DNA of 64,000 nucleotides from Tritonibacter horizontis. Lineage in GTDB: Bacteria; Pseudomonadota; Alphaproteobacteria; Rhodobacterales; Rhodobacteraceae. This document shows, one piece after another, positions 1-64,000 of the stretch. The translations under genes were made by a program, and so were the position numbers. The DNA lies in the NCBI RefSeq assembly GCF_001518015.1, contig NZ_LPUY01000041.1, positions 1-64,000 of the forward strand. The letters are read 5' to 3'. The stretch's first letter is position 1. Every line of letters starts with the position of its first letter. Under the pieces are notes generated by a model that saw only the letters and a program-made list of their open reading frames with translations, had not been told where the DNA came from and made no database searches.

Positions 1-81
1 GCCACGGGGCAGGCAGGGGGCGGGCAGGCAGGCGCTGCCTCGGCGCAACTGGCCCAATTCCGCCGAAGCGGCGCGCGGTGA
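1..81 (+). CDS. possible C-terminal end of an upstream gene (partial)
   Basis: Frame 1 is open from the window edge to a TGA at 79-81 and would encode an Ala/Gly/Gln-rich tail ending in FRRSGAR. The codon third positions are GC-rich as in the neighbouring genes. Only 26 codons are visible, so no family can be named. This may simply be an open stretch in GC-rich DNA. Confidence 0.25.
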   Translation, partial: ATGQAGGGQAGAASAQLAQFRRSGAR

Positions 82-129
82 TCGCACCGTTTTAAAGTCT
101 GCATTTTCAGACCCTTACCGAAAATCAGC

Positions 130-150
130 GCCCGGCCAACGGCGCCGGGC
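130..150 (+). terminator. GC hairpin downstream of the partial frame
   Basis: GCCCGGC at 130-136 pairs perfectly with GCCGGGC at 144-150 around a 7-nt loop. No clear T-run follows, so it is only a weak candidate terminator for whatever ends at 81. Confidence 0.35.
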
Positions 151-252
151 GGTCGCGGCACCCTTTGCGTGAAACGCGTGCAAATCAGGATCTTGCTTTT
201 TTCGCGCGCCGAGGGCTCAACTGGGGGGAACCGTCGCACCAAGGGAGGGGAA

Positions 253-1122
253 ATGCGAAACCGTTTAGCGGGGTTACTGTTCCTCATCGCCACATCCGGC
301 GCCGCGCAAGAGGTGGTGGAGCATGTCGAGACCGCGCATGGCAGGGCGGGGCACGCCTGTTTCGTCCGGGCCGAGACCGACGCGGGCACCGGGGTCACCT
401 TTCAGCTTTCTGATTACACCTCCACCTGGCAGCTCAGGGTCTTTGTGTCGAACCGCGCCGAGTATTACCGCAGCTTTGCGGCGGCGGGGCAGATCGACCG
501 CGACAGGTTCCGGCGCGCCCATGACCGATATGAAATCGGCGCGGCGTCGATTGCCGTTCAGGACGTGTTCTTTCCCTTTACCAGCCTGGACGAGATTTCG
601 GACAGCTCCCGGGCCGCGCTTGAGGTCTCTGGCTTTCAGAACGTTGCCGAGGTGCTGATGCGGATGTCGGGCGACCGCATCGTGGCACCGGGTCTGCTGG
701 ACGTGACCGGGCTGGCGCCAGTGTTCAAAGCGGTGCGCAGCTGCGGCGTCGAGGCGATGGGGCTCAAGTTCGGCACCAGGATCGCGGTCCGGATCCGGGC
801 CGACTACCGGATGAAGTTCGATGCGTTGCACACGGAGGTTGTCGAACATCTGAGCACGGCAGAAAACTGCGGCCGCCGGGCGCCGCCCTGGCTGACCCTG
901 GCCGAGCTGGAACAGCGCGCGGCCAAGGCGTTCTTTCCGGGTTTGCTGTCTTTTGCCAAGCGCGCCTCCTATGCCCGCGATCTGGAATACTCCCGCAGGC
1001 TCGGCACGCTCAGGGGCGTGTCCGGCGCGATCAAGGGCAATTGCTTGGTCCCCGGAACCCTGGCGCATTCCCGTCTGGAGACGATGCAGATGATGGTGCG
1101 CGCCGCCGAGGAGCTGAACTAG
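253..1122 (+). CDS. hypothetical secreted protein
   Basis: Encodes a 289-aa protein I do not recognise. The ATG at 253 is chosen because a GGAGGGGAA ribosome-binding site lies just upstream and the translation begins with a typical signal peptide (MRNRLAGLLFLIATSGAAQ, cleavage probably after GAA). The predicted mature protein keeps four cysteines, which could form two disulfides in the periplasm. No catalytic motif is apparent. It is followed by a long non-coding stretch and is not obviously part of the division operon. The open frame can be extended upstream to 169, but those residues are Arg-rich and precede the ribosome-binding site. Confidence 0.7.
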   Translation: MRNRLAGLLFLIATSGAAQEVVEHVETAHGRAGHACFVRAETDAGTGVTFQLSDYTSTWQLRVFVSNRAEYYRSFAAAGQIDRDRFRRAHDRYEIGAASIAVQDVFFPFTSLDEISDSSRAALEVSGFQNVAEVLMRMSGDRIVAPGLLDVTGLAPVFKAVRSCGVEAMGLKFGTRIAVRIRADYRMKFDALHTEVVEHLSTAENCGRRAPPWLTLAELEQRAAKAFFPGLLSFAKRASYARDLEYSRRLGTLRGVSGAIKGNCLVPGTLAHSRLETMQMMVRAAEELN

Positions 1123-1677
1123 GCACCACAGGCCTTCTGGCCACCTGCGTCTCCGGCCGCCCTGGTTGGCCGACCCGGACGTTGGTCGCACTGGGGCCGT
1201 CCCCCCATGTCGTCGCGACCCGCAGGTGGCGGCCAACCCAGCCATTCCAGCTGTCCCAGCCATCCGGTGCCGCCGGACAGGGGGCGAAACCGTCCACGCA
1301 CCCTGGGGCGCGCGCGGGGAGTCGCTGGGGCTGGCGGCCCACTTCGAATCAACCGGGGCCCATGAGCCGCCGCAACGCGCCCCCCGTCCCACGTCCGCCC
1401 AAAATCGCGCGGCTGTCGGGACGCTTCTGGAGCCTTGTTGCAGCACCACCGGGCGGCAATTCCAGAACGTATCGTAAACATGCGTCCGGAGTGGTTTTGA
1501 AATGGGTCACAGCTGGGAAATCATGGGACGGAAAAATTCTTCAGCTCTGTGAGCTAGGTTTAGTGCCTTGCCCTATTTTTGCCTCAATATGTGGAAAAAA
1601 TGTTTGAAAAATCGCTTGCGAAATTTGAATGTGTATCGGTAGTGGCCGATTCTTTTGATTCCATCTGCAGAAATGGG
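1123..1677. other. non-coding stretch upstream of the mraZ promoter
   Basis: I see no convincing gene here; the open frames on both strands have no ribosome-binding site and read as Pro/Arg-rich shadow. The first part is very GC-rich and contains a 9-bp inverted repeat (1141-1149 with 1221-1229). From about 1500 the sequence becomes AT-richer. Two GATTC (GANTC) sites lie at 1648-1652 and 1657-1661, just before the mraZ promoter. Confidence 0.6.
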
Positions 1678-1707
1678 TTGCTGTCCCGTGCTTTCCCGTA
1701 GTATCCC
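1678..1707 (+). promoter_or_regulatory. candidate promoter of the mraZ/dcw leader
   Basis: TTGCTG (1678-1683) and TATCCC (1702-1707) are separated by 18 bp and resemble a sigma-70 promoter with a degenerate -10. Transcription would start near 1714. That fits a leader RNA of about 207 nt ending at the terminator at 1881-1920, and an mraZ 5' leader of about 278 nt. Confidence 0.5.
1684..1707 (-). promoter_or_regulatory. candidate MraZ operator (three 10-bp-spaced boxes)
   Basis: TCCC occurs at 1684-1687, 1694-1697 and 1704-1707, exactly 10 bp apart; on the minus strand this reads as three GGGA boxes. In E. coli MraZ binds three TGGG-type 5-nt repeats separated by 5 nt, giving the same period. 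The boxes lie between the proposed -35 and -10 elements, where bound MraZ would block the promoter of its own operon. The match to the E. coli site is inference. Confidence 0.5.
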
Positions 1708-1713
1708 TTTGTC

Positions 1714-1920
1714 ATCGGATGAAGTTGAAGAGCAACGGGGCAACAAACGACCCCAACCTTACAAAACGGCAGGTTCATACAGGCCTTCGGTTTCATCACG
1801 CAAGAGATCCGGCGCGCGAGCGAGCAGACATCCCCCCAGGTGGCGCGCGCAGTCGGACACCCCGCAGAGCGGGTCAAGGTGGCGGGTTGATCAGTGGCAG
1901 CGGATCAGCCCGCCCCTTTT
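1714..1920 (+). ncRNA. UpsM-like sRNA from the mraZ 5' leader (predicted)
   Basis: Rhodobacter sphaeroides makes an abundant sRNA called UpsM, about 206 nt long, from the 5' leader of mraZ by premature termination. The layout here is the same: a promoter near 1678-1707, no credible reading frame, and a Rho-independent terminator ending at 1920, 71 nt before the mraZ start. The start point is estimated from the promoter, not proven. Read-through would feed mraZ and the downstream dcw genes, so this leader may set the expression level of the cluster. Confidence 0.55.
1881..1920 (+). terminator. Rho-independent terminator in the mraZ leader
   Basis: The 12-bp stem 1881-1892 / 1903-1914 has a single G-T wobble, a 10-nt loop, and is followed by CC and TTTT. 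It sits before mraZ on the coding strand and so acts as an attenuator or sRNA 3' end rather than a normal gene-end terminator. Confidence 0.7.
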
Positions 1921-1991
1921 AGTTTTCAGCCCCGGAAACGTCGGGCGCCGACGACCGCGCGGGGCGCGGGGTGCGGGAAAGGGACGGCAGA

Positions 1992-2495
1992 GTGGCCCAA
2001 GGGTTCAGAGGCGAAAGCCATCACAAGGTGGACAGCAAGGGGCGGGTGTCTATCCCGGCCTCTTTCCGCCGTGTGCTGGAAGCCGCGGACCCGAACTGGC
2101 AGCCCGGCGGCAATCCCGAGCTGGTGATCGTCTATGGCGACAAGCGCCGTAAGCATCTTGAATGTTTCACCATGGAAGCCATCGCCGAGGTCGACGCCAA
2201 GATCGCCGCCTTGCCGCGCGGGTCCAAGCCGCGCAAGATCCTCGAACGGATGTTCAGCGGGCAATCCTTGCTGACTTCGGTGGACGAGACAGGCCGCCTT
2301 GTGCTGCCTGCAAAATTGCGGCAAAAGATCGAGCTCGACAACGAAGCCTTCTTTATTGCATCGGGCGACACCTTCCAGATCTGGAAACCCGAGACCTATG
2401 ATGAGGTCGAGATGGCCGAAGCCGAGGCGTTGCTGGACGAATTCCCGGACGACTTCGATGCCATGGAACTCCTAGACGGCGCCGGAGGCCTATAA
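1992..2495 (+). CDS. mraZ: division/cell wall cluster transcriptional regulator MraZ
   Basis: Encodes a 167-aa MraZ protein. Two SpoVT/AbrB-like half-domains are visible, each with the family signature: DSKGRVSIP at residues 14-22 and DETGRLVLP at 98-106. MraZ is a DNA-binding repressor of its own operon in E. coli. The GTG at 1992 gives the usual N-terminus (VAQGFRGESHHKVD); a longer form from 1971 would add an Arg-rich stretch. The acidic C-terminal tail (EFPDDFDAMELLDGAGG) is longer than in E. coli. It is the first gene of the dcw operon, and rsmH follows directly after its stop codon. A candidate MraZ operator lies 285-308 bp upstream. Confidence 0.95.
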   Translation: MAQGFRGESHHKVDSKGRVSIPASFRRVLEAADPNWQPGGNPELVIVYGDKRRKHLECFTMEAIAEVDAKIAALPRGSKPRKILERMFSGQSLLTSVDETGRLVLPAKLRQKIELDNEAFFIASGDTFQIWKPETYDEVEMAEAEALLDEFPDDFDAMELLDGAGGL

Positions 2496-3488
2496 GTGAT
2501 GACGGACCGCACCCCCGCTCCGACCGGTCCCCATATCCCCGTTCTGCTGACCCCGCTCTTGGCGGCAGTGGCGCCGGTGACGGGGCGGTGGCTGGATGGC
2601 ACATTTGGCGCCGGTGGCTACACCAAGGGCCTGCTGGCGGCAGGCGCGGATCAGGTCATCGGTGTGGATCGCGACCCGCTGGCGTTCGAGCTGGCACAGC
2701 CCTGGGCGGCAGAATATGGCGACCGGCTGGTGTTGCAGCAGGGCGTGTTCTCGCGCATGGATGAATACGCCAGCGATCTCGACGGGGTGGTGCTGGACCT
2801 TGGCGTCTCCTCGATGCAGCTTGATCTGGCCGAACGCGGCTTTTCCTTTATGAAAGACGGCCCGCTGGATATGCGGATGAGCCAGGAGGGCCCCTCGGCA
2901 GCGGATCTTGTGGCGACGCTGACGGATGTCCAGATTGCTGATATCCTTTATCATTTTGGTGAAGAACGCGCCAGCCGCCGGATCGCCAAGGCCATCGTGG
3001 CGGCCCGCGCAGAGGCACCGATCACCACCACGCTGCAGCTTACCCAGATCATCGAAAGCTGCCTGCCACGGCCCAAGCCGGGCCAATCCCATCCTGCCAC
3101 CCGCAGCTTTCAGGCGCTGCGCATCGCGGTGAATGGCGAATACGAAGAGCTGATGGGCGGCTTGCTGGCCGCTGAACGGGCGCTGAAGCCCGGTGGCCTG
3201 CTGGCGGTGGTGACCTTTCATTCGGTCGAGGACCGGATGGTCAAACGCTTCTTCCAGCATCGCGCCAACAAGACCGGCAATGCCAACCGCTATGCCCCGG
3301 CGCTGGAAGAACAGCCCGCCCAGTTCGAGCTGGTCACCCGCAAGGCCGTTGGCCCGGATGACACCGAACTGGCCCGCAACCCACGCTCCCGTTCGGCGCT
3401 GTTGCGGGTCGGTCGGCGCACCGAGGCCGCCCCGGCCGAGATCACCGCCCGCGAGCTGAGCATGCCGCAGTTGAAAGAGACACGTTGA
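2496..3488 (+). CDS. rsmH: 16S rRNA (cytosine(1402)-N(4))-methyltransferase RsmH
   Basis: Encodes 330 aa. RsmH (MraW) methylates N4 of C1402 in 16S rRNA using S-adenosylmethionine. The family N-terminus [10 protein letters not shown], the SAM-binding motif [10 protein letters not shown] near residues 33-42, [10 protein letters not shown], and the C-terminal [10 protein letters not shown] are present. The start is GTG at 2496 or ATG at 2499; GGAGG at 2484-2488 suits both. The start abuts the mraZ stop, and the stop overlaps the ftsL start (TGATG), so translation is probably coupled. Confidence 0.96.
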
Positions 3489-3835
3489 TGAAGACGCTGG
3501 TCTATATTTTCACAATCCTGGCGGTGTTTGGTCTGGCCTTCTGGGCCTACCGTGAAAACTACGCCACCCAGCAGGTGCTGAAAGAAACCCGCGTGATGCG
3601 CAGCGACATTGCCTCCGCGCAGGTGCGGCTCAGCGTGTTGCGGGCGGAATGGGCCTATCTGAACCGGCCCGACCGGTTGCGGGCGCTGGCTGAAATCAAT
3701 TTCGAACGGCTCGGCCTGTTGCCGCTGCGCCCTGACCAGTTTGGTCGCGTGGACGAAGTGTCCTATCCGCGGTCCGGTCTGGTGATCGAAGAGGGCGTCG
3801 AGGTTTCGGCCTATGGCCAGGAGGAGGACCAATGA
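3488..3835 (+). CDS. ftsL: cell division protein FtsL
   Basis: Encodes a 115-aa bitopic protein. A single membrane segment covers about residues 3-21 (TLVYIFTILAVFGLAFWAY), followed by a short periplasmic region expected to form a coiled coil with FtsB/DivIC-type partners. The RPDRLRALAEINF segment is typical of alphaproteobacterial FtsL. The ATG at 3488 overlaps the rsmH stop; the frame extends 3 nt to a TTG but ATG is preferred. The last codons overlap the ftsI start (ATGA) and carry its GGAGGAGG ribosome-binding site. Position between rsmH and ftsI supports the call. Confidence 0.9.
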   Translation: MKTLVYIFTILAVFGLAFWAYRENYATQQVLKETRVMRSDIASAQVRLSVLRAEWAYLNRPDRLRALAEINFERLGLLPLRPDQFGRVDEVSYPRSGLVIEEGVEVSAYGQEEDQ

Positions 3836-5616
3836 TCCGCACCCCACTGCGTCCGCTGGCCCGTGTCCTGCCCGCCCGCGCGCGCGGCGAAAATCCCGAC
3901 CTGATCGAACGCGAAAACATCGCCCATCGCCACCGCGACATGGAAGCCCGCGCCCGCGTCCGCGCCGAGGGACGGCTGTTGGTGCTGGCGGCGTTTTTTG
4001 TCTGCGCCTATCTCGCGGTTGGTGGCCGTATGGCCTTTATGGCGACCTCGGAAGCCTCTGAGCCGGTGGCGGCCATCGGCGGCAGCGCCATCGCCAATCA
4101 GCGGGCCGATATCGTCGACCGGGCCGGGCGTATTCTGGCGACCAATTTCGAAACCCATTCGCTTTATGCGCAGCCGCCGCAGATGGTCGACCCGGTTTCC
4201 GCGGCCGACAAACTGGTGGCGATCTTCCCGGATCTGGACCGGGAAAAGCTGCTGGAAAACTTCACCGGCAAGCGTAAGTTTCTGTGGATAAAGAGAAAAA
4301 TCAGCCCGGAGCAGATGCAGGCCGTGCATGACATCGGCGATCCGGGCCTGATGTTCGGCCCGCGTGAAATGCGGCTTTATCCCAACGGTCGGCTGGCGTC
4401 CCATGTGCTCGGCGGTGCCTCCTTTGGCAAAGAGGGGGTCAATGCGGCCGAGGTGATCGGGGTTGCCGGCGTCGAAAAGCAATTTGACGAGCTGCTGCGC
4501 GATCCGGCCAATGCGGGCAAGCCACTGACGCTGAGCCTTGATCTGTCGATCCAGGACGCCACCGAAGAGCTGCTCTATGGCGGCATGAAACTGATGAACG
4601 CCAAGGGCGCGACCTCCATCCTGATGGATGTGCACACGGGCGAGGTGATCTCGGTCGCGAGCCTGCCGGATTTTGATCCCAACGAACGGCCCCGGCCGCC
4701 GACCTCCGGGTTTGATCCGTCGCAAAGCCCGCTGTTCAACCGCTCGGTGCAGGGCGTGTATGAACTGGGCTCCACCTTCAAGATCTTTGCCGCCGCCCAG
4801 GCGATGGAACTGGGTCTGGTGAACCCGGACAGCATCATCGACATTCGTGGCCCGCTGCGCTGGGGAAAATTCACCATCCGGGATTTCCACAACTACGGCA
4901 AGGAGTTGTCGGTGGCCAAGATCATCGAGAAATCCTCCAACATCGGCACGGCTCGGCTGGCGCAACAGATCGGCGCCGAGCGTCAGCGCGCCTTCCTCGA
5001 CGACCTCGGGATGTTGAAAGCGACACCGTTCGAGATCGTCGAAGCCTCCGGCGGGCAGCCGCTTCTGCCCAAGAACTGGTCGGAGCTTTCGGCGATGACG
5101 ATTTCCTACGGTCACGGGATTTCCACCACGCCGATGCATCTTGCGGCGGGCTATGCCGCGATTGCCAATGGCGGTCACTATGTGGCCCCGACCATCCTCA
5201 AACAGAACGGCCCGCAGCTGGGCCCGCGGGTGATGCGGCGCGAGGTGGCGGATGCCTCTCTTGCGATGCTGCGGGCCGTGGTCAGCGAGGGCACCGCCTC
5301 CTTTGCCGAGGTCAAGGGCTACGAGGTGGGCGGCAAGACCGGCACCGCCGACAAGCCCAAGCCGCGTGGCGGGTATTACGAGGACAAGGTGATCGCGACC
5401 TTTGCTTCGGTGTTTCCGGTCAGCGATCCGAAATATGTGCTGGTGGTGACCCTGGACGAGCCGGAAATCGTGGCCCATAACGAAGCGCGCCGGACCGCGG
5501 GCTGGACGGCGGCCCCCGTCGCTGCCGAAATGATCGCCCGGCTGGCGCCGCTGCTGGGGCTCAGACCACAGATTGAACCCACACGCATCTCTAGTGTAAC
5601 CCTCACCTCAAACTAA
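3832..5616 (+). CDS. ftsI: septal peptidoglycan transpeptidase FtsI (PBP3)
   Basis: Encodes 594 aa, the usual size for class B PBP3. A cytoplasmic N-terminus of about 45 residues precedes one membrane segment (near residues 46-66), a PBP dimerisation domain and a transpeptidase domain. Catalytic motifs are complete: STFK at 314-317, SSN at 368-370 and KTG at 502-504. It crosslinks septal peptidoglycan together with FtsW, whose gene lies downstream. The start ATG overlaps the ftsL stop and has a strong GGAGGAGG site. murE begins 14 nt after the stop. Confidence 0.96.
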   Translation: MIRTPLRPLARVLPARARGENPDLIERENIAHRHRDMEARARVRAEGRLLVLAAFFVCAYLAVGGRMAFMATSEASEPVAAIGGSAIANQRADIVDRAGRILATNFETHSLYAQPPQMVDPVSAADKLVAIFPDLDREKLLENFTGKRKFLWIKRKISPEQMQAVHDIGDPGLMFGPREMRLYPNGRLASHVLGGASFGKEGVNAAEVIGVAGVEKQFDELLRDPANAGKPLTLSLDLSIQDATEELLYGGMKLMNAKGATSILMDVHTGEVISVASLPDFDPNERPRPPTSGFDPSQSPLFNRSVQGVYELGSTFKIFAAAQAMELGLVNPDSIIDIRGPLRWGKFTIRDFHNYGKELSVAKIIEKSSNIGTARLAQQIGAERQRAFLDDLGMLKATPFEIVEASGGQPLLPKNWSELSAMTISYGHGISTTPMHLAAGYAAIANGGHYVAPTILKQNGPQLGPRVMRREVADASLAMLRAVVSEGTASFAEVKGYEVGGKTGTADKPKPRGGYYEDKVIATFASVFPVSDPKYVLVVTLDEPEIVAHNEARRTAGWTAAPVAAEMIARLAPLLGLRPQIEPTRISSVTLTSN

Positions 5617-5630
5617 GTGGTGGGGACTCC

Positions 5631-7115
5631 ATGACAGACAATCAACCGCTCAAGCTCAGCCAGTTGGGACTGACGGCGCGTGGCGGCGTCGATCCTGTGG
5701 TGCGCGGGCTGGCCGTGGACAGCCGCGAGGCGGGCGAAGGCTTTGTGTTTGCTGCACTTGCGGGATCGCGGGTGCACGGCGCGCGTTTTGTTCCCCAGGT
5801 GCTGGCGCAGGGGGCGGTGGCGGTTCTGACTGATGCCGAGGGGGCCGCAATCGCCGGAGAGGCCATCGCGGCGGCCGGCGCGGCGCTGGTGCTGGCCGAA
5901 GACCCGCGTCAGGCGCTGTCCGGGGCGGCGGCGCTGTGGTTCGGCGGACAACCGCCGGTGATGGCAGCCGTGACCGGCACCAATGGCAAGACCTCTGTCG
6001 CGACCTTCCTGCGGATGATCTGGACCGAACTTGGCCACAGTGCGGTCAACCTCGGCACCACCGGGATCGAGGGCGCCTGGAGCCATCCTCTGGCCCATAC
6101 CACACCGGAGCCGATCACCCTGCATCGCGCGCTGGCCGCCGCCGCCGAGGCAGGCGTCACCCATGCGGCGATGGAGGCCTCGTCGCACGGGCTTGATCAG
6201 CGGCGTCTCGATGGGGTCAATCTGCTGGCGGCGGGGTTCACCAATTTCACCCAGGACCATCTGGATTATCACGAAACTTTCGAGGCCTATTTTGCCGCCA
6301 AGGCCGGGCTGTTCCGCCGCATCCTGTCCGAGGACGGGGTGGCGGTGATCAACCTCTCTGATCCGCGCGGGTCAGAGATGCGCGCGATTGCGGCGGCGCG
6401 CGGCCAGGAGGTGATCACCGTCGGGCGTGGACTTGGCGATCTGAAGCTGCAGGGCGTGCGGGTCGATGCCACCGGACAGGACATCCGTTTTGCCTGGCAC
6501 GACCGGCCGTTTGGCATGCGGCTGAACCTGATCGGCGGGTTCCAGGCCGAAAACGTGCTGGTCGCGGCGGGGTTGGCGATCGCCAGCGGCGAGGTGCCGG
6601 AACAGGTGTTTGAAACGTTGCCGCATCTGACCACGGTGCGGGGCCGGATGCAGCTGGCGGCGACCCGCGACAATGGCGCGACGGTGTTTGTGGACTACGC
6701 CCATACGCCCGATGCGGTTGCCACCGCGATCAAGGCGCTGCGGCCGCATGTGCTTGGCCGGCTGGTGGCCATCGTCGGGGCGGGCGGCGACCGCGATGCC
6801 GGCAAGCGCCCGCTGATGGGGCAGGCCGCCCATGAGGCCGCCGATCTGGTGATCGTGACCGACGACAACCCGCGCAGCGAGGATCCCGACGCGATCCGGG
6901 CCGCCGTGATGGGCGGCGCGCCGGATGCGCTGAACGTCGGCGACCGGGCCGAGGCGATCCTGCGCGGGGTTGATCTGCTGGATCCGGGCGACGCGCTGCT
7001 GATTTGCGGCAAGGGCCATGAAAGCGGGCAGATCGTCGGCTCTGACGTGCTGCCTTTTGACGATGTGGAACAGGCCAGCATGGCCGTCGCCGCGCTGGAC
7101 GGGAGAATGGTATGA
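5631..7115 (+). CDS. murE: UDP-N-acetylmuramoyl-L-alanyl-D-glutamate--2,6-diaminopimelate ligase MurE
   Basis: Encodes 494 aa. MurE adds the third residue to the UDP-MurNAc peptide in the cytoplasm using ATP. The Mur ligase P-loop TGTNGKTS is at about residues 115-122. DNPR at 412-415 is the signature of the meso-diaminopimelate-adding enzymes, so the peptidoglycan should be DAP-type. The central-domain motif MEASSHGLDQRR is present. The stop overlaps the murF start (ATGA at 7112-7115), so the two are translationally coupled. Confidence 0.97.
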   Translation: MTDNQPLKLSQLGLTARGGVDPVVRGLAVDSREAGEGFVFAALAGSRVHGARFVPQVLAQGAVAVLTDAEGAAIAGEAIAAAGAALVLAEDPRQALSGAAALWFGGQPPVMAAVTGTNGKTSVATFLRMIWTELGHSAVNLGTTGIEGAWSHPLAHTTPEPITLHRALAAAAEAGVTHAAMEASSHGLDQRRLDGVNLLAAGFTNFTQDHLDYHETFEAYFAAKAGLFRRILSEDGVAVINLSDPRGSEMRAIAAARGQEVITVGRGLGDLKLQGVRVDATGQDIRFAWHDRPFGMRLNLIGGFQAENVLVAAGLAIASGEVPEQVFETLPHLTTVRGRMQLAATRDNGATVFVDYAHTPDAVATAIKALRPHVLGRLVAIVGAGGDRDAGKRPLMGQAAHEAADLVIVTDDNPRSEDPDAIRAAVMGGAPDALNVGDRAEAILRGVDLLDPGDALLICGKGHESGQIVGSDVLPFDDVEQASMAVAALDGRMV

Positions 7116-8515
7116 GCCGCAATACCCTGTGGACCGCACAAGAGGCCGCCGCCGCCACGGGCGGCCGGGCCATCGGGGACTGGGCCGTGGCGGGGATCTC
7201 TATCGATACCCGCAGCCTGGCAGCGGGTGATCTGTTTGTCGCCCTGAAGGCGGCGCGCGACGGCCATGATTTTGTGGCGCAGGCGCTGGAAAAAGGTGCC
7301 GGCGCCGCTCTGGTCTCACGCATTCCCGACGGGGTTCCGGCGGATGCGCCGCTGCTGATCGTCGAGGATGTGCAGACCGGGCTGGAGGCGCTGGGGCGCG
7401 CGGGGCGGGCCCGCAGTGCCGCCCGTGTGGTGGCGGTCACCGGCTCTGTCGGTAAGACCTCGACCAAGGAAATGCTGGCGGCTATGCTCAGCCCTCAGGG
7501 GCGCACCCATGCTGCCGTCGCCAGTTACAACAACCATTGGGGGGTGCCGCTGACGCTGGCGCGGATGCCAAAGGACACCGAATTCGCGGTGATCGAGATC
7601 GGCATGAACCACCCTGGCGAAATCGCACCGCTGGCGCGGCAGGCGCGGCCGCATGTGGCGATGGTGACCACCGTTGCCGCCGTGCATCTGGAGGCCTTTG
7701 ACGATGTGGCGGGCATTGCCCGCGAAAAGGCCGCGATCCTGGAAGGGCTGGAGCCCGGTGGCGTTGCGGTGCTGAACGGCGATCTGGAGGTCAGCGCGGT
7801 GCTGGCGGAGGTGGCAGCGGCCCGGGGCTGTGATATACGGTGGTTTGGCCGCACGGCGCCGCGATACACCCTGCAATCGGTGTCGCTGCACGACGCGGCG
7901 ACCCGGGCCGACCTGCAGATCGAGGGGCGCGGGATCACCGCCGAGATCCAGTCGCTGGGCGCCCATTTTGCGATGAATGCCATCGGGGCGCTGGCGGCCG
8001 TCACCGCCCTGGGGGCCGATCTGGATCTTGCCCTGTCCGGGCTGGCGCACTGGGCGCCGGTCAAGGGGCGCGGGGCCCGCCTGACGGTGCCGGTGCCGGG
8101 GGGCGGCGAGGTCACGGTGCTGGACGATGCCTATAACGCCAATCCGACCTCGGTTGCCGCTGCCCTTGCGGTGCTGGCGGCGACGCCGGGCAGCGGGCGG
8201 CGCATTGCCTGTCTGGGCGACATGGGAGAACTGGGCCCGGAGGCCCTGGCGCTGCATGCCGGGCTGGCGGAGTTGCCTGCGATGGCAGCACTTGACCGGG
8301 TCTATTGCGTCGGCCCGATGATGGGCGCGCTGCATGAGGCCCTGCCAGAGACCCGGCGCGGCGGCTGTGTCGCCACCAGCGCCGAGGCGGCCCAGGTGCT
8401 GACCCGGGACCTGCGCGCCGGAGACATCGTGCTGGCCAAGGGCTCGCTTTATATGCAGATGGCGCGCGTGGTTGACGCGATCCGGGAAATCGGTCAAGGC
8501 AGCGCATCTTCATGA
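7112..8515 (+). CDS. murF: UDP-N-acetylmuramoyl-tripeptide--D-alanyl-D-alanine ligase MurF
   Basis: Encodes 467 aa. MurF adds D-Ala-D-Ala to complete the UDP-MurNAc pentapeptide. The P-loop reads [13 protein letters not shown] (Lys near residue 115). The motifs [23 protein letters not shown] and [10 protein letters not shown] are characteristic of MurF. It starts within the murE stop codon overlap and is followed after 40 nt by mraY. Confidence 0.97.
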
Positions 8516-8555
8516 CTCATATCTTCAGACTACTCAGGACAGGAACCGCGCTGGC

Positions 8556-9638
8556 ATGCTTTATTGGTTGACCGCTTTGTCGGACGGGGGGGACGTCTTC
8601 AACCTCTTCCGCTACATCACCTTTCGCGCCGGCGGCGCCTTTCTGACCGCGCTGATCTTTGGTTTCGTCTTTGGCAAGCCGCTGATCAACGTGCTGCGCA
8701 AGCGTCAGGGCAAGGGGCAACCGATCCGCAGTGACGGGCCGGAGGGGCATCTGTCCAAGGCGGGCACCCCGACCATGGGCGGCCTGCTGATTGTCGGGGC
8801 GCTGCTGTTTTCGACGCTGGTCTGGGCGCGATGGGACAATCCCTTTGTCTGGCTGGTGCTGTTTGTCACCATGTCCTTTGGCCTGATCGGGTTTGCCGAC
8901 GACTATGCCAAAGTGTCCAAGCAGAACACCAAGGGCGTACCGGGCAAGGTGCGTCTGGCGCTGGGTCTGCTGATCGCGATCATCGCCGCCGTCTGGGCCA
9001 GCTGGAGCCACCCGGTGGAGCTGCAGAACCAGCTGGCGCTGCCGGTGTTCAAGGACACACTGGTGAACCTTGGGCTGCTCTATGTGCCGTTTTGTATCTG
9101 TGTCATCGTGGGTGCGGCCAATGCGGTCAACCTGACGGATGGTCTGGACGGGCTGGCGATCATGCCGGTGATGATTGCGGCCGGAGCACTTGGGATCATC
9201 GCTTATGCGGTGGGGCGGGTCGATTTCACCGAATACCTCGATGTGCACTATGTGCCGGGCACGGGCGAGATCCTGATCTTTTCCGCCGCGCTGTTTGGCG
9301 GCGGTCTGGGGTTCCTGTGGTACAACGCGCCGCCGGCCGCCGTGTTCATGGGGGACACCGGATCGCTGGCCCTGGGCGGCGCATTGGGGGCGATTGCGGT
9401 CGCCACCAAACACGAACTGGTGCTGGCGATTGTCGGCGGCTTGTTTGTGGTCGAGGCGCTGTCGGTGATCATTCAGGTGCTCTATTTCAAGCGCACCGGC
9501 AAGCGGGTGTTCCTGATGGCGCCGATCCACCACCACTATGAGAAAAAGGGCTGGGCCGAGCCGACCATCGTGATCCGGTTCTGGATCATCTCGCTGATCC
9601 TGGCGATGATCGGGCTGGCAACACTGAAGGTCCGCTGA
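8556..9638 (+). CDS. mraY: phospho-N-acetylmuramoyl-pentapeptide-transferase MraY
   Basis: Encodes 360 aa, the standard MraY length. It transfers phospho-MurNAc-pentapeptide to undecaprenyl phosphate, forming lipid I at the inner membrane. Key motifs are GFADDYAKV (the Mg-binding Asp pair), [22 protein letters not shown] and the HHHYEKKGW loop. Ten or so hydrophobic segments are visible. The ATG at 8556 gives the typical MLYWLTAL N-terminus; longer frames run into murF. After the stop there is a 413-bp gap before murD. Confidence 0.97.
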
Positions 9639-10051
9639 GCCTGGCCATGGCTTTGGGCGCCGCAGGCAGGCTGCCGGGCGCTGGAGGATCGGTTTGAATG
9701 TGCAGAGCCGCGTGGGGAAGAGACCTCGCGCGGCTCTGTCGTTGTATAAGGAAGGCGGCGCCGCCGGGGGGGGGCGGAGCACGGTTGGCCTTTTTTAAGG
9801 GCCAAGTCCGATGAGGCCTCGGTTGGACCCGCCCTGCACCCGGGTGAGGGTGGTCTCTGGGGGCCGGTCTCCTGTGGTCTTGGGTGTCGCGACGACGCCA
9901 CGATACCGCATCGGGGAAAACCCGCCGTCAGCAGGGCGTACGCCGGGTTAACACATCGCCACCCGCCATCCGCCGCATGGGTCTGGCTTGCATTCCCGCG
10001 CGGCTCCGGTGCAGTGTCGCGCGGAACTGAACAGCAAGGACGAGGTGGGGC
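9639..10051. other. 413-bp gap between mraY and murD
   Basis: No credible gene is seen. A perfect 10-bp inverted repeat (CAGAGCCGCG at 9703-9712 and CGCGGCTCTG at 9729-9738, 16-nt loop) could terminate or process the upstream operon mRNA, but the following T content is weak. A promoter for murD may also lie here; I cannot define it. Confidence 0.5.
9703..9738 (+). terminator. inverted repeat after mraY
   Basis: A perfect 10-bp stem with a 16-nt loop lies 65 nt after the mraY stop, followed by TCGTTGT rather than a clean T-run. It is a possible partial terminator or mRNA stabiliser. Confidence 0.4.
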
Positions 10052-11455
10052 ATGATCCCGGTTAAAGGTGTGACCGACCAGAAGATCGCGGTGCTGGGGC
10101 TGGGCCGGTCGGGTCTGACCACGGCACGGGCGTTGCGCGCAGGCGCGGCAGAGCCGATCTGTTGGGACGACAACCCGGCGGCGCGCGCACGGGCCGAGGA
10201 CGAAGGCTTTGCCTGCCGGGAGCTGACCAAGCCGGGGGCTTTTGACGATATCGCGGCGCTGATCGTGTCGCCTGGCATTCCGCATCTCTACCCGAGGCCG
10301 AACCCGGTGGTGCGCGCGGCCCTGCGCGCGGGCGTGCCGGTGGACAATGACATCGGGCTGTTTTTCCGCTCTGTCGCGACCTCGGAATGGGAGGAGTTCG
10401 ACACCGCCCCCAAGGTGATCGCGGTGACCGGATCAAACGGCAAGTCCACCACGGTGGCGCTGCTGCATCACATACTGGAACACGTCGGGCGCGACAGTCA
10501 GATGGCCGGCAATATCGGCCGTGGCGTGCTGGACATCGACCCGCCCCGCGATGGCGGCGTGGTGGTGCTGGAATTGTCCTCCTATCAGACCGATCTGGCC
10601 CGCGCGCTGACCCCGGATGTGGCGATCTTTACCAATCTGACGCCGGATCATCTGGACCGGCACGCCGGCATGGGGGGCTATTTCGCGGCCAAGCGCCGGC
10701 TCTTTGCCGAAGGCGGCCCGGATCGCGCCATCATCGGGGTCGACGAGGACGAGGGTCTGTTTCTGGCCGACCAGCTGAGCGAGGGGCCTGCGGACGACCG
10801 GGTGATCCGGGTGTCCTCCGGCCAGAAGCTGTCGGGCGATGCCGGCTGGAGCGTATTTGCGCGCAAAGGCTTCCTGTCGGAATACCGCAAGGGGCGGCAG
10901 GCGGGATCGATCGACCTGCGCGCCATTGCCGGTCTGCCGGGGGCGCACAACCACCAGAACGCCTGCGCGGCCTATGCGGCGGCGCGTGCCCTGGGGCTGG
11001 CGCCGCGGGTTATCGAGGCGGCGATGCAGAGCTATCCGGGCCTGCCGCACCGCAGCCAACGCATCGCCGAGGCGGGCGGCGTGTTCTATGTCAACGACAG
11101 CAAGGCGACCAATGTCGACAGCGCGGCCAAGGCCCTGAGCGCCTTCAAGAAGATCCGCTGGATCTGCGGCGGTTTGGAAAAGGACGGCGGGCTGGAAGGG
11201 CTGAAGGGCGCCACCGGCGAGGTGCTGAAGGCCTATGTCATCGGGCGCGAGGCGGCGCAATTCGCCATGCAGCTGGATGTCGAGGCCGAGGTCTGCACGA
11301 CGATGGCCGCGGCGGTGACCCGCGCCATGGCCGAGGCCGAGCCGGGCGAGACGGTCCTGCTGGCACCGGCGGCGGCGAGTTTCGACCAATACGACAGTTT
11401 CGAAAAACGCGGCGAGGATTTCATTGCCGAGGTGCAGGCGCGGCTGAAGGAATAG
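10052..11455 (+). CDS. murD: UDP-N-acetylmuramoyl-L-alanine--D-glutamate ligase MurD
   Basis: Encodes 467 aa. MurD adds D-glutamate to UDP-MurNAc-L-Ala. The N-terminal Rossmann motif [13 protein letters not shown], the P-loop GSNGKSTT at about residues 127-134, and the C-terminal [17 protein letters not shown] and [22 protein letters not shown] motifs are diagnostic. GAGGTGG precedes the ATG. Its last 35 nt overlap the end of a convergent flavoprotein gene, so the dcw operon is interrupted here. Confidence 0.97.
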
Positions 11456-12683
11456 GGCCCGGCGGGGCCAGGCCTGCCGGGCCCGCCAAGGCGGACAATC
11501 GGCCGCGAATGGCGGTGCCTGCGGCAACCCCTGAGGCCCAGGCCCATTGGAAGTTGTACCCGCCGAGCCAGCCGGTGACATCTGCCGCCTCGCCGATCAC
11601 ATAAAGGCCGGGGCGCGCCTTGGCCGCCATGGTGCGCGACGACAGCGCGTCGGTGTCGATGCCGCCCAGGGTGACCTCGGCGGTGCGATACCCTTCGGTG
11701 CCGGTGGGTTTCAGGCGCCAGTTGTGCAGCCGGTCACACAGGGCCTGCAGGGCGGCGTCGCTCTGGTCGGCCAGACGCCCCTTGAGACTGCCATCGGCGG
11801 CGAGATCATCAACCAGCCGGGCGGGCAGGTGGCGGGCCAGTTCGGTGGTCAGATCCTTGCGCCCCGATTGCTGCCGCTGGTCGCGCAGGGCGGTGAACAG
11901 ATCGACCTCGGGCAGCAGATGCACGCAGATTTCCGCACCGTCCTGCCAATAGCTGGACAGTTGCAGCACCGCCGGACCGGACAGCCCCCGATGGGTGAAC
12001 AGCAACGCCTCGTCAAAGCTGGCCCTGTCGTTCGACAGCCGCGCGGGCAGCGCCACCCCGGCCAGCGGTTTGAACCGGTCAGCGCCAAAGGTGAAAGGCA
12101 CGAGGCCGGGCCGGGTCTCTGTCACCGGCAGGCCGAACTGCTGCGCGATGTCATAGGCGAGGCCCGTCGCGCCCATTTTGGGGATCGACTTGCCGCCGGT
12201 GGCCAGCACCAGGTTCTGCGCAGTGACGGTAACAGGCTTGCCCTCGCGTTCCAGCTGAACGGTGAAGCCATCGCCCCCGTGCCGCACCGCGCCGACGGAG
12301 GTCTGCAGCCAGAGGTCGGCGCCGGCCGCGTGCAGTTCGGTCACCAGCATCGATACGATCTGTTTGGCGGAGCCATCGCAGAACAGCTGGCCGAGGGTCT
12401 TTTCATGCCAGGCGATGCCGTGGCGGTCCACCAGGGCGATGAAATCCCATTGGGTGTAGCGCGCCAAAGCGGATTTGCAGAAATGCGGATTGCCGGAAAG
12501 ATAGTTTTCCGGTGCGGCATACATATTGGTGAAGTTGCAGCGCCCTCCGCCGGAAATGCGGATCTTTTCGCCGGGCGATTTGGCGTGGTCCACCACCAGA
12601 CAGTCGCCGCCCGCATGGGCCGCACACATCATGCCAGCCGCGCCGGCGCCGAGAATCAAGGTTTTTATCCGCATATCGGGCAT
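11421..12683 (-). CDS. BaiN/HI0933-family NAD(P)/FAD-dependent oxidoreductase
   Basis: Encodes 420 aa. The FAD-binding GXGXXG motif is at the N-terminus ([17 protein letters not shown]), followed by the HI0933-family signature [14 protein letters not shown] near residues 40-55 and the C-terminal [24 protein letters not shown]. The family contains flavoproteins of mostly unknown physiological substrate (BaiN, YhiN), so no reaction can be assigned. It lies on the opposite strand inside the dcw cluster between murD and ftsW, overlapping the murD end by 35 nt. The start could be ATG 12683 or ATG 12674; both lack a strong ribosome-binding site. The C-terminal Pro/Ala tail lies in the overlap. Confidence 0.85.
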
Positions 12684-12882
12684 CGACCATGAATGTTCCC
12701 ATGGCGCAACCCATGCGTGAGGGGCGCAGGGCTGGCGCCAAATTTCAGCCGTGGTGCCAGCGGCGAGGCAAATTGCGGGAAATTCCCGACCTCAGGGCAG
12801 GAAGAGGCTGGTCTGTACCGGCCAATCGGGGTAGGGTTTCAGTAATAAATCCCGAAAAAGGGATGTTTTTGAGGCAAAACAC

Positions 12883-12898
12883 GCCCTGAACTCAGGGC
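12883..12898 (+). promoter_or_regulatory. small inverted repeat in the ftsW leader
   Basis: GCCCTG (12883-12888) and CAGGGC (12893-12898) form a 6-bp stem 20 nt before the ftsW start. A second inverted repeat (ATCCC/GGGAT, 12849-12863) lies just upstream. They may be operator or leader structures in the divergent region between the flavoprotein gene and ftsW. Confidence 0.3.
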
Positions 12899-12918
12899 AG
12901 AACCAAGGCAGTGAACCC

Positions 12919-14088
12919 ATGACTGAGATGGTCTATGGCGCGCTTCCCGCGCAAGAGGGGGAGCCGATCCTCCCGAAATGGTGGCGAACGCTCGATAAGT
13001 GGACGATGACCTTTGTCATCGGGCTGTTTGTGGTGGGGCTGCTGCTGGGGCTTGCGGCCTCGGTGCCGCTGGCCAGCCGCAACGGGCTGGACAATTTCCA
13101 CTACGTGGAAAAACAGGCGATTTTTGGCTGCGCCGGTCTGGTCGCAATGGTGCTGACCTCGATGATGTCGCCGATGCTGGTGCGCCGGTTGGCGGTGATC
13201 GGCTTTGCCTTCGCCTTTGTCGGGCTGGCGCTGTTGCCGATCTTTGGCACGGATTTCGGCAAGGGCGCGGTGCGCTGGTACAGTCTTGGTTTTGCGTCGA
13301 TGCAGCCGTCAGAATTCCTGAAGCCGGGATTTTTTGTGCTGGCGGCCTGGATGATCGCGGCCAGCCATCAGATCTATGGCCCGCCGGGGACCCTGCTGTC
13401 CTTTGGCCTGTGCATGTCGGTGGTGATGCTTTTGGTGATGCAGCCTGATTTCGGCCAGGCCTGCCTGATCCTGTTTGGCTGGGGCGTGATGTATTTCGTC
13501 GCCGGGGCGCCGATGCTGCTGTTGGTCTGTATGGCCGGGGTGGTGATTTTCGGCGGCACTGTCGCCTATTCCAATTCCGAACATTTCGCGCGCCGGATCG
13601 ATGGCTTCCTGAGCCCCGACCTCGACCCGACAACGCAGCTTGGGTATGCCACCAACGCGATCCGCGAGGGGGGCCTGTTTGGTGTCGGCGTCGGCGAGGG
13701 CGAAGTGAAATGGTCGCTGCCGGATGCGCATACGGATTTCATTATCGCCGTGGCGGCCGAGGAATACGGTCTGGTGCTCGTGTCCATCATCATCCTGCTC
13801 TACGCGATGATCGTGGTGCGCTCGCTGTTCCGGCTGATGCGCGAACGCGATACCTTCATTCGGCTTGCCGGGACCGGACTGGCCTGCACCTTTGGCGTGC
13901 AGGCGATGATCAACATGGGGGTCGCGGTGCGGCTGCTGCCGGCCAAAGGCATGACTTTGCCGTTTGTCAGCTACGGCGGATCCTCGCTGATTGCAGGTGG
14001 CATCGCGATGGGTATGCTCTTGGCGTTCACCCGGTCGCGACCGCAGGGCGAGATCGCAGATGCGCTGCGGGGCCGTGGTCGCGGATAA
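12919..14088 (+). CDS. ftsW: septal peptidoglycan glycosyltransferase FtsW (SEDS family)
   Basis: Encodes 389 aa with about ten membrane segments. FtsW polymerises septal glycan strands from lipid II in partnership with FtsI. SEDS motifs include [19 protein letters not shown] near residues 117-135 and [23 protein letters not shown] near the C-terminus. Because the preceding gene is on the opposite strand, ftsW must start a new transcription unit from 12684-12918, shared with murG, murC and probably murB. The ribosome-binding site is weak. Confidence 0.95.
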
Positions 14089-14140
14089 GCGGGTGGTCGA
14101 GGCACCGGCAGAACGACAAGAACGCGAAGGCAGGCAAGAG

Positions 14141-15238
14141 ATGACACAGAAACTGCTCCTGATGGCAGCGGGCGGCACCGGGGGGCATATGTTCCCCGCA
14201 CAGGCCCTGGCCGAAGCGATGCTGCGCAAGGGGTGGCGGGTGAAACTGTCCACCGATGCGCGCGGCGCGCGCTATACCGGCGGTTTCCCGCATTCGACCG
14301 AGATCACGCAGGTGTCCTCGGCCACATTTGCCCGCGGTGGCGTGCTGGCCAAGGCGCTGGTGGCGCCGCGGATCGCCGCCGGAGTGGCGACGATGGCGCT
14401 GGATATGCGCCGGGACCGCCCAGATGTGGTGATCGGGTTTGGCGGCTACCCATCGATCCCGGCGCTGGCGGCGGCGACGCTGCTGGGGGTGCCGCGGATG
14501 ATTCATGAACAAAACGGTGTGCTGGGCCGGGTGAACGCGCGCTTTGCAACCCGGGTGGCGCAGGTCGCCTGTGGCGTCTGGCCGACGTCCTTGCCCGAGG
14601 GCGCGCAGGGCGTGCATGTGGGCAATCCGGTGCGCGCGGCGGTGCTGGAGCGCGAAGGCGCGCCCTATATTCCGCCCGGCGACTACCCGATGTCGATCCT
14701 GGTGATCGGCGGCAGCCAGGGCGCGCGCATCCTGTCGGATGTGGTGCCCGAAGCCATCGCCGCGCTGCCCGAAGAGCTGCGCCGCCATCTGCGCGTCAGC
14801 CATCAGGCGCGGGGCGAGGACGAAGCGCGGGTGACGCAGTTTTACGCCGACCACGGTATTGATGCCGAGGTGCGGCCGTTTTTTGCCGATGTCCCGGCCC
14901 GCATCTCTGAGGCGCAGCTGGTGATTTCGCGCTCCGGGGCGTCTTCTATCGCGGATATTGCGGTGATTGGCCGGCCCGCGATCCTCATCCCGCTGGCAAC
15001 GGCGGCGGGGGATCACCAGACCGCCAACGCGCGCGGCCTGGTCGAGGCGGGCGGCGCCATCCGCATTCCCGAAAGTGCGCTTGACAGCGCGTCGCTGGCA
15101 GAGCAAATCGCCGCGGTCCTGACCAATGCGCAAGGGGCCACAAAAATGGCCCATGCCGCGTTGAGCACCGGAATTCCCAATGCCACGGACCGTCTCGTGG
15201 CGCTTGTTGAACATTTGTCCGAGGAAGTTGACCCATGA
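14141..15238 (+). CDS. murG: UDP-N-acetylglucosamine--lipid I GlcNAc transferase MurG
   Basis: Encodes 365 aa. MurG converts lipid I to lipid II at the cytoplasmic face of the membrane. The N-terminal [10 protein letters not shown] loop, [11 protein letters not shown], the second glycine loop GGSQGARI and the C-terminal [10 protein letters not shown] and [16 protein letters not shown] motifs (GT28 family) are present. The ATG at 14141 follows AGGCAAGAG and gives the usual N-terminus. The stop overlaps the murC start (ATGA). Confidence 0.97.
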
Positions 15239-16632
15239 CCCCTGCCACCAAACTGCCCGGCGATGTCGGCCCGATCCATTTTGTCGGTATCGGCGGCATC
15301 GGCATGTCTGGCATTGCCGAGGTGCTGTTGAACCTTGGCTATGTGGTGCAGGGATCGGACCTGAAATCCTCCAAGATCACCCAGCGGCTGGAAGAGCTGG
15401 GCGCGACCGTTTTTGAGGGCCAGCGGGCCGAGAACCTGGAAACGGCAGCGGTGGTGGTGATCTCGTCGGCGATCAAACCCGGCAATGCGGAGCTGGACGA
15501 GGCCCGCCTGCGGGGATTGCCGGTGGTGCGCCGCGCCGAGATGCTGGCCGAGCTGATGCGGCTGAAATCCAACATCGCGATTGCCGGCACCCATGGCAAG
15601 ACCACCACCACCACCATGATGGCAGAGCTGATGGTGGCGGGCGGGTTTGATCCCACCGTGGTCAACGGCGGCATCATTCATGCCTATGGCTCCAACGCGC
15701 GGATGGGACAGGGCGAATGGATGGTGGTGGAGGCCGACGAAAGCGACGGCACCTTTAACCGGCTGCCCGCGACCATCGCGGTGGTGACCAATATCGACCC
15801 CGAACATATGGAGCATTGGGGGGACTTCGACCGGCTGCGCGACGGGTTTTACGAATTTGTCTCCAACATTCCGTTTTACGGCGTGGCGATCTGCTGCACC
15901 GATCACCCGGAGGTGCAGGCGCTGGTCGGGCGGATCTCGGACCGGCGGGTGGTGACCTATGGCTTTAACGCGCAGGCCGACGTGCGCGCGGTGAACCTGA
16001 CCTACAAGGCGGGAGTGGCCCATTTTGATATTCACCTGCAGAGCGAAGACAAGGTGATCGAAGGGTGCAGCCTGCCGATGCCGGGGGACCACAATGTGTC
16101 CAACGCGCTGTCGGCGGTGGCTGCGGCGCGCCATCTGGGCATGAAAATGAGCGAAATCCGCACCGCGCTTTCGGCCTTTGGCGGCGTCAACCGGCGCTTT
16201 ACCAAGGTGGGCGAGGTGGGCGGTGTCACTGTGATCGACGACTATGGCCATCACCCGGTGGAAATCGCCGCGGTGCTGAAGGCCGCCCGCCAGGCCAGCG
16301 AAGGCCGGGTGATCGCGGTGCATCAGCCGCATCGTTATTCGCGGCTGTCCAACCTCTTTGACGATTTCTGTGCCTGTTTCAACGAGGCCGATGTGGTTGC
16401 CATCGCCGAGGTCTTTGCCGCCGGCGAGGACCCGATTGCCGGCGCCGGGCGCGATGATCTGGTCGCCGGTCTGATCCGCCACGGGCATCGCCATGCGCGG
16501 GCGATCCTGAACGAGGACGATCTGGAACGGCTGGTGCGTGAACAGGCGCGCCCCGGCGATATGGTCGTCTGCCTCGGGGCGGGGACAATTTCGACCTGGG
16601 CCAACGGCCTGCCTGATCGGCTCCGGGGGTGA
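15235..16632 (+). CDS. murC: UDP-N-acetylmuramate--L-alanine ligase MurC
   Basis: Encodes 465 aa. MurC adds L-Ala to UDP-MurNAc, the first step in building the stem peptide. The N-terminal Rossmann motif [17 protein letters not shown], the P-loop [25 protein letters not shown] and the HQPHRYSRL motif are characteristic. It overlaps the murG stop by 4 nt, so the two are coupled. Confidence 0.97.
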
Positions 16633-16714
16633 GGGCGCGCGGGGTGCGCAGCGCCGCCTGTCTCAGCCGGCCGGCCTGCGGGCTGTCTCGCCCGGGGACA
16701 GGAGTGCCGCAGCC

Positions 16715-16963
16715 ATGACGCCCTCGCTCATTCTTGCCTGCCTCTGGGTGGTGCTGGCCAATGTGCTGGCGATGATCCCAAGCCGCGACAACCATTGGCG
16801 CCGGGCCTATCTGCTGATCGCCATCGGCATCCCGATCCTGGGCTATGTCACCTATCAGAACGGCCCCTGGTGGGGGCTGGCGCTGTTGGCCGGGGGCATG
16901 TCGATCCTGCGCTGGCCGCTGATCTATCTGCTGCGCTGGATCGGCGGCAGGCGGCGCGGCTGA
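16715..16963 (+). CDS. DUF2484 family small membrane protein
   Basis: Encodes 82 aa with three probable membrane segments: LILACLWVVLANVLAMI, AYLLIAIGIPILGYVTY and GLALLAGGMSILRWPLIYLL. The C-terminus is basic (RWIGGRRRG). The sequence fits DUF2484, a small family I recall from Rhodobacterales between murC and murB; its function is unknown. The ATG at 16715 follows GGACAGGAG. The location inside the peptidoglycan precursor operon suggests a link to envelope assembly, which is inference. Confidence 0.8.
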   Translation: MTPSLILACLWVVLANVLAMIPSRDNHWRRAYLLIAIGIPILGYVTYQNGPWWGLALLAGGMSILRWPLIYLLRWIGGRRRG

Positions 16964-17060
16964 GGCGGCCTTACGTCGGCCCTTTCCTCTCGGCGGCGGG
17001 TCCACTAAACCCCAAGGCGGCCCCCGGCCAGACGCATCCTCCTGACGAAGCGACCGAACC

Positions 17061-17987
17061 ATGACCGACCTTCCTGCCGTGCGCGGCACGCTGACACCGA
17101 ACCGAGACCTCTCCGGGCTGACCTGGCTGCGCGTTGGCGGGCCGGCGGATTACCTGTTTCAGCCGGCAGACCTGGCGGACCTGCAGGATTTCCTGCGCGC
17201 CTTGCCCGGGGATGTGGCGGTGTTCCCGATGGGCGTCGGGTCCAATCTGATCGTGCGCGACGGCGGTCTTCGCGCGGTGGTGATCCGGCTCGGCCGGGGC
17301 TTCAACACGATCGAGATCGACGGCGATACGGTGACCGCCGGGGCGGCGGCGCTGGATGCGCATGTGGCGCGCAAGGCGGCCGAAGCGGGCGTCGATCTGA
17401 CATTCCTGCGCACAATTCCCGGCAGCATCGGCGGTGCGGTGCGGATGAACGCGGGCTGCTACGGATCCTATATGGCGGATGTCTTTGTTTCGGCGCAGGT
17501 GGTGCTGCGCGATGGCCGGGTTACGACACTGACCGGCGAAGACCTGCAATTCCAGTATCGTCAGACGGAATTGCCCGAGGGCGCGGTGGTGGTTTCGGCC
17601 CGGCTGCGCGGTGGTGCGGGCGCACCGGAGGCACTGGCGGAGCGGATGGCGGCGCAGTTGCAAAAGCGCGACGAAAGTCAGCCGACCAAGGAGCGGTCGG
17701 CGGGGTCGACGTTCCGCAATCCGGCCGGGTTTTCCTCGACCGGGGCGGCGGATGACGTGATGGATCTGAAGGCCTGGAAGGTGATCGACGACGCCGGTCT
17801 GCGCGGCGCGCGCCTTGGCGGCGCACAAATGAGCGAGAAACATTCCAATTTCATGATCAACGCCGGTGGCGCGACCGCCGCGGATCTTGAAAACCTGGGC
17901 GAAAATGTGCGGAAAAAGGTTTACGCGGACTCCGGCATTTGGCTAGAATGGGAAATCATGCGTATCGGCGATCCCGAAGCTTTGTGA
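17061..17987 (+). CDS. murB: UDP-N-acetylenolpyruvoylglucosamine reductase MurB
   Basis: Encodes 308 aa. MurB reduces UDP-GlcNAc-enolpyruvate to UDP-MurNAc with NADPH and FAD. FAD-binding motifs are [18 protein letters not shown] and [17 protein letters not shown]. The catalytic serine region reads [11 protein letters not shown], and the C-terminal [16 protein letters not shown] is typical. It lies 97 nt after the DUF2484 gene in the same direction. A 359-nt non-coding region separates it from ddlB. Confidence 0.96.
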
Positions 17988-18346
17988 TCCTCTAAAGTTC
18001 AATACCTTCAAGTTGTTACGCCGTTCGTCGGCGATTTGACGCAACGAGGCAAGCGGCGAATTGGGCACAGGGCGGTTTGGGTTTTGGTTACCTTGGTTAA
18101 TGAAACCGTAAGGTTTTAGTCATTAACTGGGCGTCAGCGCAGGTGTTTGTTCGACGTGAGGGGTGCGCCCGTGCCACATGGGCCTCGTTTCAGACGTCGG
18201 ACAGGCGAGATACAGGCGGTGCGAGAGGTCGGTCAACGGCCCCGCACCACATCAAATCAAGGCGCCATCGCCGGTTCGATCCGGGGACAGGCGCCTGACA
18301 ATAATAAATAGGGCAACAAAGCCCGGGTAAAATTGAGGCAGTGATC
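17988..18346. other. 359-bp gap between murB and ddlB
   Basis: I see no gene. The stretch is AT-richer than its surroundings and contains a nested inverted repeat at 18096-18127. It probably contains the promoter for ddlB-ftsQ-ftsA; no convincing -35/-10 pair could be fixed. Confidence 0.5.
18096..18127 (+). promoter_or_regulatory. nested inverted repeat upstream of ddlB
   Basis: GTTAATGA (18096-18103) and TCATTAAC (18120-18127) are perfect complements, with an inner AACC/GGTT pair around GTAA. It may be an operator, or a terminator for murB without a T-run. The TTAA half-sites recall CtrA boxes, but the spacing is wrong for a standard TTAA-N7-TTAA site. Confidence 0.35.
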
Positions 18347-19267
18347 GTGGGTGGAGCGAGCAATACACTCCCGAAGGTTGCGATGTTGATGGGTGGCCCC
18401 TCCGCCGAGCGGGAGGTGTCACTGTCCACGGGGCGTGAATGCGCCCGCGCGCTGAGGGGAGAAGGCTACGAAGTGGTCGAGGTCGATGCAGGCCCCGACC
18501 TGGTAGTGCACTTGCAGGACATCAAGCCGGATGTGGTTTTCAACGCGCTGCATGGCCGTTGGGGCGAGGATGGCTGTGTGCAGGGGCTGCTGGAATGGCT
18601 GCGCCTTCCCTATACCCATTCCGGGGTTCTGGCCTCGGCGCTGGCGATGGACAAGGAACGCTCCAAAGGGGCCTACCGTTCGGTCGGGCTGCCGGTGGTG
18701 GACAGTGTGCTTGCGCCCAAGGCCGAGGTGATGGCCCGCCATGTGATGGCGCCGCCCTATGTGGTCAAACCCAACAACGAAGGCTCCAGCGTCGGCATCT
18801 ATATCGTGCATGAGGCGGCCAACGGCCCGCCGCAGTTGTCCGATGAAATGCCCGCGCAAGTGATGGTCGAAACCTATGCGCCGGGGCGCGAGCTGACCGC
18901 CACCGTGATGGGCGACCGCGCGCTGTGTGTGACGGATATCCTCACCGATGGCTGGTATGACTACGAGGCGAAATACGCCACGGGTGGATCGCGCCATGTG
19001 GTCCCCGCCGAGATCCCGGCCGAGATCACCCAGCTGTGCCTTGACTATGCGCTGCGGGCGCATGCGGTGCTGGGGTGCCGGGGCCTGTCGCGCACCGATT
19101 TCCGCTGGGACGAGACGCGCGGCGCCGAGGGGCTGGTGTTGTTGGAAACCAACACGCAACCCGGCATGACGCCGACCTCGCTGACGCCGGAGCAGGCACA
19201 GCATGCAGGCCTGACCTTTGGCCAGTTTTGTGCCTGGCTGGTGGAGGATGCGTCATGCGAGCGTTGA
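18347..19267 (+). CDS. ddlB: D-alanine--D-alanine ligase Ddl
   Basis: Encodes 306 aa from GTG 18347. An earlier in-frame GTG at 18341 lies only 2 nt after the GAGG at 18335-18338, whereas 18347 has an 8-nt spacing, so the latter is preferred. Ddl makes the D-Ala-D-Ala used by MurF. ATP-grasp motifs are clear: [16 protein letters not shown] near the N-terminus, [12 protein letters not shown] in the central domain and [20 protein letters not shown] near the C-terminus. The last 13 nt overlap ftsQ. Confidence 0.94.
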
Positions 19268-20154
19268 CCGCCCGGCGCAATGCCAGCGCGCGGGCCGACT
19301 CCCGGGCCGATCCGGCACCGTCGCGGCTGAAATACCGCATCCAGCGCTGGATGCTGACCCCCGGTATCCGCACCGGTCTGCGGCTTGGGCTGCCGATCTG
19401 TGTGGTGCTGGCCGCGGCAGGGGGCTACCTGGCGAGCGAGACCCGCCGGGCGCATCTGGTTGATCTTTATACCGAGGCGCGCACCGCCTTTGAGACCCGC
19501 CCCGAATTCATGGTCAATGTGATGGCGATTGACGGCGCCGGCGACAGCGTCGCGGCCGACATCCGCGAGGTTACCTCGCTTGATCTGCCGCGCAGTTCCT
19601 TTGACCTCGATCTTGCAGCCATCCGTGACCTGATCGTCGGGCTGGATCCGGTCAAGACCGCCGCCGTGCGCATTCGTCCCGGCGGCATTCTGCAGGTCGA
19701 TGTGGTGGAGCGCGCCCCGGCGATAGTCTGGCGCAGCCGCGACGGGCTGGCGCTGCTGGACGACACCGGTGCCTTTGTCGCGGAACTGGGGCAGCGCAGT
19801 CTGCATCCGGACCTGCCGCTGATCGCGGGCCGGGGGGCGGATAAAAAGGCGGTCGAGGCGCTGCGCCTGTTTGCCACTGCACGTCCGCTGGGCGCACGGC
19901 TGCGCGGGCTGATCCGCGTCGGCGAGCGGCGCTGGGATGTGGTGCTGGACCGGGGGCAGCGTATCCAGCTGCCGGTGGAGCGACCGGTGGCGGCGCTGGA
20001 AAGGGTCATCGCCATGAGCGAGGTCAAGGACCTGTTGGAACGCGATGTGGCGGTGGTCGATCTGCGACTGCCGACCCGTCTAACCGTGCGGATGAACGCG
20101 CCCGCAGTCGAGGACTGGTGGCGCATTCGAGAATTGAACGAGAGCTCTTTTTGA
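19255..20154 (+). CDS. ftsQ: cell division protein FtsQ
   Basis: Encodes 299 aa. A basic cytoplasmic N-terminus of about 45 residues precedes one membrane segment ([17 protein letters not shown]) and a periplasmic POTRA plus FtsQ domain; the [36 protein letters not shown] stretch is typical. FtsQ links early and late divisome proteins. The ATG at 19255 lies inside the ddlB end (13-nt overlap), and ftsA begins 2 nt after the stop. Confidence 0.92.
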
Positions 20155-20155
20155 T

Positions 20156-21490
20156 ATGACAGATCTGTATCAATCCCAACGTGCGATGCGGCAGATGCGC
20201 CGCCTGGCGATGCAACGTGGCGTTGTCGCTATTCTGGACATCGGGAGTTCAAAGATCTCCTGTCTGGTTTTGCGTTTTGACGGCACCGGGCGGCTGAGCG
20301 AGGATAACTCCATCGGCTCGCTTGCGGGGCAGTCGGGGGTTCGGGTCATCGGCGCGGCGACAACGCGGTCGCGCGGGGTCACCTTTGGCGAGATCTCCGC
20401 CATGCAGGAAACCGAACGCGCGATCCGAACCGCCGTACAGGCGGCGCAGAAGATGGCCGAGGTGCGGGTGGATCATGTGATCGCCTGTTTCGCCGGCGCG
20501 CTGCCGCGTTCCTACGGGCTGGATGCCACCGTGGAGCTGGAAGGCCAGGAGGTCACCGAGAACGAGATCGCCCGCGTTCTTGCCGCCTGCGAGGTGCCGG
20601 AATATGGCGCCGGCCGCGAGGTGCTGCACGCGCAGCCGGTGAACTTTGCGCTCGACAATCGCTCAGGTCTTGAGGATCCGCGCGGCCAGATGGGGCAGGC
20701 GCTGTCGGTCGACATGCATATGCTGACGGTCGAGGCGGCGGCGATCCAGAACCTGGTGCGCTGCATCCAGCGCTGTGATCTGGAGTTGGCGGGGATCGCC
20801 TCGTCCGGCTATGTGTCCGGGATCTCGGCGCTGGTCGAGGACGAACAGGAATTGGGCGCGGCCTGTATCGACCTCGGCGGCGGCACCACCTCGGTGTCGA
20901 TCTTCATGAAGAAACACATGATCTTTGCCGATGCGGTGCGTATGGGCGGCGATCATATTACCTCTGACATTTCGATGGGGCTGGGCGTGCCAACGGCCAC
21001 CGCCGAGCGGATCAAGACGATGTCGGGCGGGGTGCATGCCACCGGTGCCGACGACCGCGACATGATCGACATCGGCGGCGAGACCGGCGATTGGGAGCGC
21101 GACCGCCGCACTGTCAGCCGGGCGGAACTGATCGGCATCATGCGGCCCCGCGTCGAGGAGATCCTGGAGGAGGTGCGCGTCCGTCTCGACGCCGCCGGAT
21201 TCGACCATTTGCCGAGCCAGCAGATCGTTCTGACCGGCGGCTCCAGCCAGATCCTCGGGCTCGACGGTCTGGCCAGCCGCATCCTTGGCCAGCAGGTGCG
21301 TCTGGGCCGGCCGATGCGGGTGCATGGCCTGCCGCAAGCGGTGACCGGGCCGGGGTTTGCCTCTGCCGTGGGGCTCTGCCTCTTTGCTGCTCATCCGCAG
21401 GACGAATGGTGGGATTTCGAGGCGCCGGTGGACCGGATGTCCGGCAGCTCGATGCGCCGCGTGGTGCGCTGGTTCAAGGACAACTGGTAA
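20156..21490 (+). CDS. ftsA: cell division protein FtsA
   Basis: Encodes 444 aa of the actin/Hsp70 fold. FtsA tethers FtsZ to the membrane. Phosphate and ATP-binding motifs include AILDIGSSKISCLVLR near residues 24-39, CIDLGGGTTSVSIF in the middle and LTGGSSQILGL near residue 360. The C-terminus ends in a short amphipathic helix (MRRVVRWFKDNW), the usual membrane-targeting tail. It is followed by a Rho-independent terminator, so ftsZ probably has its own promoter. Confidence 0.96.
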   Translation: MTDLYQSQRAMRQMRRLAMQRGVVAILDIGSSKISCLVLRFDGTGRLSEDNSIGSLAGQSGVRVIGAATTRSRGVTFGEISAMQETERAIRTAVQAAQKMAEVRVDHVIACFAGALPRSYGLDATVELEGQEVTENEIARVLAACEVPEYGAGREVLHAQPVNFALDNRSGLEDPRGQMGQALSVDMHMLTVEAAAIQNLVRCIQRCDLELAGIASSGYVSGISALVEDEQELGAACIDLGGGTTSVSIFMKKHMIFADAVRMGGDHITSDISMGLGVPTATAERIKTMSGGVHATGADDRDMIDIGGETGDWERDRRTVSRAELIGIMRPRVEEILEEVRVRLDAAGFDHLPSQQIVLTGGSSQILGLDGLASRILGQQVRLGRPMRVHGLPQAVTGPGFASAVGLCLFAAHPQDEWWDFEAPVDRMSGSSMRRVVRWFKDNW

Positions 21491-21520
21491 GGCGGCCCGC
21501 CAGAGGGCGAGGGCCTGCCA

Positions 21521-21547
21521 AACCCCGCCGCGCGCCGGCGGGGTTTT
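21521..21547 (+). terminator. Rho-independent terminator after ftsA
   Basis: A 10-bp perfect stem (21521-21530 / 21536-21545) with a 5-nt loop runs into TTTT, 30 nt after the ftsA stop. It separates the ddlB-ftsQ-ftsA unit from ftsZ. Confidence 0.8.
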
Positions 21548-21573
21548 GCCGACCCGCCCAGGGTGTGCCAGAG

Positions 21574-21593
21574 TTATCCACAGTTTTTCCACA
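21574..21593 (+). promoter_or_regulatory. two tandem DnaA-box-like sites
   Basis: TTATCCACA (21574-21582) matches the strict DnaA box consensus, and TTTTCCACA (21585-21593) differs at one position. They are in the same orientation and 11 bp apart, about one helical turn. DnaA is known to activate ftsZ transcription in Caulobacter; a similar role here is inference. Confidence 0.6.
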
Positions 21594-21942
21594 AGCGCGG
21601 CACATTCGCCGTGACAGTCGCTTTTGGCTGCGTTAAAATCACTCCCAATACGCTGAAATCAGCGATGCGCGAGGCCGAGCAGGGGTTCGCCAACACAAAA
21701 TTGAAACGGAACGCGCGGGCAAAAGCAGGCGTGACCGATTTGCGTTTGTGTGTTGCTACCCTGCCTTACGCTACATTTCGCCAAAATGGCGATATTCGGC
21801 AAAAATCCAGAGTGAATGGCCCATATTTTGTGGGCGAATGCGCTTTTGGGGATGACGAGACTCCTGCTTCGCGATAGGATTGAGGCAGAATAGTGACAAC
21901 GGACGCCCTTGCGGGAGGGCATAGAACACAGGCGGAAAGAGC

Positions 21943-23613
21943 ATGACCCTGAACCTTTCGATGCCCGGACAAGACGAGCTGCGGCCCAAGATCACAGTGT
22001 TTGGCGTGGGTGGAGCTGGCGGCAACGCCGTCAACAACATGATCGCCAAAGAGCTGGAAGGCGTGGACTTTGTCGTGGCAAACACCGACGCGCAGGCGTT
22101 GCAGCAGAACGCGGCAAAGAACCGCGTGCAGCTGGGTGTCAAGGTGACCGAAGGTCTGGGCGCGGGGGCGCGTCCCTCGGTTGGCTCCGCCGCCGCAGAA
22201 GAAAGCATCGAGCAGATCGTTGACCACCTGGCGGGGGCGCATATGTGCTTTATCACCGCCGGCATGGGCGGCGGCACCGGCACCGGCGCGGCCCCGATCA
22301 TCGCCCAGGCGGCCCGCGAACTGGGTGTGTTGACGGTTGGTGTTGTGACCAAGCCGTTCCAGTTCGAAGGCGCCAAGCGGATGCGTCAGGCCGAGGACGG
22401 CGTCGAGAGCCTGCAAAAGGTCGTCGATACGCTGATCATCATTCCGAACCAGAACCTGTTCCGGCTGGCGAATGAAAAAACCACCTTCACCGAAGCCTTC
22501 TCCATGGCGGACGATGTCCTTTACCAAGGGGTAAAGGGTGTGACGGACCTGATGGTAAGGCCCGGTCTGATCAACCTCGACTTTGCCGACGTGCGCGCCG
22601 TGATGGACGAGATGGGCAAAGCGATGATGGGCACCGGCGAGGCCGAAGGCGAAGATCGCGCCATTCAGGCCGCCGAAAAGGCCATTGCCAACCCGCTGCT
22701 GGACGAAATCTCCCTGCGTGGCGCCAAGGGCGTGCTGATCAACATCACCGGTGCGCATGACCTGACCCTGTTTGAACTGGACGAAGCGGCCAACCGGATC
22801 CGCGAAGAGGTCGATCCGGACGCCAATATCATCGTCGGCTCCACCCTGGATACGGCGATGGAAGGCAAGATGCGCGTCTCCGTCGTGGCCACCGGGATCG
22901 ATGCGTCCGAAATGGTGCATGACATGCCTGTGCCGCGTCGCCCGATGTCGGCACCGCTGAAGAAAACCGTCAGCGTCGAAGAAAACCGCGCCGCACCTCT
23001 GGAACTGACCGAACCGGTCGAGGCGCCCGCCGCCGCACCGATCCCGGCTGTTGCCGCGGAAAGCACAGGTCAGGAGCCGTCGCTGTTTTCTGAATTCGAC
23101 GGCGAGCAGGGGCGTGGGCAGGATCACGGCGATGAGGTGTTCGAGGATGTCTCGACCGTGAAGAGCAGCGACGATGGTCTGCCACCGCCCGCCTATCAGC
23201 CGCAGCCCGCCGCGCAGCCACAACCGGCCGCAGCACAGGCTGATAATTTTGTCGCGCCGCGCGCGCCAGCCGCGGGCACCCCGTCGCAGGATGCGATTTT
23301 CCGTCTGCGCGAAGCGGCCCAGCGTCACCAGTCCGGCAATGGGGCGTCTTCGGCACCGCAGCAGCCGCAGGGCGGCCCGGGCGCACAGCAACGGCGTCCC
23401 GCCGATCCGCAGGAACAGCGCCGGTTTGGCCTCAATTCCCTGATCAACCGGATGACCGGTCAGCCGCATGAGGCGCCGCAAAACCGGCCGCAATCGGCCC
23501 AGCGGGTGCAGCCAAGCGTGCAGACAGCACAACCGCAACAGGCCGAACACCCCCATGACGAGGACCAGGAACGCATCGAAATTCCCGCATTCCTGCGTCG
23601 TCAAGCGAACTAA
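21943..23613 (+). CDS. ftsZ: cell division GTPase FtsZ
   Basis: Encodes 556 aa. The tubulin-like GTPase core covers about residues 1-325, with [14 protein letters not shown] at the N-terminus, the tubulin signature [10 protein letters not shown] near residue 108 and NLDFADV in the T7 loop. A linker of about 200 residues, rich in Gln, Pro and Ala, follows. The protein ends in the conserved peptide [12 protein letters not shown] that binds FtsA and other partners. The long linker is typical of alphaproteobacteria. A strong terminator follows the gene. Confidence 0.97.
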
Positions 23614-23635
23614 CCACTCACGAAACCATCGAGAG

Positions 23636-23660
23636 GGGCTGCCATTTGGTGGCCCTTTTT
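23636..23660 (+). terminator. Rho-independent terminator after ftsZ
   Basis: An 8-bp stem (23636-23643 / 23648-23655, two G-T wobbles) with ATTT loop is followed by TTTTT, about 22 nt after the ftsZ stop. Confidence 0.85.
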
Positions 23661-23810
23661 CGTTTTAAAACAGCGGGTTGAGTGATCCTGCGCGAGCTTC
23701 TGCCGACCTGTTTCGGGGATGTTTCATTCGGTTGCAAAGATTGAATTGTGAGTAGGCGGAGGACTCCTTAGGTGTAGCGGCGAGACGATATCCGTTATCG
23801 CAAACTACGC

Positions 23811-24758
23811 ATGAGGCACTCTGTGCAAAATACGCTTAAAGCACCTGTCACCTTTGAAGGTATCGGCCTGCACACCGGGAAACCGGCTAAAATGGTCGTG
23901 TTTCCTGCTGCCGCGCAGCAGGGGATCTCCTTCAAGCGGAGCGACATTGCCCTTGGCGACACCGTGGTTCCCGCACGCTGGGACATGGTGGAGCGCACGG
24001 CGCTTTGCACACGTCTCGTCAACAAGGCCGGGGTGGCTGTTTCGACGGTCGAGCACATCATGGCCGCCCTTGCGGGCTGTGGCGTCCACAACGCCCGGAT
24101 TGAGATCGACGGCCCCGAAGTGCCGATCATGGACGGGTCCTCCGCCCAGTTCGTACGTGGAATCATGGCGACCGGCCTGCAGCGGCTGGGCGTTCCGGTC
24201 CGGGCCTGGGAAATCGTCAAGCCGGTGCTGGTTGAAACTCGCGATGCGCGGGCGATGCTGATGCCCTGCGACCGGCTCAAGATCACCTTTAACATCGAAT
24301 TCGCGGAACAAGGCATCGGCAGCCAAAGCCGCGAACTGGACCTGCGCAACGGTGCCTTTGCGCGTGAGCTGTGTGACAGCCGTACCTTCTGCCGCCGGGT
24401 CGATGTGGAAACCATGCAGTCCAACGGGCTGGCTCTGGGCGGTGTGCCCGGTGAAAACGCCGTTGTTTTCGACGGTCCGGTGGTTCATGCGGGGTCTGGC
24501 CTGCGCCATGCTGACGAGCCGGTACGGCACAAGATGCTGGATGCGCTTGGGGATCTGGCGCTCGCGGGGCTGCCGATCTTTGGTCACTATATCGGTGACA
24601 AGGCCGGCCATTCGCTGACCAACACGCTGCTGCGTGCGGTGTTTGCCGAGCCGGGCGCGGTGCGCGAAGTCACCTGTGATCCGGTCCGTACCGCACGTCT
24701 GCCGGGGCAGGGCCTTGTCTGGTCGGAAATCCCCAAGGATGTGCGCCGCGTCGCGTGA
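23811..24758 (+). CDS. lpxC: UDP-3-O-acyl-N-acetylglucosamine deacetylase LpxC
   Basis: Encodes 315 aa. LpxC carries out the committed step of lipid A synthesis. Zinc and catalytic motifs are seen: STVEHIMAAL (His ligand), HKMLDALGDL near residue 240 (His and Asp ligands) and the catalytic His in GDKAGHSLTNTLL. The family start LHTGKPAKMVV is near residue 21. The ATG at 23811 is used; a GTG at 23823 would give a more standard short N-terminus (VQNTLKAPV). The gene follows ftsZ, as in many proteobacteria, after a terminator. Confidence 0.96.
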   Translation: MRHSVQNTLKAPVTFEGIGLHTGKPAKMVVFPAAAQQGISFKRSDIALGDTVVPARWDMVERTALCTRLVNKAGVAVSTVEHIMAALAGCGVHNARIEIDGPEVPIMDGSSAQFVRGIMATGLQRLGVPVRAWEIVKPVLVETRDARAMLMPCDRLKITFNIEFAEQGIGSQSRELDLRNGAFARELCDSRTFCRRVDVETMQSNGLALGGVPGENAVVFDGPVVHAGSGLRHADEPVRHKMLDALGDLALAGLPIFGHYIGDKAGHSLTNTLLRAVFAEPGAVREVTCDPVRTARLPGQGLVWSEIPKDVRRVA

Positions 24759-25178
24759 TCCGGCCGCGTTGCCTGCTGCCCCAGGTTGGCTGCTGACCCG
24801 GTAGCCTGTTGTCCGGCGCAATCAACCCTTCAGAACCTGTTTTTCCTGAATTTTCAACGCCTTTGCGCCGCGATGGTTTGAACGTCCGCTGCTGGGCTGC
24901 GGTGATCCGCCGCGATTTCATCATCGGCCTGTTTCTGCCGATGGCAGCGCCGGATGGCGTCGGTGTCGATGACTTTTGCGCGGACGGGGTGAAGATGACC
25001 GTGGATGCAGACTTGACCCTCACCGGCTTTGTCTGCCAATTGAACAGCAGCGGCGTGAAAGGCGTTTTGCACATCATATGAATGTGCTAGACCGTGGCGA
25101 CGCCGGACCGTATGCACAACATGCGGCCCCCGGACTGCGCCGCTGCGCAGGCGAACGAGACGGTGAAGTGAGGCAGGA
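24759..25178. other. 420-bp gap between lpxC and bamD
   Basis: I see no gene I can defend. A 90-codon open frame (24809-25081) on the plus strand starts with TTG, lacks a ribosome-binding site and resembles no known protein. The bamD ribosome-binding site (GAGGCAGGA) lies at its end. A bamD promoter is expected here but could not be placed. Confidence 0.5.
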
Positions 25179-26030
25179 ATGATCGGCATCAGGGCAGCAG
25201 CCAAAGGCATCGGAGTGGTCATTCTGATGACGAGCTTGGCCGCATGTGGGGGCGCAGATGGCGATGCTCAGAGGACGGATCTGAACCTTGAGGCGTTCTC
25301 GCCCGCGCAGATCTACGAGCGCGGCGAATTTGAACTGGCCCGCAACCGGTCCGACGACGCGGCCTTCTTTTTCTCCGAGGTGGAGCGGCTTTACCCCTAT
25401 TCGGAATGGGCAAAGCAGGCGCTGATCATGCAGGCCTTTACCTATCATCAGGATGGGGAATACGAAAACAGCCGGTCTGCGGCGCAACGGTTCATTGATT
25501 TCTACCCCACCGACGAAGACGCGGCCTATGCCCAGTATCTGCTTGCCTTGTCCTATTACGATCAAATCGACGAGGTCGGGCGCGACCAGGGGCTGACCTT
25601 CCAGGCGTTGCAATCGCTGCGGACCGTCATCGAAGTGTACCCCGAGAGCGAATATGCCTCCTCGGCGATCCTGAAGTTCGACCTTGCGTTCAGCCACCTT
25701 GCGGGCAAGGAAATGGAAATCGGGCGCTATTACCTCAAGAAGAAACACTATGCCGCCGCGATCAACCGGTTCCGGGTGGTGGTTGAGGACTTCCAGACCA
25801 CGGTCCATACGGCCGAGGCGCTGCACCGCCTTGTCGAAGCCTATCTGTCGCTGGGGCTGACTGACGAAGCGCAATCCGCCGGTGCCATCCTCGGCCACAA
25901 CTTCCGTTCGACGGAGTGGTATGAGGACAGCTTCAAACTGCTGACATCCCAGGGGCTGAAGCCGCGGGATCGGGGCAACAATTGGCTCGCACAGATCTAT
26001 CGCCAATCCATCAAAGGCGAATGGCTCTGA
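25179..26030 (+). CDS. bamD: outer membrane protein assembly factor BamD
   Basis: Encodes a 283-aa lipoprotein. The signal peptide ends in a lipobox LAAC (Cys near residue 23). TPR-type repeats follow, with family motifs AQIYERGEFELARNRSDDAAFFFSEVERLYPYSEWAKQA and DEDAAYAQYLLALSYYDQI. BamD is the essential lipoprotein of the BAM complex that folds outer membrane beta-barrels. It lies 21 nt before recN, an arrangement common in Rhodobacterales. Confidence 0.95.
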   Translation: MIGIRAAAKGIGVVILMTSLAACGGADGDAQRTDLNLEAFSPAQIYERGEFELARNRSDDAAFFFSEVERLYPYSEWAKQALIMQAFTYHQDGEYENSRSAAQRFIDFYPTDEDAAYAQYLLALSYYDQIDEVGRDQGLTFQALQSLRTVIEVYPESEYASSAILKFDLAFSHLAGKEMEIGRYYLKKKHYAAAINRFRVVVEDFQTTVHTAEALHRLVEAYLSLGLTDEAQSAGAILGHNFRSTEWYEDSFKLLTSQGLKPRDRGNNWLAQIYRQSIKGEWL

Positions 26031-26051
26031 CGGCAATAACAGGGCATCTCG

Positions 26052-27701
26052 ATGCTGCGCGCTCTTGATATTCGTGACCTTCTGATTATCGACCATCTGG
26101 AACTGACCTTCCAGCCGGGTCTGAACGTGCTGACGGGTGAAACCGGGGCGGGTAAGTCCATCTTGCTGGATTCGCTGGGCTTTGTGCTGGGGTGGCGTGG
26201 CCGGGCCGCGCTGGTGCGGCAGGGTGCGGCGCAGGGCGAGGTGATGGCGGAATTCGAACTCAGCCCCGGGCACGCGGCCCGTGCGGTGCTGGAAGAGGCC
26301 GGCCTGCCGGTCAGCGACAGCCTGATCCTGCGCCGGGTGAACACCGCCGATGGCCGCAAGACGGCCTGGGTCAACGACCGGCGCTGTTCGGGAGAGGTGC
26401 TGCGGGCGCTGTCCGAGACGCTGCTGGAACTTCATGGTCAACATGACGATCGCGGATTGCTGAACCCGCGCGGCCATCGGGCGATGCTGGACACGTTTGC
26501 CGGCGCGGCCCCGTTGCTGCAGGAGGTCCGGACGGCCTGGACCGCGACGGCCAAGGCGCGCAAGGCGGTGGAGTCCACCCGCCGCGCCCTGGAAGCGGTG
26601 CGGGCAGAAGAGGAATTCCTGCGCCATTCGGTGGCGGAGCTGGATCAGCTCAACCCGGAACCGGGCGAAGACGAAAGTCTGGACGCCCATCGCCGTCAGA
26701 TGCAGGCCGCCGAACGCATTCGCGGCGATATTGCGCGGGCCTATGGGCTGCTGTCCGAAGGGGCAGAGGGCGCAATGGGAGAGGCGCAACGCTGGCTGGA
26801 GGCGGTGGCCGGCGACGCGGACGACGGGTTGGATGCACCATTGGCTGCCTTGGGGCGTGCCATGATCGAACTGGGCGAAGCGCAGGACGGTGTCGAACGC
26901 TTCCTCGAAGGGCTGGAGTTCAACACCAGCGATCTGGAGGATTGCGAAGAGCGCCTGTTCGCGATCCGGGCCTTGGCGCGCAAACACAATGTCCAGCCCG
27001 ACGATCTGGCCCGCTATGCAGAGACGCTGCGCGACAAGTTGCAAGCGCTGGATGCAGGCGATCAGGACCTTGCCGATCAGGAAAAGGCATTGCGGGCGGC
27101 AGAAGCCACCTATGCCACGGCCGCAGAACGATTGTCTGCGCGGCGGCGTGACAGCGCCGCAACGCTGGACGCTGCGGTGATGGCGGAACTGGCGCCGCTT
27201 AAAATGGAGCGCGCGGTTTTTGAAACGCTGATCACCCCGACCGAGGCCGGACCGGATGGGGTCGACGGCGTTGCCTTTGCGGTTGCGACCAACCCCGGCG
27301 CCCCGGCGGGGCCGCTGAACAAGATCGCCTCTGGCGGCGAACTCAGCCGGTTCCTGTTGGCGCTGAAGGTCTGTTTGCGCGGCGATGACGATGCAAAAAC
27401 GCTGATTTTTGACGAGATCGACCGGGGCGTGGGCGGGGCCACGGCAGATGCCGTCGGGCGGCGGCTGCGGGCGCTGGCCGAAGGCAGTCAGGTGCTGGTC
27501 GTTACCCATTCGCCGCAGGTGGCCGCCCAGGGTGCCTATCACTGGCGGGTGCAGAAATCGGTGCAGGCGGGGGTGACCCTTTCTGACGTGGTCGCGCTGG
27601 ATCGCGAAGAACGCATCGACGAGATTGCCCGCATGGTCTCTGGCGACCGCATCACGCCCGAGGCGCGCGCCGCCGCCGGGGCGCTTTTGCTTCAAGAGTG
27701 A
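26052..27701 (+). CDS. recN: DNA repair ATPase RecN
   Basis: Encodes 549 aa, an SMC-like ATPase for double-strand break repair. The Walker A loop GETGAGKSILLDSLGFVLG is at about residues 30-48, the ABC signature SGGELSRFLLALK and the Walker B segment TLIFDEIDRGVGG near residues 426-465. The middle is a predicted coiled coil. The ribosome-binding site is weak, but only 21 nt separate it from bamD, which suggests cotranscription. Confidence 0.96.
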   Translation: MLRALDIRDLLIIDHLELTFQPGLNVLTGETGAGKSILLDSLGFVLGWRGRAALVRQGAAQGEVMAEFELSPGHAARAVLEEAGLPVSDSLILRRVNTADGRKTAWVNDRRCSGEVLRALSETLLELHGQHDDRGLLNPRGHRAMLDTFAGAAPLLQEVRTAWTATAKARKAVESTRRALEAVRAEEEFLRHSVAELDQLNPEPGEDESLDAHRRQMQAAERIRGDIARAYGLLSEGAEGAMGEAQRWLEAVAGDADDGLDAPLAALGRAMIELGEAQDGVERFLEGLEFNTSDLEDCEERLFAIRALARKHNVQPDDLARYAETLRDKLQALDAGDQDLADQEKALRAAEATYATAAERLSARRRDSAATLDAAVMAELAPLKMERAVFETLITPTEAGPDGVDGVAFAVATNPGAPAGPLNKIASGGELSRFLLALKVCLRGDDDAKTLIFDEIDRGVGGATADAVGRRLRALAEGSQVLVVTHSPQVAAQGAYHWRVQKSVQAGVTLSDVVALDREERIDEIARMVSGDRITPEARAAAGALLLQE

Positions 27702-27789
27702 CGATTCACGACAGGTAAAGAACTGTTCGATATGCCTCTTGGTCACCGCGAGAGGTTGAATTATCAATGAATTGATCGGAGGCCCGTTG

Positions 27790-29481
27790 ATGGCGCGACA
27801 GTCCCCTTCTGTATTGGCCGGACATCTTGTTGAGGTTTGGGCGAGGATGAAGACTGCGCGCCAGTCGTTGGTGCGACGGGGGCCGAGCCAGTTTCAGTTC
27901 TGGTTGATCGCCCTGGTGATCGGCGTCCTTGCGGGGTTTGCCGCGCTGGCGTTCCGCACCGGGATCGCGACGCTGCAAGGCTGGGTCTACGGCGCCGATG
28001 ATGTTGATCTTCTTCACAGTTTTGCGGCCACCTTACCGTGGTACATCCTGTTGTTGGTGCCGGTGCTGGGCGGGCTGGTCGTCGGGCTGATCCTGCATCG
28101 GTTCACCGAGGATGCCAGGGTGCGCTCCGTGGCGGATGTGATCGAGGGGGCCGCCCTGCGCGAGGGGCGGGTCGAACTGCGCCAGGGCATGGCCTCCGCC
28201 GTGGCCTCGTTCCTGACGCTTTCGACGGGGGGATCTTCGGGACGGGAGGGGCCCGTGGTGCATCTGGCGGGTATGATTTCGACCTGGGTCAGCGAAAAAA
28301 TCCGGGCCGATGGCATTTCCGGGCGGGATCTTCTGGGCTGTGCGGTGGCCGCTGCCGTTTCGGCCAGTTTCAACGCGCCCATCGCCGGGGCGCTGTTCGC
28401 GATGGAGGTGGTGCTGCGGCATTTCTCGGTCAATACCTTCGCGCCCATTGTTGTCGCCTCTGTCGCGGGGACGGTCATCAACCGGCTGCAATATGGCGAC
28501 GTGACCGAATTTGTGCTCAATACCCCCGGCGCGTTGCAGTTTTATGTCGAACTGCCGGCCTTTCTGTTGCTGGGGCTGATCTGCGGCCTGGTCGCGGGGC
28601 TGTTGATGCATTCGATTTTTCTCGCGGACCGGCTGGCAACCTGGGTGCAGACGACGCTGCATGTGCCACGTTGGTTGCGGCCGGCTGTTGCGGGTTTCCT
28701 GCTGGGGCTGATTGCGATCTGGTTCCCGCATATCATCGGCGTCGGGTATGAAACCACGGTTCTGGCGCTGTCAGGTCAGCTGCTGTTGGGGCAGGCGATC
28801 ATCTTTGCGCTGGTCAAGGCGGCGGCGGTGTCCGTGACCATGGGCGGGCGCATGGGGGGCGGGGTCTTTTCACCATCGTTGATGGTGGGGGCGCTGACCG
28901 GGCTGGCGTTTGGTCTGATCGCCACGGCCATCCTGCCTGATGTTTCGGGGACGCATACGCTCTATGCCTTTGCGGGCATGGGGGCGGTGGCGGCGGCGGT
29001 GCTTGGCGCGCCGATTTCAACCACCCTGATCGTGTTCGAGCTGACCGGAGACTGGCAGATCGGTCTGGCGGTGATGGTATCGGTTTCAATGTCAACGGCG
29101 CTGGCGTCGCGTCTGGTGGACCGGTCGTTCTTTCTGACCCAGCTGGAGCGCCGCAATCTGCGCTGCGCTGCCGGGCCTCAGTCTTATCTGCTGGGTACAT
29201 TGCTGGTGGGCAAGGTCATGCGCCCACTTGCCGCCGAGGAAGAAGAGGCTGCGGCGGAGTTGGTGGCGGATGGCATCGTGTTGTCACATGATGCGACGCT
29301 GGAGGCAGCCCTGCCGATGTTTGATCGCGAAGATCTGGATTTCGTCCCGGTGGTCGCGCAAAGCGACGCGGTTGAGAATGACGCGCCGGGACCGCAGATC
29401 GTCGGTGTGCTGCGCCATCTTGATGCGCTGAAGGCCTATAACTCTGCGCTGGTGGCCGTCTCGGCCGAGGAACATCGCTGA
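27790..29481 (+). CDS. ClC-family chloride channel/antiporter with C-terminal CBS-like region
   Basis: Encodes 563 aa. Ten or more membrane segments fill residues 35-450. The ClC motif GREGP (the gating glutamate) and the GGVFSPSLMVGAL motif (GxFxP) are present; the first motif, normally GSGIP, is diverged (SVADVIEGA). The C-terminal 100 residues resemble a CBS domain (VGKVMRP, LPMFDREDLDFVPVV). The ATG at 27790 is chosen because GGAGG at 27778-27782 has ideal spacing. Transport of chloride, possibly with proton exchange, is inferred from the family. Confidence 0.88.
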   Translation: MARQSPSVLAGHLVEVWARMKTARQSLVRRGPSQFQFWLIALVIGVLAGFAALAFRTGIATLQGWVYGADDVDLLHSFAATLPWYILLLVPVLGGLVVGLILHRFTEDARVRSVADVIEGAALREGRVELRQGMASAVASFLTLSTGGSSGREGPVVHLAGMISTWVSEKIRADGISGRDLLGCAVAAAVSASFNAPIAGALFAMEVVLRHFSVNTFAPIVVASVAGTVINRLQYGDVTEFVLNTPGALQFYVELPAFLLLGLICGLVAGLLMHSIFLADRLATWVQTTLHVPRWLRPAVAGFLLGLIAIWFPHIIGVGYETTVLALSGQLLLGQAIIFALVKAAAVSVTMGGRMGGGVFSPSLMVGALTGLAFGLIATAILPDVSGTHTLYAFAGMGAVAAAVLGAPISTTLIVFELTGDWQIGLAVMVSVSMSTALASRLVDRSFFLTQLERRNLRCAAGPQSYLLGTLLVGKVMRPLAAEEEEAAAELVADGIVLSHDATLEAALPMFDREDLDFVPVVAQSDAVENDAPGPQIVGVLRHLDALKAYNSALVAVSAEEHR

Positions 29482-29717
29482 GCTCTGGCGCACAGGTGAT
29501 TCGCTTTGCGCGACCCGGCTAGCCCGCCTCGGCCGGGCACGAAGGCCGTCTGCAGGCACCGTAACCGGTAGAGCAAAAATGCCACGGTCGGCTCTTTCGC
29601 GACAGATATCGAATCTCAAAATCGCGCCAGTCTCATTTTAAACTTGATAACAATAGGCGATCCGGGCATTTCTATAAAAAAAGGTTAACAGCAGCAGGCA
29701 TCGGGTGGAAAATAATA

Positions 29718-29912
29718 ATGCGTGCGTTGGTAAGGGGCCTCACAGAGGTAACGTCCGCAAGGGCATCGAATGAGCAGGAAAACGAACGGGCTGCACTCAC
29801 GGCTTTGATCGAGTATGTTGTTGAAACAACGTGTAAATCCCAGAGCTCTCTGGGGCGGGACGGTGCTGATGATCTGCGCCGCAGCCTAAGTGACGTTGTG
29901 CTCTCCAACTGA
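29718..29912 (+). CDS. small protein of unknown function
   Basis: Encodes 64 aa (MRALVRGLTEVTSARASN at the start), hydrophilic, with one Cys in VVETTCKSQ and no membrane segment. I do not recognise a family. Support for reality: a GGTGGA ribosome-binding-like sequence 8 nt upstream, an AT-rich promoter-like upstream region, and a good terminator starting 10 nt after the stop. The gene stands alone between the chloride transporter gene and the DUF427 gene. Confidence 0.5.
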   Translation: MRALVRGLTEVTSARASNEQENERAALTALIEYVVETTCKSQSSLGRDGADDLRRSLSDVVLSN

Positions 29913-29921
29913 CGGATAAGC

Positions 29922-29956
29922 GAAAACGCTCCGCATGGTGGCGCGTTTTCTATTTT
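29922..29956 (+). terminator. Rho-independent terminator after the small gene
   Basis: GAAAACGC (29922-29929) pairs with GCGTTTTC (29943-29950) around a 13-nt loop, followed by TATTTT. The symmetric A and T tracts make it usable in both directions. Confidence 0.7.
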
Positions 29957-30061
29957 CCGGGTCAGTGCTGCGGGCGCTGACATCTGCCACCGGTCTGCTG
30001 CCTTCATTCGAAAAGTTGGAATTCACGGAGCTGCCCAGCGGGCTTTGTGTGAAAGTGTTGC

Positions 30062-30089
30062 AAAAAAGCCGAGCGCTCTGGCCCGGCTT
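30062..30089 (-). terminator. Rho-independent terminator after the DUF427 gene
   Basis: On the minus strand an AAGCCGGGCC-type stem pairs with CGGCTT and runs into TTTTTT. It lies 30 nt beyond the stop of the DUF427 gene. Confidence 0.75.
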
Positions 30090-30119
30090 AGTCACCTCTC
30101 ATAGGCAAATGGCCGAGGC

Positions 30120-30461
30120 TCAGACCTGCTCGACCTTGACCGAGTCCTGCACCTCGAAGGCCAGATGGCCCTTGATGTCAGCGACGGCATCCAGCGGCGC
30201 CTCGTAACTCCATGCTGCATTCTCGGAAACAGAGGATTTGTTGACGATGGAGTAATAGGTCGCGTCGCCCTTGTGCGGGCAATGGGTGGTCTTGTCGGTC
30301 TGATCGAGAAAGGCCATGGCGATATCGCCCCGCGGGAAATAAATCACCGGCGCGCGGTCATCCTCCAGCAACTCCAGCGCATTGGAGCTTTCGCCCAGAA
30401 CGGCGCCGCCCGAGCGTACAACCCATTTTCCTTCGGCCTTGCGGATCGTGATATTGGTCAT
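30120..30461 (-). CDS. DUF427 domain-containing protein
   Basis: Encodes 113 aa. The DUF427 pattern is clear: VIYFPRGDIAMAFL, then TTHCPHKGDATYYSI, then AAWSYEAPLDAVADIKGHLAFE. The fold is a small beta-rich domain whose biochemical role is not established. A ribosome-binding site (AAGGAGGGGG) lies upstream on the minus strand. It follows the aminopeptidase gene after 61 nt in the same direction and could share its transcript. Confidence 0.9.
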   Translation of the reverse strand: MTNITIRKAEGKWVVRSGGAVLGESSNALELLEDDRAPVIYFPRGDIAMAFLDQTDKTTHCPHKGDATYYSIVNKSSVSENAAWSYEAPLDAVADIKGHLAFEVQDSVKVEQV

Positions 30462-30522
30462 CGGGTTCCCCCTCCTTCTCGCTGTGGTAAGGCTTCTGCC
30501 CGCTCAGTGTAACAGTCAGGTA

Positions 30523-32307
30523 TCACAGTGGCGCACAGGCTGCTTCTAGCCATTTGGCCGCAGCTGCGCTGACGCGGGATGCTAGTTTGCGGAAGACGTC
30601 CGCGTGATACGAGTTAAGCCAGTCCCGCTCGGCCTCGGACAAAAAGCCGGGCACCACGAGGCGGCGATCAATGGGCGCGTAGGTCAATGTGCGCCACGAC
30701 AGCATGTTGCGGTCCGCGTCGCCGGAGTCAAGGGGGCGGGCCGTTTCAACTACCAGCAGGTTTTCGATCCGGATGCCAAAAGCGCCTTCGCGGTAGTAGC
30801 CAGGTTCGTTCGACAGGATCATACCCGGCTCCAGCGGGACGGTGTTGAGCCGCGACAGACCTTGCGGGCCTTCATGTACGCTGAGAAACGCCCCGACGCC
30901 GTGGCCGATCCCGTGGTTGAAATCCTGACCGGCCAGCCACAGCGGCATGCGTCCGATGGCCTCAAGGTCCCGCCCGGCGCGGCCCTCGGGCCAGCGCAGA
31001 CGCGAGATGGCGATCATGCCCTGCAGCACGCGGGTAAAGGCCTCGGCCTCGGTGCGGCCCGGCGTGCCGATGGCGATAGTGCGGGTGATATCCGTGGTGC
31101 CATCAAGGTATTGCCCGCCACTGTCGAGCACCAGGAGGTGGCCGTCCTGGAGGGTGGCGTTGGTTTCCCTGGTCACCCGGTAGTGGATGATCGCGCCATT
31201 GGGACCGGTCCCGGCGATGGTTTCAAAGCTGATGTCGCGCAGCGCAGGGTCCGCGGCGCGGAAGGCTTCGAGCTGGGTGACCACGTCGATCTCGGTCACG
31301 GTGCCCGGTGGCTGTGCGTCGAGCCAGGCGAGGGCCTCGACCACGGCAGCGCCGTCCCGTTCGTGCGCCGCGGCGCTGCCGTCGATCTCGGCTGTGTTCT
31401 TGCGGGCCTTGGGCAGGGCGCAGGGGTCGCCGGCGGGGTCCATCCGGTCCCCCAGCACCTGAGCCAGCGCCTGTGGCAGGCTGCCGTCATCGACGGCGAC
31501 CTGACCGTTCAGCCCTGATACCGCCTCAGTGAACCGGGCCGGGTCATGGGGGGTGACGTTGGCGCCAAGGTCGATGTCGCCAAGCTTGGCCTCGGCCATG
31601 AAGAGATCCACGCGGGCGTCGTCATGCAGGATGGCAAAGCCATGCGCCACGGGGGTCCGGGCGATATCAGCACCGCGCAGGTTCAAAAGCCACATCAGGC
31701 TGTCGGGCAGGGTCAGGATGGCGGCGCAGTGGCCGCCCTTGCGCAGCCCCTCCGCCAGGCGGGCGGCCTTGGCGGCGGCGGTTTCACCAGCAAAGGCCAC
31801 GGGGTGGGCCGTGACGGGAGCCTGCGGTGGCGGTGGCTGGTCTGTCCAGATCCGGTCCACCAGATTGTCGGTTTCGATCAGGCTGAGCCCGCTGCCCTTG
31901 AGCCGGGCGGACAGCTCGCGGATTTCGCGGGCGGAATGCAGCCAGGGATCATAGGCCAGCCGGCCGCCGTCGGGCAGCTCTGTGCGCAGCCAGTCCGCCA
32001 GCGACACCTCGGGCCAGGGCACCGGGGTGAAGACATCTGCGACCTGCTGTTTGACCTGTGTCCGGTAGCGCCCGTCGATGAACACGCCGGCGCTGTCCCG
32101 CAGGGCGGCGCAAAAGCCAGCAGATCCGGTAAACCCGGTGAGCCAGGACAGCCGTTCGTCGCGTGGGGCGACATTTTCGCCCTGATGGGCGTCAGCGCGC
32201 GGGACCAGAAAGCCATCGTAGCCCTCGCGGGCCAGTTCTGCCCGCAGGGCTGCAAGCCGGTCCGGCCCCTGTTCGGGCCGCGATGTGACATCGAATGTCT
32301 GGAACAT
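30523..32307 (-). CDS. aminopeptidase P family protein (Xaa-Pro aminopeptidase, M24B)
   Basis: Encodes 594 aa, the size of the eukaryote-like long form with two N-terminal creatinase-like domains plus the catalytic domain. Metal ligands are visible in DSGGQYLDGTTDITRT (two Asp), GHGVGAFLSVHEGP (His), ILSNEPGYY (Glu) and GIRIENLLVV (Glu). It removes N-terminal residues preceding proline in the cytoplasm. The ATG at 32307 follows AGGAGGAACAG, an excellent site; the longer frame upstream is Pro/Arg-rich and non-coding. Confidence 0.93.
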   Translation of the reverse strand: MFQTFDVTSRPEQGPDRLAALRAELAREGYDGFLVPRADAHQGENVAPRDERLSWLTGFTGSAGFCAALRDSAGVFIDGRYRTQVKQQVADVFTPVPWPEVSLADWLRTELPDGGRLAYDPWLHSAREIRELSARLKGSGLSLIETDNLVDRIWTDQPPPPQAPVTAHPVAFAGETAAAKAARLAEGLRKGGHCAAILTLPDSLMWLLNLRGADIARTPVAHGFAILHDDARVDLFMAEAKLGDIDLGANVTPHDPARFTEAVSGLNGQVAVDDGSLPQALAQVLGDRMDPAGDPCALPKARKNTAEIDGSAAAHERDGAAVVEALAWLDAQPPGTVTEIDVVTQLEAFRAADPALRDISFETIAGTGPNGAIIHYRVTRETNATLQDGHLLVLDSGGQYLDGTTDITRTIAIGTPGRTEAEAFTRVLQGMIAISRLRWPEGRAGRDLEAIGRMPLWLAGQDFNHGIGHGVGAFLSVHEGPQGLSRLNTVPLEPGMILSNEPGYYREGAFGIRIENLLVVETARPLDSGDADRNMLSWRTLTYAPIDRRLVVPGFLSEAERDWLNSYHADVFRKLASRVSAAAAKWLEAACAPL

Positions 32308-32674
32308 CTGTTCCTCCTGAGGCTCTGGCCTGCTGCCGAAAAAAGGCGGGCAGGGACCGGGATGAAGGCGTGCCGGTGGTGGCCCGTTGCGACCTGCGGC
32401 GGGATGCGCGGCGGTTGGGAGTCGTTTTGTTGCAGATCGGGCCCGTGCAGACAAGCCCGAGCCGCAAACAGCCCGCTGTCCGTCGCGGCACCCGGCCCGC
32501 AGTCCCGGGCACGTCTGGGACATCAGCTGTCGCGCCCTAAGCCGCGCCGGGTGCGATCAGATGGGGATGGGACGGGAGCACGACAGGATGGGAGCGGCCG
32601 GACGCCGGGGGCCGATCCGGCAGGAGGCCTGCCGATCCGGTCCGCTTCCTATGCTGCGCGCCGCCGCGATGTGG
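32308..32674. other. 367-bp gap between cobT and the aminopeptidase gene
   Basis: No gene is seen. A direct repeat GCCGATCCGG occurs at 32611-32620 and 32631-32640, flanking a small inverted repeat (GGCAGG/CCTGCC, 32619-32633), which might end the cobT transcript. The aminopeptidase promoter should be here. Confidence 0.45.
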
Positions 32675-34552
32675 TCAGCCGGCCCGGCGCATCCCCATCA
32701 CCCGGGCGCGGGCGCGTGGATCACTGTCAAACAGGGCGGCGAGCTGTTCGGTCATCGCGCCGGCCAACTGTTCGACATCGGTGATGGTCACCGCGCGATC
32801 ATAATAGCGGGTCACGTCATGGCCGATGCCAATCGCCAAAAGCTCCACCTGTTTGCGTTTTTCCACCATGGCGATCACGTCGCGCAGGTGTTTTTCCAGG
32901 TAGTTGGCCGGGTTGACCGAGAGCGTCGAATCATCGACCGGGGCGCCATCCGAGATCACCATCAGGATCTTGCGCGCCTCGGGGCGGGCGACCATGCGGC
33001 GATGCGCCCATTCCAGCGCCTCACCGTCGATGTTTTCCTTCAACAGCCCCTCTTTCATCATCAGGCCCAGATTGGGGCGCACACGTCGCCAGGGCGCATC
33101 GGCCCCTTTGTAGATGATGTGCCGCAGGTCATTGAGGCGACCGGGCAATTGCGGGCGTCCTTCGTTCAGCCAGGCCTCGCGCGAGAGGCCGCCTTTCCAG
33201 GCGCGGGTGGTAAAGCCGAGGATTTCGACCTTGACGTTGCAGCGTTCCAGGGTGCGCGCCAGAACATCGGCACAGATTGCCGCAATCGAGATCGGCCGCC
33301 CCCGCATGGAGCCGGAGTTGTCCAGCAGCAGCGTCACCACGGTGTCGCGGAATTCCATGTCCTTTTCGACCTTGAACGACAGGGGCGTGGTCGGGTTCGC
33401 CACCACCCGCGCCAGACGGCCAGCGTCCAGAACGCCTTCTTCCTTGTCGAACTCCCACGACCGGTTCTGCTGCGCTTGCAGACGGCGCTGCAGCTTGTTG
33501 GCAAGACGCGACACGGCGCCCTTCAGCGGTTCCAGCTGTTGGTCGAGATAGGCGCGCAGCCGCTCCAGTTCCTGCGGCTCGGCGAGATCCTCGGCAGCGA
33601 TCTCTTCGTCATGGGTGTCGAGGAAGACCTTGTAGTCAGGGTCGGCATCAGACACCGACGGCGGTGGCGGCGGCTCCATCGGCGCCTCGCCATCGGGCAT
33701 TTCGGTTTCGTCGGTGATCTCTTCGTCGGCCATATCGTCCGAGGAGACCTGGGCCTGGCTTTCGTCCTGCTGCTGGTCCTGCGCCTGTTCGGGAGAGGCG
33801 TCGGCCTCTTCCTCGTCGCTGTCGTCGTCGCCGGTGCTGTCGGGCTGTTCTTCCTGTTCGGCGGTTTCATCCGCGTCGTCGTCCATCTCGTCATCGAGAT
33901 CATCCGGGTCGTCGCCCAGTTGATCGCCATAGCCAAGGTCGGCAATGATGCGGCGGGCGAATTTGGCAAAGGCCGACTGATCGGAAATCGTCTCGTCGAG
34001 GATTTCCAGGGTGTCGCCGGCCTGAGCCTCGATGAAGCCCCGCCAGAGCTCCATCACATTGGCGGCGGCGTCTGGCAGCGGGCGGCCAGTGGCCAGATGG
34101 CGGATCAGGTAACCGGCCGAGACCGCCAGCGGCGCCTCGGAGGCCGAGGTGACCTGATCATAGCCGCGCCGCAGCGCCTCGTGCTGGATCTTGACGTCGA
34201 TGTTGGAGGCGGTGCCAGGCATGTCACGGGCGCCCATCGCCTCGCAGCGGGCCCCTTCCATCGCCTCATAGAGCTCGCGCGCCATGTCGCCCTTTGGCAC
34301 GTAGCGGTCGTGCACCCCGTTGTCGTGATACTTGTGACGCAGCGCCAGCGCATCGGCGGTGCCACGCGCCAGCAGGACTTCTTCGCGGGACATGCGGCGC
34401 GAGACCTGCGGCAGGCGCATGGTGTCGCCGGACAGACCGGAGGGGTCCACCGAGTAGTTCACGTTCAATTCGGCGTCGTCAGCCATGACTTTGGTGGCCT
34501 CGGCGAGGGCCTTCTTGAACGGATCTGCCGGGTTGTTGTTTGGTTTGTTCAT
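32675..34552 (-). CDS. cobT: cobaltochelatase subunit CobT
   Basis: Encodes 625 aa. CobT joins CobS and CobN to insert cobalt into hydrogenobyrinic acid a,c-diamide in aerobic cobalamin synthesis. The N-terminal CobT domain is followed by a highly acidic stretch (about residues 205-310, Asp/Glu/Gln-rich) and a C-terminal von Willebrand A domain with the metal-binding motif DNSGS. Start ATG 34552 follows AGGAGCAAGGGCTC; the longer frame upstream enters the hairpin region. cobS is immediately upstream on the same strand. Confidence 0.95.
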
Positions 34553-34621
34553 GAGCCCTTGCTCCTGTTGCACCAGCATTGGAGTTTTGCGCGACGCTGT
34601 CCAGTCTTTTGCAATGACTGT

Positions 34622-34699
34622 CCCCGTCCCGCCAGGGACGGGGTGCCGGAGCCCCCATCGAGGGGGCTCCGGCACCGGTCCGACGGCGGTGCCGTCGGA
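34622..34699 (-). repeat. three consecutive perfect hairpins between cobS and cobT
   Basis: Stem 1 pairs 34622-34630 with 34635-34643 (9 bp). Stem 2 pairs 34644-34656 with 34662-34674 (13 bp). Stem 3 pairs 34679-34687 with 34691-34699 (9 bp). All are mismatch-free and almost contiguous, filling half of the 157-bp cobS-cobT gap. No T-run follows on the minus strand, so they look like mRNA-stabilising or REP-like elements rather than simple terminators. Confidence 0.8.
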
Positions 34700-34709
34700 T
34701 CCCCGCTCC

Positions 34710-35696
34710 TTATCCCAGGCTCACGTTTGCGGCGCTTTCGGGCAGCTCCTCGTCAAAGCAGCGTTGGTAGAATTCGGCCACGGTCTGGCGTTCCAGCTCG
34801 TCACATTTGTTGAGGAACGACAGGCGGAAGGCATAGCCGATGTCGCGGAAAATCTCGGCGTTCTGGGCCCAGTTGATCACCGTCCGGGGGGACATCACGG
34901 TCGACAGATCGCCGTTCATGAAGGCGGTCCGGGTGAGGTCGGCCACGGTCACCATCTGGGCGATATCCTTGCGGCCTTTTTCGGTGTTGTAATGCGGTGC
35001 CTTGGACAGAACGATGGCGGTTTCGGCGTCGTGGCTGAGGTAGTTCAGGGTGGCCACAAGCGACCAGCGGTCCATCTGCGCCTGGTTGATCTGCTGGGTG
35101 CCGTGGTACAGGCCGGTGGTGTCGCCCAAGCCGACGGTGTTCGCGGTCGCAAACAGCCGGAAATAGGGGTTCGGGGTGATGATCTCGTTCTGGTCGAGCA
35201 GCGTCAGCTTGCCGTCATGTTCAAGCACCCGCTGGATCACGAACATCACGTCGGCGCGGCCCGCGTCATATTCGTCAAAGACGATCGCAACCGGGTTCCG
35301 GAGCGCCCAGGGCAGGATGCCTTCGTGGAACTCGGTGACCTGCTTGCCGTCGCGCAGCTTGATCGCGTCCTTGCCGATGAGGTCGATCCGGCTGATGTGG
35401 CTGTCGAGGTTGACGCGCACGGAGGGCCAGTTCAGGCGGGCCGCGACCTGTTCGATGTGAGTGGACTTGCCCGTGCCGTGGTAGCCCTGGATCATCACCC
35501 GACGATTGTGGCTGAAGCCGGCAAGAATCGCCAAAGTGGTGTCGCGGTCGAATTTGTACGTCGAATCCAGCGCCGGAACCCGGTCGGTTCCATCCGCAAA
35601 ACCTTTGACGGTCATGTCGGAATCGATGCCAAAGACGTCCCGGACCGAAAGGGTTTCGGTCGGTTTCGCGTTCATGTCCAGCAGGCCGTCGGTCAT
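34710..35696 (-). CDS. cobS: cobaltochelatase subunit CobS
   Basis: Encodes 328 aa, a MoxR-like AAA+ ATPase. The Walker A loop GYHGTGKST is at residues 71-79 and Walker B reads [10 protein letters not shown] near residue 136. The characteristic [22 protein letters not shown] and [25 protein letters not shown] segments are present. It powers cobalt insertion with CobT. The chosen start is ATG 35696; an in-frame ATG at 35675 is possible since neither has a strong ribosome-binding site. It is the first gene of the cobS-cobT unit. Confidence 0.96.
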
Positions 35697-35986
35697 AGGT
35701 GTCAGTCCTTGTCTTGTCAGTCTCGGGCGCGGGCGTCGCCGTCTCGGTCGTGCGGCCCGTCGGTCAATCTTGGGAGCGTCATGCGCCTAATCGCAGGATT
35801 GGTGCCCGAAGATGCCGGTGAGGGCAAGGGAAACTCTTGTGTCGATACGTCTCGGATGAGGGCTGCGAAGGAAATACGCAGAAAACGGCCTCTGCGCCGC
35901 GACCGGAGGGGGCGGCGCAGGGGCGGGCATTGGCCAGGTGCGGCACCGGCTGGGGCGCGGACCTATGACTGGAGCGCCTGTGCCCC

Positions 35987-36586
35987 TCAGAGGGAGTCGC
36001 GCAGGCGCAGCAGGCTGCGTTCGTCGACAAAGCGCGGGGTGGAGCGCATGTAATCGGCAAAGGCCTGTCCGTAGCCCTTCATCAGCCAGCGTTCCTCGTT
36101 CAGGACGAAGAGGAAGTAGAGCGCAAACAGGACCGCTGCCAGTGCCACCGTGACCCAGGAGCCGGTGGTGATGCCCAGACCGACTGTGGCCAGCACCGAG
36201 GTGACATACTGCGGATTGCGCGAATATTCATACATGCCGCCAGTGATCAGCCCGCCGGTGTCGCAATAGGTGTTGTCGAGCCCGAGAAAGCGATAGCCCC
36301 AGAGGGTGATCCCGAAGGCGACAACCATCACTGGCACGCCGATGGCGTAGCGGCTCCAGTGGCCCCAGCCGGCGACGCCGATTTCCGACAGGGCAAAGAC
36401 CACGGTTGCGCCACAGAAGATCCGAAACAGGCCAAATGCGAGATGATGCCGCCAGCCCTCGGCCGCTGGCCAGAGACCAAGCTCTGGTCGTCTGAGGCTC
36501 AATCCAAGGTGCGCGGCCAGCGCAAGGGCTGCCAACAGCGCGGTGATCAATGCAATGTCATGGAAGGTCGTGAGGAGGTCGGTCAT
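35987..36586 (-). CDS. ICMT/PEMT-like membrane methyltransferase family protein
   Basis: Encodes 199 aa with four or five membrane segments. The C-terminal pattern YSRNPQYVTSVLATVG followed by NEERWLMKGYGQAFADYMRSTPRFV matches the isoprenylcysteine carboxyl methyltransferase/phospholipid methyltransferase superfamily. The substrate is unknown. ATG 36586 gives MTDLLTTFHDIALITALLA; a longer frame to 36655 is less likely. It lies between cobS and the J-domain gene, all on the minus strand, but with gaps of about 290 and 430 bp. Confidence 0.8.
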   Translation of the reverse strand: MTDLLTTFHDIALITALLAALALAAHLGLSLRRPELGLWPAAEGWRHHLAFGLFRIFCGATVVFALSEIGVAGWGHWSRYAIGVPVMVVAFGITLWGYRFLGLDNTYCDTGGLITGGMYEYSRNPQYVTSVLATVGLGITTGSWVTVALAAVLFALYFLFVLNEERWLMKGYGQAFADYMRSTPRFVDERSLLRLRDSL

Positions 36587-36852
36587 AGCAGAATAACTTT
36601 CCAAGCTGGTGGGCCTTCCTGGCGTCGCCGCCAGGGCGTTCCCATCGCCTACCAAGTCTGTGTAACAGGAATGCAGCGCAAAGGTTCTATGGGGCGCATG
36701 GGAACGGTGCCGGGCAATGTGACAGCCGCGTCTGTTCCGTGCTTGGCTGGAAAAATGCAGGAGGCGGGCGCGGGGGACAGCGTTGCGGGGCGAACCTGGG
36801 TTGTTGAACCTGGCCTGTTGACCCTCATCTGTCGAACCAGGCTTTTCGTGTG

Positions 36853-36898
36853 GCCCGTCGGGCTGGCCTGTCAGTTGTGCCCGTCGGGCTGGCCTGTC
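36853..36898 (+). repeat. two 20-bp tandem direct repeats
   Basis: The sequence starting GCCCGTCGGG and ending GGCCTGTC occurs perfectly at 36853-36872 and 36879-36898. Each unit contains the small inverted repeat GCCCGtCGGGC. Confidence 0.8.
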
Positions 36899-36949
36899 GA
36901 TCTAGCCTGAGGGCCGCCGATCAGTCCGACCTGCGGGTTCTGGCTGTCG

Positions 36950-36980
36950 TTTCTGCGGCACGCCGGAGGCGCCGCAGAAA
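36950..36980 (-). terminator. terminator after the J-domain gene
   Basis: TTTCTGCGGC (36950-36959) pairs perfectly with GCCGCAGAAA (36971-36980) around an 11-nt loop. On the minus strand the stem ends in TTT-type bases just after the J-domain gene; the element is symmetric. Confidence 0.6.
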
Positions 36981-37015
36981 AATGTATCCTTGCCCGGAAG
37001 GGCTGCGCCGGGGGG

Positions 37016-37642
37016 TTATTTGAAGCTGCGGCTGTCCTTGACCTGATCCCAGGCCCACATGACTTCCTGCAGTTGCTCTTCCTGGCTGCGATCGCCGCCG
37101 TTCATGTCGGGGTGCAGAACCTTGATGAGCTTTTTGTAGGCCTTGCGGATGTCGGCCTTGGACCAATCATCCTTGGCTTCGAGAATTTCCAGCGCCCGGC
37201 GTTCGGTGGGCGGCAGGCGGCGGCCGGCGGCCTGACCGTTCTTGCCGGGGTTCTTGGTTGCATTGGCGCCAAGCACCTGATGCGGATCCTCGATGCCGAG
37301 GCGGGCCCAGGCGCGGGCTTCGGGATCGCCCAGCGGTTTGGTCTGGCGTTCCCAGACCTTGTCCTTGGAGGCCTGCGCATTGATTTCGGCCTCGGTGGTG
37401 CCTTCAAAGAAGTTCCACTTCTGATTGTACTCGCGTACGTGCTGCTGACAGAACCAGAAAAAATCATCCAGCACATCGGGGGCCTTGGGGGCGCGATACT
37501 TGCCGGCCTCTTCACAGCCCTCATGGTCGCAGAGGCGCACCGAGGTTTCGGAGGCACCGGACATGCTGCGCCGCCCCCGCGGATTCTTCTTTTTCGCGGA
37601 GCGGATCGACATATCGAATCCAAAGGGATCGGATTTGGTCAT
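37016..37642 (-). CDS. J-domain (DnaJ-like) protein
   Basis: Encodes 208 aa. The J domain is at the C-terminus (about residues 145-208), with the HPD motif in IKVLHPDMNGGD. The N-terminal half has conserved Cys and His residues (RLCDHEGCEEAG, FWFCQQHVREYN) that could bind a metal. J-domain proteins stimulate Hsp70 (DnaK). In alphaproteobacteria this gene commonly sits beside bolA and cobS-cobT, as here. The client is unknown. Confidence 0.9.
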   Translation of the reverse strand: MTKSDPFGFDMSIRSAKKKNPRGRRSMSGASETSVRLCDHEGCEEAGKYRAPKAPDVLDDFFWFCQQHVREYNQKWNFFEGTTEAEINAQASKDKVWERQTKPLGDPEARAWARLGIEDPHQVLGANATKNPGKNGQAAGRRLPPTERRALEILEAKDDWSKADIRKAYKKLIKVLHPDMNGGDRSQEEQLQEVMWAWDQVKDSRSFK

Positions 37643-37759
37643 TCGGGAGCACCTTCTAGACGCATCTGTTCGACTCGGAGGCAGCAGGATAGTCTAACGG
37701 TCGCGAGATAAAAGGGGGGCGAGCACAGTTTTATGAACAACAGGCGGAGTGATGCTATT

Positions 37760-38014
37760 ATGAGCGTGAGAGCAGAGATCGAAACGACCCTTCGGGAGGC
37801 GTTCCAACCCAGCCGTCTGGAGGTCGTTGACGACAGCGACAGCCATCTGGGCCATGCAGGCCATGACGGGCAGGGGGAGAGCCATTTCAATGTATTGATC
37901 CGGGCGAAGGCCTTTGCCGGGCAGAGCCGGGTGGCGCAACATCGCGCCGTTCACAAGGCATTGGGCGATATTGTGCCACGCATTCATGCCCTGGCTTTGG
38001 ATATTGGTACCTGA
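37760..38014 (+). CDS. bolA: BolA family protein
   Basis: Encodes 84 aa. The BolA fold signature is seen: EIETTLREAFQPSRLEVVDDSDSHLGHAGHDGQGESHFNVLIRAKAF, with the conserved His residues, then RVAQHRAVHKALGDIVPRIHALAL. BolA proteins work with monothiol glutaredoxins in iron-sulfur metabolism. ATG 37760 follows GGAG; the upstream ATG at 37733 has no ribosome-binding site. It is divergent from the J-domain gene. Confidence 0.92.
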   Translation: MSVRAEIETTLREAFQPSRLEVVDDSDSHLGHAGHDGQGESHFNVLIRAKAFAGQSRVAQHRAVHKALGDIVPRIHALALDIGT

Positions 38015-38067
38015 GTTTTGCGCATTGGCGCCGTGTTGGCCCAATGTTTGCCCCGTGTTGCCCCCGT

Positions 38068-38101
38068 GAGGGGGCCAGTGAACGGGCCCCGGGGCCCCCT
38101 C
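38068..38101 (+). terminator. hairpin between bolA and the DUF4177-like gene
   Basis: GAGGGGGCC (38068-38076) pairs with GGCCCCCTC (38093-38101) between two convergent genes. No T-run is present, so termination efficiency is uncertain. Confidence 0.45.
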
Positions 38102-38156
38102 CTACGGGTCCGCCGGGGCGCCGTGGCTCGTGTGCTGGTGCCGCGTGTCGTCAGGA

Positions 38157-38747
38157 TCAGTCCTGTGGCTTGCCTCGGCTGGCCCGCGCCTTGAGCGCGG
38201 CGGTCAGGCCGGAGACCGGGCTGAGTTCCTCGACCCCATCGTCGGCGACCATCCGCCGGGCGCCGGGCCCGGGCACGGGGATCGCTTCGGGCGGTGCGTC
38301 CGGGTCGCCGGCGGTAGCGGTCAGGGGCGCGGGGCCGGTTGCGGGCCGGGTGCTGGGGGCCGCGACAAAGGTCGAGGCGGCGATCAGTTCCGCCTCGGGC
38401 GCGGGTTTGAAATCGGTGGCCACGGCCGCGACCGGCGTGTCTGTGGCCTGCGCGGCACTGGCCGTGGCGTCTGGCGTTGGCGCTGTCTGGCCGATGTCGG
38501 CATCCGTCGGCGCGGCAACCAAGCGGCGGAACACCAGGAGGTTGCGCCAGGTCGTTTTGGTGCCGGTCAGCCCGGCGCGTTCCTCGGCGGGCAGCATTTC
38601 AGCGCGCTGAAATTCCCAGCCCTCGGCGGCCATTTCGTTCAGCACCCCTTCGATCCCATTGGCAAAGCGCGCCTCGGGCGTCTTGACGCCGCGGGCCTTT
38701 TTGCCGCGGCTGGGGGCGGGCATGACCTTGTATTCGTAGTTCTGCAT
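38157..38747 (-). CDS. DUF4177-like domain protein
   Basis: Encodes 196 aa. The first 75 residues (MQNYEYKVMPAPSRGKKARGVKT, later AAEGWEFQRAEMLPAEERAGLTGTKTTWRNLLVFRR) fit the DUF4177-type fold seen in Rhodobacterales. The rest is a low-complexity Ala/Pro/Thr-rich tail ending in a short basic segment. Function unknown. AGGAA precedes the ATG on the minus strand. The gene is convergent with bolA. Confidence 0.75.
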   Translation of the reverse strand: MQNYEYKVMPAPSRGKKARGVKTPEARFANGIEGVLNEMAAEGWEFQRAEMLPAEERAGLTGTKTTWRNLLVFRRLVAAPTDADIGQTAPTPDATASAAQATDTPVAAVATDFKPAPEAELIAASTFVAAPSTRPATGPAPLTATAGDPDAPPEAIPVPGPGARRMVADDGVEELSPVSGLTAALKARASRGKPQD

Positions 38748-38823
38748 CAGTTGTTCCTATGCGGCCCACGCCTGCAGTCTAGCAGATGTGCGGGACAGAG
38801 AGAAATGAGACCAGGGACAGATA

Positions 38824-40068
38824 TCACTTTGGCGTTGCGGCCGCACGGGCGGCCAGCCTCAGACACATCTGCGTCGCCAGCGACATATCCTGAACCGAGA
38901 TCCACTCCAAGGGGCCATGGATGCATTGCATGCCGGTAAAGATATTCGGCGTCGGGGTGCCGAATTCGGTCAGGCGGGAGCCATCGGTGCCGCCCCGGAT
39001 CGGGACTGAGACCGGCGTCACCCCAAGGTCGCGGCAGGCGTCACGCGCGAGATCGACCGGGGTCATGTCGGTTTCCAGCCAGTAGCGCATATTGCGATAT
39101 TGGTGGGAGATCTCGCAGGTGATTTCGGCCCGGGGTTCGGTGGCGGCGACGGCGGCGCAGACTGCGCGCAGCAGGGTGCCCTTGGCCTCCAGCCCGACCC
39201 GTTCGAAATCGCGCAGGATGAAGCGGATCTCCATTTCGGAGGAGCCACCCTGCATGTCCGTGGCGTGGATGAAGCCGTCGCGTCCGTCGGTGGTTTCCGG
39301 TGTCATCGTCGCCTGCGGCAAGATCTGGATGATTTTCGACGCCAGATGGATCGCGTTGACCATCCTGCCCTTGGCAAAGCCGGGATGGATCGACACGCCG
39401 GTGATCCTGACGATGGCGCGGTCGGCGGAGAAGCTCTCGTATTCGATCTCGCCGACTTTGCCGCCATCCAATGTGTAGGCGAAATCCGCGCCAAGGTCCT
39501 GTTCCAGCTGTGGTTGCACGCCCCGGCCGATTTCCTCGTCCGGGGTGAAGGCGATGCGGATTGGCGGCCGGGGGGCGTCGGGGTTTTGCAGCAGGTGCTC
39601 GGCCATGGTCATGAGGATCGCAACGCCCGCCTTGTCATCGGCGCCCAGCAGCGTTGTGCCGGAGGCGGTGATCAGATCGTGGCCGATCTTTTCTGCCAGA
39701 TAGGGGTGATCATCGGGCGAGAGCACCAGATCGGGATCATCGGGAAAGGTGATGTCGCCGCCGTTGTAGCCCTTGATGACGCGGGGTTTGACACCGGTGG
39801 CGTTGAACTGCGGGGCGGTATCCACATGGGCGAGAAAGCCCACGGTGGGGGCTTGTACGGTGCCGGGAATGGTCGCCAGCACGACGCCGTAATCGGTCAG
39901 CTGCACCTCCTGCGCGCCGATCGCAGTCAATTCGTCGCGCAAGAGGTTGAGCATGTCGAACTGGATCTGGGTGCTGGGCGCGGTGGGCGAGGTTTCATCG
40001 CTCTGGCTGTCGATGGCGGCATAGCGGGTGAGGCGGGTTTCGAGGGCGGCGTTGAAGTCGGTCGACAT
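38824..40068 (-). CDS. pepT: peptidase T (tripeptide aminopeptidase)
   Basis: Encodes 414 aa of the M20 metallopeptidase family. Zinc ligands and catalytic residues appear in GFLAHVDTAPQFN (His, Asp), LLGADDKAG, FTPDEEIGRG (Glu pair) and the C-terminal CIHGPLEWIS (His). It removes N-terminal residues from tripeptides in the cytoplasm. GGAG precedes the ATG at 40068. The gene stands between the DUF4177-like gene and gatB, all on the minus strand. Confidence 0.95.
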   Translation of the reverse strand: MSTDFNAALETRLTRYAAIDSQSDETSPTAPSTQIQFDMLNLLRDELTAIGAQEVQLTDYGVVLATIPGTVQAPTVGFLAHVDTAPQFNATGVKPRVIKGYNGGDITFPDDPDLVLSPDDHPYLAEKIGHDLITASGTTLLGADDKAGVAILMTMAEHLLQNPDAPRPPIRIAFTPDEEIGRGVQPQLEQDLGADFAYTLDGGKVGEIEYESFSADRAIVRITGVSIHPGFAKGRMVNAIHLASKIIQILPQATMTPETTDGRDGFIHATDMQGGSSEMEIRFILRDFERVGLEAKGTLLRAVCAAVAATEPRAEITCEISHQYRNMRYWLETDMTPVDLARDACRDLGVTPVSVPIRGGTDGSRLTEFGTPTPNIFTGMQCIHGPLEWISVQDMSLATQMCLRLAARAAATPK

Positions 40069-40264
40069 GGGAGGGCTCCTGCTGTTGGCGGCAACATCGC
40101 GGAGCGGGGCGGGGAGGTCAAGCGCCCTTGCCAGCCGTAGAGATCTGATGGGGGAAGACCGTTCGGGTCGGAGCGGGGCGCGGTCGGGGTGGCGCGGTTG
40201 GAGGCGATCCTGCTACGTGTGCAACCGCCGACAGAATACAAGAATCGCACCGTCTCGTGTGACG

Positions 40265-40288
40265 AAAAAGGCGGCCCAATCGGCCGCC
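40265..40288 (-). terminator. Rho-independent terminator after gatB
   Basis: A 7-bp stem (GGCGGCC 40270-40276 / GGCCGCC 40282-40288) with 5-nt loop is followed on the minus strand by TTTTT. It lies 55 nt after the gatB stop. Confidence 0.8.
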
Positions 40289-40342
40289 CTCTTTCAATTT
40301 ATCTACTCCGAGACATCTACCCCGAGACATCTGTTCCGAGCC

Positions 40343-41851
40343 TCAGCCCAGTTTCGCGGCCACCAGCTCGTTCACAGCCTTGGGATTGGCCTTGCCGCCG
40401 GTGGCTTTCATCACCTGACCGACGAACCAGCCCGCGAGTTTCGGGTTCTGTTTCGCCTTTTCCACCTGGGCCGGGTTGGCGGCGATGATTTCGTCCAGCG
40501 CGGCCTCGATGGCGCCGGTGTCTGTCATCTGCTTCATGCCGCGCGCTTCGACGATCTGCGCCGGGTCGCCGCCCTCGGTATAGACGATCTCAAAAAGATC
40601 CTTGGCGATCTTGCCGGAGATGGCGTCGGAGGCGATCAGGTCGATCACGCCGCCGAGTTGCGCCGGGGTGACCGGGCTGTCGGAGATGTCGCATTCGTCT
40701 TTTTTCAGGCGACCGAAAAGTTCATTGATGACCCAGTTTGCCGCCAGCTTGCCATTGCGGCCCTCGGCCACGGCGTCAAAGTAATTGGCGCTTTCGACAT
40801 CGGCGGTCAGCACGGAGGCGTCATAGTCGGTCAGGCCGAAATCCTTGATGAAGCGCGCCTTTTTGTCGTCAGGCAGCTCGGGCAGGTTGGCCTTGATGTC
40901 GTCCACCCAGGCCTGTTCGATCTCCAGCGGCAGCAGGTCAGGGTCGGGGAAGTAGCGGTAGTCATGCGCCTCTTCCTTGGACCTCTGGGTGCGGGTCTCG
41001 CCCTTGACCGGGTCAAAGCCGCGGGTTTCCTGATCCACTTCGCCGCCGGCCTCGAGAATGGCGATCTGGCGACGCGCCTCGACCTCGATGGCCTGCTGGA
41101 TAAAGCGGGTGGAGTTCATGTTCTTGATTTCGCAGCGCGTGCCCAGATGGCCAAAGTCGCCGGTCTCGCGATAGCGTTCGTAGGCGCCGGGGCGGCAGAC
41201 CGATACGTTGACATCGGCGCGCAGGTTGCCGTTTTGCATGTCGCCGTCACAGGTGCCGAGATAGCGCATGATCTGGCGCAGTTTGAGGATATAGGCGGCG
41301 GCTTCTTCGGGGCTGCGGATGTCGGGCCGCGAGACGATCTCCATTAGGCAGACGCCGGCGCGGTTGAGATCGACAAAGGACATTTCGGGATCCATGTCGT
41401 GAATGGACTTGCCTGCGTCCTGTTCCATATGGATGCGTTCGACGCGCACTGGCCGCGCGGTGCCGTCGCCCAGTTCCACCAGCACTTCGCCTTCGCCGAC
41501 GATGGGATGATACAACTGACTGATCTGATAGCCCGCAGGCTGATCGGGGTAGAAGTAGTTCTTGCGGTCGAAGGCCGATTTTAGGTGAATTTCGGCCTTG
41601 AGGCCGAGCCCGGTGCGCACCGCTTGTTCGACGCAATAATCGTTGATCACGGGCAGCATGCCGGGCATGGCCGCGTCCACGAAGGCGACGTTGGAGTTTG
41701 GCTCGGCGCCGAATTGGGTCGAGGCGCCAGAGAACAGCTTGGCATTGGAGCTGACCTGGGCATGCACCTCCATGCCGATGACCAGTTCCCAGTCATGCTT
41801 GGCGCCCGCGATCACCTTGGGCTTGGGGAGTTCATATGTCAGGTCGAGCAT
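40343..41851 (-). CDS. gatB: aspartyl/glutamyl-tRNA(Asn/Gln) amidotransferase subunit GatB
   Basis: Encodes 502 aa. GatB, with GatA and GatC, converts Glu-tRNA(Gln) and Asp-tRNA(Asn) to the amidated forms. The N-terminal [46 protein letters not shown] and [24 protein letters not shown] motifs are diagnostic; the C-terminal YqeY-like tail domain is complete. ATG 41851 gives [11 protein letters not shown]; the frame continues upstream without a ribosome-binding site. gatA and gatC are not in this window. Confidence 0.97.
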
Positions 41852-42057
41852 CAGGCGGCCCTTCTTGCGGTTGATCCATGTGTTAGAAGGCGTTCTAGGC
41901 GGCTGCGGGCACAGGAGCAAGGGGGCAATGGGGTTTGCCGGGTGTCGCGGAGGGATGCCGGCGACGCGATGCCCTCTTGGCGGGCGTCGCAGGCCCCGGT
42001 ATGACAGATGTCCCGGTGCGCGATGGTGCCGGAGGAATTCTGACAGGAGACCTTTCC

Positions 42058-44409
42058 TTGGACATCACGCCCCAGACCCAAATGCGCATTGCCCAGACCA
42101 TTGCAGGTGAAATCAATGCCAGCGCCAAACAAGTGAGTGCGGCCGTGGCGTTGCTGGATGAAGGCGCGACGGTGCCCTTTGTGGCGCGCTACCGCAAAGA
42201 GGCGACCGGGGGGCTGGATGACACCCAGCTGCGCACCCTGGCGGACCGGCTGGACTACCTGCGGGAGATGGAAAAACGCCGGGTGGCGATCGTCGAATCA
42301 ATCCGGTCGCAGGACATGCTGACCGATGATTTGGCCCGCTCCATCGCCCAGGCGGAGACCAAGGCGCAGCTGGAAGATATCTATCTGCCGTTCAAACCCA
42401 AGCGCCGGACCAAGGCGATGATCGCCCGCGAAAACGGGTTGGAGCCACTGCTGGAGGCGATTCTGGCGGATCGCACTTGCGACCCCGAGGCACTGGCCGG
42501 GGGGTATCTGAGCGAGGCGGTGCCCGGCACTAAAGAGGCGCTGAACGGCGCGCGTGACATCCTGACGGAACGGTTGTGCGAGAACGCCACCCTGCTGGGC
42601 CGGCTGCGGGATTACCTGCAAAGCGAGGCGGTGCTGACGGCCAAGGTCGTGGAGGGCAAGGAACAGGCAGGGGCGAAGTTTTCTGACTATTTCGCCCATT
42701 CAGAGGCCTGGAAATCGGTGCCGTCGCACCGGGCCCTGGCGATGCTGCGCGGATCGAACGAAGGCATCCTGACGCTGGATGTGTCGCCTCCCGGCGAAGA
42801 GGGTGTGACCCGCGCCGAGGAAATGGTCGCGGCGGTGCTGGAGGTGCGCGGGCAGGGTGGTGGCGACAAATGGCTGCGCAAGGTCGCAGGCTGGACCTGG
42901 CGGGTGAAATTGTCGTTGTCGATGATGCTGGAGCTGATGGCGGATCTGCGCGGCCGGGCGCAGGAAGATGCGATCAACGTTTTTGCCCGCAACCTCAAGG
43001 ACCTGCTTTTTGCCGCGCCAGCCGGTGCGCGACCGACCCTCGGGCTGGATCCGGGCATTCGCACCGGCGTCAAGGCGGCAGTGGTCGATGCCACCGGGAA
43101 ACTGGTGGCCACCGAGACCCTGTACCCGTTTCAGCCGAAGAACGATCTGCGCGGCGCGCAGGTTGCCATCGCCAAGCTGATCGCGGCCCATGGGGTGGAA
43201 CTGATTGCCATCGGCAACGGCACCGCCAGCCGCGAAACAGAGCGGATGGTGGCGGAGGTGCTGAAGGGACTGCCGGCCAAGATCAAGACCCCGACCAAGG
43301 TTGTCGTCTCCGAAGCCGGTGCCTCGGTCTATTCGGCGTCCGAGCTGGCGGCGCGGGAATTTCCCGATCTGGATGTGTCCTTGCGCGGTGCGGTCTCTAT
43401 CGCGCGGCGTCTGCAGGATCCGTTGGCGGAACTGGTTAAGATCGAACCCAAGAGCATCGGCGTCGGGCAATATCAGCATGACGTCGACCAGCACAAACTT
43501 TCGAAATCGCTGGAAGCGGTGATCGAGGATGTGGTGAACGCGGTCGGTGTGGACCTCAACATGGCCTCCGCGCCGCTCCTCAGCCATGTGTCGGGGCTTG
43601 GGCCCGGTCTGGCGGAGGCGGTGGTGTCGCACCGGGATCAGAATGGCGCCTTTGCCTCGCGCCGCGACTTGTTGAAAGTGGCGCGGCTGGGACCGAAGGC
43701 ATTTGAGCAATGCGCGGGCTTTTTGCGCATCCAGGGTGGCAAGGAACCGCTGGATGCGTCGGCTGTGCACCCGGAAAGCTATGGCGTGGCGCGCAAAATC
43801 GTGGCCTCCTGCGGGCGTGACATTCGCCAGATCATGGGCGATGCGACGGCGCTGAAATCACTGCGGGCCGAGGATTTCGTCGAGGCGGAGGTCGGCCTGC
43901 CGACGGTGCGCGATATTTTTGCCGAACTGGAAAAACCCGGCCGTGATCCGCGTCCCAGTTTTGTCACCGCGTCCTTTGCCGAGGGGGTCGAGCAGATTTC
44001 GGACCTGAAGCCGGGGATGGTGCTTGAGGGCACGGTGACCAATGTCGCGGCCTTTGGCGCCTTTGTGGACATTGGTGTGCATCAGGACGGTCTGGTCCAT
44101 GTCAGCCAATTGGCGGATCGCTTTGTAAAGGATCCGCATGAGGTGGTGAAAACGGGTCAGGTGGTCAAGGTCACGGTGGTCGAGGTCGACGCGCCGCGCA
44201 AACGGATCGGGCTGACGATGAAAAAGGATGGCGGCGCTTCGGCCAAAGAAGAGCGCAATGCCCGCAGCGGTCCGCGTGAAGGCGCGCGGCCCAAGGGGGC
44301 CAATGCGCCGCGCGGCAAAGCCTCGGCAGCGCCGAAACGGCAGACGACGGGCGGGTCTGATACCGGTGCCCTGGGGGCGGCGCTGATGGATGCCTTCAAG
44401 AAAAAGTAA
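42058..44409 (+). CDS. tex: Tex family RNA-binding transcription accessory protein
   Basis: Encodes 783 aa, near the 773 aa of E. coli YhgF. Order: N-terminal helical Tex domain ([30 protein letters not shown]), a YqgF-like RNase H fold from about residue 328 ([20 protein letters not shown]), helix-hairpin-helix motifs, and an S1 domain at about 650-720 ([30 protein letters not shown]). A basic low-complexity tail follows. TTG 42058 is chosen because AGGAG at 42045-42049 has 8-nt spacing; ATG 42001 has no ribosome-binding site. It is divergent from gatB. Confidence 0.92.
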
Positions 44410-44502
44410 GCGCGCGCAGCCCCCCAAAGGGCGTGCCCTTGCGTCAGGTCGCACGGGCTGGCAGAGCGAAGGCCACCCACCGATTGAGAAAAAGACAGAG
44501 CG

Positions 44503-44531
44503 AAGAAGGGGACGTGATCGTCCCCTTCTTT
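44503..44531 (+). terminator. bidirectional terminator between tex and the 456-aa protein gene
   Basis: A perfect 12-bp stem (44503-44514 / 44519-44530) with TGAT loop is flanked by A and T residues. It serves two convergent genes. Confidence 0.85.
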
Positions 44532-44602
44532 GGTGTGCGGTGTCTGGGTTTGTCAGGGCCTGGCCGCGCGCTGTGGCAAAAACTTTGCGTCTCGTGCGGC
44601 GC

Positions 44603-45973
44603 TCAGGCCGGGAACAGCTCCGGGCCCGTTTCGGTGAAGACCACGCGCTGACCGGCCTCGATTTCGGTTCGGAACAGTTTTGCAATGGCCTGAAACGCGG
44701 CGTCTTTGCCACGTTCGGCGAATTGGCGAAGAGAGGCCACCTGGGCGTCGTTGTCAAAACCGGCCGCAGCATGGGCCCAGATCATCGGTTGCACCTCGCG
44801 CAGATGCTTGCGGATGAGCCAGTCTGCGGCCTCTGCGATGTCCTGGCGCAACCGGTTTGCCTCTGGGGTGGCGTGCGGGGCGCTGCGCAAGGAGATGCAG
44901 CAATAGGCCGAGAGCAGATTGATCCGGTCCTGATTGGGCGCGCGCTCGACAATATCGACAAAACCATCGACGAAGAATTGCGGGTCCACCAGGGCGCAGG
45001 CCGCATCAGACCGTGCCAGCACGTCAAAATAGACCCAAGTGTAACCGGCCTCGCCCCAATGATCCGTGGTCAGGACCGCGGCGCGGCGGGCTTCCAGCTC
45101 CAGCGCGGCCAGCCCTTCGGCGCCCTGCTCGGCCAGATGGGTGCCAAGCGCCCGCAGGTGGCGCGGGTTGGCAGGATCGAGCCGGATCAGGTCGAAATAT
45201 TCATCCGCAATCCCGCGGACCTCGGCGGTGCGACCACCGCTGTAAAGGGCGCATTGGGCGGCTTGTTGAAACCGATGTTTCGCACCATCCACGGGGATCT
45301 GGGACAAAAGCGCCCGTGCGCGGCTGTGGTGGGCGGTTGCGCGTGCCTGCAGGTTGGCGGTTTGGGGCTCCTGGGGGCGGGCGCTGCTGCGCTGGAAGGC
45401 CCAGGAGATATCCAGATGCGCCAGGGCAACAACCGTGGACAGTACCGGGGAGCGCGCACAGTCCAGCCGAACCCGTTCCAGCGACATGATGCCGTCAAGC
45501 GTGACCTTGTCGGATAGGGCAACACCGGCCGACAGGGCGTGGTCCAGGGCATTGATCACATCCGCGCGTGCGCCATAGGCGATCAGATCTGCGATAGGCG
45601 CTCCGCCGGGCGTTGCATCGCCTGCTGCATCGGCGGCTGTGATCCGGTGCTCGACCTCGTCCCAGCGGTCCTGGCGGGCCAGATACTGTCCTTCTGCGAT
45701 GGCTTTGTCCGAGGCGGCGTCCTCGGCGTTGGTCTCGACAACGGGGATCGACAGCACATCCTTGATCTGCAGCGGGGCATCCGGGTCCGGCAGGGGCGCC
45801 CCGGTTTGCCGTCGCAGCGCCGGCAGTGACAGCGGCAGGGAGGCGGGCAGCGATCGCGAAAGGCTCAGCGGCAAGGACAGACCACCGGCCGTGCGCAGCG
45901 GGGGCACCCGGTCCGATAGCTGGCGCAGTGCCTTTTTCAGTCCGGTTTTTGCCGAGAGTGCATGAATTGGCAT
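44603..45973 (-). CDS. hypothetical protein (456 aa)
   Basis: Encodes 456 aa that I do not recognise. The N-terminal 60 residues are unusual: a basic start followed by alternating Ser/Leu/Pro units (LSLPLSLSRSLPASLPLSLPALRR). The rest is mainly helical, with an Ala-rich pattern that could be TPR-like (AIAEGQYLARQDRWDEVEHRI, IRLDPANPRHLRALGTHLAEQGAEGLAALELE). The ATG at 45973 is the most plausible start, with no strong ribosome-binding site. It lies downstream of a membrane protein gene and pepN on the same strand. Confidence 0.65.
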   Translation of the reverse strand: MPIHALSAKTGLKKALRQLSDRVPPLRTAGGLSLPLSLSRSLPASLPLSLPALRRQTGAPLPDPDAPLQIKDVLSIPVVETNAEDAASDKAIAEGQYLARQDRWDEVEHRITAADAAGDATPGGAPIADLIAYGARADVINALDHALSAGVALSDKVTLDGIMSLERVRLDCARSPVLSTVVALAHLDISWAFQRSSARPQEPQTANLQARATAHHSRARALLSQIPVDGAKHRFQQAAQCALYSGGRTAEVRGIADEYFDLIRLDPANPRHLRALGTHLAEQGAEGLAALELEARRAAVLTTDHWGEAGYTWVYFDVLARSDAACALVDPQFFVDGFVDIVERAPNQDRINLLSAYCCISLRSAPHATPEANRLRQDIAEAADWLIRKHLREVQPMIWAHAAAGFDNDAQVASLRQFAERGKDAAFQAIAKLFRTEIEAGQRVVFTETGPELFPA

Positions 45974-46155
45974 CAGGAAGCCCCAGTCTTGTGTCGCAGT
46001 CCGACAACTGTCGGCAAGGTTTCGGGCGCAAACATGGCGCGCGGGGGGAGATTGACGGTTCAATTGCGGCTGTTGGGCTGCCAAAGGGGGCAAGAGCGCG
46101 GCATTGTGCCGAAGTGGCATGTAAATGCGGGACAGGCGGGCGGGATTGGACCCGC

Positions 46156-46614
46156 TTAGAGAACAGTAAAATGCTGTGTTTTCACCGGGATGCCATGCGA
46201 GCGCAGCGCAGATTCGAGTGCGGCGGCCTTGGGGGTGACATGCGGCGGGATGCGATGGTGGGTGCCAAGGCGACTGTGCACCGTCGCCCGGATCGAAAAA
46301 TCCCAGCGTGTGACCAGCAGCACATGGTCGATTTCCGGCACGGCAAACTCCGCCGTGCTGCGTGGGCACTGCCAGCGCAGGCTGTGGTCGTCGATCACAA
46401 GCCAGGCGACGGGATTGCGCCACAGCTCCCACAGGGCGGGCAGTGTCGGCAATGCCAGAATAACCAAGGTCCAGCCCCGGGCGTGAAATATCGCCCAGAG
46501 GGCCACCAGCGCGAGGAGCCAGAGGGCAAGCCCGATCAGTGCGCCCCTTGTGCGCGCGTCCCGGTGATACCGGAACGCGTGGGCAGGCGGGCGCGTTGGC
46601 GCCGGATCAGGCAT
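46156..46614 (-). CDS. hypothetical membrane protein coupled to pepN
   Basis: Encodes 152 aa with two adjacent membrane segments (ALIGLALWLLALVALWAIF and TLVILALPTLPALWELW) followed by a soluble domain of about 85 residues that alternates beta-like stretches. No family is recognised with confidence; it resembles small membrane proteins with PH-like domains. The ATG lies 8 nt inside the end of pepN, so translation is probably coupled to the peptidase gene. Confidence 0.75.
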   Translation of the reverse strand: MPDPAPTRPPAHAFRYHRDARTRGALIGLALWLLALVALWAIFHARGWTLVILALPTLPALWELWRNPVAWLVIDDHSLRWQCPRSTAEFAVPEIDHVLLVTRWDFSIRATVHSRLGTHHRIPPHVTPKAAALESALRSHGIPVKTQHFTVL

Positions 46615-49171
46615 CGAGGATGCGGCTGACCATCTCGTTGGTGTCCCGGCTCAGACCAGCGGTGGCCTTGATCCGCGACAATTCCGACCGGATCAGATCT
46701 TGCCGTGCATCGTCATAGCGTTTCCAGGTCTGAAAGGAGGTGCACATGCGGGCCGTGGTCTGCGGGTTCAGCGCATCCAGGGCGATCAACTGGTCGGCCA
46801 GCAGCCGGTAGCCGCTGCCGTCCGCCTGGTGAAAGCCCGCGTGGTTCATCGACAGGGCGCCCAGGACAGCGCGGAACCGGTTGGGGTTGGTCATGGTGAA
46901 CAGCGGATGCCCGGTCAGCTCTTGCGCCACCGCAGGCGCGCGGTCGGGACGTGCGGTGGCGACCTTCAGCGCGAACCATTTGTCCATCACCAGACGGTCG
47001 TGCTGCCACTGCTCGAAGAAGGCGCGGCTTTGCGTCTCGCCTTTTTCGGCCGTCAGCAGACAGGCCAACGCGGTGCTTTGCACGGTCATGTTGTCGGCCT
47101 GTTCGAATTGCTGGGCTGCGGCCTCGCCACCGTCGATACGCGTCAGAAGGCTGAGAATGCGACTGTTGAGCGCCCTGAGGCCGGTGCTTTTGGCATCGGG
47201 TTGATAGGGGCCATCCACCAGAGTGGCAGCAAAGAGCCGGGGCAGGCTGTCCGACAGGGTTTGTGCAAGGGTCTGGGCAAAGGTCTCGGCGGCATCGTGG
47301 ATCGCCTCCGGGTCCGGGGATACGCCCTGATCTGCCAGCGCCTGGGCGATCTCGCTCTCGCTTGGCGGTGCCAGAACCAACGCGCGAAAGGCGGGGTCGA
47401 GGGTGTCGTCGCGCACCAGCAGGCTCAGCGCATCGAGGTAGTCGCGATCCGGGCTGGCGCCGTCCCTGACCATGGCGATCCGGGCCGACTTGGCCAATTC
47501 GCGCCCGGCGTCCCATCGGTTGAACGGATCGGTGTCATGGGCCAGCAGGAACGCGCGTTCCTGTGTCGAGGTGTCCCGTTGCAGGATCACGGGCGCGGAG
47601 AAATCGCGCAGGATCGAGGGGATCGGTTTACCGCTCAGCCCCTCGAAGACAAAGCTCTGTTCGGCTTGGGTCATTTCCAGCACCGTGGTGGGCACGACTT
47701 CTGTGCCATCGGGCGACAGCAAGCCAACGGCAATGGGAATGAGTTTTGGGTCCTTGTCCGGCTGGCCCGGGGTGGGCGGTGTGGTCTGACGGAAGGTCAG
47801 CGTATAGGTGCCGTTTTCGAATTGCTCCTCGACCTTGAGGCGCGGGGTGCCTGCCTGACTGTACCAATTTTTGAACTGGGTCAGATCGCGCCCGGTGGAG
47901 TCCTCAAAGACCGTCAGCCAATCCTCGATGGTGCAGGCCTGGCCGTCGTGGCGATCAAAGTAGAGATCAAGCGCCTTGTAGTAGGCCGCGTCCCCGACCA
48001 GCCGTTTCAGCATGCCGATCACCTCGGCGCCTTTTTCATAGACGGTGGCGGTGTAGAAGTTGTTGATCTCCTGGAACGCCTCGGGGCGGACCGGATGAGC
48101 GAGGGGGCCGTTGTCCTCGGGGAACTGACGGGCGCGCAAATCAATCGCGTCCTCGATCCGTTTCACCGGGGCAGAGCGCATGTCGGCGGTAAACTGGGCG
48201 TCACGATAGACGGTCAGACCCTCTTTCAGGCAGAGCTGGAACCAGTCGCGACAGGTGATCCGGTTGCCGGTCCAGTTGTGAAAATACTCATGGGCGATAA
48301 TCGCCTCAATTCTCTCAAAATTGGAATCGGTTGAGGTTTCGGGGCTTGCGAGGACGCAGGAAGAGTTGAAAATGTTCAAGCCCTTGTTCTCCATCGCGCC
48401 CATGTTGAAGTCATCGACGGCGACGATATTGAACACATCCAGGTCATATTCTCGGCCATAGACCTGTTCGTCCCAGCGCATTGATTTCTTGAGCGCCTCC
48501 ATGCCGAAATCGCATTTGCCCTCATCGCCCGGGCGCACCCAGATGTTGAGCAGGACATCCTTGCCGGATTGGGTTGTCATCCGGTCGGAGTGGTTCACCA
48601 GGTCGCCCGCTACGAGGGCGAAGAGGTACGCCGGTTTCGGCCAGGGATCGTGCCATTCGGCAAAGCCCGCGCCCGCATCAACCGGGTTGCCGTTGGACAG
48701 CAGGACCTTTTCGTCGCCCTCGATGCGGACGCTGAAAACACTCATGACATCCGGGCGGTCGGGATAATAGGTGATCTTGCGAAAGCCCTCGGCCTCGCAT
48801 TGGGTGCAATACATGCCGTTGGACATATAAAGCCCCTCGAGCGCGGTATTGGCCCGCGGGTTGATTTCGACCTCGGATTCCCAGACGAAACGCTGGTCCG
48901 GCACCGCACAGGTCAGGCCAGTGTCGGTGACCTCGGGCGTGACAGGGGCACCGTCGATCCGGGCCGAGATCAGCGAGAGCTGTTCGCCGTGCAGGAAGAA
49001 CCGGCGGTCCGCGGCGTCGGGTTTGGGCACAAATGTGATCCTGGACAGAACCCGCGTCGCCTCCGGTGCGAGCCGGAAGGTCAGCTCTACCTGCGCCACG
49101 TCAAAACCAAACGGCGTGTAGTCCTTGAGGTAAAATGTCTCGGGCTGAGAAGCGGGGGCGGCGTCCTTCAT
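46607..49171 (-). CDS. pepN: aminopeptidase N (M1 family)
   Basis: Encodes 854 aa. The M1 exopeptidase motif GAMEN, the zinc motif HEYFHNW with the downstream Glu (LCLKEGLTVYRD), and the long C-terminal helical domain are present. It removes a wide range of N-terminal residues. The segment YCTQCEAEGFRKITYYPDRPDVMSVF matches E. coli-type PepN. ATG 49171 follows AAGGATG and gives the usual start; the open frame extends far upstream without coding character. The end overlaps the next gene by 8 nt. Confidence 0.95.
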   Translation of the reverse strand: MKDAAPASQPETFYLKDYTPFGFDVAQVELTFRLAPEATRVLSRITFVPKPDAADRRFFLHGEQLSLISARIDGAPVTPEVTDTGLTCAVPDQRFVWESEVEINPRANTALEGLYMSNGMYCTQCEAEGFRKITYYPDRPDVMSVFSVRIEGDEKVLLSNGNPVDAGAGFAEWHDPWPKPAYLFALVAGDLVNHSDRMTTQSGKDVLLNIWVRPGDEGKCDFGMEALKKSMRWDEQVYGREYDLDVFNIVAVDDFNMGAMENKGLNIFNSSCVLASPETSTDSNFERIEAIIAHEYFHNWTGNRITCRDWFQLCLKEGLTVYRDAQFTADMRSAPVKRIEDAIDLRARQFPEDNGPLAHPVRPEAFQEINNFYTATVYEKGAEVIGMLKRLVGDAAYYKALDLYFDRHDGQACTIEDWLTVFEDSTGRDLTQFKNWYSQAGTPRLKVEEQFENGTYTLTFRQTTPPTPGQPDKDPKLIPIAVGLLSPDGTEVVPTTVLEMTQAEQSFVFEGLSGKPIPSILRDFSAPVILQRDTSTQERAFLLAHDTDPFNRWDAGRELAKSARIAMVRDGASPDRDYLDALSLLVRDDTLDPAFRALVLAPPSESEIAQALADQGVSPDPEAIHDAAETFAQTLAQTLSDSLPRLFAATLVDGPYQPDAKSTGLRALNSRILSLLTRIDGGEAAAQQFEQADNMTVQSTALACLLTAEKGETQSRAFFEQWQHDRLVMDKWFALKVATARPDRAPAVAQELTGHPLFTMTNPNRFRAVLGALSMNHAGFHQADGSGYRLLADQLIALDALNPQTTARMCTSFQTWKRYDDARQDLIRSELSRIKATAGLSRDTNEMVSRILDA

Positions 49172-49294
49172 AAGAGCATCCTTCGAGATTTCTTGGAACC
49201 TGCGCCGGGGCGCGTGCGTATACCTCATAGACGTATGCAACCGGGAGCAGTGGGGCAAGCGCCCTTCGTTCCCCTGTTTCGAAAGGAGCGGACC

Positions 49295-49507
49295 ATGTCC
49301 GAGGCTGATACACCGATGACCACCCGGAGAGAGGTGCGTCAACGCAAACGTGGATTGTACTGGGCCGTGGCCATCCTGGGGCTGGCGGTGCTGGGACTGG
49401 CGCTGTTTGGGTTCGCGGATGAGTTGATTGATGAGGACAGGCCCGCAGTCAGTCTTGAAGCGCCCTTGGCCGATGGCATCGAGGGCGGCGTGGGGGCTGG
49501 CGACTGA
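49295..49507 (+). CDS. small single-span membrane protein (70 aa)
   Basis: Encodes 70 aa. A basic N-terminus (TTRREVRQRKRG) precedes one membrane segment (LYWAVAILGLAVLGLALFGFA), then an acidic periplasmic tail. This arrangement predicts N-in topology. The ATG is preceded by GAAAGGAG, a strong ribosome-binding site. It is divergent from pepN and followed by another 70-aa membrane protein gene. No family is recognised. Confidence 0.75.
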   Translation: MSEADTPMTTRREVRQRKRGLYWAVAILGLAVLGLALFGFADELIDEDRPAVSLEAPLADGIEGGVGAGD

Positions 49508-49595
49508 TTGCGTCTTTCGGGCGCCCTTGGTCTGCATAAACGGATGATCGCGCCGTTGCCCGGTGCGGGGCTGCGGCACAAACAGGAGAAATGAC

Positions 49596-49808
49596 ATGAA
49601 GTTTTTGGATGTCCCGGTCGATGTTGAGCAACTGGTCCAGCACGCCTCCCGGCCGCAATTTGTCTGGGCGGCGGGCGCGGGCCTCGCTTTGTTCCTGCTG
49701 TCCCTGATACTGTTGATTGGCGGCAGGGGCGGGGATGCGGCGACAACCGTCGCGCTGCCCCCCAGCGCAGCAGACGTGCAGGCCGCGATCGCGCGTATGT
49801 CCAACTGA
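49596..49808 (+). CDS. small single-span membrane protein (70 aa)
   Basis: Encodes 70 aa: a soluble N-terminus (MKFLDVPVDVEQLVQHASRP), one membrane segment (FVWAAGAGLALFLLSLILLIGG) and a polar C-terminus. ACAGGAG precedes the ATG. It lies 88 nt after the preceding 70-aa gene in the same direction, so the two may be cotranscribed, but the sequences are not obviously related. Function unknown. Confidence 0.75.
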   Translation: MKFLDVPVDVEQLVQHASRPQFVWAAGAGLALFLLSLILLIGGRGGDAATTVALPPSAADVQAAIARMSN

Positions 49809-49987
49809 ATGTGGTGGGACAAGGCCGCCCATGATCTGCGCCTGAAGCCAGAAGATCACAGCGATTGACTTGAAAAATTTGAAGCGCCTCTGTTCAAATT
49901 GGTAAAGTCATTTGACCAGTCTTGTTGCCGATAGGAAACTTTTGTTGTATCCACTCCGCAAAGCCCACGTTGTTCTGGAGGTGCACA

Positions 49988-52111
49988 ATGCGCGAGATTG
50001 AGGGGATGCAGGTCGCATCCGAACTGGCCGATTTCATTGAAACCAAAGCCTTGCCGGGGACGGGTGTCAACGCGGATCGTTTTTGGGCCGGTCTTGCCGG
50101 GCTGGTGAATGGCATGGGCGATGAAAATCGCGCCCTTTTGCGCAAACGAGAAACGATCCAGGCACAGATCGACGCCTGGCATCAGGAACGGCGCGGGCAG
50201 CCCCATGATGCGGCGGCCTATAAGGCGTTCCTGCAGGAGATCGGCTATCTGGTGCCTGAAAATGGCGACTTTCAGATCGAAACGGCGGGCGTCGACCCTG
50301 AGATCGCAAACCTGCCCGGACCGCAGCTGGTGGTGCCGATCACCAACGCCCGCTTTGCACTGAACGCCGCCAATGCCCGCTGGGGCAGCCTGTATGATGC
50401 GCTTTATGGCACCGACGCGATGGGCGACCTGCCGAGCGGCAAAGGCTATGACGCGGCGCGCGGCGCGCGGGTGATTTCCTGGGGCCGAGCGTTCCTCGAC
50501 GAGGTCTTCCCACTGGCAACCGGATCCTGGAGCGGGGTCGAATCGCTCGCGGTTGAGGCCGGAAATCTGCGCCCGACGCTGGCAAAGGTTGACCAATTTG
50601 CAGGCTATGTCGGTGATGCGGCGGCCCCCACACGGGTGATTTTGAAGAACAACGGCCTGCATGTGGTTCTGGAAATCGACCGCGCGGGCGCCATCGGCAG
50701 CACCGATACAGCGGGCATCAATGACATCACGCTGGAGTCGGCGCTGTCCACCATCATGGATTGCGAAGACTCGGTTGCCTGTGTCGATGCCGCGGACAAA
50801 GTCACAGCCTATTCAAACTGGCTGGGCCTGATGAAGCGTGACCTGGCCGAGGAGGTCACCAAGGGCGGCAAGAGCTTTACCCGCGTGCTGAACGGCGACG
50901 TCGATTTCACCACGCCCGCAGGCGAGGCCGCATCGCTCAAGGGGCGCTCGCTTCTGTTGATCCGCAATGTGGGCCATCTGATGACCAACCCGGCCGTTCT
51001 GGACAGCGCCGGGCGCGAGGCGGGCGAAGGGCTGCTGGATGCGATGATCACCGTGCTGATCGCGATGCATGATCTGCAATCCGAGGGCGGCAATTCGCTG
51101 CATGGATCGGTCTATGTGGTGAAGCCGAAGATGCACGGCCCTGATGAGGTCGCCTTTGCGGTGAAGATCTTCGATCATGTCGAGGATGCGCTGGGCCTGC
51201 CGCGCAATACGGTCAAGATTGGTATCATGGATGAGGAACGCCGCACCTCGGTGAACCTCAAGGAATGCATCCGCGCCGCGAAATCGCGCGTCGCTTTCAT
51301 CAACACTGGGTTCCTTGATCGCACCGGTGACGAAATCCACACCGCGATGGAGGCCGGCCCGATGCTGCGCAAGGGGGAGATGAAGGGCACGCCCTGGATC
51401 GCCTCCTACGAGGATCGCAATGTCGATATCGGTCTGGCCTGTGGTCTTAAGGGGCGCGCCCAGATCGGCAAGGGCATGTGGGCAATGCCGGACCGCATGG
51501 GCGAGATGCTGGAGACCAAGATCGGCCATCCGAAATCCGGCGCCACCTGCGCCTGGGTGCCATCGCCAACGGCGGCGACCCTGCATGCCACGCATTACCA
51601 CAAGGTGGATGTGTTGGCGCGTCAGGATGCGCTGAAGGCCGGCGGCCCGCGCGGCACGCTGGACGATCTGCTGACCATCCCGGTGATGGACGGGCAGAAC
51701 CTGTCGGACGAGGACATTGCCCGCGAGATCGAAAACAACGCCCAAGGCATTCTTGGGTATGTGGTGCGCTGGGTCGACCAGGGTGTGGGCTGCTCCAAGG
51801 TGCCGGACATCAATGATGTGGGCCTGATGGAAGACCGCGCGACCTGCCGGATTTCGTCTCAGGCGCTGGCCAACTGGCTGCACCACGAGGTGGTGTCCGA
51901 GGCGCAGGTGATGGCCGCGATGAAAAAAATGGCGCAGGTTGTCGACGGCCAGAATGCCGCTGACCCGTCTTATCGCGCTATGGCTCCGGAGTTTGACGGA
52001 ATTGCGTTTCAGGCCGCCTGTGATCTGGTGTTCAAGGGGCGCGTCCAACCTTCCGGCTATACCGAGCCGGTGTTGCATGCCCGTCGTCTCGAGTTGAAGG
52101 CACAAGGCTAA
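49988..52111 (+). CDS. glcB: malate synthase G
   Basis: Encodes 707 aa, close to the 723 aa of E. coli GlcB. It condenses glyoxylate with acetyl-CoA to malate. Motifs include [56 protein letters not shown] (metal region), [20 protein letters not shown] and [18 protein letters not shown] 49988 follows CTGGAGGTGCACA. A GlcG/HbpS-like gene lies directly downstream. No isocitrate lyase gene is visible in the window. Confidence 0.96.
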
Positions 52112-52172
52112 GTCGAAGTGGGGCCGGGGGAGACCTCGGCCCGTTTGAAATGAAAACTAAAGAGTGGACCCT

Positions 52173-52598
52173 ATGACACTGACCCTCGATCACGCCCGTA
52201 CCATCATCGAAATTGCCCGTGCCAAGGGCCGGGAAATGAGCCTCAAACCGTTGTCTGTCGTGGTGCTCGATGCGGGCGGGCATGTGCTGGCCTTCGAGCG
52301 CGAGGATGGCGCCTCGCCCGGGCGGTTCGCAATTGCACAGGGCAAGGCGTACGGCGCCGTGATGCTGGGCATGGCTGGAACCGCGCAGATGGAACGGGCC
52401 GAGCAGCAGGCCTATTTCATGGCAGCGGTGAACGGGGCCTTTGGCGGCCAAGTTGTTCCGGTCCCGGGCGGCGTTCTGGTGCGTGACGGCAGCGGTGCCG
52501 TGGTCGGCGCGGTCGGCGTCACCGGAGACACCTCGGAGAAAGACGCCATGGCGGCGCAGGCAGGGATTTCCGCTGCCGGGCTGACGGCAGAGATCTGA
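52173..52598 (+). CDS. GlcG/HbpS family heme-binding-like protein
   Basis: Encodes 141 aa. The family pattern is clear: VVVLDAGGHVLAFEREDGASPGRFAIAQGKAYGAVMLG, followed by VPVPGGVLVRDGSGAVVGAVGVTGDTSEKDAMAA. Members include E. coli GlcG, encoded beside glcB, and heme-degrading HbpS of Streptomyces. It follows the malate synthase gene by 61 nt, so a link to glycolate/glyoxylate use is plausible. ATG 52173 is preferred to GTG 52164. Confidence 0.88.
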   Translation: MTLTLDHARTIIEIARAKGREMSLKPLSVVVLDAGGHVLAFEREDGASPGRFAIAQGKAYGAVMLGMAGTAQMERAEQQAYFMAAVNGAFGGQVVPVPGGVLVRDGSGAVVGAVGVTGDTSEKDAMAAQAGISAAGLTAEI

Positions 52599-52826
52599 CG
52601 GTCGATTTGATCTGTGGTCCAGTGTCGACGGTGCCATGACGGGCACAGTCGACATTGGGCCCGCGGCCGATCCTGCCTGAAAAAACAGCAGATTATTCGG
52701 AACTTTGGTTGTGCGCAGGCGAACAGGTGCTTGCGCCAATGCTGGGAATTGCGCGCAATTTTGCCATCAACATAATGTGTGGTGAGATCCAATTTTCGTT
52801 TTCACCCTGTTGTGGAGTCCTCTCTC

Positions 52827-53603
52827 GTGCGCCCCAAAGTCGGCATTATCGGCAATTCCTACCTGATCAACGATCAATATCCGACCCATGCGGGCGGGAC
52901 GATGAATTCCGAAGCGGTGGCGCATGTCTGCGGCTGTCTGCCGCTGCTCATCCCGACCGACCCGCGGTTTTTCTCGGTCGAGGAACTGCTGGAATGCTTT
53001 GATGGGTTCTTGCTGACCGGGGGACGTCCGAACGTACATCCCGAAGAATACGGCGAAGACCCAACTGCGGCGCATGGCGATTTTGATCGTGCCCGCGATG
53101 CCATAACCTTGCCTCTGGTGCGGGCCTGTGTCGAACGCGGCCAACCGTTTCTGGGGATCTGCCGCGGCTTTCAGGAAGTCAACGTGGCCATGGGCGGCAC
53201 GCTCTACCCGGAAATCCGCGACCTGCCCGGACGGATGAACCACCGGATGCCACCCGATGGCTCCATCGAGGAAAAATTTGCCCTGCGCCACCCCGTGACG
53301 CTGACCGAAGGCGGGGTCTTTCACCGGCTTCTGGGGGCAACCGAAGTGATGACCAACACGTTGCATGGTCAGGGGATCAAGACCCCCGGCGCGCGGATCG
53401 AAATCGAAGGATACGCCCCGGATGGAACGCCAGAGGCGATCCATGTGAAGGACGCCCCCGGCTTTACCCTCGCGGTTCAGTGGCACCCTGAGTATCGCGC
53501 CGGCGAAGACCCGGTGTCGCGACCGCTGTTTGAGGCCTTTGGCGCCGCCGCGCGGGCCTGGTGCAGCGGTGTGCGACCGGCGGCGCTGCAACGGTCCGCC
53601 TGA
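52827..53603 (+). CDS. class I glutamine amidotransferase-like gamma-glutamyl hydrolase (PuuD-like)
   Basis: Encodes 258 aa from GTG 52827 (GGAG 9 nt upstream). The nucleophile Cys lies in FLGICRGFQEVNV, the catalytic His/Glu in VQWHPEY, and FDGFLLTGGRPNVHP is typical of the C26 family. Relatives such as PuuD hydrolyse gamma-glutamyl-GABA in putrescine degradation. No other polyamine genes are seen nearby, so the substrate is not established. A longer frame to 52779 lacks support. Confidence 0.85.
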   Translation: MRPKVGIIGNSYLINDQYPTHAGGTMNSEAVAHVCGCLPLLIPTDPRFFSVEELLECFDGFLLTGGRPNVHPEEYGEDPTAAHGDFDRARDAITLPLVRACVERGQPFLGICRGFQEVNVAMGGTLYPEIRDLPGRMNHRMPPDGSIEEKFALRHPVTLTEGGVFHRLLGATEVMTNTLHGQGIKTPGARIEIEGYAPDGTPEAIHVKDAPGFTLAVQWHPEYRAGEDPVSRPLFEAFGAAARAWCSGVRPAALQRSA

Positions 53604-53643
53604 GTTCGGCGGCTGAGCTCAGGACCCGAAAAACTGACTCAAG

Positions 53644-53662
53644 GGCGGCCTGAAAGGCCGCC
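53644..53662 (+). terminator. hairpin between puuD-like and SDR genes
   Basis: A perfect 8-bp stem (GGCGGCCT 53644-53651 / AGGCCGCC 53655-53662) with a 3-nt loop separates the convergent genes. No T-run follows. Confidence 0.5.
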
Positions 53663-53677
53663 GCAAGCGCCGGGCGA

Positions 53678-54430
53678 TCAGGTCTGACCGCCCGCAATCT
53701 CAATCGTCTGACCGCTGACAGATTGCGATTCTGGCCCACATAGCCAAAGCGCCGCCGCCGCGATCTCCTCTGGGGCGATGAGCCGTTTGTGGCGGTTCGA
53801 TTTGACCATCATCTGCAGCGCCGCGTCCTGATCAATACCGGCCCGATCCGCGATAGAGACCGTGTTGCGCGCCACAATGGGCGTATCCACATAGCCGGGA
53901 CAAATGGCGTTAAAGGTAATGGGCGTGCCGAGATAGTCCTCGCTCAGCGACCGCGTCAGACCGATCAGCCCGTGTTTGCTGGCAGTGTAACATGGCGCGC
54001 CCTTCAGGCCCCGCACCCCGGCGATAGAGGAAATGGTCAGCACCCGTCCCCAGTCGGTCTGATGCATGGACTTCAGACATTCCCGAATGGTCAGAAACGC
54101 CCCGTCGAGGTTGGTGGCCATCATGTTGCGCCAGAACTCCAGGCTCATCTTGTGCAGCGATTGACCTTCGGCGACGCCTGCATTTGCCACACAGATCTGA
54201 ACCGGACCCCGCACCTCCACCGCACGCGCGACGGTGGTGCGCACCGCCTCTTCGTCGCGGACATCCATCGCCATCGGATGCAGGCCGGATGTTGCGACCT
54301 GCTCCAGAACCTCCTGTCGGCGGCCGGTGATTGTGACCTCTGCACCCGCAGCCGCGAGGGCTTGGGCGATCGCCAACCCGATGCCGGTTCCGCCGCCGGT
54401 GACAAAGGCGTGTTTTCCTGAAATACTCAT
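53678..54430 (-). CDS. short-chain dehydrogenase/reductase (SDR)
   Basis: Encodes 250 aa of the classical SDR family. The cofactor motif TGGGTGIG is at about residues 11-18, NAG near residue 83, the catalytic Ser in ISSIAGV, and YTASK with the catalytic Tyr and Lys near residues 148-152. GYVDTPIV follows. The overall pattern resembles 3-hydroxybutyrate dehydrogenases, but the substrate cannot be fixed from sequence. It is divergent from pntA. Confidence 0.9.
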   Translation of the reverse strand: MSISGKHAFVTGGGTGIGLAIAQALAAAGAEVTITGRRQEVLEQVATSGLHPMAMDVRDEEAVRTTVARAVEVRGPVQICVANAGVAEGQSLHKMSLEFWRNMMATNLDGAFLTIRECLKSMHQTDWGRVLTISSIAGVRGLKGAPCYTASKHGLIGLTRSLSEDYLGTPITFNAICPGYVDTPIVARNTVSIADRAGIDQDAALQMMVKSNRHKRLIAPEEIAAAALWLCGPESQSVSGQTIEIAGGQT

Positions 54431-54479
54431 GCTGTGGTCCTCCTCTGCAGGAGCCTAGCCGCACGGTATCGCGAGGCAA

Positions 54480-54518
54480 GCGCGCCGTGTCGTCACACCG
54501 CCGACACGGCGCGCTGTT
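54480..54518 (+). repeat. 12-bp perfect inverted repeat with T-run
   Basis: GCGCGCCGTGTC (54480-54491) pairs with GACACGGCGCGC (54503-54514) around 11 nt and is followed by TGTTTTG. It looks like a terminator on the plus strand, yet no plus-strand gene ends nearby, so it may be an operator or stop antisense transcription. Confidence 0.55.
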
Positions 54519-54583
54519 TTGTTTGGTCGCCGCGGGCAGGCGGCCCCTGAATCAGGCCAAAAACATGCCGGAAACAGAGGTTG

Positions 54584-54603
54584 TTTTGCCGCATTTGGCA
54601 AAA
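54584..54603 (+). repeat. TTTTGCC/GGCAAAA inverted repeat upstream of pntA
   Basis: A perfect 7-bp inverted repeat (54584-54590 / 54597-54603) with GCATTT loop and flanking A and T tracts. It could be a bidirectional terminator or a regulator-binding palindrome. Confidence 0.5.
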
Positions 54604-54739
54604 AAACGCGATATTTGCTTTTCATTGTCGGGAACTTCTGTTGCTTTGAGCGCGCGTGGCGTGAGGCCGGAGAAGATCGCTCCCGGGGGACCGGGATGTG
54701 CAAGACCACCCGGCTTTTTGCCGCGACGCAGCAAATGGC

Positions 54740-54768
54740 TTGCGTAACAATCTTGCGCGCTCTATTCA
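54740..54768 (+). promoter_or_regulatory. candidate sigma-70 promoter of pntAB
   Basis: TTGCGT (54740-54745), a 17-bp spacer and TATTCA (54763-54768). Transcription from about 54775 would leave a leader of about 54 nt before the pntA GTG start. Confidence 0.5.
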
Positions 54769-54828
54769 GGGTATTTGCGAAACGTGCGCGTCCGACCATT
54801 GGGGTGGATGCAGACAGGGGGAAGACTG

Positions 54829-56403
54829 GTGAAAATAGGCACACCGAAAGAAATAGCCGAAGGCGAAGCCCGCGTTGCAATGACGCCGGCCTCTGCCCGG
54901 GATCTGCAAAAGTTGGGATTTACCTGCTGTATCGAAAGCGGTGCAGGAGACAAGGCCGGGTTCTCTGACGCGGCCTATGAGGAGGCTGGCGTCGAGATCG
55001 TCAAGACAGCCGCCGCATTGTGGAAATCGGCAGATATCATCGCCAAGGTGCGCCAGCCAAGTGAGACCGAACTGAAGCGGCTGACCAAGGCCAAGACCCT
55101 GATTTCCTTCTTCAACCCCGGTGGCAACGAAGAAGGTCTGGAGCTGGCCAAATCCAAAGGCGCCACCGTGATCGCCATGGAAATGGTACCCCGGATCTCG
55201 CGCGCGCAGAAGATGGACGCGCTGTCGTCGATGGCCAATATCGCCGGTTACCGCGCTGTCATGGAAGCGGGCAATAATTTCGACCGTTTCTTCACCGGTC
55301 AGATCACCGCCGCCGGCAAGGTCCCGCCAGCCAAGGTGCTGGTGGTAGGGGCAGGGGTTGCCGGTCTGGCGGCCATTGGCACCTCGACCAGCCTTGGCGC
55401 CGTCACCTATGCCTTTGACGTGCGCCCCGAAGTGGCAGAGCAGGTCGAGAGCATGGGCGCCGAATTCGTCTATCTCGATTTCGAGGAAGAACTGCAGGAC
55501 GGGGCCGCCTCCGGGGGTTACGCTGCTGTGTCCAGCCCGGAATTCCGCGAAGCACAGCTGGCCAAATTCCGCGAGCTGGCACCCGAAATGGACATCGTCA
55601 TCACCACGGCGCTGATTCCCAACCGCGAGGCGCCCAAGCTCTGGCTTGCCGATATGGTCGCCTCGATGAAGCGTGGGTCGGTCATCGTCGATCTCGCGGC
55701 TGAACGCGGCGGTAACGTCGAAGGAACCGTAAAGGACGAGAAGATCGTCACCGAAAATGGCGTGACCATCGTCGGTTACACGGATTTCCCGTCCCGGATG
55801 GCGGCGCAGTCCTCCACGCTTTATGCGACCAATATCCGCCACATGATGACGGATCTGACGCCGGAAAAAGACGGTCAGGTCGTGCACAATATGGACGACG
55901 ACGTGATCCGTGGTTCGACCGTGACCCATGCCGGAGAAATCACCTTCCCGCCGCCGCCGCCCAAGATCCAGGCCATCGCGGCCCAGAAAAAAGCCGAGGC
56001 CCCAAAAGAGCTGACGGCAGAGGAAAAACGCGCCGCCGAAGTCGCGGCCTTCAAGCAGCAGACCAAGAACCAGGTCACGCTGCTGGTCGTCGGCGCGGCA
56101 CTCCTGCTGGCGGTTGGTCTGGTGGCCCCTGCCAGCTTCATGCAGCATTTCATCGTCTTTGTGCTCGCGGTTTTTGTCGGTTTCCAGGTGATCTGGAATG
56201 TCAGCCACTCGCTGCACACCCCCTTGATGGCGGTGACCAATGCGATCTCCTCGATCATCATTCTCGGCGCGCTGATGCAGATCGGCTCTGGCTCCTGGCT
56301 GGTGATCCTATTGGCGTCCCTGTCGGTCTTTATGGCCGGGATCAACATTTTTGGCGGCTTCCTGGTGACACGGCGCATGCTCGCCATGTTCCAGAAATCG
56401 TAA
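54829..56403 (+). CDS. pntA: NAD(P) transhydrogenase subunit alpha PntA
   Basis: Encodes 524 aa from GTG 54829 (E. coli PntA has 510), with GGGGGAAG just upstream and the usual N-terminus [19 protein letters not shown]. Domain I binds NAD(H), with the Rossmann loop [15 protein letters not shown] near residue 171. About 370 residues in, a Lys/Ala/Glu-rich linker leads to four membrane segments. With PntB it couples proton import to NADPH formation. In-frame ATGs at 54775 and 54808 are possible but less well placed. Confidence 0.95.
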
Positions 56404-56418
56404 GGCGGGAGAGAGATT

Positions 56419-57852
56419 ATGGATTTTGGATTCACAACGGCGGCCTATGTGGTCGCGGCTGTCCTCTTCATCCTCAGCCTGGGCGGTCTGTCGGGGCAGG
56501 AAAGCGCCAAGCGCGCGGTCTGGTACGGGATTTCAGCCATGGGTCTGGCGGTCTTCGCCACCCTGATCGGACCGGGGTCCGGCCTGTGGCTGCTGTCGCT
56601 GGTCCTGATCGGGGCTGGGGGGGCGATTGGCTATATGTTGGCCTCGAAGGTCGAGATGACCCAGATGCCGGAACTGGTCGCAGGCATGCATGCGCTGGTC
56701 GGTCTGGCGGCGGTTCTGGTCGGCTTTAACGCCCATATCGAACTGGGCCGGGTGCTGGCGATGGACGAGGGCGCGCGAAAGACGCTCGAAGGCTTTGCTG
56801 CTCTGCTGGCCAAGAAAGACAGCGTCGAGATCAATATCCTTCGGGTCGAGGTCTTCCTGGGCGTCTTTATTGGCGCGGTGACCTTCACCGGGTCGGTCAT
56901 CGCCTATGGCAAGCTTTCGGGCAAGGTCTCCTCGGCGGCAACCAAACTGCCGGGCGGTCACATGCTGAACATCGCGGCGGCAGCGGTCTCTCTGATCTGC
57001 CTGTTCATCTATCTCGGCTCCGGTGGCTTCCTGCCGTTGTTGGTGATGACACTGGCGGCGCTGTTCATCGGCTATCACCTGATCATGGGCATCGGCGGTG
57101 CCGATATGCCGGTGGTGGTCTCCATGCTCAACAGCTATTCCGGCTGGGCGGCTGCGGCGATCGGCTTCTCCCTTGGCAATGACCTGTTGATCGTGATCGG
57201 CGCGCTTGTTGGCTCCTCGGGGGCGATCCTCAGCTACATCATGTGCAAGGCCATGAACCGCTCCTTTGTTTCGGTCATCCTGGGCGGCTTTGGTGGCACC
57301 AAGGGCCCCGCCATGGAGGTCGAAGGCGAACAGGTGGCGATTGACGCCGAGGGCGTGGCCAGCGCGCTGGATGAGGCGGACAGCATCATCATCATCCCCG
57401 GCTACGGGATGGCGGTGGCGCAGGCCCAGGCCAATGTTGCGGAGCTCACCCGCCGCCTGCGCGCCAAGGGCAAGACCGTGCGCTTCGCGATCCATCCGGT
57501 TGCGGGGCGCCTGCCCGGCCACATGAACGTGCTGCTGGCCGAAGCCAAGGTGCCCTATGACATCGTAATGGAAATGGACGAGATCAACGAGGACTTCCCG
57601 GAAACGGATGTTGCCATCGTGATCGGCTCCAATGACATCGTGAACCCCGCCGCGCAGGAGGATCCCAATTCTCCCATCGCGGGCATGCCGGTGCTCGAAT
57701 GCTGGAAGGCCAAGCAGGTCTTTGTCTCCAAACGCGGTCAGGGTACGGGCTACTCCGGGATCGAGAACCCCCTGTTCTTCAAGGAAAACACGCGGATGTT
57801 CTATGGCGATGCAAAACAGTCTTTGGGCAGTTTGCTGAACCTGATCGACTGA
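56419..57852 (+). CDS. pntB: NAD(P) transhydrogenase subunit beta PntB
   Basis: Encodes 477 aa. Eight or nine membrane segments form domain II, followed by the NADP(H)-binding domain III with [55 protein letters not shown] and the C-terminal [29 protein letters not shown] precedes the ATG. It follows pntA by 15 nt and ends in a good terminator. Confidence 0.97.
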
Positions 57853-57877
57853 ACGCAAACCATATGACACCACGCAG

Positions 57878-57910
57878 GGGGCGCTCCAATCGGGGCGCCC
57901 CTTCGGCTTT
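57878..57910 (+). terminator. terminator after pntB
   Basis: A 10-bp stem with one wobble (57878-57887 / 57892-57901) and an AATC loop is followed by TTCGGCTTT, 25 nt after the pntB stop. Confidence 0.7.
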
Positions 57911-57964
57911 CACCTTTTTGAAAATACCTTGGGGGAGGCCCGAAAGGGCCGGGGGCAGCGCCCC
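57911..57964 (+). repeat. Roseobacter-type intergenic repeat element
   Basis: A TTTTTGAAAATACCTTGGGG lead is followed by two short hairpins, GGCCC/GGGCC (57937-57941 / 57946-57950) and GGGGC/GCCCC (57952-57956 / 57960-57964). I recall near-identical extragenic elements in Rhodobacteraceae genomes. Only one copy is in this window. Confidence 0.55.
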
Positions 57965-58189
57965 AAAATAGGCGCCGTCCCGCCAAACGCGCGGGACGGC
58001 GCGCGGTCCCGCCCTGATCCGGGTGATCCGAGCCACCCACCCGCGTCCGTGCCACATTTGAAACGATGAAGACGTATCTTGACCGCTCGGTATACCGCCG
58101 CATTCCGCTAACATATTGATTGTGTAGTAAAACTTTACAACATCGGTCGCTTCCGCCTAGGGTTCGGCATCTCGAACCGGAAAGATGCC

Positions 58190-59470
58190 ATGGCCGCAAT
58201 AGAAGATCACCCCCTGCGTTTCCAGCTCGCGAATGAGCTGCATGCCCGTCCGTTTCCAACCATCACCGTGCCGTCAACCCTGGCCTATCTCGCGGTCAAA
58301 CAGCCCAAGGAAGCCGTGCACCGCGACCGGTCGCTGGACCTGCAACACCTGAAGGATCTGCTTGATCGCCACGGGGCCGCCCATCCGCAACCGGGGGCAA
58401 CGCATCATACGGTTCAGCTTGGGCGTCACACGCTGAAGTGGGAACAGCATACCGAATTTGTGTCCTACACGCTGCATGGCGAAGGGCAGGGGGACCGCGC
58501 CTTTGATCCGCAGGATTTCGATCTCTTTCCGGCTGAATGGCTGGCCCGTGCACCGGGGCAGCGCATCACCTCGGCGTTGATCCGCATCGTGCGACGCCCT
58601 GATGATGCCGAGATCAAAGCCAGAGCAAAGGACTGGTTCGTCCCTGAAAGCCTGGCTTTATCGGCAGTGCTGGACGACAATGCGGTGGTGGCGGCGGATT
58701 TTCGCATCGACCCGGCCGGTCATATGCGGTTTGCGCTGTTTGCCAATGCCGATACCGGGCCACAGCGGGTGGGGCGGGTGGCGCAGCGTCTTTGCGAGAT
58801 CGAAACCTACCGGGCGATGTCGATGCTTGGGTTTTCAAGGGCGCGGGACCTCAGCCCGACCATCAGCACGCTGGATGCGTCGCTGTCGGAAATGATGGGC
58901 GAGATGACACGGGGAGATGCGCCCTCCGAACAGACGCTGGGTCAGCTGCTGACAGTCTCTGCCGAGTTGGAAGCGATGGCGGCGCAGTCGGCCTTTCGCT
59001 TCGGGGCGACAGGCGCCTATGAGGCGCTGGTCCATCAGCGGATCGCGGTGTTGCGAGAGACGCGGTTCGAGGGGTTCCAGACCATGGGAGAGTTCATGCA
59101 GCGTCGGTTTGAGCCGGCCATGCGCACGGTGCAATCCACCGGCAAGCGGTTGGAGGTCCTGGCAGACCGGGCCCGGCGCGCGGGCGAGCTGTTGCGCACG
59201 CGGGTCGATGTGGAACGCTCTGCCCAGAACCAGGCGTTGCTGGAAAGCATGGACAAACGGGCAGATCTGCAATTGCGGCTGCAGCATACGGTCGAAGGGT
59301 TGTCTGTCGTGGCGATCAGCTATTACGCGGTGTCGCTGGCGGCCTATGCGCTTTACCCGCTGGCCCAGGCGCTCGACCTGAGCAAGGGCATGATGACAGC
59401 CATCCTGACGCCGCTTGTGATCGGAGCGGTTTTTCTGGCGGTGCGACAGGTCCGCAAGAAACTCCACTGA
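58190..59470 (+). CDS. DUF3422 family membrane-anchored protein
   Basis: Encodes 426 aa. The N-terminal pattern HPLRFQLANELHARPFP, then GRHTLKWEQHTEFVSYTL, fits DUF3422. A helical, probably coiled-coil region precedes two C-terminal membrane segments (VVAISYYAVSLAAYALYPLA and MTAILTPLVIGAVFLAV), which would anchor the protein with its bulk in the cytoplasm. The function of the family is unknown. It ends at a bidirectional terminator. Confidence 0.88.
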   Translation: MAAIEDHPLRFQLANELHARPFPTITVPSTLAYLAVKQPKEAVHRDRSLDLQHLKDLLDRHGAAHPQPGATHHTVQLGRHTLKWEQHTEFVSYTLHGEGQGDRAFDPQDFDLFPAEWLARAPGQRITSALIRIVRRPDDAEIKARAKDWFVPESLALSAVLDDNAVVAADFRIDPAGHMRFALFANADTGPQRVGRVAQRLCEIETYRAMSMLGFSRARDLSPTISTLDASLSEMMGEMTRGDAPSEQTLGQLLTVSAELEAMAAQSAFRFGATGAYEALVHQRIAVLRETRFEGFQTMGEFMQRRFEPAMRTVQSTGKRLEVLADRARRAGELLRTRVDVERSAQNQALLESMDKRADLQLRLQHTVEGLSVVAISYYAVSLAAYALYPLAQALDLSKGMMTAILTPLVIGAVFLAVRQVRKKLH

Positions 59471-59483
59471 CGCGGGGGGATAA

Positions 59484-59511
59484 AAAAGGCCGCCCTGAGA
59501 GGCGGCCTTTT
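59484..59511 (+). terminator. bidirectional terminator DUF3422 gene / ABC permease gene
   Basis: A perfect 11-bp inverted repeat (59484-59494 / 59501-59511) with AAAA and TTTT at its ends and a 6-nt loop serves the two convergent genes. Confidence 0.9.
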
Positions 59512-59534
59512 CAACATGTTTCGAAGGTCAGGCG

Positions 59535-60527
59535 TCAGCGGCCCCGAATGCGCGGATCAAGCGCGTCGCGCAGGCCATCGCCAAGGTAGTTCACTGACAG
59601 CACCGTCAGCGAAATCAGGATGCCGGGCCAGACCACCCGCTCGGGGAACAGGGTCATCCGGTCCACAGCGTCGTTCAGCAAACGGCCCCAGGTCGGAAAA
59701 TCCGGTGGAAAGCCGAAACCGAGGAAGGACAGCGCCGACTCGGTGATGATCGCGGTGGCAATCCCGAGCGTCGCAGACACCATGATCGGCGACATCACAT
59801 TGGGCAGGATATGCCGGGTGATGATATTGCTGGGTTTGGTGCCGATAGAACGCGCCGCGAGCACGAATTCGCGCTCCTTGATCGCCAACACATCGCCGCG
59901 CACGATCCGGGCTGTTGGCATCCAGGAGGTGATCCCGATCAGGCAGACAATCAGAACAAACACCCCGCCTTCCGGTCCGATCGACTTGGACAGTGCCTCG
60001 CGGAACAAGACGGCCGCGACCAGGATCATCGGCAGCAGCGGCAGCGCCAGGAAAAGATCCGTCAGGCGCATCAGAAGGCCATCCAGCTTCTTGAAGTAGC
60101 CCGCCATAACGCCGATCAGGCTGCCCAGGATCAGTGCCAGGATCATCGCAGCCATCCCGACGGCGAGAGAGACCCGCCCGCCGAACATCAATCGTGCCAG
60201 CGTGTCCCGGCCAAGGTTGTCTGTGCCCAGCGGATAGGCCCAATCCATCTTGGCGCCGCTGTCCCACAGGATGTGGTAGATCGGACGCATGTCACGCAGC
60301 TTGATGAAATCGCGGCCCGTGGGCACGAATTTCGCATCGTTCCAGTAGACAAAAGGGCCAACCACGACGCCAAGGACGATCACCAGGAACAGACAGGCGC
60401 CAAAAAGCGCGCCGCGGTGGGATTTGAACTGCACCCAGATGTCGTGCCACTGGCTGCGGGGGGGGGACGCTGGTTCGGTCTGCACGCTGGAGTGCTGCAC
60501 CGGTTGGTCTTTGGCAGCTTCAGTCAT
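59535..60527 (-). CDS. ABC transporter permease (DppC/OppC type)
   Basis: Encodes 330 aa with an N-terminal membrane segment and five more in the BPD_transp_1 domain. The EAA-type loop reads EREFVLAARSIGTKPSNIITRHILPN. LGTDNLGRD and ALSFLGFGFPPDFPTWGRLLNDA are typical of DppC/OppC. It forms the channel with the DppB-type permease encoded just upstream; the ATG lies 8 nt inside that gene (60520-60527), so they are coupled. Confidence 0.94.
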   Translation of the reverse strand: MTEAAKDQPVQHSSVQTEPASPPRSQWHDIWVQFKSHRGALFGACLFLVIVLGVVVGPFVYWNDAKFVPTGRDFIKLRDMRPIYHILWDSGAKMDWAYPLGTDNLGRDTLARLMFGGRVSLAVGMAAMILALILGSLIGVMAGYFKKLDGLLMRLTDLFLALPLLPMILVAAVLFREALSKSIGPEGGVFVLIVCLIGITSWMPTARIVRGDVLAIKEREFVLAARSIGTKPSNIITRHILPNVMSPIMVSATLGIATAIITESALSFLGFGFPPDFPTWGRLLNDAVDRMTLFPERVVWPGILISLTVLSVNYLGDGLRDALDPRIRGR

Positions 60528-61527
60528 AGCGGATCCTCGGGTCGAGAATGCCATAAAGCACATCGGCGATGAGGTTGAACATCACGATAAGCACGGCAAA
60601 GATGAAAGTCAGGGTTTGTACCATCGGCAGATCGTTGGCCTGAATGGCACCGATCAGCAATTGTCCGATGCCGTTCACCTTGAACACCTGTTCGGTGATG
60701 ATGGCGCCGCCAAAGATCGACGGGATGCCAAGGGCGATGACGGTGACGACCGGGATCATGGAATTGCGCAGCACATGCACCATGACCACGACATATTCGC
60801 CCAGCCCCTTGGCGCGCGCGGTGCGCACATAGTCCTGATTGAGGTTGTCGAGCATCGAGGCGCGCATGAAACGTGACAGCTGCGCGGTGATCTGCAACGC
60901 CAGCACCATGACCGGCATGACCATCTGTTGGAGCTGCTTGACGAAGCTCTCCCAGCTGTTGACCACCAGCGTGGTGTCATAGATCGACGGGAACCAGCCC
61001 AGCTGGACCGAGAAGATCACGATCACCAGCACGCCCGAGAAAAACGGCGGCACGGAAAATCCGACCATCGACACGAACGTGCCGAGTTGGTCGAACCAGC
61101 TATACTGGCGATAGGCGGAATAGATGCCAATCGGCAGGGCAATCAGGATCGCGACGATATAGGCGGTGCCCACGACCGACAGGGTCTGCGGCAGACGTTG
61201 GACAACGATGTCCATCACCGGCGACCGGGTCTGCCAGGAGATCACACGCAGGTCGCCTTGGGAAAACGTGGTGCCAAAGATATGATCCACCAGAACCTGT
61301 GGTTCGATCCAGAAGAACTGCACCAGCCATTTCCAGAACCGGATATGGACGGGTTCGCCCAGACCCAGGGCCATGCGCATCTTTTCTTTGACTTCGGGGG
61401 GGACGGTCAGGGGGACCTGGGCCATCGGGTCGCCGGGGGCAAGCTCCAGCAACAGGAAGATCACCAGACTGATAAACAGCAGCGTTGGGACTGCGAGGAT
61501 CAGCCGTCGGATGGTAAAGGTCAGCAT
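60520..61527 (-). CDS. ABC transporter permease (DppB/OppB type)
   Basis: Encodes 335 aa. The N-terminal RRLILAVPTLLFISLVIFLLLELAPGDP and the EAA loop DYVRTARAKGLGEYVVVMVHVLRNSMIPVV are characteristic of DppB/OppB. Six membrane segments are predicted. It lies between the binding-protein gene and the second permease gene on the minus strand. Confidence 0.94.
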   Translation of the reverse strand: MLTFTIRRLILAVPTLLFISLVIFLLLELAPGDPMAQVPLTVPPEVKEKMRMALGLGEPVHIRFWKWLVQFFWIEPQVLVDHIFGTTFSQGDLRVISWQTRSPVMDIVVQRLPQTLSVVGTAYIVAILIALPIGIYSAYRQYSWFDQLGTFVSMVGFSVPPFFSGVLVIVIFSVQLGWFPSIYDTTLVVNSWESFVKQLQQMVMPVMVLALQITAQLSRFMRASMLDNLNQDYVRTARAKGLGEYVVVMVHVLRNSMIPVVTVIALGIPSIFGGAIITEQVFKVNGIGQLLIGAIQANDLPMVQTLTFIFAVLIVMFNLIADVLYGILDPRIRYD

Positions 61528-61673
61528 CAGCCGGGCGCCTTTGCAATTGGGAGGTGTTGAGGTCCGCTTTTACCCCGGCCAGAGAGGCCAGGTCGCGTCA
61601 TCGCGCTGTCATACGATCTCTTGAGGCGGCGGACAACGCAGGATGTCAACGGAAAGACCACGTTAAGACCAGT

Positions 61674-61699
61674 GGGCCCCGGAACAGTGTCCGGGGCCC
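61674..61699 (-). terminator. intercistronic hairpin between binding protein and permease genes
   Basis: A perfect 10-bp stem (61674-61683 / 61690-61699) with a 6-nt loop and no T-run. Such structures often stabilise the upstream binding-protein mRNA and lower permease expression; that role is inference. Confidence 0.6.
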
Positions 61700-61720
61700 C
61701 TGAAGACTGCGGTTTGACGC

Positions 61721-63418
61721 TTACTCGGCGCGGAACCAGTCCGCTGCATTCCACAGCTCGCTGTCCCATACGTTCAGGTCAACGCCGCCGAGGGAGTTGG
61801 CATGCGCGGACAGACGGCCACGGTGCACCAGCGGGATCATGCCGCCTTTTTCGAACACGATGGTGTTCAGCTTCTGGCCGATCTCGATACGCTTGGCCAT
61901 ATCGGCTGTCGCGGACAGCTCGGCGTGCAGGGCATCGAATTCCTCGTCGCAGAAGCGGGAGATGTTTTCACCCTGCCACTGGGTCTCGGGGCGCGGTGCC
62001 TTGTCGCACAGACCGTTGCCGAAGTAGGACTGCGGGTCGGTGCCGTTAAAGGTGTTGGCGTACATTTCCACGTCCGCATAGAACTTCTGGAACGTGTCCG
62101 GGGAGCCGGGGTCACCACCAAAGAAGACGGACGAGTTGATGTTGCGCAGCTCGGACTCGATGCCGATTTCGCTCCACCACTGTTTGATCAGCGCCTGGAA
62201 GTCCTGACGGACGGCGTTGGTCGAGGTCTGGTACAGCAGTTTCAGCGGGGTGCCATCTTTTTCGCGGATGCCGTCGCCATCGGTGTCGACGATGCCAGCT
62301 GCGTCAAGCATGGCGTTGGCACCGGCGATGTCCTGGGTGTCACAACCCTCGGGGTTGATCGCAAAGGCTTCGGGTGCGGGAACCCAGGAGCAGGACACGC
62401 GGCCCGCTTTGCCATAGCCGATCTCGACCAGCAGGTCGCGGTCGATCGCCATCGACATGGCCTTGTAGACGGCCGGGTCAGACAGGAACGGGTGCGGACG
62501 GATCACGGAGCGTTCTTCGGGACCAAGGTCGGCAGACGGGTTGGTGTTGTTGAGCATGATCCGCTCCAGCAGCGGACCAAAGCCTGCAACGGCCTTGCCC
62601 TTGCCGCCGGCTTCCATCTGGGCGATGACGTCGGGCGCCAGCTGGAGGTTCCAAGCGTAGTCGAATTCGCCGGTTTCCATAACCGCACGGCCCGCAGCAG
62701 TTGCGTCGCCGCCGCCTTTGAACAGAACCTTGGCGAAGGCCGGTTTGGCCGGATCGCGATAGTTCGGGTTCGCGGACAGGGTGATCACGTCGTTGGGTTT
62801 GAACTCATCCACCACAAACGGGCCGGTACCGATCGGGTTGAAGTTCGCCTCGGTGCACTCAGGGGCCTTGGCGCCCATGCATTCGCTGAACTGAGCGGCC
62901 TGCAAAATCGGGCTTTCGCCACCGACAAAGGGGCCATAGGGGAACGGGGTGGCGCTGCCGAAGTTCACCACAACGGTCAGGTCATCGGGGGTTTCGACCG
63001 ATGTCACGCCTTCGAATTTGGTGACTTGCGCGCAGCCACCTTCGGGGTGGGTGCAGTAGTCATAGGTGAATTTCACGTCGCCCGAGGTGAAATCGGACCC
63101 GTCGGACCATTTCAGACCTGGTTTGATCTTCCAGGTGATTTGGGTCAGCTCTGCGTTGACGCCGCCGTTCTCAACGGTCGGGACCTCTTCGACCAGCCAT
63201 GGCACCATTTCGCCGCTGGAGTTGTAGCGCGCCAGCGGCTCGATCACGAGCGATGCGGCTTCAATGTCCTTGGTCCCGCCAGACAGGAACGGGTTCATGA
63301 TGGACGGGGCCTGCCAATAGATGATGCTGACCTGACCATCTGCGCCACGCTCGGCGAAGGCCGCCGGGGAAAAGGCTGTCGCGGCGACAGCTCCCAGCAA
63401 AAGCGTTTTCAATTTCAT
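61721..63418 (-). CDS. ABC transporter substrate-binding protein (SBP_bac_5 family)
   Basis: Encodes 565 aa. A signal peptide (MKLKTLLLGAVAATAFSPAAFA) precedes a family-5 solute-binding protein; IMNPFLSGGTKDIEAASLVIEPL, IKPGLKWSDGSDFTSGDVKFTYD and AMSMAIDRDLLVEIGYG are typical. The family binds peptides, opines, nickel or sugars in the periplasm; the ligand here is not predictable. An AAGGAGAG site lies just upstream of the ATG. Permease genes follow after a hairpin. Confidence 0.94.
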   Translation of the reverse strand: MKLKTLLLGAVAATAFSPAAFAERGADGQVSIIYWQAPSIMNPFLSGGTKDIEAASLVIEPLARYNSSGEMVPWLVEEVPTVENGGVNAELTQITWKIKPGLKWSDGSDFTSGDVKFTYDYCTHPEGGCAQVTKFEGVTSVETPDDLTVVVNFGSATPFPYGPFVGGESPILQAAQFSECMGAKAPECTEANFNPIGTGPFVVDEFKPNDVITLSANPNYRDPAKPAFAKVLFKGGGDATAAGRAVMETGEFDYAWNLQLAPDVIAQMEAGGKGKAVAGFGPLLERIMLNNTNPSADLGPEERSVIRPHPFLSDPAVYKAMSMAIDRDLLVEIGYGKAGRVSCSWVPAPEAFAINPEGCDTQDIAGANAMLDAAGIVDTDGDGIREKDGTPLKLLYQTSTNAVRQDFQALIKQWWSEIGIESELRNINSSVFFGGDPGSPDTFQKFYADVEMYANTFNGTDPQSYFGNGLCDKAPRPETQWQGENISRFCDEEFDALHAELSATADMAKRIEIGQKLNTIVFEKGGMIPLVHRGRLSAHANSLGGVDLNVWDSELWNAADWFRAE

Positions 63419-63803
63419 TGCACTCTCCTTGTCGGAACCGACGTAGTGTTTTTGTTGTGTGGGCCACGCATCGTTGAATGGGACAGCCCTGCCGTTGCTA
63501 CGGCTTCTTCCCACGGCAGCAGGCGCCACCGCAGTCATAAAATGCGTCAACCAAGGACGTTTGGATGTCAGAAATGACGGTGCACACCGCACCGGCCGGA
63601 TCGGTTCGGTTTGCCGAACCTGTTTTCATAACCCCCTGTCGCCTTTGGCGTTCACTGCCATCATCGAAGCAGAGTTTTCAAAAAATGCAAGACCTGCTTA
63701 ACATGAAAAAGAGTACGGGGGTTTGACGGGTCAGACTGCTTCGGCTTAGATCGCGCCCAACGGGTGCCACCAAGGCACCGCCAAAAACAGACAGGATACG
63801 CGG
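63419..63803. other. 385-bp divergent control region of the ABC transporter
   Basis: No gene is seen. It separates the minus-strand binding-protein gene from the plus-strand ATPase gene and must hold both promoters. A perfect inverted repeat at 63603-63620 is the best operator candidate; a smaller GGTGCC/GGCACC repeat lies near 63762-63778. Confidence 0.6.
63603..63620 (+). promoter_or_regulatory. perfect palindrome in the transporter control region
   Basis: GGTTCGG (63603-63609) and CCGAACC (63614-63620) form a 7-bp inverted repeat with a 4-nt spacer. It is centred between the divergent genes and could bind a dimeric regulator. Confidence 0.45.
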
Positions 63804-64000
63804 ATGCTGGACCACCCCATTGCACAGATCAAAGGCCTCCGGGTTGAGTTTCAAACCAAGGACGGGCCTGTCGTCGGGGTCGAAAATGTGTCCTTCGACG
63901 TGCGGTCTGGTGAAACTTTGTGCATCGTGGGGGAGTCGGGGTCGGGGAAATCCGTATCCTCGCTTTCCCTGATGCGCCTTGTGGAGTATGGCGGCGGCAC
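63804..64000 (+). CDS. ABC transporter ATP-binding protein (DppD/OppD type), partial
   Basis: The first 65 codons are visible before the window ends. The translation (KGLRVEFQTKDGPVVGVENVSFDVRSGETLCIVGESGSGKSVSSLSLMRL) has the Walker A motif GESGSGKS near residues 44-51 and matches oligopeptide-type ATPases. It is divergent from the binding-protein and permease genes and probably powers the same importer. An AGGA lies upstream of the ATG. Confidence 0.9.
   Translation, partial: MLDHPIAQIKGLRVEFQTKDGPVVGVENVSFDVRSGETLCIVGESGSGKSVSSLSLMRLVEYGGG

Follow-up and report, generated by a model that had tools for sequence, protein, structure and literature searches.

The dcw-cluster leader UpsM in Tritonibacter horizontis and its relatives: conserved terminator, probable MraZ operator and complementarity to an StsR-like sRNA

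The stretch of DNA analysed here, hereafter called the window, comprises 64,000 nucleotides of Tritonibacter horizontis and carries a series of dcw genes on its forward strand. The gene mraZ (1992–2495) starts with GTG and encodes a protein that matches the NCBIfam MraZ equivalog over residues 1–164 of 167 (220.5 bits against a cut-off of 162). It is followed by rsmH (mraW, 2496–3488), ftsL (3488–3835) and murE (5631–7115), all recognised by family profile matches, and between the last two by an ftsI/PBP-type dcw gene (3832–5616), whose family matches are below the curated cut-offs. Directly upstream of mraZ and on the same strand is a leader without a clear gene, although it is crossed by a 67-aa ATG frame (1719–1922) and a 165-aa TTG frame (1655–2152). 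A 289-aa frame further upstream (253–1119, forward strand) gave no NCBIfam match. Phages and plasmids contained no match to positions 1675–1925 of the window, and the leader had no match at gathering score in Rfam release 15.

The leader is preceded by a predicted promoter on the forward strand at 1678–1707, composed of a −35-like TTGCTG (1678–1683), 18 nt and a −10-like TATCCC (1702–1707), and it contains a predicted intrinsic terminator, R4, at 1881–1920. In R4, GGCGGGTTGATC (1881–1892) pairs with GATCAGCCCGCC (1903–1914) in a stem of 12 pairs including one G-T, the loop AGTGGCAGCG has 10 nt, and a T-run is located at 1917–1920. A little-conserved spacer of 71 nt (1921–1991) separates the terminator from the GTG at 1992. 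The promoter-like elements and the 12-bp terminator 71 nt before mraZ, both named in a preliminary description of this DNA, were found again. The −10 TATCCC is a poor consensus match, and a consensus scan of the window reported neither this promoter nor the R4 terminator (the scan had a loop limit of 8 nt, the R4 loop has 10), so that both calls rest on comparison with relatives. The window promoter was kept in an alignment of 81 sequences, and a hairpin with a T-run was observed before mraZ in 80 of 80 named relatives, with a near-constant terminator loop AGTGGCAGC; this set represents the best 80 of 285 confirmed mraZ loci, with titles mostly of roseobacter-group genera.

A covariance model of the leader (model R1), built from 41 representatives of the clade, matched genome G051 at 694691–694843 with an E-value of 6.6e-32. 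Since the RNase E cut of Rhodobacter sphaeroides UpsM published at 694,720 (PMC6238624) falls inside this match, G051 was taken as R. sphaeroides 2.4.1 and the match as UpsM (RSs0682). With the R. sphaeroides genome identified in this way, the window leader is judged by location, architecture, model match and direct alignment to be an orthologue of UpsM, a stronger statement than the likeness to UpsM proposed beforehand. UpsM and the UTR of mraZ in R. sphaeroides have published lengths of 206 and 268 nt, respectively (PMC5089854). Counted back from the GTG of its mraZ, the 268 nt place the R. sphaeroides UpsM start at a base that aligns to about 1715 of the window, and the UpsM RNA predicted here spans 1715–1920 on the forward strand (206 nt; start by alignment, ±8 nt or so), equal to the published length and in line with the approximately 207 nt of the preliminary description. 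A published fragment of about 130 nt would move the inferred UpsM start by 8 nt, and the site 694,720 is likewise off by 8 nt. The window promoter aligns with TTGCGT-17-CATCCC preceding the R. sphaeroides UpsM start.

The two leaders share the site before mraZ, a length of about 206 nt, the R1–R4 architecture with R4 as terminator, the conserved TTCATACAGGC, the R2 sequence and the promoter position. They belong to different genera and differ in the sequences of the terminator stem, R1 and R3, as well as in the spacer to mraZ, which has 71 nt in the window versus 62 nt in R. sphaeroides (268 minus 206, from the published lengths). R. sphaeroides UpsM is cut just past UUUCAUCC, the window equivalent being about 1798–1799. 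R. sphaeroides UpsM is transcribed, partly terminated, the sole source of mraZ mRNA, bound by Hfq and cut by RNase E, and the window leader has the conserved context of the cut site; by analogy with the R. sphaeroides work, transcription, termination, an effect of StsR and RNase E cleavage would be expected in T. horizontis as well.

The RNA from 1714 to 1925 was predicted to fold with −87.2 kcal/mol (z = −3.66), and none of 200 shuffled sequences folded as well. Its 5' domain R1 (1716–1800, forward strand) is closed by GAUGAAG.../...UUUCAUC, the 3' strand of which adjoins the equivalent of the RNase E site. Weber et al. described R1 as hardly conserved (PMC5089854), and the R1 sequence was indeed variable among the relatives compared here. 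When leaders were folded individually, the closing stem formed in 164 of the 169 analysable ones (245 in all). In the alignment this stem, helix 2, which holds the cut site, paired in 79 per cent of cells, and outer or inner helices of the window fold were poorly kept, with values of 10 per cent for helix 1 and 33 per cent for helix 6. The hairpin R2 (1808–1857, forward strand), seen by covariation, is near identical in the 41 representatives, and R2 and the stretch TTTCATACAGGC were almost invariant in the alignment. Its C-rich loop ACATCCCCCCAGG (1828–1840) is almost invariant in the clade, and no partner was found for it. R3 (1861–1873, forward strand) is a short hairpin, CCCGC/GCGGG, recognised by fold and covariation. 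Among 84 diverse sequences, 31 of the 32 model pairs of R2–R4 had changed on both sides (13 of 14 in R4), and 94.8 per cent of cells paired, a value that 0 of 500 shuffles reached, in an alignment that had been fitted to the structure model. The 15 strongest covarying column pairs were all structure pairs of R2, R3 and R4. The comparison with Rhodobacterales relatives that had been proposed as a check found covariation of R2–R4 and a conserved closing stem of R1.

Conservation of this kind could also be explained by a riboswitch or attenuator, in which a ligand or protein acting on R2 or R3 switches the terminator via an alternative antiterminator pairing. This idea was put forward for R. sphaeroides by Weber et al. 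(PMC5089854), and the near invariance of R2 and its C-rich loop within the clade is in its favour. However, none of the 45 strongest covarying column pairs joined a terminator arm to an upstream segment within 1770–1922, the alignment beginning at 1770 and thus downstream of the 5' half of R1, and Weber et al., having raised riboswitch-like refolding for R. sphaeroides, found it not conserved in their family alignment (PMC5089854). Moreover, the complementary sRNA described below provides another possible reason for the conservation of CGAGCAG and TTCATACAGGC, although the C-rich loop stays unexplained by it. We regard a riboswitch as improbable; the idea gains no support here, and neither does the attenuator of the preliminary description in the sense of a regulated antiterminator. 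The SreA/SreB sRNAs of Listeria are, like UpsM, terminated RNAs derived from a 5'-UTR with a possible role in trans (PMC5089854), but they are SAM riboswitches, whereas the UpsM leader here gave no sign of a ligand or, within 1770–1922, of an antiterminator.

Across the family, model R1 recovered the leader from 267 of 295 genomes, which correspond to 266 of 294 genera and include 241 of the 260 high-quality genomes. At the level of sequence this upholds the earlier suggestion of a conserved control point of the entire dcw cluster, but the point is not new: UpsM and its occurrence across the family were published by Weber et al. in 2016 (PMC5089854). The remaining 28 family genomes gave no match to model R1. 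In the 20 of them that were listed, mraZ could be located in 16 and the upstream region scored in 13, of which 9 had a hairpin of −17 kcal/mol or stronger 34–85 nt before mraZ and 4 did not, indicating that part of the misses of the model reflects divergence. Over 385 genomes of the class, under the stricter filters used for searches of more than 40 genomes, which lose weak matches, model R1 matched 6, of which 5 belong to the same family; a second model, R2, built from 84 more diverse leader sequences, recovered these 5 again, together with 2 weak matches without an adjoining mraZ. The matches in other families looked spurious. In G428 the match (E = 0.0078) runs into the end of a redox frame related to SelL (47 bits, where the cut-off is 120), and mraZ is not adjacent; those in G602 and G336 likewise had no adjoining mraZ, the latter reaching only E = 0.09.

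Within the family, mraZ was located downstream in 164 of the 165 model-match loci fetched, the single exception being a locus fetched as suspect. Two matches to model R1 occurred in 35 family genomes, where the second (E ≤ 0.01) turned out to be an antisense reading of the palindromic terminator, the exception being G278, where a weak additional match falls within a long open frame (L130). Other extra candidates were discarded as well: one in G198:C216 (E = 1.2e-4) is situated between two frames with mraZ absent (L449), one in G138:C7 (E = 0.012) also has no mraZ in its locus (L136), and the remaining second matches had E-values of 0.07–0.9. These observations bear on the view that the terminator is constitutively leaky and that its main product is a trans-acting, Hfq-bound sRNA, with control of dcw being incidental. 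A purely trans role would allow relocation, so that a leader fixed before mraZ and found without second copies in the 35 two-match genomes (the weak G278 match aside) argues against it, and we consider this view unlikely. The argument touches a purely trans role; trans action may be an added role of a leader that acts in cis on the dcw cluster.

The core promoter of the window is overlaid by a probable MraZ operator (1684–1708, minus strand). It consists of three repeats spaced exactly 10 bp apart, which on the forward strand are TCCCG (1684–1688), TCCCG (1694–1698) and TCCCT (1704–1708), that is xGGGA on the minus strand, where they read CGGGA, CGGGA and AGGGA and so differ from TGGGA. Arrays were scored against three TGGGA at a 10-bp period (maximum 15), with expectations from dinucleotide shuffles, and the window array scored 12 of 15. 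A score of at least 12 was reached by 117 of 164 family leaders on the minus strand (1.1 expected) and by 2 on the plus strand, and 14 of the 164 scored 10 or less; among the 80 named loci, 79 scored at least 12 (0.5 expected). The UpsM promoter of R. sphaeroides is overlaid by TCCCATGAAATCCCATGGCATCCCT. The mraZ gene of E. coli has TGGGAAATTG TGGGGCAAAG TGGGAATAAG upstream, and we take these TGGGA-type repeats to be the E. coli MraZ boxes. The E. coli boxes and the window array have in common three GGGA-type repeats with a 10-bp period, but in the window the array occupies the other strand and overlaps the core promoter. MraZ boxes have been located upstream of the E. coli dcw cluster (PMC8475190), and the MraZ site of Mollicutes, (AAAGTGKN3)3, is also made of three 10-nt repeats (PMC5282649). 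The leader of about 277 nt in the window contrasts with one of 38 nt in E. coli (PMC5089854).

As outgroups, the best MraZ-scoring loci of 30 other alphaproteobacterial families (of 96 genomes matching) were collected, in 25 of which the mraZ start was called. Of these 25 leaders, 23 scored at least 13 and 24 had their best array on the minus strand, 49–175 nt before mraZ (the shuffle control covers the family sets only), and a terminator-like hairpin of −20 kcal/mol was present in 1. Arrays that mostly come without a terminator in the outgroups suggest that the operator is ancestral and that the terminator leader was added in Rhodobacteraceae. Minus-strand 10-bp TGGGA arrays before mraZ, on the strand opposite to that in E. 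coli, were thus seen in many alphaproteobacterial families (L273–L302). That such arrays are common within Rhodobacteraceae as well as in further families of the Alphaproteobacteria suggests MraZ autorepression at this candidate operator, and binding and repression by MraZ in T. horizontis would be analogous to those in E. coli. Alternatively, the 10-bp TCCCN repeats could be parts of the promoter or the site of another regulator. They overlap the spacer and the −10 element, so that promoter constraint could conserve them, and CenR has been reported to give a ChIP signal, in the absence of its motif, at the mraZ promoter of R. sphaeroides (PMC9275681). On the other hand, the three-fold 10-bp period and the GGGA core agree with the repeats before E. 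coli mraZ, and they recur upstream of mraZ in 23 of 25 outgroup leaders, each from a different family, which makes the alternative doubtful in comparison with an MraZ operator. Neither an MraZ operator nor an MraZ-binding test in alphaproteobacteria was found in the open literature among the matches listed, judged by titles and the starts of abstracts, and the word stems 'repress' and 'loop' are absent from the main text of Weber et al. (PMC5089854).

Using the reverse complement of the conserved TTCATACAGGC, we searched 12 genomes for RNAs that could pair with the leader. In all 12, besides UpsM itself, an element beginning with ACTGCTCGATAGGTTTCTTGCCTGTATGAAACCTGCCTCAA was found after a CTTGG...TATAA stretch and ending in a strong terminator; most of the other reverse-complement matches examined were inside long open frames. 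In the genome of the window this element is located elsewhere, at G000:C74 (L380), and its sequence suggests an sRNA about 72 nt long that has a separate promoter-like stretch and terminator. A covariance model of it (model R3) gave matches in 289 of the 295 genomes of the family, including 258 of the 260 of high quality; 263 genomes have both RNAs, 26 the sRNA only, 4 UpsM only and 2 neither. Its first 46 nt were compared over 62 loci of 58 genomes, all among the best-scoring matches, and varied at three bases alone, the first one and two close to the end of this stretch. A protein similar to R. sphaeroides 3-hydroxybutyrate dehydrogenase was encoded downstream in 33 of 42 loci (39 genomes; L399–L428, L363, L380 and ten others).

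R. sphaeroides StsR (RSs0827) is a 72-nt RNA under control of RpoHI/RpoHII, which binds UpsM and gives RNase E access to a double-stranded region (PMC8307010). The conserved sRNA shares with StsR the length of about 72 nt, the promoter-like stretch, its own terminator and the complementarity to UpsM beside the RNase E site, and it is probably StsR. This identity is inferred, and the numbering of R. sphaeroides sRNAs, if it follows coordinates, puts StsR elsewhere: with RSs0682 at 694,720 and RSs1624 at 1,724,505 (PMC6238624), RSs0827 would be expected nearer 0.85 Mb, whereas the StsR-like locus was found at 1.444 Mb. In Rfam release 15 the R. sphaeroides StsR-like locus remained below the cut-offs, with SorX at 22.5 and suhB/mmgR at 20.5 bits. 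The weak likeness of this locus (L363, 1455–1535, minus strand) to SorX and suhB/mmgR extends over its full length, and a distant family link is possible.

The StsR-like sRNA is base-complementary to UpsM at two conserved places, at which pairing is predicted. The first putative site (1768–1784, forward strand), GGCAGGTTCATACAGGC, is complementary to GCCTGTATGAAACCTGCC of the sRNA with one bulged A, and its conserved part TTCATACAGGC was present in 127 of 164 leaders. The second (1821–1827, forward strand), CGAGCAG in upper R2, is complementary to the sRNA 5' end CTGCTCG, and CGAGCAG occurred in 132 of 164 leader stretches (anywhere within the stretch). Co-folding of the window pair gained −10.4 kcal/mol, compared with a mean of −4.4 and a best value of −9.4 for 30 shuffled controls, and the unpaired probability of UUUCAUC rose from 0–0.12 to 0.62–0.93, although nested co-folding by itself favours the opening of R1. 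For the R. sphaeroides pair the gain of −11.3 was within the range of the controls (30 shuffled; mean −7.3, best −14.4), and UUUCAUC was opened less (0.18–0.76). No compensatory change between UpsM and the sRNA was observed: where the UpsM site departs from TTCATACAGGC, pairing was kept in 10 cells and broken in 32, the copies of the sRNA compared being the best-scoring part of the list and invariant in the paired region.

Taken as one scheme, a terminated leader RNA, autorepression by MraZ and cleavage triggered by StsR very probably describe the UpsM leader ahead of the dcw genes in this roseobacter-type member of the family. The promoter at 1678–1707 would start an RNA at about 1715, most transcripts would end at R4 to give UpsM of about 206 nt, and the remaining ones would continue into mraZ-rsmH-ftsL-ftsI-murE. 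MraZ, encoded first on this read-through mRNA, would probably bind the three repeats over the core promoter and thereby repress UpsM and dcw alike. Under stress or in stationary phase, an StsR-like sRNA would pair with 1768–1784 and 1821–1827, opening the closing stem of R1 and exposing about 1791–1799 to RNase E, whose cleavage would lower both UpsM and dcw mRNA. We lean slightly towards a wider reading, in which a single three-layer switch of dcw operates across Rhodobacteraceae: MraZ autorepression through an operator shared with other alphaproteobacteria, the UpsM terminator, and the almost invariant stress sRNA StsR, which would read the R1 linker and the R2 loop at once and thereby open the RNase E site. 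In this reading the ancestor of the family would have acquired the leader as an insertion separating mraZ from an older promoter under MraZ control, and StsR would have been kept even more widely than UpsM.

To the published work on UpsM, the present comparison adds its scale, a direct link of orthology, a probable operator of MraZ type, the conservation of the R1 closing stem, and a family-wide StsR-like RNA with two possible contact sites. An RNA of cell-division control worked out in one species now extends to hundreds of genera of an abundant family, and models now exist for both UpsM and the StsR-like RNA, for neither of which an Rfam 15 match was found. Two predictions follow from the scheme, namely that MraZ binds and represses the UpsM promoter and that StsR uses two conserved contacts in the leader. 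As a minor observation from the same searches, a record titled Nocardioides marinus (L029) carries a roseobacter-like mraZ with an UpsM leader, and this assembly is probably mislabelled or contaminated.
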